The notes beneath the pieces are model-generated. The model saw nothing but the letters and a program-made list of their open reading frames with translations. It was not told the DNA's origin and searched no databases. Source: Candidatus Woesearchaeota archaeon CG10_big_fil_rev_8_21_14_0_10_44_13 (GTDB lineage Archaea > Nanobdellota > Nanobdellia > Woesearchaeales > UBA12501). Taken from it: a stretch of 51,815 nt of DNA. The position numbers and the translations under genes were made by a program. The DNA lies in assembly GCA_002762985.1 (NCBI GenBank), contig PCXZ01000029.1, positions 1-51,815 of the forward strand, written 5' to 3'. Below are positions 1 through 51,815 of the stretch, piece after piece; positions within the stretch are counted from its first letter, which is position 1, and every line of letters starts with the position of its first letter.

Positions 1-50
1 GACCGATAGATTTAAAGCTCCCGCTAGTTATGCTTGTCATGTTATAGTCT

Positions 51-186
51 CCATAGCCTTGAGGCGCCGCGCTAGCGGCGCGCGGCTATGGTTGCTTCTG
101 AAGAATAATGAGAATATAAAAACTGCGGCAGCCTTTCAACTGCGGGTCTTCGCTAATCGCTCAGACCGCGCAGAATTCCCGGCTGC
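51..186. repeat. intergenic multi-hairpin element A
   Basis: The gene-free stretch 1-285 holds strong nested inverted repeats. Bases 51-58 (CCATAGCC) pair with 84-91, enclosing GCGCCGC/GCGGCGC around a GCTA loop. Bases 140-149 (CTGCGGGTCT) pair with 163-173 with one bulge, inside an outer 128-133/181-186 stem. The layout, consecutive hairpins next to a TAAAAACTG-type segment, recalls the elements at 23884-24113 and 50117-50247. It could be a structured RNA, a terminator cluster or a small non-autonomous mobile element; no gene was found in it. Confidence 0.5.
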
Positions 187-285
187 GATTAAAATTGTGA
201 AACCATCTCATCTCTCTAACAAATGATATGGAAGGTAGTATAAATATATTGTTTAGACTTCAATATGGATTAAAACCAAGAAGAT

Positions 286-501
286 CTAATTTTCACATTC
301 ATTGACCCTCCTGCACTTCAGGCACAGATGCCTCTTCTCGAACCTTCCGGCAACCCTTCCAATCGCAGAAAGCACATTGTAATCATGCGAGCCGCAGTAC
401 CTGCATGTGAATGCAGGCTGGATCTTCTCTGTTCTGCTTATGACCTTGATTTTAGATGGCATGGGCAGACTATGCCCTGCAGCCTTATTAATCTTTTGCA
501 T
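286..501 (-). CDS. small zinc-ribbon protein
   Basis: Seventy-one residues, basic. The central part carries CxxC (CRYCGS, about residues 33-36) and a second CxxC (CLKC, about 60-63), the layout of a zinc ribbon, with a basic stretch between them. It resembles small archaeal zinc-ribbon or ribosome-associated proteins, but I cannot assign a named family. It is transcribed divergently from the Nudix gene, and the shared TATA-like box at 529-537 lies about 30 bases upstream of this ATG, which supports a real leaderless gene. Function unknown; a role in nucleic-acid binding is inference from the fold. Confidence 0.55.
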   Translation of the reverse strand: MQKINKAAGHSLPMPSKIKVISRTEKIQPAFTCRYCGSHDYNVLSAIGRVAGRFEKRHLCLKCRRVNECEN

Positions 502-528
502 TGTGTTATTGTGTGCTGAATCAGGAAA

Positions 529-537
529 ATATTTAAA
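529..537. promoter_or_regulatory. bidirectional TATA box
   Basis: The near-symmetric box ATATTTAAA lies about 25-30 bases from both divergent start codons (501 on minus, 560 on plus), the expected TBP/TFB spacing for leaderless transcripts in both directions. Confidence 0.5.
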
Positions 538-559
538 CCTCTCTCATAAACCAGATATC

Positions 560-1096
560 ATGGAAAAGATACCTCACGACCCTGACGAGATTGTCGCGGT
601 TGTCGATGAGAAAGACAGGGTCATAGGGCAGGCAAGAAGGATTGACGTCCATAAAAAAGGATTGCTGCACCGTGAAGTTTGTGTCTATGTCATAAACCCG
701 AAAAAACAGGTCCTTCTACACAGGAGGGCAGACGATCATCTTTGGGATCATTCCTGCTCAGGGCACTTCCCGAAAGCCCAGACCTATGAAGAGGCGGCAT
801 TGAGGGAATTCGAAGAGGAGCTTGGCGTGAGATTAAGAGAACATGACTTCAGGGAGATCGGATTTGAGAGGTTGAAGACAGTGAAATCAGACAGGACCAA
901 TGACAAGTTTGTAAAGATATTCCTTGTAAGGAAAGATATCCCTATAAGTGATTTCAGGATTGATAAGAGCGAAGTCGAAGAGATAAGGTATTTTGATGCT
1001 GACGGACTGAAGGAACTGCTCAACGATCCTGACAAGGTCATGAAAAGGTCCGCAAAAAAGATAATAAAAGAGCATATCCTGAAAGAGATCGAGTGA
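560..1096 (+). CDS. Nudix hydrolase, IPP isomerase-like
   Basis: About 178 residues. The N-terminal block (VDEKDRVIGQARR, VHKKGLLHREV) is typical of the YfcD/Idi-1 Nudix group, and the Nudix helix REFEEELGV with preceding EEAA is at about residues 84-95. The SCSGH segment resembles the SCCGH metal/active-site motif of type 1 isopentenyl-diphosphate isomerase. It may isomerise IPP to DMAPP for archaeal lipids, or hydrolyse another diphosphate; the sequence alone does not separate these. An in-frame start lies further upstream, but the ATG at 560 fits the TATA box at 529-537 and starts the conserved domain. Confidence 0.8.
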   Translation: MEKIPHDPDEIVAVVDEKDRVIGQARRIDVHKKGLLHREVCVYVINPKKQVLLHRRADDHLWDHSCSGHFPKAQTYEEAALREFEEELGVRLREHDFREIGFERLKTVKSDRTNDKFVKIFLVRKDIPISDFRIDKSEVEEIRYFDADGLKELLNDPDKVMKRSAKKIIKEHILKEIE

Positions 1097-1178
1097 GACA
1101 AAAAGTGGGGTAAAGGAGCAAAATCATGGGCATTCCCAAAAAACTTTATATATCCTGCTGCCATTCGATAGCAGAACC

Positions 1179-1517
1179 ATGCAGAAAATAAAGCTCCTCA
1201 AGATATGGTACGGCCTTGTGATACTCATCCTTGTATCGCTTCTATATGAGCATACCACTAAGTTTGAGTTCACAAGCATAGTCTTCTGGCTCAGGCTTGT
1301 ATTGCTTCTTGTCGCATTGCTGCTCACTTTCTATGTCATCAGCGATGTCTTCATTCCGGTAAGGGCCGCAAAGAGGGTCGAGAATGTGTTTGTGAAGGAG
1401 ATAAAGAGGAAGAACAGCGAGATAAACAGGCTCAGGAGAGAGAAAGAGATGTTCGCAAGGTCTGCGTTGAAAGAGGCCGAGAAAAATGTCGAGATGAGCA
1501 GATCCAGGAAAGAGTGA
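1179..1517 (+). CDS. small membrane protein with coiled-coil tail
   Basis: A 112-residue protein with two hydrophobic helices (about residues 9-22 and 36-57), followed by a highly charged helical tail rich in Lys, Arg and Glu that looks like a cytoplasmic coiled coil. A TATA box (TTTATATAT, 1145-1153) lies about 26-34 bases before the ATG, so the mRNA is probably leaderless. Its stop abuts the stop of the convergent TPR gene with no spacer. No family recognised; it may be a scaffold or membrane anchor. Confidence 0.65.
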   Translation: MQKIKLLKIWYGLVILILVSLLYEHTTKFEFTSIVFWLRLVLLLVALLLTFYVISDVFIPVRAAKRVENVFVKEIKRKNSEINRLRREKEMFARSALKEAEKNVEMSRSRKE

Positions 1518-2186
1518 TCATCTTTGTTTAGCCCCTCCCTCAAGTTTTTTGGCTATACTGAACTGCATTCCTGCATCATCAGTCCTGCCTGTCAGGCTGT
1601 AAACATTGCTCAGGTAAGATTGTGCAGGCGCATAATCCGGATTGAGGCTTGATGAGATCTTAAGGTTTTGCTCTGCTCTCTTATAATCCTTAAGGCCGAT
1701 GTAAAGCAGGCCAAGATTGAAATATGCCATGCTGCACTTGGGGTTCAGTGCTATCTCCCCCTTATATTCCATCTCTGCCAGGTCAAGTTTCCCCTGTTCG
1801 TAATACAGAAGCCCTAGATTATTGTGAGCAGAATGGATTTGAGGGTCAAACCCTATAGCTTTCTTGTATTCCGCTTCTGCATGAGGATAATCTCTCTGCT
1901 GAAGATGCAATTTTGTCGCTTTGGTCGTGTGGATATAAGCCTGCACTGGACCATAACTGCACTTAAGGAAAAAAAGGGCAATTATGGCAATTGCTATGCG
2001 GTGTTTTCCCAGGAAACCAAGCACCCCATGATTTGTTTTCTCCTCAATCCCTTCAGTGTTATCTTTTATGTTATCTTCTGCATCGCATGGCCCATCCTTA
2101 TCCGATCCGTATGGATCATGGTCCTCTATTATATTCTCAAGATTGATCTTAGGGATTATTTCCTTGAGTTTTTCTCTGAGTTTCAT
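1518..2186 (-). CDS. membrane-anchored TPR protein
   Basis: A 222-residue protein. The acidic N-terminal 50 residues are followed by a hydrophobic segment (RIAIAIIALFFL, about 63-74), then three to four tetratricopeptide repeats (for example HNNLGLLYYEQGKLDLAEMEY and AYFNLGLLYIGLKDYKRAEQ). TPRs are protein-protein interaction scaffolds; the partner is unknown. TATA-like sequence lies just upstream of 2186 on the minus strand. The intergenic region behind it (2187-2374) contains several TTCCG/CGGAA inverted motifs, including a small hairpin at 2242-2258 that may end transcription from the gene behind. Confidence 0.8.
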   Translation of the reverse strand: MKLREKLKEIIPKINLENIIEDHDPYGSDKDGPCDAEDNIKDNTEGIEEKTNHGVLGFLGKHRIAIAIIALFFLKCSYGPVQAYIHTTKATKLHLQQRDYPHAEAEYKKAIGFDPQIHSAHNNLGLLYYEQGKLDLAEMEYKGEIALNPKCSMAYFNLGLLYIGLKDYKRAEQNLKISSSLNPDYAPAQSYLSNVYSLTGRTDDAGMQFSIAKKLEGGAKQR

Positions 2187-2374
2187 TGCTTAAGATATAT
2201 TCTCTTTTTTAATATGGGTTCTTATGAAAAAAAGAATTTTTTTCCGCAAAAGGCGGAAGATTTACCCATATTCCGGAAATCTTACGGAAAAATTCAGATT
2301 TACCGAAGAATTTCCGATTTTCCCGGAGAGCCCACTTAAAGTCCTAATAACGCTGAATTCAGGGTCTTTACGGC

Positions 2375-3565
2375 CTATTGAGCTGCCACAATCTTCAGAA
2401 GTTTCTTAAAATTTGCGTCTGTCTGCTGTTTTTTGTATCCTGCGGCAATCTTCCTCAATCTCTGCTCATCAATCCTTATCTTTCCGCTTGCAAGATGCCT
2501 GAATTTCCCTGATGTGACATACTGGCAGAATTGCGTGACATTTGACGGCTTTCCTGTCTTCCTGGCCCTTTCGAAGTCTAGCAGGACCGCTCTTGCCTTG
2601 CTCCCTTCTCTGCAGACAACAATATGTTTGTATGGGTGCTGCATCTCTTCCTTGTTCATCCTCATCATGTCAAGCTTGCGGCACTGCAGGAAAACATCAT
2701 TTAGTATGTTTATTATCTCTCTCTTGCCTGCTTTCTCCAGGAATTCCGGTATGAATATGCCCTCGACGAATTCATAGGCAAAGAAATCTTTCCCTGAGAA
2801 AAGTATTTTCGGCCCTATCTTCTTTCTGTTCAGCAGCCTAAGGATCCTGGACTCCCTGTCCACTGTCCCTCTTGCGCCGATGTCTTTCCTCTGCAGTTTA
2901 ATTGCAATCTTTTTCCTATTTTTTGCGGATTGCCCTATGAAGATCAGACCTCTCTTCCCTTTTGTAAGCCTTCTTATGCCCTTGATTCCCTTTTTTTCCA
3001 GTGTCTTCAGGAATGCGCTTTTCTTCATCATGTAGACATAAAGCTCCTCGAAGAATATCCTCCTCTTATCGAGCTCCTTCGCTTCAAGGAGATTGTCAGC
3101 TATGAACCCATCCACCTTGTCTTTATTTGTGAATGATGAAAATATTATGATTGCGGTGCCTTCGGGCTTCAGATGGCTGCTCATGCCGTCAAAAAATCTT
3201 TCCAGCGTCTCGTATCCTTTTTTCCCGCCCTCGACAGTGATGTCCTTGAGCGATGCATCCTCTGGCAGATAAGGCGGATTGAATATTATCGTGTCGAACC
3301 TCTCATCCTCTGCGATATTCCCGAACAGGTCAGACTGCCTGAATGATATCTTCCTGCTGCTTATCTCCGATCTGCAATGCCGCATGCAATGCTGCACGAT
3401 CTCTTCCTGTATATCGACTGCAAGAACGCTCTTCACCCTTTTCAGCTTGGCAGCAGCCATGGCCTGTATGCCTGAGCCTGTGCCTATATCGAGGACTCTG
3501 CCTGATGCAAATCTTTTCACGTATTTGACCAATAGGTGGCTGTCTTCGCGCGGTTTGTAGAGCAT
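2375..3565 (-). CDS. HemK/Mtq2-type methyltransferase fused to COG2112-like kinase domain
   Basis: A 396-residue two-domain protein. Residues 1-180 form a class I SAM methyltransferase: VLDIGTGSGI (motif I, about 25-34) and FNPPYLPED, the NPPY motif of the glutamine N5-methyltransferases that modify release factors (HemK/PrmC/Mtq2). Residues 185-396 resemble the small archaeal kinase-like family COG2112 (RIO/Bud32-like): KIAIKLQRKD, KIGPKILF, YEFVEGIFIPEF and VLLDFERARK with PSNVTQFCQYV. A catalytic Asp in the LLDFE segment is visible; no classical HRD is seen. Likely role: methylation of aRF1, coupled to a phosphotransfer or substrate-binding module. The fusion is an observation; the coupled function is inference. 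Confidence 0.85.
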   Translation of the reverse strand: MLYKPREDSHLLVKYVKRFASGRVLDIGTGSGIQAMAAAKLKRVKSVLAVDIQEEIVQHCMRHCRSEISSRKISFRQSDLFGNIAEDERFDTIIFNPPYLPEDASLKDITVEGGKKGYETLERFFDGMSSHLKPEGTAIIIFSSFTNKDKVDGFIADNLLEAKELDKRRIFFEELYVYMMKKSAFLKTLEKKGIKGIRRLTKGKRGLIFIGQSAKNRKKIAIKLQRKDIGARGTVDRESRILRLLNRKKIGPKILFSGKDFFAYEFVEGIFIPEFLEKAGKREIINILNDVFLQCRKLDMMRMNKEEMQHPYKHIVVCREGSKARAVLLDFERARKTGKPSNVTQFCQYVTSGKFRHLASGKIRIDEQRLRKIAAGYKKQQTDANFKKLLKIVAAQ

Positions 3566-3599
3566 GGAAAGAAGTTAAGATTGAGGTATATAAATTTTT

Positions 3600-5363
3600 T
3601 CAGTTGGCCGCTTTCCTCCCGGCATCTTTCCTCCCAAGATATATCATATCCTTCGTGTTGGGCCCATTGCCTATGCTTATCACCTTGAAGCCCGTGAAAT
3701 GCTCTACCGCTGAAAGGAATTCCTGCACTGCATCGGGCAATGTATCAGAAGGATTCCTCTTTCCTGCAGCTATCGGCGTGTCTTTCCAGCCCCGCATCAC
3801 TTTTACAATAGGGTGGCAGTGCTTCAGCACATTGTCGCATGGATAAGGGTCCCCTATCCTTATGATATCGCCGTTCCGGTATGTCTTTCCATTGCAATCT
3901 GCCTCATGGCTGCCGTCCATCTTATGGAATATATAAGCCACTGTCATGCCCACATGATCCTGGAAATCCCCCCTATCTACAGCAGATATGGAAAGATAAG
4001 GCCCCTGCGCATCATTCACCTGCCTTGCAGCTACACAGTCAAATATGCCTGTGACCCTAGGTTTTCCGGTCGTTGCGCCTTTCTCGCCGAAAAGCCTTGA
4101 TGATGATGCCGCCATTGCAGAGGATATGGAATATTCTCCTGTCGCATCCTTATACATGACCGGCTTAAGTATTCCGTTCTTCTGTATTGACCCAAAATAT
4201 GATCTTTGTATTGCGTCAAAATCAGTGCAAGCATCGCCCAGGTCATCAAGAGAGGATATCTTCTGCTTTGAGAAATGGTCCTGCGGCACGAATGATGAGG
4301 GGTTAGAGCCTATGCCCACCCTTGAATCTGCCGGAGTCTTGGCGACATTTATCACCATTATCCTGTATCTTGAAGGATTTATCCTTGTGCTTGCGAGGAC
4401 GCCTGCTGCGTGCGTCTGCGCTGATGTCGAGGAAGTCCAGTGTTTTTCTGTTGCATTAGAGAGCCAGAATGACTGGGGGGATTCTATCAGCGCTTTCTCT
4501 CCTCTTCCGAGCGCATCGTTTATCATGCGATTGGCATCCCGCCTTTCAGGGAACATCTCATTATTTACGACATTCTTCATGTACAGGTCGATTATATAAG
4601 CTGTTTTGTCTTTTGCCTCAAGGAACTCAAAGAGGTGATGAGGTATTTTCCTGGTCTTAGCAAATTGGATCAGTTCCTCGAGGACCTGTCTCTCATCTTT
4701 GCCTGCCTGTTTCATGAATCCTCTGTAAATTTCCAGCTCGCCTTCAATCCTCCTCTTCTGCACATCCCCATTGAAGAGGTGGTCAAGCCTCAGGCCTTTC
4801 TTCATGACCTTTGAAGCATGGACATAGGACATCCCCATGAGAGTGGATGAATTTGCAGCGCTCAATGCGAAATCCAGTATCTTATGATGGGGCCCGACTA
4901 TATGGACATCGCCCACAAAAAGCTTTTTCTTGTAATCTTCGCCTGCATCAGCCAGCAGCTTGATCTCTTTCTCCATGAAATTGATAGGGTCCATCACGCA
5001 TTCTGGGCCTATAAGGCAGATCTTGTCCGGGATCATTATCCCTGAAGGAGTGAGATGGAACACGTACCTCTTCCCGTTACGCGAGACAGTATGGCCTGCA
5101 TTCTCCCCTGAGTTCATCCTTGCGATCATAGTTATCAAGGGATGCCCTGCGACAGCATCAGTTATCTTCCCCTTGCCCTCGTCTCCGAAATATGCGCCGC
5201 CGATTATGATTACATCACTATCTAATATTAAAGGATAAAGAACCTCTTCTTGGGATGAAACGATGAAATCCAGAGAAGGAGGAGTGAAAGATAGCTCAGG
5301 GAGTATCGGCGTGTCTTTCAGCGCTTCATATACATTTGTTTGCGTATCGATCAAGCTTGCCAA
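3600..5363 (-). CDS. purA: divergent adenylosuccinate synthetase
   Basis: It converts IMP plus aspartate plus GTP to adenylosuccinate, the first step from IMP to AMP. At 587 residues it is far longer than bacterial (about 430) or archaeal (about 340) enzymes. Recognisable motifs: GDEGKGK P-loop with the catalytic Asp (about residue 62), AGHT with the catalytic His, TSSTSAQTHAAG, and GATTGKPRVTG near residue 430. An N-terminal extension of about 50 residues precedes the first strand, and extra segments sit in the middle and C-terminal half. It starts 10 bases after guaB, so both branches from IMP are co-transcribed. The retained P-loop Asp argues against the phage PurZ variant. Confidence 0.85.
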   Translation of the reverse strand: MASLIDTQTNVYEALKDTPILPELSFTPPSLDFIVSSQEEVLYPLILDSDVIIIGGAYFGDEGKGKITDAVAGHPLITMIARMNSGENAGHTVSRNGKRYVFHLTPSGIMIPDKICLIGPECVMDPINFMEKEIKLLADAGEDYKKKLFVGDVHIVGPHHKILDFALSAANSSTLMGMSYVHASKVMKKGLRLDHLFNGDVQKRRIEGELEIYRGFMKQAGKDERQVLEELIQFAKTRKIPHHLFEFLEAKDKTAYIIDLYMKNVVNNEMFPERRDANRMINDALGRGEKALIESPQSFWLSNATEKHWTSSTSAQTHAAGVLASTRINPSRYRIMVINVAKTPADSRVGIGSNPSSFVPQDHFSKQKISSLDDLGDACTDFDAIQRSYFGSIQKNGILKPVMYKDATGEYSISSAMAASSSRLFGEKGATTGKPRVTGIFDCVAARQVNDAQGPYLSISAVDRGDFQDHVGMTVAYIFHKMDGSHEADCNGKTYRNGDIIRIGDPYPCDNVLKHCHPIVKVMRGWKDTPIAAGKRNPSDTLPDAVQEFLSAVEHFTGFKVISIGNGPNTKDMIYLGRKDAGRKAAN

Positions 5364-5373
5364 TTGCCACCAT

Positions 5374-6855
5374 TCAGCTATTTTTCTCCTCTACATGGTG
5401 AGGTCTGCTCACAACCATTGTCGAATGAGGTGAGTTGAGCTCTAGGACTGCATTTTTCCTGAATTCCCCAAGGTTGATTGAGCCTGCGTTGCTCAATGCC
5501 GCCCTTATCTTAAGCAGATCTTTCTCAAGGTTGGGCTTCAGCCTGCCTTTATATTCCACAGTGCCTTCAACGCCTTCCTCAAAGAATGTTCTCTGATGGA
5601 CATGACCATATCTTCCGAGATTCTTTGCCCTTTTAGAGGCTTCGCCCCATGTCTCAACAAGTGCCATCTTTGATTCATCAGTAGTAGGTTTCTTATCCTT
5701 GTCGAGCTTAGGCGCAGCAGCCTCATAGAACCTGTTAAGATAGCCTCCTAGCATCACTGCGTCTGCGATAGAAAGCGCTATGATCATATCAGCAGATGTC
5801 GCAACACCTCCATCCATCACTAATGGGGTATATTTGCCTCCATGGCCCATATGGTCTTTTCTTGCCCTTTCGGCCTCAATCAGAGCCGTCATTGGTGCCC
5901 TTCCTGTCGCTTTCTCGCGCTGTGTAGAGCAGATGGATCCTGATGACATCCCTATCTTGACTATGTCTGCTCCCATCTTCATGAGGTATAAAACGCCGTC
6001 ATAAGTCACAACATTCCCTGCGCATAGGGGCACATCAAAACCCATTGATTTGTACTCTTTTATTGTATTCCCGACAAAAGCAGTGTAGCCGTCAGAAGTG
6101 TCTATGACAATTAGGTTCGCTCCTGCTCTCACTGTTGCTTTCACCCTTTCCTTCCATCCAGGATAGGTCGAGATTGCAACGCCCACTTTTATATCCTCAA
6201 TATCCTGCTTGAATGCCATCTTGACCAGCCCGCTCTTCCTGTCAAGAATGACTATGTACTTGCTGTCTGTATCCTTCAGCCTTTTCTTTGCAGCATCAAG
6301 TGTTATGTTAGGGTTATGACAAACCTCTATATTGGCGTTTTTACCTCTGTTCTTTGGATCATAAGGCATCATTACATCTGTTACTTTTGCATCGGCCCCT
6401 ACATTCATCTCCCAATACTTTTCCTGTGTGAATATTCCTTTGAAATTCCTGAACTTATCCACGACTGGTATTGTTGAGTAACCATGCGTCTCGATAAGCC
6501 TTACCACATCATCTATCCTCGTATTCTCGTCAACTGTCAATGGGTCTACAAAAGCAAGATCGTGCTTTTTTATCCTTGATACTATATCCACCTGGCCTTC
6601 AGTCGAAAGTTTTGCAGGAAGAATGCCTATGCCTCCGGCTTTCCCCATGGCAAGAGCCATCTCATAAGCTGTGACAGAAGTCATAGCTGCGCTTAACATA
6701 GGTATCTTAAGTAGGAGATTGCCAAGAGTTGCCTCAAGATTAACGTCTGTCAGCTTGCATCCTTCAGGAGTATAACCTGGTAGAAGGCCAAATTCTGTGA
6801 ATGTCCTGCCATAATCACCCACTTTTCCTATGATCTCTTTAACGATTTTTATCAC
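5374..6855 (-). CDS. guaB: IMP dehydrogenase
   Basis: A 493-residue enzyme oxidising IMP to XMP for GMP synthesis. The catalytic-loop motif SSGSICSTQ (about residue 310), the preceding GNVVTYDG and DGGVATSADM segments, and the C-terminal flap with EGVEGTVEYKG are visible. Two CBS domains interrupt the barrel (about residues 95-225; for example GYSTIPVVDK), as in full-length GuaB. It is the first gene of the guaB-purA operon. The upstream region 6856-6990 contains repeated AT-rich inverted and direct repeats that may be an operator. Confidence 0.95.
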   Translation of the reverse strand: MIKIVKEIIGKVGDYGRTFTEFGLLPGYTPEGCKLTDVNLEATLGNLLLKIPMLSAAMTSVTAYEMALAMGKAGGIGILPAKLSTEGQVDIVSRIKKHDLAFVDPLTVDENTRIDDVVRLIETHGYSTIPVVDKFRNFKGIFTQEKYWEMNVGADAKVTDVMMPYDPKNRGKNANIEVCHNPNITLDAAKKRLKDTDSKYIVILDRKSGLVKMAFKQDIEDIKVGVAISTYPGWKERVKATVRAGANLIVIDTSDGYTAFVGNTIKEYKSMGFDVPLCAGNVVTYDGVLYLMKMGADIVKIGMSSGSICSTQREKATGRAPMTALIEAERARKDHMGHGGKYTPLVMDGGVATSADMIIALSIADAVMLGGYLNRFYEAAAPKLDKDKKPTTDESKMALVETWGEASKRAKNLGRYGHVHQRTFFEEGVEGTVEYKGRLKPNLEKDLLKIRAALSNAGSINLGEFRKNAVLELNSPHSTMVVSRPHHVEEKNS

Positions 6856-6886
6856 CCTTTGCTGATTTTATATTTCATTATGGTCC

Positions 6887-6923
6887 ACATATCATATATA
6901 TCATATGTTTAATAATATGTTTA
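6887..6923. promoter_or_regulatory. candidate operator upstream of guaB-purA
   Basis: A near-palindrome with arms ACATAT/ATATGT spans 6887-6908, and ATATGTTTA occurs twice at 6903-6911 and 6915-6923, exactly 12 bases apart. It lies 30-70 bases upstream of the guaB start, next to TATA-like sequence. Purine-responsive control is inference. Confidence 0.35.
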
Positions 6924-6990
6924 AATTTGCGTTCTTGGTTTGTTTAAATGTTTTTTGAAACTGCAAGATAACTATTGAATATATAATAAT

Positions 6991-7485
6991 CTAAATCAGA
7001 CTGACCTCTTCCCTTTCGAAGACCCTCTCGCAAAAATGGCATCTGAGCCTGAAGGGCCTCTCGCTGACTGTGTGGAATTTCGTGTCCACTGGCTCATGCC
7101 TCGTTATGCAGTTCGGATTTGGGCATCTCACCACTTTCTCGAACATCGCAGGCACCTTTATCTTCAGCTTGTCCACGACCTTGTGGCCCTTTATGATGTT
7201 CAGTGATGCGTCCGGGGCTATGAGCGCAATCTTCATCAGCTCTTCCCATGAGAGCTCTTTTCTCTCGATCTTCACTACATCCTTCTTTCCCATCTGCTTG
7301 CTGTCAAGATTGACGCCAAGCGTGACTATGGAATCACCTTCAAGTGCGCCGAGGACATTTATCACATCGCATGCCTTTTTCGGAGGGATATGGTCTATCA
7401 CGACGCCTTCCTCTATAGCATAAACCTTGTAGGGCCTCAATTCCTTTCTTGATGCCTCATCTTCACCTGCTTCTCCTGCATTCAT
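6991..7485 (-). CDS. pyrI: aspartate carbamoyltransferase regulatory subunit
   Basis: A 164-residue regulatory chain of ATCase. The nucleotide-binding allosteric domain ([28 protein letters not shown]) is followed by a zinc domain with four cysteines (CPNPNC and CHFC). It begins inside the end of pyrB by an ATGA overlap, so the two subunits are translationally coupled. About 10 residues N-terminal to the conserved start look non-conserved. Zinc-site cysteines and the effector-site lysines are intact, so an allosterically regulated ATCase is likely. Confidence 0.95.
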
Positions 7486-8654
7486 TTCAGCGCCCCCAGC
7501 ACAAGGCTCAGCACAGCCTGCCTCACAGGTATCCCATTGGCAGCCTGCTGGAAATAGTATGCATAAGGCGTCTTGTCGACATCAGGATGTATCTCATTAA
7601 CCCTCGGAAGAGGGTGCATTATCTTTAGATTCTCCCTAACATTGCCGAGCATGGATCTCTTCAGTATGTAGATGTCCTTCACCTTCTGGTATTCTGTCGG
7701 GTCGGGGAAACGCTCCTTCTGTATCCTTGTAGAGTATAATATGTCTATATTATCTATCACTTCCTCGATCTTCTCGTGCTCTGAGAATTCTATCCCCTTC
7801 TTTGCCAGCATATCAAGATATGTCTTGGGCATCTTCAATGATTCCGGAGCGACGAAGAAAAGCCTGCAGTTGAAATGTGATAATGCTATCGCAAGGCTAT
7901 GGACTGTCCTCCCATATTTCAGGTCACCTACCATCGCCACATTCAGTCCGGTAAGCCTCCCCTGGGTCTTCTTTATCGTGTAGAGATCGAGCAATGTCTG
8001 CGTGGGATGCTGGTTGGCGCCGTCGCCCCCATTGATCACAGGCTTCCTTGTAGATTCAGCTGCAACCCTTGCAGCGCCTTCAGTAGGATGCCTCATAGCG
8101 ATCACATCGACATAATTCTCTATCATCTTTATGCTGTCATGGAGAGTCTCTCCTTTTGCAAATGATGTTGTCGTGGGATCCACAAATCCTATTGTCTTTC
8201 CGCCAAGCCTTTTCATCGAGGATTCGAAGCTCATCCTCGTCCTTGTGCTGGGCTCGAAGAACAATGTCGCAAGGACATGGCCTGCAAGAAGGTTCCTCTT
8301 CTTCTCTTCGCCCATAGCCTCGATCTTCCTTGCTGTCTCTAGGACATGTATGATCTCTTCCCTTGTGAGGTCATTTATTGATATGATCGATCTTCCCTTG
8401 AAATTGACATTGTTTGGATACGAAGGATGATGGGCTTGATGGGCAGGATCAGGATGATGGTTTTTGCGGAAGGTTTTTTTAGATGTTTTTTTATAATTTC
8501 TATAATTGGGCCTGGAGGGAAGGTGTCTGGATGACAGCGATGGCAGCCCGGATGAGATTTTCCCAGGGATTTTCCCATGCATGATCCTAGAACTTACGGC
8601 AGAGCTTACGGCTTTAGAACTTCCAAGTCTTTGTCTTTTCCTTACCACACCCAT
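7482..8654 (-). CDS. pyrB: aspartate carbamoyltransferase catalytic subunit with N-terminal extension
   Basis: It condenses carbamoyl phosphate and aspartate in pyrimidine synthesis. Motifs: [13 protein letters not shown] (carbamoyl-phosphate site), [23 protein letters not shown] and [10 protein letters not shown]. The conserved enzyme starts at about residue 83 ([13 protein letters not shown]); the preceding segment of about 80 residues is rich in Ser, Pro, Arg, Lys and His and looks unstructured. A TATA-like box about 30 bases before 8654 supports the long start as a leaderless message. A shorter start at residue 25 is possible; no ATG, GTG or TTG was seen in frame directly before the conserved core. 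Confidence 0.93.
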
Positions 8655-8713
8655 ATTAAAAAAGTAAGAGATGGAGCATTGTTTAAATAAGTTTTGGTGT
8701 CTCCGTTTGGGGG

Positions 8714-10645
8714 CTATTTTACGATTTTATAAAAATATAATGCGTCGAGATAAATATTTGTAGGGTAGTAGGGAACCCTGACTGTAAGTGCGCTTATGGT
8801 CGATATTGGTCGAGCATAGAGGGTTGTACATGGATAAATCCTAGGAGTATCCAGATCAACATTGACTATCTGCCAGTTTGCCCCAGGAAGAGGCCCACCC
8901 AATGCCCCCCATCCAGCCCAAACTCCCGGAAGTGCGCAAGGATGTGTGCCAACCATATAATGATACCCTTCCAAAAATAAGAAAAAATAAGCCCCATAAG
9001 GGTTCGGTGCAGGGGCATATCCGGAAACAGCGAATGTGAAATAGTCCATATCTTGCAGCGAAACTGCACCACCGGCTATTGTCAATGCCCTATCAGGTCC
9101 TTTGGGGTAGTTCAGATAAGATTCGCCTGAAAAGACTTTCTGGCTGTCAGTTTCAACAGTAGCACCGGTTCGTGCACCGTCATCATCCCAAACTCCCCAT
9201 ATCTCAAGGATTGTCTTCCCATTAGTATCAATATTATTAACATTGCTAAGTGTGGCTTTTTTTGATGTACATTCTTTATATGAAGTGCCATAACTATAAT
9301 CCTCATTGTACATGGGGGTCACTTCTATTGTATTGACAAGCCCTGTCTTCACTATGTTGAATTTCATGTTTACAGGGTCAGTGGTTGTTAGGGTATCCGC
9401 CCCAAGACTGCCTGTCAATACTATTTTATAGGCTGCAGGGAGTACATAATCAGGATATGCTGAATTCTCTTTTGTGGCTATCGCCCCTCCAAAATTAATC
9501 TTGCTGTTGAAGAAATCAACCTTGTAGTTTGCAGGGTCACTCATTGTATATCCCTCACATCCGATTATGGTCTTTATGCCTGTTAATTGGTTAGTTTTTG
9601 TCTCGAGAGTTCCCATGAGGGTTATATCAGTAACAGCGCTTGTCGGAGTGACTGTCATCTTTACTTCTTTAGTCATCCCGCTTGCAAGGTAAAAATTGTT
9701 ATCGCTGAGGGTTATCCCCTGTGAAGGTGTAGAACTCAAAACCATCTTCCCAGAGGAACCTGTGCTTCTTAATATCACTGAATACTCTGCAGTGCCGCCT
9801 ACAGGCACAAACTTGACCTTCTGCAGGATAACAATCGTAAAATCATAAGTAGGTAGAGGGGTTATAGTTGTCAAAAACGTAACGCTCTGCTCAGGTATGT
9901 CCTGATAGAATGATTTCACAGTCACCTTTGTCTGTAGATTGGTTCCTGTGCTGGAATAACGTTGGGTGAATGTTTTTGTCACTGTATCTCCGGGCTTGAC
10001 CTGGCCGACAGGTATAGGGTTTGGGTCGCCTTCTTTGTAGATATTATAATTATCCAGGACATTCCCTTTGTTTGTTATCTCAACCTGATAGGTTATATCT
10101 GTGTTCACAACACCCCATTGCCTTAAAGGTATGGCTTTGACTGAAAAGGACGGTGAAGGCGCAGGTATCGTCGTGATCTTCGATGTGAGCTCGCCGTATA
10201 TCTCTTTTGTGAAGGCCGGGTCAGTTGTGAAATACTTGCCTTCTACCTTGAACTTCAGTTTCTCTTTCTCAGGGAAATCGCCCTGGCATTCGAAAAAGAT
10301 CTCTTCAGCCTTCCCTGGTGTCAGTTTTGTACCTGCAGGATCCATGCACTGCAGGGATATGCCTCCTGAAAAGAAATTCATGCCGGCTATAGTCACTGTC
10401 TCGCCGAGAGAATTCATGAGCTTGAGCTTGATAACCCCGTTTGTCCCGCTGTCATACCTGTTCACTGCATGGTCCATGCAATCGAATCCTGCCTTGAATA
10501 TGCATGTCTCAGGGATTATGTCCCTGGGATTAAGGACGCCATAATATGACAGTGCCGCGATCAATATGAGGACGATAAGGATTATCCAGCCGTAATTCAG
10601 GAGGAATTCCAACGCTGCCTGTGATCTTTTTGGTTTGGTGCGCAT
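8714..10645 (-). CDS. large surface protein with class III (pilin-type) signal
   Basis: A 643-residue protein starting with a basic head followed by [13 protein letters not shown] and a hydrophobic helix (about residues 8-35), the class III signal processed by the archaeal prepilin peptidase (EppA/PibD type). The rest is a long beta-rich ectodomain with immunoglobulin-like segments ([21 protein letters not shown]) and a C-terminal domain that resembles carbohydrate-binding or lectin folds ([12 protein letters not shown] onward). It is the last gene of the pilus-like operon, so it is probably a pilin-like surface or adhesive subunit. Confidence 0.75.
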
Positions 10646-10671
10646 GTTGGTGTCTTATTGCTTCCCTCTTT

Positions 10672-12312
10672 TTAATTATTGCTGTTTTTTTTCGCAATCG
10701 CCTCTGAAATGGCTTTCCTGAAGTCAAAAACCTTCATGATGTTCTCTTCTATCGATCCTATCTTCTCGCTGCTGTATCTGACAGCAAAGAGCTCCTTGCC
10801 TGAAAATGTCGCAAGGAAGCTTCCTTTTCCCTGGTCTCCGCCGGCAGCCGTCTCGTTCTGAACCTGCGTCTCATTCTGCACAGGCGGCTCTTCCTCAACG
10901 GCCTTCTCTTCTGTTATCTCTAGGGATTCCACCTTTTTAGCTGTGAATCTCCTGCTTCCGGCCTTGTAAGTGATCTCAGCCGTGCACTTGAATTTCCCCT
11001 GCGCTTCAGGTTTCATATTGAAAGCCAGGACGTCGTTATACTGCAATGGATTGAATTTGTCAAGGTGGATCGTGCCGTTGAAATAATCAGAGCTTGCCGA
11101 TATGTCCATGTCGCTTAATGCAGCGTATGTATTAGGGTTTTTCAGGTAGACCTTCACTGTCGATTCCTCCCCTAATTTTACCTTCTTTGGGATGAAATAC
11201 AGCTCTGCATCCTTTATGCTGACATTCATGCTTATCTGCTCGTATGCTTCAGCGGTCTTGCTGTCCTTGAATATGCCATGGACAGTGATATTGATATTGA
11301 ATATGCCTGCATCATCTGCCCTCACCCTTGTTATGAATTCCTGGCTCTGGCCTCCTGCAATGGCCCCTTTCCATGTCAGGATATTCGATGAGGCTGTCCC
11401 GTTTATGTGCGTCGCGACAACGTAAAAGGCTTTAGGCACATTCACAGTAAGCTCGACATCAGCATCCTCTGACCTTTTGTTCTCAAGGGTTATGTAGAAC
11501 CTGTCCTCATCGCCGTACTGCAGGTCCCTCTTGTCCCTCTTCTGGCCTATATTGATCAGGGGCCGGGCCTCTATATGCATATCATCGGTGAATTCCTTCG
11601 CCACATTATGGACTTTGTACTGTATCTTTGCAGGGATATCCCCTTCAAATGTTGATCTTGCCATGAGATTGTATGCGAATTTCTTCTCCTCTCCCGGCGG
11701 GAGGGATCCTGTCCATACGAGCCTGTTGCCCCGCTGGTCTATGTTGTTAGTGATGGAGACTTCAAATTGGCTGGGGACAGTCTCAGTATAGACTATGCCA
11801 AGAGCGGGTTCTGTGCCATCATTCCTTATGATCCCCGTGACCCTTGTCGTCTCGCCTACTTCAAGGTCGCTATTCTCGGCAGACCTTGATATGAACAGCT
11901 TAGGAGCAGGTATTGTTACGATGATATGGTACTTCTGCTTGTCATCACCATGGATCTTGACTGAACCGCCCCTGAGATATTCCCATTCTGTTATGCAGAC
12001 ATTGAGCCTGTCTACCATCGCGCAGTTCCCTGATTTTATGACGAGCAGTTTCTGGGGAAAACTGAGTATCCCGTCGCCGCCTACATCCCCTGAACTGACA
12101 TACACATCAAGGCCTGAGACCTGGAAACTTTCGCCTTCTGTCACCCATCCGTCAAAGATCTTGTCTTCATTGCTCTCCTCCTCTTCCTGAGCAAGACAGA
12201 TGTGCGGGATAAGAATGAGGGAGATAAGGGAGATGGTAAGAAAATACAACAGCAATATGCAGAACATGCTTCTTGTGGATTGTTCTCCGGCACGGGGGTT
12301 TTTCGGGTCCAT
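10672..12312 (-). CDS. secreted surface protein with CARDB-like repeats
   Basis: About 546 residues. A hydrophobic signal (ILLLYFLTISLISLILIP, about residues 20-37) ends near CLAQEEEE. The ectodomain has successive beta domains of the alpha-galactosidase-NEW3/CARDB type (for example VGETTRVTGIIRNDGTEPA, YGDEDRFYITLENKR, GEESTVKVYLKNPN). The C-terminal region is acidic and Gln/Asn-rich, followed by a helical tail. A GTG start lies two codons upstream, but the ATG at 12312 is preferred. Position within the pilus operon suggests an assembly or cell-surface component; exact role unknown. Confidence 0.7.
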   Translation of the reverse strand: MDPKNPRAGEQSTRSMFCILLLYFLTISLISLILIPHICLAQEEEESNEDKIFDGWVTEGESFQVSGLDVYVSSGDVGGDGILSFPQKLLVIKSGNCAMVDRLNVCITEWEYLRGGSVKIHGDDKQKYHIIVTIPAPKLFISRSAENSDLEVGETTRVTGIIRNDGTEPALGIVYTETVPSQFEVSITNNIDQRGNRLVWTGSLPPGEEKKFAYNLMARSTFEGDIPAKIQYKVHNVAKEFTDDMHIEARPLINIGQKRDKRDLQYGDEDRFYITLENKRSEDADVELTVNVPKAFYVVATHINGTASSNILTWKGAIAGGQSQEFITRVRADDAGIFNINITVHGIFKDSKTAEAYEQISMNVSIKDAELYFIPKKVKLGEESTVKVYLKNPNTYAALSDMDISASSDYFNGTIHLDKFNPLQYNDVLAFNMKPEAQGKFKCTAEITYKAGSRRFTAKKVESLEITEEKAVEEEPPVQNETQVQNETAAGGDQGKGSFLATFSGKELFAVRYSSEKIGSIEENIMKVFDFRKAISEAIAKKNSNN

Positions 12313-12372
12313 GATCACATTATACTGCCTTCATTTTTATGCTTTTCGCTGTTTTTTCCTGCAAAAAGACGT

Positions 12373-13413
12373 TCAGCCGATGAATGAAAACATGCCTCTC
12401 AGGACATACATGAATATGTTATAATCAACCCACCCCAGGAAAGCGAACAATGGAACGAACTTCACTCCGCTTTTGATGTCCCCTCTCCTTATGATTGAGG
12501 TTATCATCGAGGAGAATGAGCAGATTATGAGTATGCACAACATGGAAAATGTCCTGAAATCCTCGCTTTTTATGGATACATTGGAGAATTTTATGGGAAG
12601 GTTGGATCCTCCGACATTGCCCAATCTGCTTGCGAACAGGTTCACTATGGTGAGGAGCTGGAAAGACAACGCGAATAATGCCGGCGCTACGATAATTACT
12701 ATGAAAGAGATGAAGATCACATACGACATGACAGAAGCGGCCATCTCTTTCTTCAGCGTCTCGCTCTCATTTATGTTCTCTATTACCTTGTCGATGAGGT
12801 ATACTATCTTGCCTCCTCCTTTCATGCCTTCTGTTATCAGGTTGAATGATCTCCTGAGCATGGGCGAATCATACATCTTGGTGAATTCTGTGAGCGCATC
12901 CTCCACATCCTCGCCTGTCATGACTTTCTTTGCTGCGATCTCTATCTCGTTCGCAAGGACGCCGAACCTCGGCTTTATCGCTGACCATAATGCCCTGTCA
13001 AAAGACATGCCCCCCTTGAGGTTGCTCGCCACATACTGGAGGAAATCCGGGAGTATCCTCTCAATCTCCTTTGTTCGGTAATATATCTTGAGGTCTATGT
13101 AGAAATACACGGCAAACATCACCAGCAGGGACAGAAGCATCAGCCCTACAAAAAGGAATATGAAAGACCCGAGGCCGAGGTATACCAGCGAGCCCAGGAG
13201 GTCGACTGATTTCGCCTTCAGGAAAGGGTAAGGGATCCAGAAATAGAATCCCAGCGCGAATGCGAGGCTTATGAAGAACAGCGTCCCGAAAAAAGAGTAG
13301 TTGACATCCCTCATGCCTGCTTTCATTATGTATTCGTGCAGATGGGGCCTGAACCGTTCAGGGACAAGCGCTCTCCCCCATTCTTCCAGCGAAAATGTGT
13401 TTTTTCCTTTCAT
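12373..13413 (-). CDS. TadC/FlaJ-type type II/IV secretion membrane protein (1)
   Basis: A 346-residue polytopic protein with a T2SSF domain: the cytoplasmic helical segment RILPDFLQYVASNLKGGMSFDRALWSAI is diagnostic, and hydrophobic helices lie at about 40-65, 80-110, 235-262 and near the C-terminus. Such proteins are the membrane platform on which the pilus ATPase acts. It directly follows a second T2SSF gene, so the platform is made from two half-size proteins as in TadB/TadC pairs rather than a single long FlaJ. Confidence 0.85.
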   Translation of the reverse strand: MKGKNTFSLEEWGRALVPERFRPHLHEYIMKAGMRDVNYSFFGTLFFISLAFALGFYFWIPYPFLKAKSVDLLGSLVYLGLGSFIFLFVGLMLLSLLVMFAVYFYIDLKIYYRTKEIERILPDFLQYVASNLKGGMSFDRALWSAIKPRFGVLANEIEIAAKKVMTGEDVEDALTEFTKMYDSPMLRRSFNLITEGMKGGGKIVYLIDKVIENINESETLKKEMAASVMSYVIFISFIVIIVAPALFALSFQLLTIVNLFASRLGNVGGSNLPIKFSNVSIKSEDFRTFSMLCILIICSFSSMITSIIRRGDIKSGVKFVPLFAFLGWVDYNIFMYVLRGMFSFIG

Positions 13414-13429
13414 TCTGCCACCAGAGAGG

Positions 13430-14248
13430 TCATATGTCCACCATAGGCCTTATCGACTTGAACAGCGAGATGAATATGAACTGCAGGAACATCAGCATGA
13501 ATGCCACGAAAAGCAGATACCTGAACTCCAGCTTGATCGAAAGGAAGCTTGATATGACTATGAACATCGTCACGCCAAGGGCCGGCACAACTATCCCTAT
13601 GAGCATGTAAAACATGGCCAGTGAATTCAGTTTCTTGCCGTATTCCTTTATCGAGATTATCTGCTCGTCTGCTATCTGCTTGAGTATGGACCTGAGGGTA
13701 TCAGCGACATCGATGCCGGTCTTCAGGGAATTGTTGACCTGCATCAGTATCCTCCTGAAGTTCTCAGAAGGGGAATATTCTATGGCATTGTCAAGCGCCT
13801 TCTCTATCGTGGTGCCAAGGTTCACCTCATCGACTATCTCGCTGAAGTATTTTCCTGCTGCGCCATGGGCCCTGGATGCGTCTATCAGGGCATTGAAGAA
13901 AGGCTCACCTGATTCTATCTTCACAAGGATGAATCTCCCTGCGAAAAGCACCTCCTTCTCTATCTCTTTCTGCCTCTTCCTTATGTACACATCAGGAGTA
14001 TGCATCATGAAAGAGAACAATATCAGCAATAGGACAGGAAAGATATATACCAGGTGCAGAATGGACTTTCCGAGTGCGCTGATGAAAAAGAAGAAGATTA
14101 TGCCTATGAACATGGACAGAGTCAGGGCCGACTTGAATGCCTTGTTCACGAATTCCTCAGGAGAATCCTTTATGTGGGCGATCTTAAGCTTCCTTTTTAT
14201 TCCGGGGAATTTTACCACATACTGTTTTGCAAGTTTGATCGGAAACAC
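13430..14248 (-). CDS. TadC/FlaJ-type type II/IV secretion membrane protein (2)
   Basis: A 272-residue T2SSF-family protein. Two N-terminal membrane helices (about 43-78) precede a cytoplasmic helical region (FAGRFILVKIESGEPFFNALIDAS and TGIDVADTLRSI), and two C-terminal helices follow (about 205-262). It probably forms a heteromeric platform with the neighbour 16 bases downstream. The start is read as GTG at 14248; an ATG just upstream is in another frame. Confidence 0.85.
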   Translation of the reverse strand: MFPIKLAKQYVVKFPGIKRKLKIAHIKDSPEEFVNKAFKSALTLSMFIGIIFFFFISALGKSILHLVYIFPVLLLILFSFMMHTPDVYIRKRQKEIEKEVLFAGRFILVKIESGEPFFNALIDASRAHGAAGKYFSEIVDEVNLGTTIEKALDNAIEYSPSENFRRILMQVNNSLKTGIDVADTLRSILKQIADEQIISIKEYGKKLNSLAMFYMLIGIVVPALGVTMFIVISSFLSIKLEFRYLLFVAFMLMFLQFIFISLFKSIRPMVDI

Positions 14249-14258
14249 CTTCCATGAC

Positions 14259-14297
14259 GCCTAATCAATCCTAAAGATATGCCTAACCAATCCTAAA
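14259..14297. repeat. 17-bp direct repeat
   Basis: The sequence GCCTAAYCAATCCTAAA occurs at 14259-14275 and 14281-14297, 22 bases apart, in the gap between the ATPase gene and the second T2SSF gene. One base differs. It may be a duplicated binding site or simply a slippage product. Confidence 0.4.
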
Positions 14298-14345
14298 ATT
14301 TAGAGAGGGAATCTTTTCTACAATCCATCATCTGCTATCATCTTA

Positions 14346-15809
14346 TCATATGCTCTTGATATCGAGCCTTCCTGTGTAATACTTCGCCATTATCATGCCT
14401 ATCTGGTGCACATCAGTTATGTCCCTTTTTACTATCGATTTCAATATGTCTGTCTTCTCGGCAAGGTCCTTCTTTATCTCGGCCTCGCTCATACCTGTGT
14501 AAAGGTTCAGCACCTCGTATGTCCTCTTGGCTTCCTTCACCTTCTTGAGAGTATCAGAATGGACATCAAGCTGTATGACCACATCAGGGTCCCCTGCAGA
14601 GGTTACTTCTGCTATCTGCAGCGTCCTTCTCTTGCCTGTGCGCCTGTTCCTGTTCTGTACGAGTATCAATGACAATGCAGATATCACTGTCTTGGGTATG
14701 TTTATCGGAGGATTGGTGAGCCTGTCCACGGTCTCCTTGGCATTGTTAGCGTGGATTGTTGCATAGACGCTGTGGCCTGTATGCATTGCTTCGAAGAGGA
14801 CCTCTGCCTCCCTCTGCCTCCTTATCTCTCCCACAAGTATCCTGTCGGGCCTCTGCCTCAATGCATTGACGACAAGATCAAGCATGCTGACCCCTCCTTT
14901 CCCTTCAGGATTAGGCAGCCTTGTCTCCATAGGCACCCAATGCAGCTCGTTAGGCAGCGTAAGCTCCCTGGTATCCTCTATCGAGATTATCCTCTGATTA
15001 GGAGGGAAGAAGTTTGAGATGACGTTCAATGTGGATGTCTTTCCTGAGCCTGTGCCCCCTGCTATCAATGTCGAGAGCTCATTCTGTATGCCCAGCCATA
15101 TCAATGCTGCAGCATCGAATGATATGGTGTTCGCTTTTATGAAATCGGTTATCGTCCACGGCTTCTCAGAGAATTTCCTTATTGTCATAGTGTTCCCGAA
15201 ATTTGAGATGGGCATGAGTGTCGCATTGACCCTGTCCCCTGTCTTAAGGTGGGCGTCCATCAGCGGATTGAGCAATGTTATCTCTTTCCCTATGTCCCTC
15301 CCTATCATCGTCGCATAATGCCTTATCCTCGCCTCATCGGGCATCATTATGTTGGTCTTCAGCCAGCCGTGCTTCCTGTGGTATACCCATACAGGATCCT
15401 TTGATCCGTTCACGACTATCTCCTCAAGATTGGCGTCTTTCAAGAGTATTTCTATGTCGCCAAGGCCGAGGTTCTGCCTTATGATATAACTTATGAGAAG
15501 CTCTTCTGTCTCCTTGTCGAGGCTTGAGATGTACTTGTCCAGAAGCAGTTTTATCTCCTTCTCGAATTTTTTCTTTATCAGCTCGATGCCCTCTTCCCCT
15601 TCGAACTGCTCCATCCCTATTGCGACCTTGGAGATGAATTCCCTCCTTATCTTCTCAAGGAGCATCTTTGTTGTAGGGCTTATGTTTGATATAGAAAGAT
15701 GGTAGATAGGGACGAACTCGTCTGCCCTCATGTATATAACTATCTTTGTAAGCAGATTGCCCAGCTTGATCTCGTAACTGTCTATGACTTTGGCCTTCTC
15801 TTCAGGCAT
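14346..15809 (-). CDS. archaeal type IV pilus/secretion ATPase (TadA/VirB11 family)
   Basis: A 487-residue ATPase. It has the N-terminal helical and all-beta domains of archaeal GspE-like proteins, Walker A GGTGSGKTSTLN (about residues 254-265), an Asp box ISIEDTRELTLP, Walker B ILVGEIR, and the His box HTGHSVYATIHANN. It drives pilin insertion or extraction from the membrane. Gene order (ATPase, two T2SSF proteins, surface proteins) matches archaeal Tad/Epd-like pili more than archaella, since no FlaH-like or other archaellum genes are seen. Confidence 0.92.
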   Translation of the reverse strand: MPEEKAKVIDSYEIKLGNLLTKIVIYMRADEFVPIYHLSISNISPTTKMLLEKIRREFISKVAIGMEQFEGEEGIELIKKKFEKEIKLLLDKYISSLDKETEELLISYIIRQNLGLGDIEILLKDANLEEIVVNGSKDPVWVYHRKHGWLKTNIMMPDEARIRHYATMIGRDIGKEITLLNPLMDAHLKTGDRVNATLMPISNFGNTMTIRKFSEKPWTITDFIKANTISFDAAALIWLGIQNELSTLIAGGTGSGKTSTLNVISNFFPPNQRIISIEDTRELTLPNELHWVPMETRLPNPEGKGGVSMLDLVVNALRQRPDRILVGEIRRQREAEVLFEAMHTGHSVYATIHANNAKETVDRLTNPPINIPKTVISALSLILVQNRNRRTGKRRTLQIAEVTSAGDPDVVIQLDVHSDTLKKVKEAKRTYEVLNLYTGMSEAEIKKDLAEKTDILKSIVKRDITDVHQIGMIMAKYYTGRLDIKSI

Positions 15810-15839
15810 TACCCACCTCTTTTTTTGATTTTGATGATT

Positions 15840-15875
15840 ATTTTTTGATGTATTTTTTGATGTATTTTTTGATGA
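15840..15875. repeat. three tandem 12-bp repeats
   Basis: ATTTTTTGATGT is repeated three times in tandem (the last ends in A) in the 132-bp gap between the repeat-protein gene and the ATPase gene. A related ATT-TTGATGATT stretch precedes it. Close by, GATCCCGGGATC is a perfect 12-bp palindrome near 15930. Likely slippage-prone leader sequence. Confidence 0.6.
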
Positions 15876-15941
15876 TATCTTTGATTTGCATTGATTTTAT
15901 CTTGGTCAGCTTATCCTGGTCAGATTTTTGAGATCCCGGGA

Positions 15942-17873
15942 TCAGCTCATGCCTTCAGGACCGTATTTTTCCATGATGCTGCCTTTTGCCTGGCCCTGCA
16001 CCGCCGGATCCTCTGCTGAGTCCAATGCAGGGTTCTGCACAGGCAGCTCTCCTGAAAGCCCTTCTTTCGCGGCTGCCACCCTCTCTATCTTCTTCCTCAC
16101 ATCAATACCATTCATCTCTTTCTTCTCGTCTTTTATCCTCTTGAGCATGTCAAGGTATACGAGGCACTTCGACTGGATGTATTTGAAAAGCTCAGCATCC
16201 TGCGGGTATCTCTTCGATAGCAGATTGTATTCCTCTGCTGCCCTGTCAAGGAGATCTGTCATCTCCTTGTATTGCTTGTTGTCTGCGAGCTCTGCGAGCT
16301 TGTCTACTGTGGTGTAAAGCCTGAGCTCCTCATAGACCCTGTAAAGCTCTGTGTAGAGGCTCTTCTTCTCCTCTATCAATCCAAGCGGAAGCTCATGGTA
16401 GATCTTGTAAGCTGAAATGTACTTGCTCTTTATGTCGCTGAACTCTTTCCTCATTATGTGGCTGTGGATATCCACAAGAAGAGAGAGGAGCTGATCATAT
16501 TTCGCCTTGTCGCTCTTTGTCTCGACTGATACTATGACTTCATGCAGGTTTGCCAGCAGGTCCTTGTATATCCGGATTATCTTGTTCTGGACCTTCACTT
16601 TCTCGTCAAAAAATCCTTCTGGAAGCGAATTATAGACGTCGATGATCTCGCCATAGACCTCTTTTGCGAAATCGGTCTCCTTATGCGTGATGTAGTTCCT
16701 TGCGCTCTGCAGCAGAAGGTCTATCTGGTTCACTTTAGCCTTTGTCTCCTCAAGGAGATTCTTGTCCTTTTTCAGGGAGAGGATGTGGTAGAACTCCATC
16801 ATCTCCACTTCAATCTCGGACTTGCTTGAGAAATATCCTGCAGGCAGCTTGGAGTATATCTCTGCTATCTGGTTGTAAAGCCCCGTGGCTCCTTTCATGT
16901 CATCGCGTTTCACAAGCTCATAGGCCTGGCTGAAAAGCACCCTTATCTGGCCGGATTTGTCGTCGAATTCTGTATGCGCGGTAGTTTCCCTGCCCAAGAC
17001 AAGCTTCTGGTATATGTCAAGTATCTGGCTCTGAAGATCTGTCTTCTCCTTCAGGAATCCCTTAGGCAGCTCCTTATAGAGTTTCGTCACATTGCTGAAG
17101 AGCTTTGAGGCTTTCTGATAGTTGTTGTTCCTTATGTCATCAGCGACGACGCCCATCATCCTTATTATCTCGTCAGATTTCCTTGTGAAATCCCCATAGA
17201 GCAGATTTTTCTTGTTCGTTATTATGATCTTATACAGCTTGAGCATCTGGTCCTCTATCATCACTCTCTTCTCCACATAACCTTCCGGGAAAGACATATG
17301 AAGCTGCTTTATGTGCTGGTAGACATCCTCCACTTTCGATAGCGACTGCATGCTGGAAATCTTGTTGTCCTGGATATAGGAATATGCCTCATTAAGGAGG
17401 CTGTTTATCCTGTTGAATTTCTCATTGAACTCTGTGCTCAGTGTCCTGTCGAAACCATCGGCGATCTTCTCGTTGAGGTTGATCAGGCTTTCGCTGACTT
17501 TCTCATCCTGCTTTGAGAACCTGCGCGGGAGCTCCTCTTTCACCTCTTTTATCCTGAGGTAGACCTGTCTTGCGCCTTCAAAATCACCTTTTGATATCAT
17601 CGCATTGGCCTGTGCGATCAGGGAATCAATATCATCTTCTAATCCGAGCCTGACATCTCTCTTCGGAAGAGGTATTCCTGCGCCTGCTTCTTTAGGTGAT
17701 GCAGGTTTTGCTTTGGCTTCTTCAGGTTTGGAAGGCTGCGCCCCCAGCTGCGCTTCCTGGGATGCCTTTTGCTCGAGAGCTTCCCTTATCTCAAGGGGCA
17801 ACCCTGACTCATCCTCTGATTTGATCTCCTTGACCTTGCCTATCTGCTTGTCTAAAAATTCGTCTATCTCCAT
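15942..17873 (-). CDS. helical-repeat protein of the pilus operon
   Basis: About 643 residues, almost entirely helical. A unit of about 75-80 residues recurs: A..YD/QI..IY..LP.GF..EK..L...I..IY..L. Clear copies are SFPEGYVEKRV, LPKGFLKEKTD, LPAGYFSSKSE, LPEGFFDEKVK and LPLGLIEEKKS, with a weaker first copy at LPRRFSKQDEK. The N-terminus has a short helix and a proline/alanine-rich linker. I chose the ATG at 17873, two bases after the wHTH stop and with a GGAG ribosome site, over an ATG 30 bases upstream. It is probably a cytoplasmic scaffold or adaptor for the ATPase; no named family. Confidence 0.75.
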   Translation of the reverse strand: MEIDEFLDKQIGKVKEIKSEDESGLPLEIREALEQKASQEAQLGAQPSKPEEAKAKPASPKEAGAGIPLPKRDVRLGLEDDIDSLIAQANAMISKGDFEGARQVYLRIKEVKEELPRRFSKQDEKVSESLINLNEKIADGFDRTLSTEFNEKFNRINSLLNEAYSYIQDNKISSMQSLSKVEDVYQHIKQLHMSFPEGYVEKRVMIEDQMLKLYKIIITNKKNLLYGDFTRKSDEIIRMMGVVADDIRNNNYQKASKLFSNVTKLYKELPKGFLKEKTDLQSQILDIYQKLVLGRETTAHTEFDDKSGQIRVLFSQAYELVKRDDMKGATGLYNQIAEIYSKLPAGYFSSKSEIEVEMMEFYHILSLKKDKNLLEETKAKVNQIDLLLQSARNYITHKETDFAKEVYGEIIDVYNSLPEGFFDEKVKVQNKIIRIYKDLLANLHEVIVSVETKSDKAKYDQLLSLLVDIHSHIMRKEFSDIKSKYISAYKIYHELPLGLIEEKKSLYTELYRVYEELRLYTTVDKLAELADNKQYKEMTDLLDRAAEEYNLLSKRYPQDAELFKYIQSKCLVYLDMLKRIKDEKKEMNGIDVRKKIERVAAAKEGLSGELPVQNPALDSAEDPAVQGQAKGSIMEKYGPEGMS

Positions 17874-17875
17874 AT

Positions 17876-18334
17876 TTAGATCTCCGATTCGAACTGTTTC
17901 CACATCTTTTCTACATCTCTCGGGGGGTACCCTTTCTCCTTTGCCTTGTCGAAGAACTGTTTTTTCAGGTTATCCTTGTATTTCCTGGAATAATCCTCCC
18001 AGAGGGCCATTGCCTTGGCTTCGTCAGCGCCTCTTGCTTTAGCTTTTGAGAAGAACTCTCTCTTTATGTCAAGCTCTTCCTCTATGAACATCTCCTCTTC
18101 TTCCTTCTGGGCCATTCCTTCTTTAGTCTTGGGCTTTTCATATATGAGATAAGGTGTTGTAAACTTGTATTTTATATGGAGTATGCCCTCCTCTTCGAGC
18201 ATATCCCCCAGTGATTCGATAGTTTTAGAAGAAACTCCAAGCTGTTTTGCCGCATCATCGATAGAAATCTCTTTTTTGAGCTGCACAAGGCCTATAAGCC
18301 TATCTACATCCGTAGTTACTAAGTTATCACCCAT
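17876..18334 (-). CDS. winged-helix protein heading the pilus operon
   Basis: A 152-residue protein. Residues 8-60 form a winged helix (ISIDDAAKQLGVSSKTIESLGDMLEEEGILHIKY), followed by an acidic and then lysine-rich helical tail with two repeated segments (REFFSKAKARGADEAKAMALWEDY and KQFFDKAKEKGYPPRDVEKMW). A TATA box (about 18356-18367) fits a leaderless start. It could be the operon regulator or, since it is co-translated with the repeat protein, an adaptor. Family not named. Confidence 0.7.
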   Translation of the reverse strand: MGDNLVTTDVDRLIGLVQLKKEISIDDAAKQLGVSSKTIESLGDMLEEEGILHIKYKFTTPYLIYEKPKTKEGMAQKEEEEMFIEEELDIKREFFSKAKARGADEAKAMALWEDYSRKYKDNLKKQFFDKAKEKGYPPRDVEKMWKQFESEI

Positions 18335-18453
18335 TTTTAGGCTTTATATATCGGTTGGATATATAAATATTGCGGCATTAAACTGGCGTAAGACTGGCTG
18401 GAAAGAGGGGTTTTGAGGGTTATAGGGTATTAAACGGTTTTTATGGGAATTTT

Positions 18454-18532
18454 GGGGTAATTTTGGGTTTTTGATGGGAATGTCTGGCTTTTTATGGAAA
18501 ATTGTTGCATCTCTTTCATCAAAAATTACCCC
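18454..18532. repeat. long inverted repeat in gene-free stretch (element B)
   Basis: The gap 18335-18799 holds no gene. GGGGTAATTTT at 18454-18464 pairs perfectly with 18522-18532, and an alternative inner pairing TTTTTGATG/CATCAAAAA exists. The rest of the gap is AT-rich, with a TATA box for the minus-strand wHTH gene at its left end and an A/T-rich run after 18730. It may be a terminator for an unseen RNA or another hairpin element. Confidence 0.45.
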
Positions 18533-18799
18533 AATCGCACACGCATCGCCGTCCCACCCTCCCTTACGGCCAAATGTGATTGATTGAACAAGCCGAGAGC
18601 ACAGTCATTTTTAATAGTGGGGAGTTGGTCAGAATTCAGTTGTGCGGCCATGAGCTATGTCTGGAAGTTATGCGGTGGAAGCGAATGGAATGTTGAAAAA
18701 GCTGAAAGCTTTTGAAACTAAGAAAATTGTAGATTTTTCATTGATGATTATATAAAAAAATTAAAATAAAAATATAGAAAATAAAAAATCAATAAAAAT

Positions 18800-19573
18800 T
18801 CAGATGCAGGCTCCGTCCTCGCAGCCGTCATCGCATTCCATATTCTGGGTCTTGCACCTGCTGTCTGCGTCGCAGTAATATTCCTTGACTATGGTCGAGC
18901 TTGCGCAATAGTCGCTTATGCCAAGGACAGATATGCCGTCATCGCATTCCCCTTTCGTGAACTCGTCCTTTCCGCTGTCTGAATCAGAGCAGCTTCCTGT
19001 GTCTGAGCTATCTGTATCTTCATCGCTGCTTGAGCCGCTTCCGCTCGGAGTCGATGAGGCGGGTTTTGCGTTCGCGTCAGGCGACAAGGCGACATTATTG
19101 AACCTGTTCTTCTCGCCGATCTTGTTGTCTTTGTCTACGAATATCTCTGCCCTGTATTTTCCTTCGCTCTCAAAGGTATATGTAAGTTCTATCCTTGTCT
19201 TGTTGTTGGGATAAAGTATATCGCCATAGGTCTTTGTCTCGTCCTTCCACTCTGTGCCGTCCTTTGTTATCCTTATATTGTAATCGAAGCCGTCTATCGC
19301 TTCCCTGCCGACATTCACGACGATTATCTTCAGATCGGTCGGAACCCTCAGCTCGGGATTCACTGTCGACCAATAGACCCTTTCAACATTGAGGTCTTTT
19401 GCAGGAGAGCTCGTATCAACCACTGGCTGTGTCCCTGTCGGTGCCTCAGTATCATTTCCTGCTGCCACCGGCTGGTTGTTATTCGAGCCTATCACTGTCG
19501 AAGGCTTCTTCTCGCAGCCCAGAACGCCAATCAAAAGAAAAAGCGTAAACAACAAAATCAATATTTTCTTCAT
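18800..19573 (-). CDS. lipoprotein with CARDB-like domain and Cys-rich tail
   Basis: A 257-residue protein with a lipoprotein signal: KKILILLFTLFLLIGVLGC (lipobox ending at Cys20). A Thr/Pro-rich linker leads to one CARDB-like beta domain (about 63-165; DLKIIVVNVGREAIDGFDY, GEKNRFNNVA), then a Ser/Asp/Gly-rich linker and a C-terminal domain with about eight cysteines that may form disulfides. A strong ribosome site AGGAGGTG lies seven bases before the ATG, so this gene has a real leader. Surface-exposed; function unknown. Confidence 0.75.
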   Translation of the reverse strand: MKKILILLFTLFLLIGVLGCEKKPSTVIGSNNNQPVAAGNDTEAPTGTQPVVDTSSPAKDLNVERVYWSTVNPELRVPTDLKIIVVNVGREAIDGFDYNIRITKDGTEWKDETKTYGDILYPNNKTRIELTYTFESEGKYRAEIFVDKDNKIGEKNRFNNVALSPDANAKPASSTPSGSGSSSDEDTDSSDTGSCSDSDSGKDEFTKGECDDGISVLGISDYCASSTIVKEYYCDADSRCKTQNMECDDGCEDGACI

Positions 19574-19736
19574 TATAACACCTCCTAGTGAGCCATTAGC
19601 TCTTAAGATTAGAGTAAAGGGAGAGTAATAAAACTCAGTATAAATAGTTTTTGTTTTGTGCGATTTGGATGGAAGCTATGGGAAAGCTGTTAAAACAGAA
19701 TTATTTATAAATAATTAGGCATTCAGGGCTTTGAGT

Positions 19737-19845
19737 ACTGAAAATCGAGTGCGAATCAAGGACATAGTCCGCAGATGAGCCTCTGATTTTCAGTCTTTTC
19801 AAAAGCCTTTTTCAATACATTTATCCGAGTATCGGCTTTTGAAAA
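19737..19845. repeat. two strong hairpins before tRNA-Gln (element C)
   Basis: ACTGAAAATC (19737-19746) pairs perfectly with 19785-19794, with an inner GGAC/GTCC stem. TTTTCAAAAGCC (19796-19807) pairs perfectly over 12 bases with 19834-19845, with an inner CCGA/TCGG stem. They lie in the 19574-19848 gap, directly before the tRNA. The second hairpin overlaps the position where a tRNA TATA box would lie (ATACATTTA near 19815), so it may affect tRNA transcription. Confidence 0.55.
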
Positions 19846-19848
19846 CAA

Positions 19849-20026
19849 AGCCCCGTAGTCTAGCGGCCAAGGATAGCGCTCTTTGGAAGCGTTGACGGCG
19901 GTTCGAAAGAGATGGTTACGCGCATCTCGAGCGCAAACGCAAGGTGGGCATAAAAACTTCGTTTTTAGCCCACCGAAGAAGCGGTGCATACGGCGTGTAA
20001 CATCCACGAAAGTCCGCCCGGGGCTA
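19849..20026 (+). tRNA. tRNA-Gln (UUG) with a 105-nt intron in the T-loop
   Basis: The acceptor stem AGCCCCG/CGGGGCT closes with discriminator A and no encoded CCA. The D-arm begins GTCT; the anticodon stem GCGCT/AGCGT carries loop CTTTGGA, giving anticodon UUG (Gln). The T-stem is GGCGG/CCGCC. The T-loop is interrupted after TTCGAA (19907) and resumes at T20013. Across the junction GGCGG-TTCG pairs with CGAA-CCGCC, leaving three-base bulges AAA and AGT: a bulge-helix-bulge splice motif. Splicing restores the canonical loop TTCGAAT. The intron (19908-20012) has a long internal hairpin, GGTGGGC/GCCCACC with an A/T-rich upper stem. Confidence 0.92.
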
Positions 20027-20046
20027 TCATTTTTGTCCTCATCAAA

Positions 20047-21000
20047 ATGGATCCGAAGATCAAAAAAGGAGTGGAAGAGAACATCGTGATCATATTAGCT
20101 GTGATTGCAATATTATTCTGCTCCATATTCTATATGCAGTACTCAACATACAGGAGGATAGGTCTTCTCTCAGAACAGCTTTCAGGCTCTGTAGCAGAGA
20201 TGAACCAGAAGATCAATGACACAAAGAAAAGCCTTGAAGATAGCGATGCTTTGCTCCAGCAGAACCTCGGCAGCCAGATAGATGCTGTCACAGAATCCCT
20301 TAACAAGACCAAGAAAGAGAGCCAGCAGCAGATCCAGGCATTGAGCGGACAGCTCACAGAGAGCCAGCAGCAGATAGGCGACCTTGAGAGCAAGCTGAAG
20401 AACATAAAAGTGTCAAGCTCTGATTTCTCAAGCATCGTCAAGGACGTGGTGAAGTCTGTAGTCACGATAAAGACGAACAAGGGGCAGGGCTCAGGATTCA
20501 TCGTCGACCAGGAGGGATACATAGTCACAAACTATCATGTGATAAGCGGAGTGACGAATGCAGGGGTATTCACATATGACGGGACGCTCTATCCCATAAA
20601 GCTTGTCGCCTATGACACAATATTGGATATAGCCATACTCAGGATGATCACAGACAGGAGCTTTGAGGTATTGAGCCTGGGGGATTCCCGCGATGTTAAC
20701 ACAGGAGAAAGAGTTATCGCAGTAGGCAATCCTGCCGGATTCGAATTCAGCGTCACAGAAGGCATAGTCAGCTCTGCTGAGAGGGAAGGCATCAATGGGG
20801 TCACTTACATACAGACAGATGTCCCGATAAATCCCGGCAATTCAGGAGGTCCTCTTGTGGATGCGAATGGAGATGTCATAGGCGTGAACACATTGAAGAT
20901 ATCCGGCCTTGAAGGCATAGGGTTCGCAGTCGCTATAAACGGGGCGAAATACATAATAACAAATTCCATTGAAGAGGACAAAGGAGGAGCAAATCCCTGA
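20047..21000 (+). CDS. membrane-anchored HtrA/DegP-like serine protease
   Basis: About 317 residues. An N-terminal membrane helix (about 13-31) is followed by a Gln/Ser-rich coiled coil (about 35-115), then a trypsin-like domain with the triad His (VTNYHVI), Asp (TILDIAIL) and Ser (NPGNSGGPL). No PDZ domain follows, unlike classical DegP. It probably faces outward and degrades or processes damaged surface proteins. Longer in-frame starts run into the tRNA; the ATG at 20047 is only 20 bases after the mature tRNA end, so tRNA and protease transcripts may be linked. Confidence 0.88.
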   Translation: MDPKIKKGVEENIVIILAVIAILFCSIFYMQYSTYRRIGLLSEQLSGSVAEMNQKINDTKKSLEDSDALLQQNLGSQIDAVTESLNKTKKESQQQIQALSGQLTESQQQIGDLESKLKNIKVSSSDFSSIVKDVVKSVVTIKTNKGQGSGFIVDQEGYIVTNYHVISGVTNAGVFTYDGTLYPIKLVAYDTILDIAILRMITDRSFEVLSLGDSRDVNTGERVIAVGNPAGFEFSVTEGIVSSAEREGINGVTYIQTDVPINPGNSGGPLVDANGDVIGVNTLKISGLEGIGFAVAINGAKYIITNSIEEDKGGANP

Positions 21001-21001
21001 T

Positions 21002-21745
21002 ATGGTCAAAGTCACATTTCTCGGCACGAACGGATGGTTCGACACACAGACAGGGAACACAATCTCAATCCTTATAGAAAGCTCAAGATTCTACATTGTC
21101 CTTGACGCAGGCATAGGCATCTACAAACTTAATGAATATGCAAAAAAGAAAAAGCCGGTCTATGTTTTTCTCAGCCATTTCCATCTGGATCATGTGGTGG
21201 GTCTGCATACTCTCCCCATGTATAATTCATGAAAAGAGATAAGCATAATTACGCAGAAGGGAGGGGAGAAACTCCTGAAAAGGCTAATCAATCACCCTTT
21301 TACTATGCCCTTAAAAGACCTGCCGTTCAAAATAAGGTTCATCGAAGTGCCAAAAGATATAAGAAAAATTCCTTTCGATGCAGAATTCCTTTCGATGAAA
21401 CATGCCGACCCGACCATAGGCATAAGGCTGGAGCTGGACGGGAAGATAATCTCATATTGTCCTGACACAGGATACTGCGATAACACTATAAAGCTTTCAA
21501 AGGATGCTGACCTTGTCATCGCAGAATGCGCGATAGCCGGAAAAAGCGGAAAGGAATGGCCCCATCTCAATCCTGAGGCGGGCGCGAGGATTGCAAAAGA
21601 GGCGGGCGCGAAAAAGCTTGTGATGGCCCATTTCGGAGCTGATGATTACAAGGATTTCAAGGCAAGAGACAGGGCGCAAAAAAGAGCAAGGAGGATATTC
21701 AGAAATTCTTATTCTAGCAGGGATGGCATGCAGATCAAAGTCTAG
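21002..21745 (+). pseudogene. metallo-beta-lactamase-fold hydrolase interrupted by an in-frame TGA
   Basis: The reading frame from ATG 21002 shows MVKVTFLGTNGW and the metal-binding SHFHLDH motif, then meets TGA at 21230-21232. The same frame continues without a shift (KEISIITQKG... to about 21745) and encodes the rest of the fold: YCPDTGYCDN, DLVIAECA and VMAHFGADDY. So a single codon separates two halves of an RNase Z-like/beta-lactamase-fold protein of about 247 residues. Options: nonsense mutation, sequencing error, or UGA readthrough. An ATG at 21305 could restart the second half, but that product would lack the HxHxDH site. It starts one base after the protease stop. Confidence 0.8.
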
Positions 21746-21762
21746 TATTAACAGATTAAGAG

Positions 21763-21954
21763 CTATCCGCGCGACCTGACGAATGCCTCAATGCTCCTGT
21801 CATAGGTCTTCTCAGCTTCCTTCGGGAAGCAGCATGCAGGAAGCTGGTTCTTCGAGACATGATGCTGTATGCACTCGCAGCATATCCCTTTCCTCGGGCA
21901 GCCAGGGTAAGTGCATGCGCATCTCTTCATGTTGGACTGTTTTTTGCATTCCAT
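21763..21954 (-). CDS. small Cys-rich DUF6485-like protein
   Basis: Sixty-three residues from the ATG at 21954, with an AGGTG-like ribosome site before it. The cysteine pattern (CACTYPGCPRKGICCEC, then ACCFPKEAEKTYDRS) matches the small DUF6485-type proteins of archaea and bacteria that probably bind a metal. A longer start would overlap the neighbouring lipoprotein gene. Function unknown. Confidence 0.7.
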   Translation of the reverse strand: MECKKQSNMKRCACTYPGCPRKGICCECIQHHVSKNQLPACCFPKEAEKTYDRSIEAFVRSRG

Positions 21955-21988
21955 CTTAGAACACCTGCCTTCATTATCCCAGAACGCC

Positions 21989-22711
21989 TTAATTCTGCAC
22001 AACGCTTATCAACGGCGCATCAATTGTCCCTCTCACCCTAACTTCTGTTCCTGAGAGGGTATAATTGCTGAAATACTGGACGACTTTCATCGCCTTCATG
22101 GTCTCAGCTATGTTATTGCCACCCACATAAAGCATGAAATGGTTGTTTGATACTGCCTTCAGCTTTATTACGCCTTCTCCGTCAGGGAAGATCTTGCAGC
22201 TGCCTTTTTGGGCGATATCCTTGCTGAACATGTCTGCTGCAGCAGGATTGCTGCATGGGCTTCCAACGATTATATAATCCGCCTTCTTGTAATTTTCGAC
22301 CTCGTTTGTCAGTTTTGCCTCGCCTGTCTCTACATTCTTGAAAATCAGGTAAGTCTTCATGTTCGTTACAGCTAGAACATCAGATGAAGGCGCATCGGTC
22401 CCTATGAGGTAATCCATAGTAGGGAGGAACTCATTCAGCTTCTCAAGGGTATAAGGGGGAGGAGATGTATATTCTTCTGTTTCTGCTGCAGGCTGCTGCT
22501 CCTGCACGGCTGGCGTCTGGTTCTGCTGCAATGCCTGCCCTGTTCCCTGATTCTGTCCAGGACTCTGTGCTGTATCGCTTCCGGCCGGTTGGGCTGAGCC
22601 ATCATTCCTGACAACAGTTGTGCCTTCGTCGCAGCCCTGGATGAGGAGGGATACTAACACCAGCAACATCAATAAGATGCATGCAAAGAATATTTTTGTT
22701 TTTGATGGCAT
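21989..22711 (-). CDS. lipoprotein with S-layer-like C-terminal domain
   Basis: A 240-residue protein with signal ILLMLLVLVSLLIQGC (lipobox Cys27), a Gln/Pro/Ala-rich linker (about 35-85) and a compact domain (KADYIIVGSPCSNPAAADMF, GEGVIKLKAVSN, LYVGGNNIAETMKAMKVV) like a repeat found in archaeal S-layer proteins. A TATA box near 22733-22741 supports the start. Probably a cell-surface lipoprotein; partner unknown. Confidence 0.7.
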   Translation of the reverse strand: MPSKTKIFFACILLMLLVLVSLLIQGCDEGTTVVRNDGSAQPAGSDTAQSPGQNQGTGQALQQNQTPAVQEQQPAAETEEYTSPPPYTLEKLNEFLPTMDYLIGTDAPSSDVLAVTNMKTYLIFKNVETGEAKLTNEVENYKKADYIIVGSPCSNPAAADMFSKDIAQKGSCKIFPDGEGVIKLKAVSNNHFMLYVGGNNIAETMKAMKVVQYFSNYTLSGTEVRVRGTIDAPLISVVQN

Positions 22712-22822
22712 ATCATATAATCATCTTCCGAAGTATTTAAAGTTTTCTAAGGTTTTGAATGGGTTGTAAGGTTTGTACGAAAAACCACAAGCTTTTTATT
22801 TGCGCTTTCTTATTCTGATAGC

Positions 22823-23188
22823 ATGAAGAAAATTCCCGGAGACCAGGAGCTGAAGCAGGTGATTCTCCTGAGAAAAGACCTCAACCTTCCGGTAGGCAAG
22901 GCTGGAGCGCAATGCGCGCATGCTTCTGTCGAAGCCGCTTTCTATTCTGACAAGAAGATTGTCGAGCAGTGGAGGAACAATGGGGCGAAGAAGGTTGTCC
23001 TGAAGGTAGCTGATGAGAAAGAATTGCTCAAATACCTGCAGCTTGCGAAAGATTACGGCCTTAAGACTGCATTGATAACAGATGCGGGAAAAACAGTGAT
23101 CACTCCCGGCACAAAGACGTGCGTCGGGATAGGGCCTGATGATGAAGAGAAGATAGATGGTGTTACAGGGGAACTTCCTATATACTAA
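22823..23188 (+). CDS. pth2: peptidyl-tRNA hydrolase 2
   Basis: A 121-residue archaeal/eukaryal-type Pth2 that releases peptides from drop-off peptidyl-tRNA. Signature segments: LRKDLNLPVGKAGAQCAHAS, DAGKTVITPGT and CVGIGPDDEEKIDGVTGELPIY. TATA-like GCTTTTTATT about 27 bases before the ATG supports a leaderless start. Its 3' end overlaps the convergent riboflavin kinase gene by four bases. Confidence 0.95.
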   Translation: MKKIPGDQELKQVILLRKDLNLPVGKAGAQCAHASVEAAFYSDKKIVEQWRNNGAKKVVLKVADEKELLKYLQLAKDYGLKTALITDAGKTVITPGTKTCVGIGPDDEEKIDGVTGELPIY

Positions 23189-23838
23189 ACCACAATCCTC
23201 ACTTCATCCCCATCCTTAAGGCTCATCTTCTCCCTGAGATAATCCGGAGCGATAATCTCCACAATATCCTCCCCATGCACTGTCCTGAAAGGCAGGATGA
23301 CTGCCCCCACAATGCTTTTCCCGTTAGCATCTATCTTCGCCTTGCTGCATTTCAATCCGCCGAATGTCTTCTTCTTTGTTGAGAACCCTTCGATAAGGAT
23401 GAAATTCGGGAGTTTCCTCACAAGATTTCCTGTCTTCACATCCACCTTTATGTTCAATGTCCCGGGATAAGGCAGGAAATTCAGCTTGTTCCTGAACTGC
23501 TTCTTGTATCCCTTAAGCCCCACAAAATAGCCGCCCTGGCCGAGGCCAGTGATCAGCTTCCCTGAGAAGCTTATCTTCTTCTTTGAGAATATGCCGCTCA
23601 ATTCATCGTATTTCTGCTTCAGGAGGGCTCTCCCATCAGGAGTCAGCCTGACGAGCTGGCCGTCGGCAAATACCTTCCTCCTGACAAGACCTTCCTTCTC
23701 AATCTCCTGCAGAAGCCTCGATGCGGACTGCTGGCTCATGCCTATCCTCTCGGAAAGCTTAGGGGTGGATATTCTCACCTCGTCAAAAAGGCCATGCCTA
23801 GCTATCTCCATCAGAACAGATGTATATTTTTCCCCCAT
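23185..23838 (-). CDS. ribK: CTP-dependent riboflavin kinase with DNA-binding domain (RbkR)
   Basis: A 217-residue bifunctional protein. Residues 1-75 are a winged helix (LSERIGMSQQSASRLLQEIEKEG); residues 85-217 are the archaeal CTP-dependent riboflavin kinase (GYFVGLKGYKKQF, LPYPGTLNIKVD, IIAPDYLREKMSLKDGDEV). The family makes FMN and can repress riboflavin genes. The TATA box near 23860 gives a short leader. No riboflavin genes are adjacent, so its targets are outside the window. Confidence 0.92.
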   Translation of the reverse strand: MGEKYTSVLMEIARHGLFDEVRISTPKLSERIGMSQQSASRLLQEIEKEGLVRRKVFADGQLVRLTPDGRALLKQKYDELSGIFSKKKISFSGKLITGLGQGGYFVGLKGYKKQFRNKLNFLPYPGTLNIKVDVKTGNLVRKLPNFILIEGFSTKKKTFGGLKCSKAKIDANGKSIVGAVILPFRTVHGEDIVEIIAPDYLREKMSLKDGDEVRIVV

Positions 23839-23883
23839 GCTACTCAGAAATAAGTATGCAGATATAAAGATTGCGGTTGGAGG

Positions 23884-24113
23884 GGCTCTGTCCTAAATCT
23901 CGCTTCGCTCGGGTTAGAATAGATAATCCCGACTCGCAAGCTCGTCTGGGATTATCAGTATTGTCAAGCTGCGCTTGACAATCAGCGGCTCGGCTCTGGT
24001 TGTAAAAACTGAAGAGCGGCACCTCCCCGGATGGGGCGTCCCCTTCCGCTTGAGGCTGTTTTTATCGATAGAGCCTCACAATATTGCTGCTAACCTACAT
24101 TTAGGACAGAGCC
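23884..24113. mobile_element. multi-hairpin element D with 15-bp terminal inverted repeats
   Basis: GGCTCTGTCCTAAAT at 23884-23898 is exactly inverted at 24099-24113. Between them are successive hairpins: ATAATCCC/GGGATTAT with inner GAC/GTC, a perfect 10-bp ATTGTCAAGC/GCTTGACAAT stem, and AAAAAC/GTTTTT enclosing CCCC/GGGG and GCGG/CCGC. No gene inside. The terminal repeats suggest a MITE-like element, but no flanking target duplication was identified. It covers most of the 23839-24188 gap, ending near the promoter of the aspartokinase gene. Confidence 0.5.
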
Positions 24114-24188
24114 AGTTGGAGGCCATAAGGACAGGAATTACGGATTTCGGAGTTAAATTTATTAAACACCCCTGATAACGCAATAAAA

Positions 24189-25520
24189 ATGACAATCATC
24201 ATGAAGTTCGGGGGGACATCTGTAGGAAGCGTTGCAGCTGTACAGAACGTCCATAAGATAGTTAAAGAAAGGCTGGATAAAGCGCCCATAGTGGTAGTAT
24301 CCGCATTATCAGGCATTACTGACGCATTGATAAAAAGCGCGAAGGATGCAGAGCAGGGAAGGATAGACGATTCTGCGATCAGGAAAAAGCATAATGACCT
24401 GCTCAAAGGGCTTGGGCTTGATGATGGCCTTGTTGATGACGAGCTTTCTGAGCTCCTGGAAGTGCTGAAGACTATCGCAGAAGAAGGCCTGACAAAAAGA
24501 TCATTGGATCATGTGCAGTCATTCGGTGAGAGGATGTCCTCGAAGATAGTCGCAGCTTACATGACAAAAAAAGGGATGAATGCAAGGGCATTGAATTCTT
24601 ATGATGTGGGCCTTGTCACTGATTCGAATTTCACAGAAGCGGAGATCGACAGCTGCTCTTATGAGAACCTGAAAAAGAATCCTCTGCTGAAAGAGAAAGG
24701 CATAGTGAATGTTGTTACGGGCTATATCGCAAAGGACCACAAAGGGGATATAACCACTCTCGGCAGGGGAGGCTCTGATTTCACTGCCGCGATAATAGGC
24801 GCAGCGCTTGACGCTGAAGAGGTCCAGATATGGACTGATGTGGACGGCATACTGACATCTGATCCGAAGATAGTCAAGAATGCTGTCACGATAGATGAGA
24901 TATCGTTTGAGGAGGCTGCAGAGCTAGCATACTTCGGGGCAAAGGTCGTGCATCCTAAGACGATAATCCCTGCAACAGAGAATAACATCCCTGTCCTCGT
25001 GCTCAACACGCATAATCCCTCGCACAAAGGCACGAGGATAGTGAAGAGCGCAAGAGATGCTGAACATGGCATATTCAAGGCGATCTCATCAAAGAAGAAC
25101 GTAACGATAATAAGGATAGTCTCATCAAGGATGCTCGGGGTGTATGGGTTTCTCGCAGTGATATTTGACATATTCAGGAACCACAAGATCGCCGTAGACA
25201 TGGTCTCTACATCCGAGATCTCTGTGTCAGTCAGTGTCGGGAGCAAGGATGATATAGGGCCGCTCATAGAGGACCTGGAGAAGATAGGCAGCATAGAGGT
25301 AAGGAAAAAAAGGGCGATAGTATGCATAGTCGGCAAGGGCATGAAGAATATCCCCGGCGTCTCAGGAAAGATATTCTCAGTCTGCGGCGATGAGAAGATA
25401 AACGTCGAGATGATATCCCAGGGCGCTTCGCAGGTGAACATGGGTTTCATAGTGGACGAGGGGGATGCTGACAGGATAGTCGTCGCACTGCACAGGGAAC
25501 TCATAGAGAAACGCAGATAG
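24189..25520 (+). CDS. lysC: aspartate kinase
   Basis: A 443-residue aspartokinase, the first step from aspartate to lysine, threonine and methionine. Motifs: KFGGTSVG at the N-terminus, GRGGSDFTAA (about 195), WTDVDGILTSDP (about 216) and two ACT domains at the C-terminus (MLGVYGFLAVIFDIF and SVGSKDDI; VNMGFIVDEGD). An AT-rich box GTTAAATTTATTAAAC (24152-24167) precedes the ATG by about 30 bases. It heads the lysine cluster; ACT domains point to feedback control, most likely by lysine. Confidence 0.95.
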   Translation: MTIIMKFGGTSVGSVAAVQNVHKIVKERLDKAPIVVVSALSGITDALIKSAKDAEQGRIDDSAIRKKHNDLLKGLGLDDGLVDDELSELLEVLKTIAEEGLTKRSLDHVQSFGERMSSKIVAAYMTKKGMNARALNSYDVGLVTDSNFTEAEIDSCSYENLKKNPLLKEKGIVNVVTGYIAKDHKGDITTLGRGGSDFTAAIIGAALDAEEVQIWTDVDGILTSDPKIVKNAVTIDEISFEEAAELAYFGAKVVHPKTIIPATENNIPVLVLNTHNPSHKGTRIVKSARDAEHGIFKAISSKKNVTIIRIVSSRMLGVYGFLAVIFDIFRNHKIAVDMVSTSEISVSVSVGSKDDIGPLIEDLEKIGSIEVRKKRAIVCIVGKGMKNIPGVSGKIFSVCGDEKINVEMISQGASQVNMGFIVDEGDADRIVVALHRELIEKRR

Positions 25521-25584
25521 GCCAGGATTGATCCATAATTTGATCGATCCATGATTTTTATGATTATTTGTTAACTCTCTTCTT

Positions 25585-25639
25585 TTACGAAATTCGTAAT
25601 TTAATTGAAAATAATCGTAAAAAAGCGAAATATTTATAT
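25585..25639. promoter_or_regulatory. candidate Lrp operator and TATA box
   Basis: TTACGAAATTCGTAA (25585-25599) is a perfect 15-bp palindrome. A further half site ATCGTAA lies 21 bases (two helical turns) downstream at 25614-25620, followed by a TATA box (TTTATATA near 25631-25638). The site sits just before the Lrp gene and between lysC and dapB, as expected for autoregulation by a lysine-responsive Lrp protein. Confidence 0.5.
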
Positions 25640-25659
25640 ACAAATTAGTATAAACGGGC

Positions 25660-26193
25660 ATGAGGCAGACGGGAGAGGCAGAGGGGGTTGAAGGAATCGG
25701 TCAGAGAAATCATTTTGGAGAGTGTTGTCCGGAGAGTGTTGATATGGCCTCAAGGTCAGAGAATCCAGGAACAGAAAAAACAGGCAATAAATCGTCCAGA
25801 GATGACGAGATAGTCAGGATGCTGAGCAAGAACAGCAGGACGTCTTTCATGAAAATCGCCGAACAGATTGGCGTATCTGAAGGCGCTGTCAGGAGCAGGG
25901 TCAGGAATCTCCTGAAAAGAGGAGTGATAAAGAGGTTCACATTGGAGTTGGGGCATAAGGCCAATGCGCTGATCCTTGTCAGCGTAAGGACGGGTGTGAG
26001 CAGCGAGAAGATTGCAGCAAGGATAAAGCATATGGGCGCTTCATGCGTCTTTGAAGTAGCAGGCAAATCGGATATAATGTGCCTTGTCGATGCGCCTTCC
26101 CTCGATGAGACAAACAGTTTCATCGACAGGATAAGGTCGATCGAAGGGGTCATATCGACAGAGACAATGCCTATACTGAAAGAGGCAACATAA
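25660..26193 (+). CDS. Lrp/AsnC-family regulator, probably LysM-like
   Basis: A 177-residue protein. A winged helix (MLSKNSRTSFMKIAEQIG, VSEGAVRSRVRNL) is followed by a RAM/ACT-like effector domain (ALILVSVRTGV, VFEVAGKSDIMCLVDA). Embedded in the lysine operon, it probably senses lysine, as LysM does in Sulfolobales. The start at 25660 fits the TATA box as a leaderless start; an ATG at 25744 gives a more typical length of about 149 residues and is the alternative. The first 28 residues are not recognisable as conserved. Confidence 0.85.
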   Translation: MRQTGEAEGVEGIGQRNHFGECCPESVDMASRSENPGTEKTGNKSSRDDEIVRMLSKNSRTSFMKIAEQIGVSEGAVRSRVRNLLKRGVIKRFTLELGHKANALILVSVRTGVSSEKIAARIKHMGASCVFEVAGKSDIMCLVDAPSLDETNSFIDRIRSIEGVISTETMPILKEAT

Positions 26194-26195
26194 GA

Positions 26196-26249
26196 ATGCA
26201 GGAGGATTTTGACGAATATATTATTGATGAGAAGGTGAAAATAAAATGA
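26196..26249 (+). CDS. 17-codon ORF overlapping the dapB start
   Basis: An ATG two bases after the Lrp stop opens a 17-residue frame (acidic start, then ending KVKIK) whose TGA overlaps the dapB ATG (ATGA). The chain stop-ATG-ATGA suggests translational coupling. It may be a coupling peptide or a lysine-sensing leader; the protein is too short to judge by content. Confidence 0.3.
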   Translation: MQEDFDEYIIDEKVKIK

Positions 26250-26992
26250 ACATTGCAATCATAGGATACGGGAAGATGGGCCATGAGATAGAGAGGATCG
26301 CAAGAGAGAGGGGCCTGAGCATAAAGGCGATAATCGACCCTAAGTCAGAGGGCGCAACAGCAAAGGAGATCAGCGAGAGATCCCTCAAAGGGGTTGATGT
26401 GGCGATAGATTTCACCCATCCGAGCATGGTCATCGGGAATGTGCAGAGTCTCGCAAGACTCAAGAAGAACATCGTCCTCGGGACAACAGGATGGTACGAC
26501 AAGACTGACGAAGTGAGAAGGATCGCGGAAAAGAACAAGGTAGGCCTCATATGGGCATCGAACTTTTCCATAGGCGTGAATGTGTTCTTCAGGATAATCG
26601 AGAGCGCCTCAATGATGATAAACAACATACCTGAATATGACATATTCTGCCACGAATTCCACCACAACCAGAAAGCTGACAGCCCGAGCGGCACAGCAAG
26701 GTCTATCGCAAACATAATCCTCAAGAATGTCGAGAGGAAGAAAGAGATGATCACAGAGACCTCAAGAGAGAAGATAAGGCCTGAGCACCTGCATGTGACG
26801 AGCACAAGGGCAGGCAGCATACCAGGGACGCATATTGTCGGGTTCGATAGCGCCGCAGACACCATAGAGCTCAAGCACATTGCAAGGGACAGGTCAGGCT
26901 TTGCGCTCGGTGCAGTGATGGCTGCAGAATGGATCAACGGAAAAAAGGGCTTCTTCAGCATAGACAGCATGATGAAGGACCTGATAAGATGA
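26246..26992 (+). CDS. dapB: 4-hydroxy-tetrahydrodipicolinate reductase
   Basis: A 248-residue NAD(P)H enzyme. It has the glycine-rich IGYGKMGHEI start, DFTHPSMV, GTTGWYD, and the catalytic signature EFHHNQKADSPSGTA with the His-His and Lys. It uses the DapA product. A GAAGGTGA ribosome site precedes the ATG. Confidence 0.95.
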   Translation: MNIAIIGYGKMGHEIERIARERGLSIKAIIDPKSEGATAKEISERSLKGVDVAIDFTHPSMVIGNVQSLARLKKNIVLGTTGWYDKTDEVRRIAEKNKVGLIWASNFSIGVNVFFRIIESASMMINNIPEYDIFCHEFHHNQKADSPSGTARSIANIILKNVERKKEMITETSREKIRPEHLHVTSTRAGSIPGTHIVGFDSAADTIELKHIARDRSGFALGAVMAAEWINGKKGFFSIDSMMKDLIR

Positions 26993-27057
26993 GGGAAAAC
27001 ATAAAAGCATAAAAGCGCACGATTAAGTGATAGGTTAAGTGATAGGGAGGTAAGAAA

Positions 27058-27942
27058 ATGCCAAGGATAGAATTCAGGGGAGCCATGACTGCGATGGTCA
27101 CTCCATTCACGCAGGATGGAGAAGTGGATTATGAAGGTTTCAGGAAGAACATAAGATTCCAGCTGAAAAACAGGATAAACGGGATCGTCGTGATGGGCAC
27201 GACAGGGGAATCGCCCACTTTGAACCGTGAGGAGAAAGAGAAGCTCATAAGGGTCTCTGTAGAGGAGGCGAAGGGGAAAACTCCAGTCATAATAGGCACT
27301 GGAACCAATGATACTGCCAAGTGCGTTGATGAATCGAGAAGGGCAGAGGAGCTTGGTGCAGACGCTTTGCTTGTCGTGACGCCTTACTACAACAAGCCGA
27401 CTGACGAGGGCATATACCTTCATTTCAAGGCCATAAATGATGCAGTGAGCATACCTATAATAGTGTATAATATAGCAGGAAGGACAGGGAAGAACATCGA
27501 GACAAGCGTTATGAAAAGGCTTGCTGGCCTGAAGAACATCGCTGCTGTCAAAGAGGCGTCAGGCAACATAAGCCAGATGATGGATGTGCTTGAACAGGTC
27601 CCTGGGATGACTGTGCTTTGCGGAGATGACGCCCTCACATTCCCATTGATGGCGCTCGGAGGCGAAGGGATAATATCTGTGGCTTCGAACCTGCTGCCTG
27701 CAGAGATGGTGCAGCTTTGCGGCCTTATGCTCAGGGGAAAGACTGAAGAGGCAAGGAAGCTGCACTTCAGGCTATTGCCCTTCTTCAAGGCAGAGTTCAT
27801 AGAGACGAATCCGATACCGATAAAGGCAGCGATGAACATGAAAGGCCTTGCTGCAGGCGGCTATAGGCTGCCCATGTGCGAGATGAGGCCCGAGAACCTG
27901 CAGAAGCTGAGGAAAGTGATGCAGGACATGAAGATAATCTGA
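27058..27942 (+). CDS. dapA: 4-hydroxy-tetrahydrodipicolinate synthase
   Basis: A 294-residue TIM-barrel aldolase condensing pyruvate and aspartate semialdehyde. Visible: AMVTPFTQDGEVD, GTTGESPTL, the VVTPYYNKPT tyrosine loop and the Schiff-base lysine in AAVKEASGN. A GGGAGGTAAG ribosome site precedes the ATG, just after a duplicated TTAAGTGATAGG in the 65-bp spacer behind dapB. Confidence 0.95.
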   Translation: MPRIEFRGAMTAMVTPFTQDGEVDYEGFRKNIRFQLKNRINGIVVMGTTGESPTLNREEKEKLIRVSVEEAKGKTPVIIGTGTNDTAKCVDESRRAEELGADALLVVTPYYNKPTDEGIYLHFKAINDAVSIPIIVYNIAGRTGKNIETSVMKRLAGLKNIAAVKEASGNISQMMDVLEQVPGMTVLCGDDALTFPLMALGGEGIISVASNLLPAEMVQLCGLMLRGKTEEARKLHFRLLPFFKAEFIETNPIPIKAAMNMKGLAAGGYRLPMCEMRPENLQKLRKVMQDMKII

Positions 27943-28035
27943 AAGTATCTGGAGATGATCTGACACTGGATGTACTTATGCAACCGGCATCGTGAAAGCA
28001 TAATAAGGATATAATAAAAACAACAAGATGATGAA

Positions 28036-29058
28036 ATGAAAACAAAAAACAAGAACGGACCAAGGGTAGGGATATTCGGCGCGACAGGAGCTGTCGGAAA
28101 AGAGCTGCAGAAGGTGCTTCATGACAGGAAGTTCCCTCTTTCATCGATAAGGCTGTTTGCGTCAGAAAGGTCTGCAGGGAAAACAGTGGAGACTCCCTTC
28201 GGGAAGAAGACCATAGAGAATGCGAACAATGCGGACTACTCGGGGATAGACATCGCATTCTTTGCTATAGGGGGGGGATGGCCCAAAGAGAATGCTAAGA
28301 AAGCCACAGATGCAGGGTGCATAGTGATAGACAACTCATCCACTTTCAGGTACGATGACACTGTGCCTCTTGTCGTGCCGGAGATAAATGCGGGTTCGAT
28401 AGGCAGTTCAAGGCTTATTGCAAATCCCAACTGCACGACCGCGATAGCCGCGATACCCTTATGGGTCATCTATAAGAACTACGGCCTGAAAAAGGTGATC
28501 ATATCGACATACCAGGCAACAAGCGGAGCAGGGGCAGAAGGCATGGAAGAGCTGGTGAGGGAGACAAGGAATTATCTTGAAGGCAAAGAAGCGGGGCATG
28601 AGGTGTTCCAATACCCCATCGCATTCAACCTGATCCCCCACATAGACAAGTTCCAGGATAATGATTACACAAAAGAGGAGATGAAGGTCGTCTGGGAGAC
28701 AAGGAAGATATTCGGCGACCAGAAAATACCCCTATCATGCACGTGCGTGAGGATACCTACGATGAGGGTGCATTCAGAGAGCATTGTCGTAGAGACTGAA
28801 AAGCCGGTTGATCCTGCAGAGCTGAGGGATATTTTGAGGAAGACAGCAGGTGTCACAGTCAAAGATGATATAACAAAAAATATATACCCCATGCCCCTGA
28901 CTGCGACAGGAAAATATGATGTCGAGGTCGGCAGGATAAGGCAGAGCCTGATATTCGGCAGGCACGGCATCGAGTTTTTTGTATGCGGAGACCAGCTCCT
29001 GAGGGGGGCAGCATCGAATGCGGTGCAGATCGCTGAAGCGATGCTCAGCAGATTATAA
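28036..29058 (+). CDS. asd: aspartate-semialdehyde dehydrogenase, bacterial type
   Basis: A 340-residue enzyme that reduces aspartyl phosphate. The NAD(P)-binding GATGAVGKEL, active-site Cys in NPNCTTAIAAIPL, the SGAGAEGMEEL loop and the catalytic His segment RIPTMRVHSES are all present. Its motif content matches the bacterial rather than the classical archaeal Asd branch, suggesting transfer of the lysine cluster. It starts about 90 bases after dapA. Confidence 0.93.
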   Translation: MKTKNKNGPRVGIFGATGAVGKELQKVLHDRKFPLSSIRLFASERSAGKTVETPFGKKTIENANNADYSGIDIAFFAIGGGWPKENAKKATDAGCIVIDNSSTFRYDDTVPLVVPEINAGSIGSSRLIANPNCTTAIAAIPLWVIYKNYGLKKVIISTYQATSGAGAEGMEELVRETRNYLEGKEAGHEVFQYPIAFNLIPHIDKFQDNDYTKEEMKVVWETRKIFGDQKIPLSCTCVRIPTMRVHSESIVVETEKPVDPAELRDILRKTAGVTVKDDITKNIYPMPLTATGKYDVEVGRIRQSLIFGRHGIEFFVCGDQLLRGAASNAVQIAEAMLSRL

Positions 29059-29111
29059 CTATAATATGCTATGATATAATATATTATGATATAGACAAGA
29101 GGGGCCATAAG

Positions 29112-30356
29112 ATGGAAACCAGGAAGAACAAGCTGTTTTTAGGCGGGATGTCCGCAGAGGAACTTGTAAGGGAATTCGGCAGCCCGCTCTACGTCTATGA
29201 AGAAGACATGATAAGGCAGAGGTTTGATGACCTGGATAAGAATATCACCTATCCTGATAAAAAGATATATTATGCCTGCAAGGCAAACACAAATCCTGCA
29301 ATAATGAGGATAGTGCTTGAGAAAGGGGGGTGCATAGACGCTGTATCTCCTTATGAGGCTGAGATGGCATTAAGGGTAGGGTTCAGCCCTGACAGGATAT
29401 TGTTCACAGGAGATAATGCCACTGATGAGGACCTTCAGTTCTGCATAAAGAGAAAGATAATGGTCAATCTGGGCTCATTGTCACAGATCGAAAGATATGG
29501 CAGGTTATGCAGGAATTCAAATATTTCCATAAGGATAAACCCTGATGTGGGCGCAGGCCATCATGGCCACTGCATAACAGGCGGCCCGGATTCGAAGTTC
29601 GGGATATATTTCGACAGGGTTGATGAGATAAGGAAGACTGCTGCAAAATACGGTCTTGGGATAGCAGGCATACACTCGCATATAGGCTCAGGCATACTCG
29701 ACACTGCGATATTCAAGAAAGCCATGAATATGGTGCTGGATGCTGCAAAAGGATTCAGCAATCTTGAATTCGTGGATTTCGGAGGAGGCATAGGCGTGCC
29801 TTACAGGCCGGATGAGAGGCCTATGGATATAAGAAGATTCGGCAGGGAGATCTCTGCATTGTTCGAGGATTTCTGCAGGCAGTACGGGAAACAGCTCATG
29901 ATGATCATCGAGCCTGGCAGGTATATTGTGGCAGAGGCAGGATTCCTGCTTGTCACGACAAACAACAGGAAGCACACCCCTAAGCATACATTCATAGGTA
30001 CAGACTCAGGGTTCAATCATCTCATAAGACCGACGATGTACGGCAGCTACCATGATATAATCAACGCATCGAATGTAGAAGGCGAGAAAGAAAAGGTAGT
30101 AATTGCAGGGAACATATGCGAAAGCGGTGACGTATTCACAAGGAATGAGGATGGCCCAGAGGACAGGCAGATCGCAAGGATAACAGAAGGGGATGTGCTG
30201 GCGATATGCAATGCAGGAGCCTATGGCTTCTCGATGTCATCCAACTACAACACAAGGCCGAGGCCTGCTGAGGTGATTGTCAGCAATGGAAAGGCAAGGA
30301 TAATCAGGAGAAGGGAGACATTCGAGGATATCACAAGGACTGCAGTGATGGATTGA
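29112..30356 (+). CDS. lysA: diaminopimelate decarboxylase
   Basis: A 414-residue fold type III PLP enzyme, the last step to lysine. PLP lysine in YYACKANTN (about residue 57), HSHIGSGI and FVDFGGGIGVPY, ESGDVFTRN with the partner active-site Cys region (ICESGD), and GAYGFSMSSNYN near the C-terminus. Family members are typically about 400-430 residues. Confidence 0.95.
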   Translation: METRKNKLFLGGMSAEELVREFGSPLYVYEEDMIRQRFDDLDKNITYPDKKIYYACKANTNPAIMRIVLEKGGCIDAVSPYEAEMALRVGFSPDRILFTGDNATDEDLQFCIKRKIMVNLGSLSQIERYGRLCRNSNISIRINPDVGAGHHGHCITGGPDSKFGIYFDRVDEIRKTAAKYGLGIAGIHSHIGSGILDTAIFKKAMNMVLDAAKGFSNLEFVDFGGGIGVPYRPDERPMDIRRFGREISALFEDFCRQYGKQLMMIIEPGRYIVAEAGFLLVTTNNRKHTPKHTFIGTDSGFNHLIRPTMYGSYHDIINASNVEGEKEKVVIAGNICESGDVFTRNEDGPEDRQIARITEGDVLAICNAGAYGFSMSSNYNTRPRPAEVIVSNGKARIIRRRETFEDITRTAVMD

Positions 30357-30438
30357 TATGTTTTCGGTGTTTTGTTTTTGGTGTTTTTGAATGGAAGGGC
30401 TAAACAACCAGTTGATAATAAACAAAAGGTTGATCTGA

Positions 30439-31206
30439 ATGGAATACACAAAGATGCACGGCACACAGAACAAGTTCCTTGTATTTGACAATATGGAGGA
30501 ACCGCTTGAGAACCCTCAGGCTGCATCGATAGAGCTGTGCAGGAAAGAGGATGTCGACGGCATAATCCTTGTGATGCCTCCGAAAAACAAGAATAATGAT
30601 TTCATGATGAGGATATTCAACAGGGACGGCTCAGAGGCAGAGATGTGCGGCAATGGCATAAGGTGCTTTGCGCGGTATGTCTTCGACAGCAGGATGACGG
30701 AGAAGAAGATGTTCAATATCGAAACCCTTGCAGGATTGAGGGTTCCTGAGATCATATCCAAGAACATGGTGAAAGTAGACATGGACGAGCCCAAGCCCGG
30801 GAAAATGAATGAAAGGCTTGTCATTGGGGGTAGGGAGTTCGCTATAAATACAGTCTCGATGGGAAATCCCCATTGCGTCATATTCGTTGACAGGATAACT
30901 GACAGCCTTGTGCTCGGCGATGGGCCAAGGATAGAAGTGGATAAGAGGTTCTCTAAAAAGACGAATGTGGAATTCATCAGGATGATAGATGATGATGAGA
31001 TTGAGATGAGGGTGTGGGAGAGAGGGACAGGAGAGACCATGGCATGCGGCACAGGGGCATGCGCAAGCGTTGTTGCGGCTGTACTGAACGGAAAATCAAG
31101 GAAAGATGGTGATGTGAAGGTCCATCTGCTCGGAGGAGACCTTGTTATAAGATGGAACAGCGCAACAGACCATGTATTCATGACAGGAAACGCAGAATAT
31201 TTATAA
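30439..31206 (+). CDS. dapF: diaminopimelate epimerase
   Basis: A 255-residue enzyme converting LL- to meso-DAP. Both catalytic cysteines are visible in CGNGIRCFARY (about 72) and MACGTGACASVVAA (about 205). N-terminal KMHGTQNKFLVFD is standard. It supplies the substrate of LysA, the gene before it. Confidence 0.95.
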   Translation: MEYTKMHGTQNKFLVFDNMEEPLENPQAASIELCRKEDVDGIILVMPPKNKNNDFMMRIFNRDGSEAEMCGNGIRCFARYVFDSRMTEKKMFNIETLAGLRVPEIISKNMVKVDMDEPKPGKMNERLVIGGREFAINTVSMGNPHCVIFVDRITDSLVLGDGPRIEVDKRFSKKTNVEFIRMIDDDEIEMRVWERGTGETMACGTGACASVVAAVLNGKSRKDGDVKVHLLGGDLVIRWNSATDHVFMTGNAEYL

Positions 31207-31293
31207 TAGGGGAAGAAGTATCGTAGAGTTATATGATGACAGCAGGATAAGTTGCAGACGGATAGCAGGCAAATCAAAAACAGGCAACTCAAA

Positions 31294-32469
31294 ATGAACA
31301 TAAATCCGAATGAAAAGATAAGAAGCCTCGGCGGATACGCTTTTGCAGAAGTCGACAAGATGGTCGGAGAGCTGAAAAGCAGAGGCATAAAGCCCATAGA
31401 TTTCGGAGTCGGAGACCCGCAGGACCCCACTCCAGAGATGATAAGGAAGGCATGCAAGAAAGCCATTGATGCAAGGAAGTCATCAGGCTATCCCAGTTAT
31501 ATAGGCGACAGATCCTTCAGGGAAAAGATCGCTGTATGGAACAAGAAGAGATTCGGCGTTGCGCTTGATCCTGAAAAGGAGATATGCTCCACAATAGGCT
31601 CAAAAGAGGCCATTTTCAATTTCCCTAACGCATTCATAGAGCCAGGTGATTATGTCCTTATGCCGAACCCCGGCTATCCCCCTTATGAGAGGGGCACGAT
31701 TTTTGCAGGAGGCAAGTGCCATTTCATGAATCTTCTGCCTGAGAACGGTTTCCTTCCTGACCTTGATGCCATACCTGAAGAGATCGCAAAGAAGGCGAGG
31801 ATAATCTGGGTGAATTACCCCAATAACCCTACTACTGCAGTCGCAGACAGGGGGTTCTATGAAAGGCTTGTGAAGTGGGCCCGCAAGAGGGAGATGATAA
31901 TAGCATCTGATGAGCCTTACACAGAGAATTATTATGATGAGAAGCCAATGTCCATCCTTGAAGTGGAGAAGGAGGGCGTCATTGTCTTCCAGAGCCTTTC
32001 AAAGAGGAGCAATATGACCTGCTACAGGGTTGGATGGGTCGCAGGAGACGAGAGGATAATATCCGTATTCAAGAAACTCAAGACGAACATAGATTCAGGG
32101 ACAGCAACATTCATACAGGACGCAGCGACAGCAGCATTGTCTGATGAGAATCACGTCAGAAAGCTCCAGAATGACTACAGGAAAAAGAGGGACATCCTTG
32201 TCAAGGCTTTTGCTGCTGCAGGCCTTGAGACATCAGAGCCCAAAGGCACGATCTATATGTGGCAGAGGGTGCCCAAAGGGATGACGTCTGTGGAATTCGC
32301 AAAGAAGCTTCTTGACCCTAAGACAGCGATAGTTGTGACTCCGGGAGAATGGATCTCAAAGGAGATCGACGGGGTCAATCCGGGCAGGAATTTTGTCAGG
32401 TTCGCCCTTGTGCCGGGCATAAGCGACTGCAGGAAAGCTGCTGAGAGGATAAGGAAACTTAAGTTCTAG
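31294..32469 (+). CDS. dapL: LL-diaminopimelate aminotransferase
   Basis: A 391-residue fold type I aminotransferase: NPGYPPYERGT, NYPNNPTTAVAD, PLP lysine in FQSLSKRSNMTCYRVGW, and NFVRFALVP at the end. It closes the DAP pathway without succinylation, turning tetrahydrodipicolinate into LL-DAP with glutamate. I chose ATG 31294; a TTG 42 bases upstream adds a tail not seen in the family. The gene is last in the lysine operon and convergent with the cluster that follows. Confidence 0.9.
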   Translation: MNINPNEKIRSLGGYAFAEVDKMVGELKSRGIKPIDFGVGDPQDPTPEMIRKACKKAIDARKSSGYPSYIGDRSFREKIAVWNKKRFGVALDPEKEICSTIGSKEAIFNFPNAFIEPGDYVLMPNPGYPPYERGTIFAGGKCHFMNLLPENGFLPDLDAIPEEIAKKARIIWVNYPNNPTTAVADRGFYERLVKWARKREMIIASDEPYTENYYDEKPMSILEVEKEGVIVFQSLSKRSNMTCYRVGWVAGDERIISVFKKLKTNIDSGTATFIQDAATAALSDENHVRKLQNDYRKKRDILVKAFAAAGLETSEPKGTIYMWQRVPKGMTSVEFAKKLLDPKTAIVVTPGEWISKEIDGVNPGRNFVRFALVPGISDCRKAAERIRKLKF

Positions 32470-32563
32470 ATTAAGGATTTTTAGATTAGGGCTGGCAGGA
32501 TTAATCAGGCTGTATTCGTCGATAAGGGGATTTTTCCGCTATATCCTGCTTCATCTTAATTCA

Positions 32564-33604
32564 CTACATCTTCCTTCTTGCGACAATTATATAAGGGATT
32601 TCATCAGGCAAAGATGGTAAAGCGACAGGTTTGATCCCATATTTCTCAAAGCATCTGCTTGTAAGAAGGAAAGGGTATTCCTTTGTTTCTTTTGTATAAC
32701 CTACAACGACCTGGCCGCACTGTATCCTTGAGTCTCCGCCAGGAAAAGCCCTGAAGCAGATTGTCGAGTCAGTATGCCTCTGGGTGAGATGTATGCTGCC
32801 TTTGACCATATTGGCCAGCAATGATTCAGAAACTTCGATTATCCCCTTATATCTCTGTATCATCATCATCGATTCCCCTAATGTGCACTTCTTGCCTGAA
32901 AACCTCATCACATTCTCGTGCTGCTGTCTTGTCGGCAGGCATAAGCTCGCTTCTTTCTTGCCGATAACTGCACGATCATATGATGCCCTGTCAAAATTCT
33001 CTGATTCGGCGACGATATCTGCAAGATCGCTCATACCCAAAGAGCTTATCAATGACCTGAACTTGCTGCAGTAATCCAATGTTCTTTCCAGAGGGATGCC
33101 ATTAACAAGATTCGCACACATATTATCTATGATTATATGGAATCTTATGCCATAAGGGTAGACTAAATCTGCCCTCTCTGCAAAAGCCTTGATCTGGTGA
33201 AGCACAAGCAATTCGCCAAGGCCGGTATCAAAGACAGACACAGGGTTCTTCAGGTCCATGCTTGCATGATACCCTCCCCCCAGATCCAGATAGATATCCA
33301 GTGGCTTATTCTGCCTCAAAGAAGAGATCACTGCCCTTTCAATGCCTTCCTTGTAACATGCTGATCTTCCCTTGCCAAGATAATTAAACTCACTTGATGT
33401 CAGCACACGGAATAGGTTCCTGCTGATCTCAGATTCTGTCAAGCCAGATTCTGTCAAGCCGGCCTGTTCATTTCCTGTGGGAGCAGCAAGGCCGCCATCC
33501 TTCGGGCATTTCCTATTGAAAATTGCGAGTATGCTGCTGATATAATTTTCCAGAGAGAGTTTATCGATCTCCCAGCATGCATCGATCAATTGGGCTTGGT
33601 TCAT
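32564..33604 (-). CDS. protein distantly resembling isonitrile synthase (DIT1/PvcA family)
   Basis: A 346-residue protein. The middle part shows a pattern like the DIT1/PvcA isocyanide synthases: a GLGELLVLHQI helix, a YPYGIRFHIIIDN strand with Asp, and a following NGIPLERTLDYCSKFRSLI helix; the C-terminal SIHLTQRHTDSTICFR and IQCGQVVVGYT resemble the end of that family. The match is by eye and weak, so other folds are possible. The ATG at 33604 makes an ATGA overlap with the previous gene; longer TTG-started frames are less likely. It is the last gene of the operon. Confidence 0.5.
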   Translation of the reverse strand: MNQAQLIDACWEIDKLSLENYISSILAIFNRKCPKDGGLAAPTGNEQAGLTESGLTESEISRNLFRVLTSSEFNYLGKGRSACYKEGIERAVISSLRQNKPLDIYLDLGGGYHASMDLKNPVSVFDTGLGELLVLHQIKAFAERADLVYPYGIRFHIIIDNMCANLVNGIPLERTLDYCSKFRSLISSLGMSDLADIVAESENFDRASYDRAVIGKKEASLCLPTRQQHENVMRFSGKKCTLGESMMMIQRYKGIIEVSESLLANMVKGSIHLTQRHTDSTICFRAFPGGDSRIQCGQVVVGYTKETKEYPFLLTSRCFEKYGIKPVALPSLPDEIPYIIVARRKM

Positions 33605-33963
33605 TTTCGTATGCCTTTTCGTATGCCTTGACAATTATTGCACAATTCTTCGACTTTGCTTTTTTCTATCCAGTTCTCTTCTTTTATGAAGACAATATTC
33701 GCTTCACCTGCCAAAAACAATGACTTCATGCCGGCAATTACCCTGTCCCTGAATTCATCAGTGCGCCTTTCTTCCCTGTCGTGCAGATAGAGTGTTGCTG
33801 TTTTTTTAGCGCACTTGTCGCACTTGCTATCGACTTCAATCAGGCATTCTATTGTGTTGGGCGGTCTTGCTATCAGCTTGACAAATCCGGGTATCTTGGT
33901 CTTTATGCTGTCTGCCTCCTGCTGCGAACCTACGCTAAGATGCACCCTTGGCATTGCCATCAT
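33601..33963 (-). CDS. four-cysteine protein, unknown
   Basis: A 120-residue protein with two CxxC pairs (CDKC about 48-51 and CNNC about 109-112), likely one metal site. N-terminal strand-rich, C-terminal charged helix. It ends with a repeated GIRKGIRK caused by a duplicated 12-base segment. ATGA overlaps join it to the radical SAM gene upstream and the DIT1-like gene downstream. It may be an electron-transfer or metal-delivery partner of the radical SAM enzyme; that is inference. Confidence 0.6.
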   Translation of the reverse strand: MMAMPRVHLSVGSQQEADSIKTKIPGFVKLIARPPNTIECLIEVDSKCDKCAKKTATLYLHDREERRTDEFRDRVIAGMKSLFLAGEANIVFIKEENWIEKSKVEELCNNCQGIRKGIRK

Positions 33964-34967
33964 CTCCTGAATCCTACACAGGTCAATCCCTTATTACCGG
34001 CATCATCATTGAATTCCATATCACCAATTAGCCTCATCACTTCTACGCATGTGCTTACTGTCATGCCTTTCTCTTTTGCGAGCCTTTTCATGGCTGTCAG
34101 GTCCTTCTTCACTACCTCTTCCAGAGGGTAATACCTCAGGATCTTCTTTCCTCCCGGCAGTGTCCATTCTATGGACTTGCATTTTTCCGGATCATAGAGC
34201 CTGCTAAGATCGTGCTGTCCCTGATTATCACCCCCAATGGCCCTGCTCATCCTGTCACGGCAATCCAAAGAAAGCTTCAGAAGATGCACAGAGAGATGGT
34301 CTATGCCTGCTTCAGCGTACCTCTCGATGACCTCTTCTTTGTAGCGATCCGCATCCAGGTCTGAAGCTATGGGCAGATAAGGCGCAACAATCCCTGATAT
34401 AGGTATGCCGTTCTCCTTGCAGAACTTGCCAAGCTCCATCCTGTCGCTTATAGATGGTGCATTCGGCTCGAGCAGCGCCCTGTACCGCTCATTAGGCAGG
34501 CCCGAAGAGATTATTATCTGGCAAAGTTCCCTTGCCTTGATCAGCCTCTCAGCGACATCATCCCTGGGGATGCCTGACTTGGTCAGCATATAGAACCTGT
34601 TCTTGTTATCTGTCAGCACATCAAGTATCTTCTGGGTCACGCCCGTTTCGATCAGCGAAGGCGATAAAGCATCGCTCTTTGGTGTGAAGTTGAATGTTAG
34701 GTCTTTATCCTTATTCTCTGATATGAACCTTGCGAGGTAATCGGGGTAATTGACAAAAACCTTGACGGGCCTGTGCTCCATGTCCTTCTCCTGCGCATAC
34801 ATCGAGCAGTAAACACATCCGAAATCACAGCCTATTGCCGGGTCGATCTCATAGACCTTGAAACAGCTGGATGTCTGCCTGAAATTTGTTATTATCTCCA
34901 TCCCTTGTTCGCCTTTTACAAATATAGTATCTGGCTTAAAGTCCTGCGCATTCTTGTCGCTGTTCAT
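33960..34967 (-). CDS. radical SAM protein, SPL-like family
   Basis: A 335-residue protein. The cluster motif is CDFGCVYC (Cx3Cx2C, about residues 48-55), and the rest follows the SPL-type barrel (FTPKSDALSPS, MLTKSGIPRDDV, LLEPNAPSISDRMELGKFC, GIVAPYLPI). Spore-photoproduct-lyase-like radical SAM proteins act on varied substrates. It lies between a class II LysRS operon part and two small/unknown proteins, so the substrate may be a lysine derivative or a peptide/tRNA; not determined. ATGA overlaps at both ends. Confidence 0.8.
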   Translation of the reverse strand: MNSDKNAQDFKPDTIFVKGEQGMEIITNFRQTSSCFKVYEIDPAIGCDFGCVYCSMYAQEKDMEHRPVKVFVNYPDYLARFISENKDKDLTFNFTPKSDALSPSLIETGVTQKILDVLTDNKNRFYMLTKSGIPRDDVAERLIKARELCQIIISSGLPNERYRALLEPNAPSISDRMELGKFCKENGIPISGIVAPYLPIASDLDADRYKEEVIERYAEAGIDHLSVHLLKLSLDCRDRMSRAIGGDNQGQHDLSRLYDPEKCKSIEWTLPGGKKILRYYPLEEVVKKDLTAMKRLAKEKGMTVSTCVEVMRLIGDMEFNDDAGNKGLTCVGFRR

Positions 34968-35251
34968 TGCTGCCTCTCTTTTTCTGCCCTTCTCTCTACA
35001 TTTTCGACAGCCTGGGTAGGTATGTACCCCAGCATGTACTCCACAAGCTTGTCAACCTTGTTTCTGTCCTGCAATGACTTGCACGATGCCTTTACATTCA
35101 TGAGCTGCCCCTGTGAAAAATAATTCAGGTCAAGCGAAAGGCCGTCTGATCTCCCATCCATATCCCTCAGAGAGTCGCTCATCTTCCTGTAACTATCCCT
35201 CATATCGACTTCGTTTTTCCTTATATGTACTGTTACTGCATATCCTCTCAT
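34964..35251 (-). CDS. small protein of unknown function
   Basis: Ninety-five residues, soluble, with no Cys-rich motif or membrane segment. A short strand-like N-terminus (RGYAVTVHIRKNEV) precedes a charged region and a final helix ending in ERRAEKERQQ. No family recognised. It is tightly coupled (ATGA) to the radical SAM gene and follows the class II LysRS gene by 81 bases, so it probably belongs to the same function. Confidence 0.55.
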   Translation of the reverse strand: MRGYAVTVHIRKNEVDMRDSYRKMSDSLRDMDGRSDGLSLDLNYFSQGQLMNVKASCKSLQDRNKVDKLVEYMLGYIPTQAVENVERRAEKERQQ

Positions 35252-35332
35252 GTTCGTCCCTCCTGTTGTTCTTATCTGCCCATTTTTTATTCAGTCCTGT
35301 CTGCTGTTCCATTATGTCTATTTCTCATTCTC

Positions 35333-36919
35333 TCACCCCAGTTTCATAAAAGGGAATGCTATGACATCCCTTATAGATCTTGAATCCGTGAGCAGCATGG
35401 CCATCCTGTCTATGCCTAGGCCAAGGCCCCCTGTCGGCGGCATGCCATATTCTATCGCCATGAGGAAAGCCTCATCTATGGGATGGGCCTCCTCGTTCCC
35501 GGCGATCCTTGCCCTGTCCTGCTCTTCGAGCAGCCTTCTCTGCACTATGGGGTTGTTGAGCTCAGAATATGCATTGCCTATCTCCATGCCGAAGACAAAA
35601 GGCTCAAAGCGCTCGATAAGGTCAGGGTTATCCCTGTGGATCTTGCATAAGGGCGTTGATTCTTTCGGGTGGTCTGTTATGAATGTCGGCTGTATGATCT
35701 GCTTCTCGCAATAGATCTTGAACAATTCCTCGACAAGGCTTCCTTTTGTATCCTCTTCTGCGACAGTCATCTGCTTATTGTAGTCCATTCTTTCGGTCTC
35801 TGCCTTGATCTGCTCTTTTGTCATATTGGCGACATCGATGCCGGTATGCTCGCTGACGCTGTCATACATCGTGACCCTTTTCCACGGGGGGGTGAAATCA
35901 AGCTCTGTTCCCTGATAATTGACCTTTGTCTTCCCGAGGACATCATTGAATATCCTTGCATACATCTGTTCTGTCAGTTCCATCATGTCATTGTAATCCA
36001 TGTATGCAGCATAGCATTCCATCATGGTAAATTCAGGATTATGGGTCTTGTCAACGCCTTCGTTCCTGAAATTCTTGCATATCGTGAATACCCTTTCAAT
36101 GCCGCCCACAACAAGCCTCTTGAGGTATAATTCAGGCGAAATGCCGAGGTATACTTCCATATTGAATGCGTTCAGCTTTGTTGTAAAAGGCCTTGCGCTC
36201 GCTCCGCCATAGATCGGCTGCAATACAGGGGTCTCAATCTCGATGAACCCTCTTCTGTCGAGGAAGCTTCTCATGCTCTGGATGGCCTGGCTGCGTTTTT
36301 TGAAAACCTCGCTCACTCCCGGATTCATTATCATGTCTATGCTCCTGTTCCTGTACCTGAACTCAGGATCCTTCAGGCCGTAATACTGGTCAGGCAATGG
36401 CCTGATCGATTTGCACAGTGAAGCATATTGTTCAGCCTTGACGCTCAATTCGCCCCTGTCTGTCCTGAACACCTTCCCTTTTACGCCTATTATATCCCCT
36501 ATGTTCAGAAGTTTCAGGATGCTGTAATTCTCATCGCCGAGGTCGCTCCTCTGCAGATATGCCTGCATCCTTCCTGTCTGGTCCTCGATGTCAAGGAATG
36601 TTACTTTGCCCATCCTCCTCATCGCCATTATCCTGCCGGCGATAGAAGTGCTGTCATTTGTCATCGCCCCTTGCGCAAGACCTATGTACTTATCCTTCAG
36701 CTCGGCTGCCTTATGGGTAACATCATAACTGTAAGGGTAGGGATTTATCCCTCTGGCAATCATCTCCTCAAGCTTCTTTTTCCTCTCCTGCATCAATGCG
36801 TTCTCGTCATTGCCGACAAAACTGCTGTTGCTCTGGCCATTTTTACCTGAATTGGCATTGTCTTCGCCTTGGCCGCCACCCTTATTCTCAGGTTGGTTGT
36901 TTTTTTCAGTATCCATCAT
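35333..36919 (-). CDS. lysS: lysyl-tRNA synthetase, class II
   Basis: A 528-residue class II LysRS. N-terminal OB-fold anticodon domain (SIAGRIMAMRRMGKVTFLDI), motif 1 region (RRGFIEIETPVLQPI), motif 2 (FRNEGVDKTHNPEFTMME) and motif 3 (GLGLGIDRMAMLLT) with EYGMPPTGG all present. It should charge tRNA-Lys, and full anticodon domain rules out an EpmA-like fragment. A Gln/Asn/Gly-rich N-terminal tail of about 45 residues is extra. A class I LysRS exists at 45540-47201. Directly follows the PLP decarboxylase gene (14-base gap). Confidence 0.93.
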   Translation of the reverse strand: MMDTEKNNQPENKGGGQGEDNANSGKNGQSNSSFVGNDENALMQERKKKLEEMIARGINPYPYSYDVTHKAAELKDKYIGLAQGAMTNDSTSIAGRIMAMRRMGKVTFLDIEDQTGRMQAYLQRSDLGDENYSILKLLNIGDIIGVKGKVFRTDRGELSVKAEQYASLCKSIRPLPDQYYGLKDPEFRYRNRSIDMIMNPGVSEVFKKRSQAIQSMRSFLDRRGFIEIETPVLQPIYGGASARPFTTKLNAFNMEVYLGISPELYLKRLVVGGIERVFTICKNFRNEGVDKTHNPEFTMMECYAAYMDYNDMMELTEQMYARIFNDVLGKTKVNYQGTELDFTPPWKRVTMYDSVSEHTGIDVANMTKEQIKAETERMDYNKQMTVAEEDTKGSLVEELFKIYCEKQIIQPTFITDHPKESTPLCKIHRDNPDLIERFEPFVFGMEIGNAYSELNNPIVQRRLLEEQDRARIAGNEEAHPIDEAFLMAIEYGMPPTGGLGLGIDRMAMLLTDSRSIRDVIAFPFMKLG

Positions 36920-36933
36920 GATCTCTCCTTAAG

Positions 36934-38475
36934 TCATCTCTCCTTAAGCACAGTGATGTACCTTAGCGACTTGTCCTCTGCATAGAAATGGTCCCTGCAT
37001 CTCTGGGATAGCAGGTATCCGATAAGCTGGCTGTTGATGACCTCGCCCATCTGGACGATGTATATCCCTGGAGGGTAGCATTTTATGTTCTCGCCGGAAA
37101 CGCGGCCGTTGCTCTTGTCAAGGGGGACCTGCTCCTTGTCCATCGTCTGCGCCTCGAAAGTCTCATATCTTTTTTCAACTCTTTGCGGCAGATTGAGGGG
37201 CTCCTTCTCGTCCATGAAATCCCTCGGCGAGACATCAAGCGTTTCTTCAAGAGCATTTATTGTGAATTCAGTCTCCCTCAGCCCTATGCTGAATGTTGTC
37301 AGGAAGCATAATGATCTTCTCTCCTCTTTTTCTGTGACGACCCTGAAATGTTTCTCAAGCCTCTCAGCGATATCATCCCCCTTCAGCCTGCTGTCTGTCA
37401 TGTAGAGGTTGACCTTAGTGGGATCATAAGAGTGGACAGAGGGGAATTTTGTCGGATCGATGATGTCTATCCCTTTCATGTGCCTGACAGCATCCCTGAA
37501 CATATCAGCATAGGCCATCATATAATCCAGCCTGTCTTTGCCTTCTGAGTACATTATCTTCCTTGTCAGGTCCATGGCTGCGACCAAAGGCACTGAATAT
37601 GTTGTGGAAGTGTTCTCCGCATAACTCTTCAGATATTCCTTCAGGTATGCATCTTTCACTCTCTTGCTTAGATGAGTGATGTTCGCTGAATTAGGGGCTC
37701 CGCCCTGCTTGTGCAGGCTCTGCACGACGAAATCCGCCCCCGCCTCTATCGCTGATATCAGCAGCCTGTCATTGAACGGGAAATGGGCCCCCCATGCCTC
37801 ATCAATATATATCAGGATCCGGTCATTCTTCCTTTTTATCCTCTCGATTATTGTCCTGAGATCACAGCTGAATCCCTCATAAGTCGGATTGCTCAATAAC
37901 ACTACCCTCGTATCATTGTTTATTTCGCTGAGCACATCATCGGCTGTCGGCGGAAGGAATAAACCTCTCTCCTTGTCGAATCTCGTCATTACATAATCCA
38001 CGGGGACTTGCTTATCCCTTGCGCTGACTACTACGGACTGGTGCACGTTCCTTGCCGACAAGACCCTTTTTCTGCCGCCCTCATCAAGGAATATCCTTGA
38101 GATGAGATCGAACAATACCCTGTTTGCGCCTGTCGTGCCCTCGCAGCCATAATGCGAATGCCCGTCCACATTCTTGTACGCTTCTGCTGCAAGGCTGTGT
38201 GTTTCAGCATACACCCCTGAATTATCCTGGAGCTTGCCTGTCGCCCTTATCGAGATTGACCCTTCGCTGTAAGGGTTGTAGCTCTCCATGACCTCTTCAA
38301 GAACAGAAGGCGTGCACCATTTCACGAGTTTCCTGTAATTCCTGAATATGTCCAATGCCGGCGTCGAAGTCTGCCTATTGCCTTCCTTGATTATCCTTAT
38401 ATGTTCGGGGAGTTTCCCTCTCCTGTCATCATTGCCGGGTTCATTTTGCCGGGTTTTTTTCATTCTGTTTTTCAT
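36934..38475 (-). CDS. Orn/Lys/Arg decarboxylase-family PLP enzyme
   Basis: A 513-residue fold type I PLP enzyme. DEAWGAHFPF (PLP ring Asp) and the Schiff-base lysine in VQSLHKQGGAPNS are the family signatures; GHSHYGCEGTTGANRVL binds phosphate. The C-terminal domain (PPGIYIVQMGEVINSQLIGYLL) is the usual Orn/Lys/Arg decarboxylase tail. Substrate is not fixed by sequence; position next to a lysine synthetase and the lysine pathway suggests lysine to cadaverine, an inference. It is the first enzyme gene after the Lrp-type regulator. Confidence 0.85.
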   Translation of the reverse strand: MKNRMKKTRQNEPGNDDRRGKLPEHIRIIKEGNRQTSTPALDIFRNYRKLVKWCTPSVLEEVMESYNPYSEGSISIRATGKLQDNSGVYAETHSLAAEAYKNVDGHSHYGCEGTTGANRVLFDLISRIFLDEGGRKRVLSARNVHQSVVVSARDKQVPVDYVMTRFDKERGLFLPPTADDVLSEINNDTRVVLLSNPTYEGFSCDLRTIIERIKRKNDRILIYIDEAWGAHFPFNDRLLISAIEAGADFVVQSLHKQGGAPNSANITHLSKRVKDAYLKEYLKSYAENTSTTYSVPLVAAMDLTRKIMYSEGKDRLDYMMAYADMFRDAVRHMKGIDIIDPTKFPSVHSYDPTKVNLYMTDSRLKGDDIAERLEKHFRVVTEKEERRSLCFLTTFSIGLRETEFTINALEETLDVSPRDFMDEKEPLNLPQRVEKRYETFEAQTMDKEQVPLDKSNGRVSGENIKCYPPGIYIVQMGEVINSQLIGYLLSQRCRDHFYAEDKSLRYITVLKER

Positions 38476-38594
38476 TCTGTTCTGCCTTCGTCTGATGTTT
38501 AGTGCTGTGGCTGGCAGCAGCTAAGCTATCCAATCATCTAATCAATCAGACCTCTTTTGCAAAACTCGTCCTGGAAGATATGCCGGGAACGGAA

Positions 38595-39080
38595 CTAACG
38601 AAAATGATCCTCTTCTGTCAAAAACCTCTCTTTCTGGGCGTCGATGACATGGTAGATCCTCTTGTCAAGCAATTCGATGCTCTCTTCCATCCTGCCCATG
38701 AACTCCTCGACATCCTTCTGCTTCCTGAATATGCCCTCTATGATGCAGCCATAACCTTCATCCACCTCATAACTATGGCTCAGGTGGAACAATGTGTTTA
38801 TGTTCTTCTGCGCAGCAAGATGCTGCTTCAGCGGACCTATCATGTCCCTGCCTGTGTTCACTATGATTATCACATGTATCGGGAACCCTAGCTTATGGAA
38901 ATCCACAAGGGATTTGTGCTCGACTACCCCCTCTTTCTCAAGGTTGTGGATTATGTCGAACAATGTCGATGCAGGGATCTTGTGCTTGCTCGATATCTCT
39001 GTGACTCTCTTCCTGCCGTCTTTCCTCAGCTCAAGTATCAACTTGATCTTCTTTTCATCCATCCCTATCAATTCCGCCAC
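38595..39080 (-). CDS. Lrp/AsnC-like transcriptional regulator
   Basis: A 161-residue protein: winged helix (RVTEISSKHKIPASTLFDIIHNLEKEG) followed by an effector-like domain (FPIHVIIIVNTGRDM, YGCIIEGIFRKQKDVEEF). The start at 39080 is GTG; an ATG six codons later is the alternative. It lies 119 bases before the decarboxylase gene in the same direction and probably governs that cluster. A large palindrome upstream (39142-39166) may be its operator. Confidence 0.75.
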   Translation of the reverse strand: MAELIGMDEKKIKLILELRKDGRKRVTEISSKHKIPASTLFDIIHNLEKEGVVEHKSLVDFHKLGFPIHVIIIVNTGRDMIGPLKQHLAAQKNINTLFHLSHSYEVDEGYGCIIEGIFRKQKDVEEFMGRMEESIELLDKRIYHVIDAQKERFLTEEDHFR

Positions 39081-39141
39081 CGTATTTTTCCTGTTTTTTC
39101 CGTAATTATTATGTAGTAGTTGATATATATACTTTTTGCTA

Positions 39142-39166
39142 ATATAATAATATGTAGTTATTATAT
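39142..39166. promoter_or_regulatory. 25-bp palindromic operator candidate
   Basis: ATATAATAA and TTATTATAT flank the heptamer TATGTAG. A related segment (TTATTATGTAGTAG) lies about 40 bases to the left, closer to the Lrp-like gene, so the core TATGTAG occurs twice between the divergent genes. Confidence 0.5.
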
Positions 39167-39274
39167 TCGAATATTTAGAAAGATTTTTATATTAGCTTGC
39201 ATTACCTCCAACAATGGCTTATAAGGGCTTATGATAGTTTATAAGTCCCATATCCTCATTTGAGGGAGCCTTAA

Positions 39275-39310
39275 AGTGATATATGAAGAGTGATATGGGG
39301 ATAGTGATAT
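39275..39310. repeat. three AGTGATAT repeats at 14-bp spacing
   Basis: AGTGATAT occurs at 39275, 39289 and 39303, exactly 14 bases apart, just before the AbrB-PhoU gene. A TATA box near 39186-39194 lies further upstream. They could be a regulator-binding array in the leader. Confidence 0.5.
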
Positions 39311-39337
39311 AGAACTTGCATACAAGAAGGCGTGTAA

Positions 39338-40309
39338 ATGAAAAGGAAAGTAGTCAAACAGGGGCCTGCCACATTCATGATAAGCCTGCCCAGCAAGTGG
39401 GTCAAAAAGAATGACATAAAGCGGGGCGACGAGATGGATGTTGAAGAGGAAGGCCCTAGTCTCATTGTTAGGAAAGAGAACGAGAAAGGCGCAAGAGGCG
39501 TCAAGCAGGTGGTTCTTGATATGGGGAACATGAACAGGACATTGCTTGACAGGTATTTCGCTGAATTCTATGTAAGCGGTGTCGAAGAGATTGTCGTGCA
39601 GCTAAAGAGCAATATACTCTCAGATTACAAGCATGACTGCAATATAGAGGTGAATAAATACATAAAAAAGCTCATAGACAGGTTCATAGGGATGGAGATA
39701 ATATCGAAGACGAAAGAGAGGATAATCATACAGAGCCTGATCCCTTATGAGAAATTCGAAAAGGACAAGGTTGTGCAGAACAGGGTCTATTTCCTGATAA
39801 AGGAGTTCCTTGAGGAGTTCGTCTCGGCCCTGGACGGGAATTTCGCTGGTTTCCACAGCAGAGCATACGATTACCATGACAATATCGTGAAATTCATCTA
39901 CTATTGCCTGAGATTGCTTAATTTCTCCGATATCTTAGAAGAGAAGAAAAACAGGCTGTTCGGGCTGTTCATGGTGATAGACAAGATAATCGACAAGATA
40001 AGGCATACGAGCGAGAGGGTCTTTGAGATGAAGAAGATAACCCCTAAGATAAAGAGATACCTGAAGGAGATATTCGCTGTATTCACAGACCAGTTCGACA
40101 TGGTGCTCAAAGAGAATTATGACGTGATAGGGATAGACTCATGGATTAAGAGAAGGTATGATCTGGTGAAGAAGATCAATTCAGAGAAGTTCAGCGAGGA
40201 AGAGCTCAGGGTGATAAGCGAATGCAAGCTTATGACTGACACGAGCAATGATTTCATCGAGACTTTCATCGCTTTGAATATGGACAGGTATGTGGAGAAG
40301 GCGGCCTAA
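39338..40309 (+). CDS. AbrB-PhoU-domain regulator
   Basis: A 323-residue protein. Residues 1-50 are a SpoVT-AbrB swapped-hairpin DNA-binding domain (QGPATFMISLPSKWVKKNDIKRGD). The rest is helical and PhoU-like (LLDRYFAEFYVSGVEEI, YDYHDNIVKFIYYCLRL, KLMTDTSNDFIETFI). Such fusions are common in archaea, often linked to phosphate or ion transport, but no transporter is nearby. It is divergent from the Lrp-like gene and convergent with the kinase genes. Confidence 0.8.
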   Translation: MKRKVVKQGPATFMISLPSKWVKKNDIKRGDEMDVEEEGPSLIVRKENEKGARGVKQVVLDMGNMNRTLLDRYFAEFYVSGVEEIVVQLKSNILSDYKHDCNIEVNKYIKKLIDRFIGMEIISKTKERIIIQSLIPYEKFEKDKVVQNRVYFLIKEFLEEFVSALDGNFAGFHSRAYDYHDNIVKFIYYCLRLLNFSDILEEKKNRLFGLFMVIDKIIDKIRHTSERVFEMKKITPKIKRYLKEIFAVFTDQFDMVLKENYDVIGIDSWIKRRYDLVKKINSEKFSEEELRVISECKLMTDTSNDFIETFIALNMDRYVEKAA

Positions 40310-40348
40310 TATTTTTTATCTTTTTATCTATTGGTTTATATTTGTGGT

Positions 40349-42481
40349 TTATATTGGTCGATGGGGGATTTGAGATATATCCCTGAACATCCCTGCGATC
40401 CTCTCATGGTCATCTGGGCCTGCTGTGAGGCATGCCTTGATCAGCCCCCTCACTTTAGCGTCTTTGACTGTCTCGTCAACCTCTCTCAGGTGCATCTGCA
40501 GCAATGCAGGGTTTTGATATACCTCATTCCTGTAATCTTTTATATCATCTGCTGCCAAAGTTATTGACATTGACCTTGATCTGTTGAATATGTGCTTCAG
40601 CGTCGCCATATGATACAGCACCTGGCCCAAAGACACAAGGTCATTCGGCCCGCCGTAAGCCCTGTTGCCCATCTGGCCTGCATCCCTGTCTGTTGTCGCA
40701 TTGCCAAGGTCTATTATTTTCGCCTTGGCTTTCTCTTCATTTATCAGTATGTTTGCAGGCCTTATATCCCTGTGATAAGGTATGCCTGCATTGAGTAATT
40801 CCATCAGACCGGAGAGTATCTGCGAGCCGTATTCAACAACATTATCTGCCGGCAATTTTTTATATCTCTTCAGTATGTTCTCAAGACTGTTGCCTTCTGC
40901 ATACTCTAATTTTATATAACCCCCTTCCTCAGAATAACTGATCGCTTTTACCACATGCTGCGGGTCTTTTAGCCTTAAAAAAAGTTCAGCCTCATATCTG
41001 GTATTAGTGGCATATTTCAATGCAAACCTATGCTCGTTGATATCGAATTTGCTGTTCAGATCATTCAATCTCTCTTTGATGTCGGCCGACCCGCCATCTT
41101 CGGTCTGGTTTGCCAGAAGATCCAGTATGAGTGCACCCAGCACATCAGACTGGTCCAGCAGGACAATGCCATCAGAGCCTGTGCCAAGCAAGGTTATGCT
41201 GGTGCCATATTTCAATGGCTGGGTTTTTTCATCGACAATCTCCCTCCTATTCCTCTTCAGCTCATCCTTGAATGATATCAAAACGTGCTCAAGGAGCTTT
41301 TGCATATTCCTGTTCTTATGAAGTTTTTCCCTGCAGTCGTCTTCAAGGGTTATCTTTTCAGGTGTGAACCCCAATCCGTAAAGGAATTGTATCTCCACGC
41401 CGTCAAATCTCTTGTCATAGAATTCAGCTTCTGCAGGAGAGCACCCTTCAAGATGCAATCTGAGGATATCTTCGACGCTGAATCTTGGATTGTAAGAGTA
41501 TGCTGTATCTGCATAAACTCCCGATTTGCACAAGTCTACTATATCTTTCAGGCTGAAACGCGGGGGTTTGCCGGGATAGCTGTCCATCACCGGCTTAAAG
41601 AACATGTCGCCTTCAAGGGGCATTTCCTCTTCCTTCAATGTATCAAAAAGTTTCATGACAGCAGAAACATTATGCTTCCTTAGAGATTCATTATACTCAT
41701 GTTGGCTTAAACTTTCCTTATCTACATCAATAGGGTTATTCCTTGTATATCCTTTCTCTATCTTGATGAACCTGTTTGCAATTTCTGGCTTGACGCCTTG
41801 CTGGTGGAGTTTTATGATGTGCTCGACCCAGAACTGGATGTCAAATCCATTGGCAACCTCTGAAGGGACCTTGGCAAAAGCAAGATTCAATCTATCTTCA
41901 CTCCCAAAACGGCTATCATAATCTATTGTGTCCTGGGGCAGCACTCCTTTTCTTATCAATTTCAGGACTTCGGCGGCTTTTAGCGATGGATGATAATAAT
42001 TCACGTCCTCTCCCTTAAGGCCCCTGGAGATGAATTCGCATATGTCTTCGCTGCTGAAACTTCTTGAGAACTGGTTTGCCTCTTCATGGGAGATACCTTT
42101 TTTTATCAGCTCCAATGCTGTGAGGCCGTCAAAATCATATTTATTCGCCTGATCAGCAGGGACGCCCTCCCTTGCAAAAAAGAATATATCGAGGAAAGTG
42201 AATCCTGGCTTATACCTGTTGGCATCTGCGGCAGAAAAGCCCATATTTATGAATGCCATCACATGATTGCCGCTGAAACGGTTGCCGTAAGAGTTTGCCT
42301 GCTGATAAGAGACCCCTTTGGCGTGCAACAAGGATATCTGATGGCCATCGAATTTTATGTCGTACCTATTTGCGATTCTGGGAGGGATGCCTGCCAACAG
42401 GACATGCAATAAGCCCTTCTCACTGAAGCTATTGTCGTATTCTTCTTCTGAGTCTCCGTTTAGGGTATCATCGATGCTCAT
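40349..42481 (-). CDS. 25-residue-repeat protein fused to Ser/Thr kinase-like domain
   Basis: A 710-residue protein. From about residue 31 there are eight consecutive 23-25-residue units with the consensus G(I/V)xxxxANxYxxxFxxxDIxxLxxx (for example GIPPRIANRYDIKFDG, GVSYQQANSYGNRFSG, GISHEEANQFSRSFSS), with two to three more near 320-375 after a linker. Each looks like a pair of helices. The kinase-like domain begins about 432: GTGSDG loop, Lys in FALKYA (about 489), YHRDIRPANILI (catalytic Asp about 572) and IIDLG in place of DFG. About 50 residues separate the loop from the Lys. Catalytic residues are present, so active phosphorylation is likely. Confidence 0.8.
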   Translation of the reverse strand: MSIDDTLNGDSEEEYDNSFSEKGLLHVLLAGIPPRIANRYDIKFDGHQISLLHAKGVSYQQANSYGNRFSGNHVMAFINMGFSAADANRYKPGFTFLDIFFFAREGVPADQANKYDFDGLTALELIKKGISHEEANQFSRSFSSEDICEFISRGLKGEDVNYYHPSLKAAEVLKLIRKGVLPQDTIDYDSRFGSEDRLNLAFAKVPSEVANGFDIQFWVEHIIKLHQQGVKPEIANRFIKIEKGYTRNNPIDVDKESLSQHEYNESLRKHNVSAVMKLFDTLKEEEMPLEGDMFFKPVMDSYPGKPPRFSLKDIVDLCKSGVYADTAYSYNPRFSVEDILRLHLEGCSPAEAEFYDKRFDGVEIQFLYGLGFTPEKITLEDDCREKLHKNRNMQKLLEHVLISFKDELKRNRREIVDEKTQPLKYGTSITLLGTGSDGIVLLDQSDVLGALILDLLANQTEDGGSADIKERLNDLNSKFDINEHRFALKYATNTRYEAELFLRLKDPQHVVKAISYSEEGGYIKLEYAEGNSLENILKRYKKLPADNVVEYGSQILSGLMELLNAGIPYHRDIRPANILINEEKAKAKIIDLGNATTDRDAGQMGNRAYGGPNDLVSLGQVLYHMATLKHIFNRSRSMSITLAADDIKDYRNEVYQNPALLQMHLREVDETVKDAKVRGLIKACLTAGPDDHERIAGMFRDISQIPHRPI

Positions 42482-42533
42482 CTTTTGTACCTACTTCATT
42501 ACGCAACAATATAATTCTTTTTCTTATTCTGCA

Positions 42534-44651
42534 TCATCTCTTCCCATCTTCTAGCTCCGCCACCCTCTTGATCAGCTCTTCCTTGCTCATGAAGCGGTAC
42601 TTGAGGTCAGGCTTTGCTTCTATGAACTTTTCCTTGATAAAATCCAGGTCTTCATAATGCTCCATGCATGCGAAAACTATGCCTTTGTATTCCTGGGGCA
42701 CATTTTTATCGATTCTCTGGGAGTATCCGTCTTTGAGCATGCCATTCTCATCGTACAAGTCCTTCTTTATATCAGCGAGCCTGTTGAGGTACGTTGAATT
42801 GGGTATCTTCTCCCCTTTTTCATCGGTAATAAGATTCTTGTCGGCAAACATATCGTACATGATCAGACCAAGGGCGATCACATCCAATCCCAGGCTGGCC
42901 TTCCCCTGCGGAGCTCCACGCCATCTGTTGCCTTGCTGCACGGGGAATTGTTCATCTGTTGCGATGCCGAAATCAAGGATTTTCACTATGCCCTTAGTGT
43001 TCACTTTGATGTTATTCCATCCAAGGTCCCTGTGGGTTATGCCTCTGCTTCTCAAGCTTAAGATCCCATTGAAGGTCTGGGAGCTGTAGTCCAAGACATC
43101 ACTATGGCTCAATCTCGTTTCTGAAACGATCTCACCTAATGTCTTGCCGTCAACATATTCCATCATTATGCAGTATCTGGTTTCATTGCCTTTGCTGCCT
43201 ATGAATGTCGCAATGCCCTCGCCTGCATCGTATATCCTCACCACATTCTCAAGCTCTTTATCCTCAAGCTTGGCCAGGATCTTAGCTTCTTTTGGATTGA
43301 CATTGTCAGGATCGATGACCTTAAGGGCTCTCGGCTGGTCCAGGCTCTCGCCAAACAGCTTAAAAGTTACGCCTTGTCTCCCTCTATCCCCCAGCTGATT
43401 CAATACTCCATAATCAGATATGTTTATCCTGGCGCATAATTCGAGTTCGTCAAATGAATGGCATTCATTCTTTTTAAGCACTTTCAGCAGATTCTTTATG
43501 TAATCTATGCTGGGGATTTCATAGTATCTATTCTTCAGGTGGTCAAGGATGTTATCTTTCAGTTCAGTTGAATTGTCTGCCAGATATTCGAGATTGCCAA
43601 GGTTAGAACAGATTGTGGAATTGCTGAAATTCCGCCTCATATGCACAATGAAATCCCTGAGGCCCCTGCTTGATTTGATGACAACATTCAATAACCTCCC
43701 TATGTGCTCTGGATCGGCGTTGTAAAAGCTTTTCACAAGCCTGATTGCGGTTTTTGCCGTGTGGGCTCCTTCCTCATACTCGGCAGGTGAACCTGGGCAT
43801 TTGTATAACTCATCGCACATAACAAGATATTTACCGATGAAACGGTCGGATAATGCTGTGAAAGTCTCTTTGTGCTTGTAGATTATATCTGATATGGCAT
43901 TTATTGAATTTTTGTCGTGTTTCCTATAGGTCATATAGGACATCAGTGAGATGATGTCCTTGAATTCCTCGCTATCCGACCCGAATTCCTGTTCGTAATA
44001 CCTAACGGTGTCCCTGGTCTCTCCAAGGAGGAATAAACGCAGGATGTTAGACAATCTTCTGAAACTGGGATTTTTTTCATCAGAATGGGGCCCATTCATC
44101 GAGAAATGCCCGAATCTTATGTCATCGATAAGCATGTCTAATGCTACTGAAAAGATTTTCTTAGCAGCCTCATCGCTGTACAGGTTGAATATTTTTTCAG
44201 TTGTTTGGCCATTCAAAAAATCTTCCACTAAGCCGGTAAAACCCTCGTCCCCTGTCCTGTATGCGGCGTAGCCTATGAAATTTATGAACGCTGCAGCCTT
44301 CTTCTTGTCGTCCATATCTGCAAGCCTCAAAACGCTTTCAGAAGAGAAAATACGGTTCATAAGACCTATATATTCTGCAAGCATCCTTATTTTTTTCTCT
44401 ATCGGCACAGTCGCCTGCTCTGAAGATGTATGTATCCAATTATTGAAGTAATTTGCAACGATGAGGGCATTATCTCCTTGATAGGACAGGATTGTGTCCA
44501 ATGATTGGCCTAAGACAGAGGTTTTTTCCTTACAGTGTTCATTGAGCAAGGGCATTATCCTGGCCATCTGTTCCATCATACCTTTTATCTTGACAGCCGT
44601 CTCCTCAGGATATTTCCTTTCTGCTGCTGCTATCGCCTGTTCAAGGTTCAT
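42534..44651 (-). CDS. helical protein with C-terminal Ser/Thr kinase domain
   Basis: A 705-residue protein. The first 420 residues are helical with no recognised domain. The kinase domain: GDRGRQGVTFKL (degenerate Gly loop), Lys in RALKVI, GITHRDLGWNNIKV (HRD about 541) and KILDFGIAT (DFG). It is a complete Hanks-type kinase. Its ATG overlaps the stop of the RHH gene (ATGA), and the repeat-kinase gene follows by 52 bases, so the three genes form one operon. Confidence 0.85.
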   Translation of the reverse strand: MNLEQAIAAAERKYPEETAVKIKGMMEQMARIMPLLNEHCKEKTSVLGQSLDTILSYQGDNALIVANYFNNWIHTSSEQATVPIEKKIRMLAEYIGLMNRIFSSESVLRLADMDDKKKAAAFINFIGYAAYRTGDEGFTGLVEDFLNGQTTEKIFNLYSDEAAKKIFSVALDMLIDDIRFGHFSMNGPHSDEKNPSFRRLSNILRLFLLGETRDTVRYYEQEFGSDSEEFKDIISLMSYMTYRKHDKNSINAISDIIYKHKETFTALSDRFIGKYLVMCDELYKCPGSPAEYEEGAHTAKTAIRLVKSFYNADPEHIGRLLNVVIKSSRGLRDFIVHMRRNFSNSTICSNLGNLEYLADNSTELKDNILDHLKNRYYEIPSIDYIKNLLKVLKKNECHSFDELELCARINISDYGVLNQLGDRGRQGVTFKLFGESLDQPRALKVIDPDNVNPKEAKILAKLEDKELENVVRIYDAGEGIATFIGSKGNETRYCIMMEYVDGKTLGEIVSETRLSHSDVLDYSSQTFNGILSLRSRGITHRDLGWNNIKVNTKGIVKILDFGIATDEQFPVQQGNRWRGAPQGKASLGLDVIALGLIMYDMFADKNLITDEKGEKIPNSTYLNRLADIKKDLYDENGMLKDGYSQRIDKNVPQEYKGIVFACMEHYEDLDFIKEKFIEAKPDLKYRFMSKEELIKRVAELEDGKR

Positions 44652-44788
44652 TGCGAGCCTCCGGAACCCATCCTCTTCACAGCCTCCTCTACAACATGGC
44701 TCTTGTTCCTGAAAGGCCCTTTCCTGAGAATTTCACGAATCATTATAATCGTGTCCTCATCAACAGATACGCTGATTACGTGCTTCAT
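44648..44788 (-). CDS. ribbon-helix-helix regulator of the kinase operon
   Basis: A 46-residue RHH protein: N-terminal strand (MKHVISVSVDEDT) and helices with RNKSHVVEEAVKRM. Stop and kinase start overlap (ATGA). Similar to the RHH protein at 47218-47364 (both share the strand, the xFRNKSH turn and AVKRM). RHH proteins usually act as operators of their own operon or as antitoxins; TATA box GATATATAAA at 44811-44820 and an operator at 44836-44852 lie upstream. This gene is short but well supported by the start/stop coupling and the paralogue. Confidence 0.75.
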   Translation of the reverse strand: MKHVISVSVDEDTIIMIREILRKGPFRNKSHVVEEAVKRMGSGGSQ

Positions 44789-44835
44789 GGAGCTATTAAT
44801 AACTATTAATGATATATAAAGTTTTCGATGTTTTT

Positions 44836-44852
44836 TTACTAATTAGTGGTAA
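44836..44852. promoter_or_regulatory. inverted-repeat operator before the RHH-kinase operon
   Basis: TTACTAATTAGTGGTAA, an imperfect palindrome, lies 15 bases beyond the TATA decamer GATATATAAA (44811-44820). A near match is at 47856-47876 with the same TATA decamer. Both are probably bound by the RHH proteins. Confidence 0.55.
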
Positions 44853-44997
44853 ATATTTTTAGAGGGTTAATTGCAAAAAAACGCTCAGGAAACCCTTTTT
44901 TTGTGTTTCATGTAGTCAGTTTTAACTACCCCCAAAAGAAAAATTTAAATATGATGGTAAATTCCTGATAAAAACATTGGGCTTAGGGGTGAAATTG

Positions 44998-45483
44998 ATG
45001 AGCGATACCATGAACGACCAGAGCAACGACAAAAAAGTTATCCTATATTTTGACAGGGACACGCAAAGAAGCTGTAAAAACAGGTCAAGATTGCTGGGTG
45101 CCCTGAATAATTACGGTGAGTTCGGTATTGTCTCGGTCAGCAGGGTCGATGATGTGGGTTTTGAAAAGGGCGCAACTGAAACGATCACAGACAGGCCTCA
45201 TGCAGCATACATAATCCATCAGGGGAGCCCAGGATATTCTGAGGTCTTAACAACAATCCTTCTTGCTGCTTCAGAAAGAGGGGAAAACCCGAAGATAGGG
45301 GTGATAACTGCACCTGACAGAATACATCTGCTTGATGATATAAGAAAAGAGGCAAGGAGTTTAGGCGTAGAAGCAGTCATTGAACCTATATGCTGCCCCC
45401 CAAATGGGTATTTCTGTAATAGAGTGGAAGACCCATGTGTGAGTAAAGGGAGAGAGACCATAAAACGGATTCTCAACAATTGA
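44998..45483 (+). CDS. hypothetical protein with receiver-like N-terminus
   Basis: A 161-residue protein from the ATG at 44998. VILYFDRDTQRSC, the HAAYIIHQGSP segment and the KIGVITAP strand suggest an alternating alpha/beta (Rossmann or receiver-like) fold. The C-terminus has five cysteines (EPICCPPNGYFCNRVEDPC). A TATA-like AAATTTAAATATG near 44940-44952 and a GGGGTGA ribosome site precede it. Family not recognised. Divergent from the RHH-kinase operon. Confidence 0.6.
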   Translation: MSDTMNDQSNDKKVILYFDRDTQRSCKNRSRLLGALNNYGEFGIVSVSRVDDVGFEKGATETITDRPHAAYIIHQGSPGYSEVLTTILLAASERGENPKIGVITAPDRIHLLDDIRKEARSLGVEAVIEPICCPPNGYFCNRVEDPCVSKGRETIKRILNN

Positions 45484-45539
45484 TGGGCTATGTCCCAAAG
45501 ACGCAAAACTTTAAATAGGCATGTTTCTTCTTAATTGCA

Positions 45540-47201
45540 ATGGCAGAAAAAGTCGCAAGAAATGATAAAGGCAGCAGCAGTGAGGAAGAGCAGAGCCTCT
45601 TCTGGGCAGACCAGCTGGCTGATGAGATCATAAACAGGCAGGATTTCCGCTATACAAAAGATAAGATACCCAAGTTCAAGGAGTTTGTGGTAAAGACATC
45701 TGCGTCATTATCAGGGGTTCTCCACATAGGAAGATTGAGCGACACAATAAGAGGAGCGACTGTCCACAAGGCATTGCAGGACGCAGGCGTGAAATCAAGG
45801 CTCATCTGGACAGCAGAGGATATGGATCCATTGAGGAAAGTGCCTGAAGGCGTGCCTAAGGAGTATGTGAAATATCTCGGGATGCCTGTAACTGACATAC
45901 CTGATCCTGACGGCTGCCATAAGAGCTATGCTGACCATCACAAGGAGATCTATCTCAGGGTCATCGACCAGTTCGTCGACATGAAGATGGAGAAATTCTC
46001 GATGAGGGAAGAGTACAAGAAAGGAAGCTTCAGGGAGCAGATAAAAAAAATCCTTGAGAATATAGATGTTGTCAAGGAAATCCTGCTAAAGTACAGGGAT
46101 TCTCCGCTGCCCCAGGGATGGAGCCCTTTCACGCCGATATGCGCGAACTGCGGGAAAGTCGTCACGCCCCAGATCGAGAAGTTTGAGGATGGAAAGGTCC
46201 ATTATGTATGCAAGGATTATGATTTCGAGAAGACAAAGGCTGTAGGATGCGGGCACAAGGGGATCGCTGACCCGCTGAAAGATACTGGCAAGATGATGTG
46301 GAAGAGCGAATGGGCATCGCAATGGCAGCACTGGAACGTCTGCTCTGAAGGCGCAGGAAAAGAATATCAGGTCCCTAATTCGGCGTTCTGGGTCAATGCA
46401 GAGATCTGCGAAAGAGTGCTGGGCTATCCTCATCCAGTGCCCATATTCTACGAGCATCTGATGATTGACGGAGTGAAGATGTCAGCTTCGCTCGGGAATA
46501 TTGTCTATCCGAAGGAATGGCTCGAGGTCGCAAGCCCTGAACTGTTAAGGATGTTCTACAACAAGAGGCTGATGAAGACAAGGAGTTTTTCATGGAAAGA
46601 CCTCACTAACCTGTACAATGAGTATGACAGGATGGCTGAGATCTATGCTTCTGAGAAGACTGAGGATCCTGATAAGGCCAAGAAAGAGGAGCACAACAGG
46701 AGGCTGTTCGAGATCTCCCACGGCAAGGTCGTCCACAAGCCCCTGAAGCTGAGCTTTGCGCATGCTGTTGTCGTCTCGCAGATATTTACGAAAGAGGAGG
46801 ATATCATAAGAAGCCTCAGGAAAACAGGCCAGTGGCAGGACGAATACAAGGATGAGCTCATCGAAAGGCTGAAAAAGGCTAAGACATGGCTTAACAGCTA
46901 TGCTCCTGATGATGCCAAGTTCGAACTGCAGGTCGAGGTTTCCGACGAGATAAAGGCGAAGCTTAATGAGAAGCAGAAAGACGCGCTGAAGATGGTAGTG
47001 AAGACCGTCAGGAAGAAAGAATGGACGGACAGGGAACTGCATGACGAGTTCTACAACATCTGCAAGCAGGCTGAGCTTGATCCGAAGGAATTCTTCAGGG
47101 CCGCTTACCTGGTCTTATTGAAGAAAGAGAGGGGGCCGCAGCTGGCTAATTTTGTTCTGACATTAGGGGACAGGGCGCTGAGATTGTTTGATGGGGTTTG
47201 A
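45540..47201 (+). CDS. lysK: lysyl-tRNA synthetase, class I
   Basis: A 553-residue class I LysRS of the archaeal type. HIGH-like motif SGVLHIGRLSD (about 60), zinc cysteines (CANCGK and CGHKG, about 200-240), KMSAS signature in DGVKMSASLGN (about 313) and C-terminal helix cage. It charges tRNA-Lys in most archaea. The class II enzyme in the same window makes the pair redundant or specialised. A TATA box TTTAAATA near 45510 supports a leaderless start. Confidence 0.95.
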   Translation: MAEKVARNDKGSSSEEEQSLFWADQLADEIINRQDFRYTKDKIPKFKEFVVKTSASLSGVLHIGRLSDTIRGATVHKALQDAGVKSRLIWTAEDMDPLRKVPEGVPKEYVKYLGMPVTDIPDPDGCHKSYADHHKEIYLRVIDQFVDMKMEKFSMREEYKKGSFREQIKKILENIDVVKEILLKYRDSPLPQGWSPFTPICANCGKVVTPQIEKFEDGKVHYVCKDYDFEKTKAVGCGHKGIADPLKDTGKMMWKSEWASQWQHWNVCSEGAGKEYQVPNSAFWVNAEICERVLGYPHPVPIFYEHLMIDGVKMSASLGNIVYPKEWLEVASPELLRMFYNKRLMKTRSFSWKDLTNLYNEYDRMAEIYASEKTEDPDKAKKEEHNRRLFEISHGKVVHKPLKLSFAHAVVVSQIFTKEEDIIRSLRKTGQWQDEYKDELIERLKKAKTWLNSYAPDDAKFELQVEVSDEIKAKLNEKQKDALKMVVKTVRKKEWTDRELHDEFYNICKQAELDPKEFFRAAYLVLLKKERGPQLANFVLTLGDRALRLFDGV

Positions 47202-47217
47202 AGTCGGTTTTGTCATC

Positions 47218-47364
47218 TCATCCCCCCTTCAGCATCCTCTTCACAGCAAACTCAACAATATGCGATTTATTCCTGAAATGGCCTTCATTCCGGCCTTCGC
47301 GCAGCTTGGCCTGTATCAATGCTACTGTCTCCTCATCCACGCTGATGCTTAGGCGATGCTTCAT
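47218..47364 (-). CDS. ribbon-helix-helix regulator (second copy)
   Basis: A 48-residue RHH protein (MKHRLSISVDEETV..., HFRNKSHIVEFAVKRM), paralogous to the one at 44648-44788, with four extra residues before the helix. Its ATG overlaps the TGA of the gene upstream (ATGA). It is last in a three-gene unit, not first as in the kinase operon. Convergent with lysK with a 16-base gap. Confidence 0.75.
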   Translation of the reverse strand: MKHRLSISVDEETVALIQAKLREGRNEGHFRNKSHIVEFAVKRMLKGG

Positions 47365-47585
47365 CTTCCGCAGATCTCCTTTTCCATCAGGTAGATATTG
47401 TAATTTTCCCTTTTTATGATGCCTACTACGAAAAATCCCCTGCTTAACATATCATCAGCGATCTTTTCCACAGTCGATGTCCTTATCAGAGGGTTATTGC
47501 TCCCGGCAGCCTTTCCTTCAATATGCCTGTACAGTGCGTTCTCGATGGTTTTTTTCTCATCAGAAGGCAGCCAGCATTCTCGCAT
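47361..47585 (-). CDS. small protein, possibly winged-helix-like
   Basis: About 74 residues from ATG 47585 (a TTG upstream is possible). Helices (KKTIENALYRHIEGK, VEKIADDMLSRG) followed by a two-strand hairpin (FFVVGIIKRENYNIYLMEKE) resemble a small winged helix or RHH partner. It overlaps the 3' end of the upstream gene by 26 bases and the RHH gene by ATGA. Unknown; could be a toxin-like partner of the RHH protein. Confidence 0.5.
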   Translation of the reverse strand: MRECWLPSDEKKTIENALYRHIEGKAAGSNNPLIRTSTVEKIADDMLSRGFFVVGIIKRENYNIYLMEKEICGR

Positions 47586-47811
47586 TCGGGTCCTTATAGA
47601 TTTCATCAGAATAATATACAACCTTTATTTTCTTATCATTTGCCAATTCTTCTGTCCTTTTCTGGGCATAAAAATCATTGCACAAGGTCTGGGGGTCTTT
47701 AGAAAGAGAGCCATAATAATCCCAAAGCAGTTTGTAAACCCTGCCGAGCTGTTTCCCTTCAGCAGACCTTATCTTCAGCATGCGCGGCTCTATTTTTGTA
47801 AGCTTTTCCAT
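47560..47811 (-). CDS. small basic protein heading the second RHH operon
   Basis: An 83-residue protein, lysine-rich, mixed helix/strand (RVYKLLWDYYGSLSKDPQTLC, KKIKVVYYSDEIY). No family recognised. TATA decamer GATATATAAA at 47835-47844 and operator at 47856-47876 support the start. The operon order is this gene, a winged-helix-like gene, then RHH. Confidence 0.55.
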   Translation of the reverse strand: MEKLTKIEPRMLKIRSAEGKQLGRVYKLLWDYYGSLSKDPQTLCNDFYAQKRTEELANDKKIKVVYYSDEIYKDPNARMLAAF

Positions 47812-47855
47812 ATATAATATTATATCATATTACGGATATATAAATCTTTCGCTTC

Positions 47856-47876
47856 TTTACTACTTATTAGTGATAA
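47856..47876. promoter_or_regulatory. inverted-repeat operator before the second RHH operon
   Basis: TTTACTA and TTAGTGATAA flank a CTTA spacer, resembling 44836-44852. It is about 12 bases beyond the TATA decamer, similar to the spacing in the other RHH operon. Confidence 0.55.
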
Positions 47877-48094
47877 TGAAAACAAGAAACAAGACAGGAA
47901 AGCTCAAACCCCTAAAAACGCAAAATTCAGCATCATTACGGCCTATAAACCCATTCAGTAATCAAAAAATTTATAAAGAAAAACGTCTTTTTTTAGCTGA
48001 GAAAACACACCCCTAGACAGCTTCTGGGGATGGAATTTAAGCAGTATGCAGTGCCTATATCATTCCGATTTTCAGGCATTAATCAGGCGGTTAA

Positions 48095-50101
<2,007 letters not shown>

Positions 50102-50116
50102 TCGTTCTGTTTTTTA

Positions 50117-50247
50117 TTGAAAATTGTCGGGGTTTAATACCTCGGACTTCAGTCCGACAATTTTCAAGACTAAAAACTCGCCTATCAAGGCGAGGAGCGT
50201 AATACCCCTGCCTTTAGGCAGGGGATAGCTCCAAGCGGCGAGTTTTT
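50117..50247. mobile_element. multi-hairpin element E
   Basis: Nested perfect stems: TTGAAAATTGTCGG (50117-50130) with 50154-50167; CTCGCC/GGCGAG (50177-50182, 50189-50194); CCCCTGCC (50205-50212)/GGCAGGGG (50217-50224) with a TTTA loop; GGAGC/GCTCC; and an outer AAAAACTCGCC (50172-50182)/GGCGAGTTTTT (50237-50247) stem. The CCCCTGCC-TTTA-GGCAGGGG hairpin resembles the end of IS200/IS605 elements or a TnpB guide RNA remnant. No transposase is present. It shares an arm, inverted, with the element at the right edge. Confidence 0.55.
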
Positions 50248-50309
50248 ATTATATCCCCTCATCTATCCTCAGCGCAACATTTTTATAACCTGCAACAAAG
50301 GATATTGCC

Positions 50310-51668
50310 ATGAACCATCTCCGGCTCAAAAAAAGAGGCCAGACAGTATATATAATAATAGGCATTCTTGCGCTTACAGTGATAGTATTCGGCCTCTATA
50401 TCTATTCTTCGAGAGCAAAAGGCAGGGCGTCAGAAGAAGAGACGAATGTCCTTGAAAAGAGCGTGATTCCTTCTCTGAGTTTCTACATGAAGCAGAGCAT
50501 AGACAAGGCAAGCATTGATGTCATCAAGGAGATCGGCGCTCATGGAGGCCTCCTTGAACCTGAGTTGTATACCTGGACGGGAGCAACGAAGGTCGCTTAC
50601 ACCTGCCATAAGGATGATCCCGGTTCTGCGAAAGCGTGCAAGAATGTGATGATAACAAGGCAGCACATCGAGCAGCAGCTCGCAGATAACATACTTAAAA
50701 ACCTTAACGGCATCATCGACCTGAAAAGCTTCAGGGACCAGGGGATTGACATAAAAGAGGGTGAGAGGAAGGTGAAGGTCATACTCGGGAAGACTGCCCT
50801 TGTCATAGAGCTGGATTATCCGCTTGAGCTTAGCGTGGAGAACAAGGTCGAGAAGATAGACATATTCCAGTCCACAATAAAGCTTCCGCTAGGGATATTA
50901 TACGACCTTTCAACATATATCACGAATGCAGAGATGCAGGAGAAAGAGTTCAATATAACAGAATGGTACCAGAAGCATCCTGACCTGTTCATAACATTGG
51001 AGAGGGAGAAGATGGGCGCCGATTGGGTCTACCAGCTCGTGAAAGACGACTATCCTTTCAACTTCGCACTCCAGAAAACAGGCCTTCAGGAGGCAGAGAA
51101 CGGCTGCTGCTATAACCGCTATGACTTCTCATGCTTCAAGAATGTCCAGAAAGAGCAATGCGATGAGATACAAGGACAATATGACCCTAATCCTCTGTGC
51201 TACTGCCCTACAGAGGGAAGATTGAGCTGTGTCATCTCATTGCCGGATGCCGGATGCACAGAGCCTTACGCTGAAGTCCTGAAGCTCTCATATTATGAGA
51301 ATGCCCATGCCTCGCTGCCTGATCAAGCAGGTTTCAGGCACAGCATGTGCTGCAATATAGTGGCCTTCTACTTAACGCAGCAGCCGGATATAGTGGGGAG
51401 AGAATGCACAGGGAATGGCGCCGTCTTTGCCAGGCTTTCGTCTGCTGAGAACGGCCATGTCGATGACCCGGGCAATACGGGCCCATATTTCACAGAGAAG
51501 GCATGCATATCCGCCAAGAGAAACAGGATCTCATGCATGGCAAGGGAGGGGATATGCCTTGGCGAAGAGGAGCCCATAATCTCATTCATGCAGCCTGTCA
51601 ATTCACATGCAGGATATTCATATAAATATGATACGAAGATATGCTGCAAAGCGGAGAAGATCACATAA
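50310..51668 (+). CDS. membrane-anchored Cys-rich surface protein with class III-type signal
   Basis: A 452-residue protein. Positively charged start then QTVYIIIGILALTVIVFGLYIY (residues about 12-33), a class III-like membrane anchor. The ectodomain has a helical part (about 40-260) and a cysteine-rich C-terminal half with more than 15 cysteines (NGCCYNRYDFSCFKN, CYCPTEGRLSC, HSMCCNIV, ICCKAE), probably disulfide-bonded. TATA near 50281-50287 with a short leader. Flanked on both sides by structured elements. Confidence 0.75.
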   Translation: MNHLRLKKRGQTVYIIIGILALTVIVFGLYIYSSRAKGRASEEETNVLEKSVIPSLSFYMKQSIDKASIDVIKEIGAHGGLLEPELYTWTGATKVAYTCHKDDPGSAKACKNVMITRQHIEQQLADNILKNLNGIIDLKSFRDQGIDIKEGERKVKVILGKTALVIELDYPLELSVENKVEKIDIFQSTIKLPLGILYDLSTYITNAEMQEKEFNITEWYQKHPDLFITLEREKMGADWVYQLVKDDYPFNFALQKTGLQEAENGCCYNRYDFSCFKNVQKEQCDEIQGQYDPNPLCYCPTEGRLSCVISLPDAGCTEPYAEVLKLSYYENAHASLPDQAGFRHSMCCNIVAFYLTQQPDIVGRECTGNGAVFARLSSAENGHVDDPGNTGPYFTEKACISAKRNRISCMAREGICLGEEEPIISFMQPVNSHAGYSYKYDTKICCKAEKIT

Positions 51669-51707
51669 GGTCGCATAAAGCCGCATAGTGATTGCAGGCA
51701 TAATAAT

Positions 51708-51815
51708 AAAAACTCGCCGTTTGGAGCTACTGAAAATCTGCGGATTTTCATAGTCACGCTCGCTTCGCTCGGTGACTATCTCCGGCCTAAAGGTTACAAA
51801 ACCGAAGGTTTTGGA
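51708..51815. mobile_element. multi-hairpin element F (cut by window end)
   Basis: Bases 51708-51729 are the reverse complement of the right arm of element E (about 50226-50247) with one mismatch. Then come hairpins TGAAAATC/GATTTTCA (51731-51738, 51743-51750), ATAGTCAC/GTGACTAT (51750-51757, 51772-51779) and AAAACC/GGTTTT (51798-51803, 51807-51812). The hairpin tips differ from E although the arm is conserved. The element runs off the window, so its other end is not seen. Confidence 0.5.

Follow-up and report, generated by a model that had tools for sequence, protein, structure and literature searches.

The minus-strand operon of Candidatus Woesearchaeota archaeon CG10_big_fil_rev_8_21_14_0_10_44_13 described here joins a gene for a small, probable RHH regulator to two kinase genes, K2 and K1, the latter with tandem 25-residue repeats. 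It is interpreted as an intracellular signalling cassette, in which variable sensors would set Ser/Thr kinases acting on adjacent AbrB and HTH regulators and the RHH protein would regulate its own operon; we regard the case for this reading as evenly balanced. Its computed basis comprises the gene order, the repeat and its predicted fold, the catalytic residues, the neighbouring genes, the promoter and the fast divergence of the repeat; kinase activity and its control, ligand binding, substrates and the functions of the individual DNA sites are what we infer.

The window, that is, the whole stretch of DNA analysed, was one entire contig (PCXZ01000029.1, 51,815 nucleotides) of a 1.5 Mb genome. 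On the minus strand the order is RHH gene, K2 and K1 (Table 1). The ORFs confirmed the three genes at the coordinates of the first-pass annotation, including a kinase start overlapping the RHH gene: the RHH stop and the K2 start share 4 nt (ATGA), and the end of K2 is separated from the start of K1 by 52 nt. The scanned flanking genes of the window are housekeeping genes (lysyl-tRNA synthetase, another aminoacyl-tRNA synthetase, amino-acid enzymes, decarboxylases and GyrB), with no defence partner genes among them, and no HAD, IMPase or TrmB gene adjoins the locus. A 168-aa ORF (44977–45483, plus strand), divergent from the RHH gene and without a family match, lies just upstream of the class I lysyl-tRNA synthetase gene. 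Where named, the assemblies that share the system belong to Woesearchaeota and other DPANN/Nanoarchaeota.

Table 1. Coordinates of the genes, domains and promoter elements of the locus within the window.
Feature	Position	Strand	Basis or remark
Winged-HTH (AsnC/TrmB-like) regulator, 161 aa, divergent from AbrB gene	38595..39080	-	Family match; relatives at most kinase loci
AbrB/MazE-type regulator, 323 aa, convergent with K1	39338..40309	+	PF04014, E = 1.6e-7
K1 repeat-kinase, 710 aa	40349..42481	-	Repeats and Pkinase match
K1 kinase domain, about aa 427–704	40370..41203	-	HRD and DLG motifs; family signature NRAYGGPNDLVSLGQ
K1 repeat array 2, three units, aa 311–385	41327..41551	-	Profile, AlphaFold
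K1 repeat array 1, nine consecutive units of ~25 residues, aa 21–243	41753..42421	-	Profile, AlphaFold, self-similarity
K2, 705 aa	42534..44651	-	~400 residues without detected relatives, then Hanks-type Ser/Thr kinase
K2 kinase domain, about aa 411–660	42672..43421	-	Pkinase match
Probable RHH regulator, 46 aa, first gene of the operon	44648..44788	-	ORF; homologs heading seven other operons
B box, inverted repeat ATTAATA-GT-TATTAAT, between TATA and start codon	44795..44810	-	Candidate RHH operator
TATA-box-like CTTTATATATC, about -30	44811..44821	-	Aligned across eight RHH operons
A box, degenerate copy ACCACTAATTAGTAAA of ACTACT-N4-AGTAGT, -62 from RHH start codon	44835..44850	-	Aligned with six other RHH operons

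Two kinases, one of them repeat-fused and with an HRD motif, had been proposed, and both proteins exceeded the curated Pfam Pkinase cut-off of 31.7 bits (K1, 66.9 bits; K2, 72.7 bits, E = 4.1e-20) with the catalytic residues present. These are Lys489, Glu497, His570-Arg-Asp572, Asn577 and Asp591 (DLG) in K1, and Lys444, Glu455, HRD 540–542, Asn547 and DFG 560–562 in K2; the Lys, Glu, His, both Asp and Asn of K1 are invariant in a 13-sequence alignment of its family. Judged by profile and catalytic residues, K1 and K2 are Hanks-type Ser/Thr kinases. They share fold and catalytic residues with the bacterial PknA, PknB and Stk1, kinases of this type being among the top PDB hits by both Foldseek and sequence, and the kinase domain in the AlphaFold model of full K1 matched PknB-type and other kinases. 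PknA, PknB and Stk1 have described sensors, whereas the N-terminal part is a predicted solenoid in K1 and an orphan region in K2; Hanks-type kinases usually carry APE, whereas K1 has DLG and a YGGNND-type activation segment. The N-terminal ~400 residues of K2 had no homologs in 60 related genomes. As a single query against public genomes K1 gave no match, while the K1-family alignment retrieved relatives; no kinase relatives were found in viral contigs.

The repeat, with the consensus xxDIxxLxxxGVxPExANxYDxRFx, was described by the first-pass annotation as unfamiliar and as forming eight consecutive and two to three further units. Slightly more, nine and three, were found, one unit of array 1 being irregular (22–23 residues) and the last unit of array 2, which adjoins the kinase, being conserved. 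The lag-25 self-similarity of K1 was 74, whereas shuffled sequences averaged -174 (sd 23; z 10.8), and a profile built from the units of K1 alone matched arrays in other genomes, at best with E = 2.4e-57. The repeat matched no curated family in NCBIfam, nor in Pfam at the cut-off, and no sequence match was obtained in the PDB (best E 0.21). The helical solenoid put forward earlier is supported by AlphaFold: with an alignment of 11 arrays, pLDDT was above 90 over most units, and each unit was modelled as a 9-residue helix, a loop and a 4–5-residue helix, so that a two-helix solenoid is confidently predicted. Foldseek with this model returned no match in the PDB (best E 0.13) or among viral structures (best E 0.43). 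TPR, HEAT and TALE solenoids are likewise built from short helix pairs in tandem, but the K1 repeat differs from them in its 25-residue unit, its own consensus and its lack of a Pfam, PDB or Foldseek match.

Across 353 genomes of the order, a profile search of the kind suggested earlier detected the repeat in 26. Most often it forms the N-terminal part of a kinase protein, but kinase-free proteins of 300–450 aa and giant ones of 6,000–10,000 aa carry it as well. Only three further genomes, of the same class, carried it in a sample of the phylum. The giant open frames (G047:C25, L031 and L032; G121:C17, L076; G124:C7, L078) also encode PP2C, FHA, HAD, HEAT and beta-lactamase-like domains in G047, and HEAT and an acetyltransferase domain in G121; an artefactual origin of these matches was rejected, since they are open frames with FHA, PP2C, HAD or HEAT domains. 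Beyond the archaea, the repeat was detected on a plasmid of the actinobacterium Euzebya pacifica (NZ_CP031166.1, the sole plasmid record matched) by tblastn (E = 4e-6 and 3e-9) and by the repeat profile among five neighbouring proteins (E = 3.9e-16). The protein, WP_164711117.1 (L131, 2917–3510), is a 197-aa hypothetical protein consisting largely of the 25-residue repeat. The repeat is therefore not specific to archaea, and that restriction was rejected. No relative of the repeat was found in phage records; a viral origin was looked for, in these records and for the kinase in viral contigs, and not found.

The 46-aa protein fits the canonical strand-helix-helix pattern and matched a ParD-family model weakly (E = 0.0095), with no match among PDB sequences; on these grounds it is probably an RHH regulator. 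Its length corresponds to the fold alone, with no tail for toxin binding. The conservation of the order RHH–kinase–kinase was checked in other genomes and was borne out: an RHH gene heads kinase operons at seven loci (the window, G009, G001, G059, G132, G346 and G348; in G059 the first gene is a kinase by Pfam), and an eighth (G007) stands at the head of a TPR gene and an uncharacterised gene, X. The first kinase of the RHH operons has variable N-terminal parts, and the later one is usually a repeat-kinase. An order-wide profile search found distant RHH genes directly before a protein kinase gene in three more genomes (L122, L123, L125) and before an APH-type phosphotransferase gene in two (L126, L129). 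RHH genes of the same family directly precede a methyltransferase-like gene and a phosphodiesterase-like gene (L121, L127), and others precede unknown proteins, so the family is not strictly kinase-bound; several kinase clusters are without an RHH gene. The two RHH-APH loci also have a convergent AbrB gene, and RHH-enzyme-AbrB seems to be a wider pattern. The window holds a second RHH paralog on the minus strand (48 aa, ATG at 47364, 58% identical to the first), which overlaps the end of two small unmatched ORFs (47361–47621 and 47560–47811; region 47221–47811), possibly forming another small operon.

Across Woesearchaeota families a frame recurs that consists of the RHH gene, one or more kinases, the repeat-kinase, a convergent AbrB regulator and an HTH regulator, with a common promoter (ACTACT-N4-AGTAGT, TATA and TTAATAA element), and further out the flanking genes vary from one family's loci to another's. 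Within one genus (G001, G009, G007), the common flanks are a thioredoxin-reductase-like gene, 60–66% identical across the three, the RHH gene and the HTH gene. The interior from RHH to AbrB reads repK-repK-HAD in G001, K-repK-X in G009 and TPR-X in G007. These loci (L022, L021/L084 and L083, respectively) apparently occupy one chromosomal site at which the interior differs by species; their flanking redox, RHH and HTH genes are 57–90% identical. Sister repeat-kinases are 79–80% identical in the C-lobe and 30% in the repeats. This contrast in sequence identity is most simply read as fast divergence or replacement of the sensor part; recent conversion of the C-lobe is another reading.

These features also bear on a role in defence or as a toxin–antitoxin system, in which the kinases, as effectors, would arrest growth once an invader is sensed and the RHH protein would be an antitoxin-like repressor. 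Patchy presence, several kinases per locus with differing N-terminal parts, and an interior exchanged at one site would suit such a role, as would the gene order: type II toxin–antitoxin systems (ParD antitoxins, HipA kinase toxins) likewise have a small DNA-binding gene overlapping a kinase gene. Models of BREX PglW, MADS MAD6 and PD-T4-6 match the kinase core of K1 and K2, the MAD6 and PD-T4-6 kinase-domain matches being weak. However, the PADLOC and NCBIfam matches span the generic kinase core only, and the NCBIfam defence kinases scored 27–59 bits against cut-offs of 460 or more (MAD6, 36–59 bits against 460; PglW, 27–31 bits against 990). Unlike type II systems, the locus has an RHH protein whose 46 residues leave no toxin-binding tail, a kinase of Hanks rather than HipA type, and several kinases per operon. 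The housekeeping character of the scanned window flanks, the lack of kinase relatives in viral contigs and the lack of repeat relatives in phage records also argue against it, and we consider a defence or toxin–antitoxin role unlikely. The first-pass annotation, which left open "a signalling or stress/defence switch", was too broad: the genes conserved beside the kinases encode transcription regulators and, at several clusters, members of phosphatase families, and signalling fits these better than defence does.

Seven RHH operons align almost without gaps 5' of the start codon over an A box (about -60), TATA and B box; the remaining one, L054, has the TATA and B boxes and lacks the A box. In all eight, a TTAATAA-rich element lies just 3' of the TATA box; this B box coincides with the likely transcription start and in the window forms a perfect 7-2-7 inverted repeat. 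The shuffle P of the A box was 0.026 for the window copy and 0.003 or less for the other copies. When at least 10 of 12 positions were required to match, 38 A-box-like sites were found in 786 kb, roughly double the Markov expectation; 10 of them (11 with L083) stand 5' of an RHH gene or of the first kinase gene. Because some kinase genes that have no RHH gene (L025, L052, L053) are likewise preceded by an A box, this element was dropped as the main candidate for the RHH operator. The Pyrococcus TrmB site, TACT-N3-AGTA, occupies the activator position when upstream of TATA (PMC4158304); the A box resembles it in sequence and lies likewise upstream of TATA, but differs in its spacer (N4 against N3). 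Two A boxes stand before TrmB-family genes. No TrmB gene of the Pyrococcus-site group was found beside the window operon, and TrmB-family genes occur elsewhere in the same genome.

The AbrB gene and the last kinase gene converge in most clusters, and in most an HTH gene adjoins the former. The window AbrB protein scored 31.6 bits against a PF04014 cut-off of 24.7. AbrB-domain proteins of this kind are often labelled PhoU, and the C-terminal region may be PhoU-like; a PhoU domain was not found in the window protein and matched weakly in one relative (E = 0.035), and there was no match in the PDB. The broad AbrB family is present in 317 of the 353 genomes, in which its highest-scoring group is mostly kinase-adjacent. 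One clade (support 100/100) unites 17 AbrB sequences, of which 13 are kinase-linked, while members such as L080, L081, L082 and L083 have no adjoining kinase; no kinase or RHH gene adjoins any of ten control AbrB loci taken from outside this clade. These adjacency counts carry a selection bias, because the search for each of the two families, AbrB and kinase, relied in part on the other. Proximity to kinases was the reason why 14 of the 19 best-scoring AbrB genes had entered the profile. Among the other five, one is kinase-linked, via a contig break (in G009, where L021 and L084 each hold part of gene X), one belongs to the RHH-TPR-X locus, two stand beside HAD genes and one beside neither. 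A second group of kinase-linked AbrB proteins has a separate place in the tree, which indicates that the association arose or was broken several times. Several kinase clusters contain HAD or IMPase-HAD genes, and some kinase loci have TrmB-family genes beside them.

These HAD, IMPase-HAD and TrmB-family genes, together with the resemblance of the A box to the Pyrococcus TrmB site, would fit a control of phosphate or sugar-phosphate metabolism, in which the kinases, HAD and inositol-monophosphatase enzymes and AbrB and TrmB-like regulators tune central metabolism. Yet no HAD, IMPase or TrmB gene adjoins the window locus, the PhoU assignment is weak, and the variable sensors suggest many inputs and not one metabolite; this explanation seems improbable. 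It is very unlikely that the arrays are docking scaffolds only and the genes lineage-specific paralogs of no common system, with neighbours shared through chromosomal inertia: the stand-alone and giant repeat proteins and the breadth of the AbrB family agree with this, but the kinase-linked AbrB proteins come mainly from one clade, and the promoter element is common to families whose outer flanks vary.

In the signalling cassette that we favour, the RHH protein would probably autoregulate the operon by binding the inverted repeat of the B box, which lies between TATA and start codon, and a second regulator, perhaps of TrmB type, would probably act at the upstream A box. K1 and K2 would be active Ser/Thr kinases, their N-terminal parts (the solenoid of K1, the orphan region of K2) binding variable partners or ligands and setting kinase activity. 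That the solenoid would bind a partner and steer the kinase, as suggested by the first-pass annotation, draws its strongest indirect support from the much faster divergence of the repeats than of the C-lobe. The kinases would most likely phosphorylate the neighbouring AbrB-domain transcription factors, the HTH factors or both, which would then change gene expression, and the HAD-type phosphatases of the sister loci may oppose them. More tentatively, the loci may represent a new class of archaeal signalling system, with a fixed frame of RHH-promoter and AbrB/HTH genes, exchangeable sensor-kinases, a fast-diverging solenoid and one output; with such a frame, different inputs would therefore be plugged into the same transcriptional output.

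The kind of kinase is known, while the repeat family, the operon and the conserved frame appear to be undescribed in the libraries and literature searched, and no literature on such protein kinases in Woesearchaeota or DPANN archaea was found. Signal transduction of small archaea is apparently almost unstudied, and the locus offers a testable circuit from kinase to transcription factor. The compact new helical repeat may serve as a binding scaffold, and the locus exemplifies sensors that are exchangeable at a fixed position in the chromosome.
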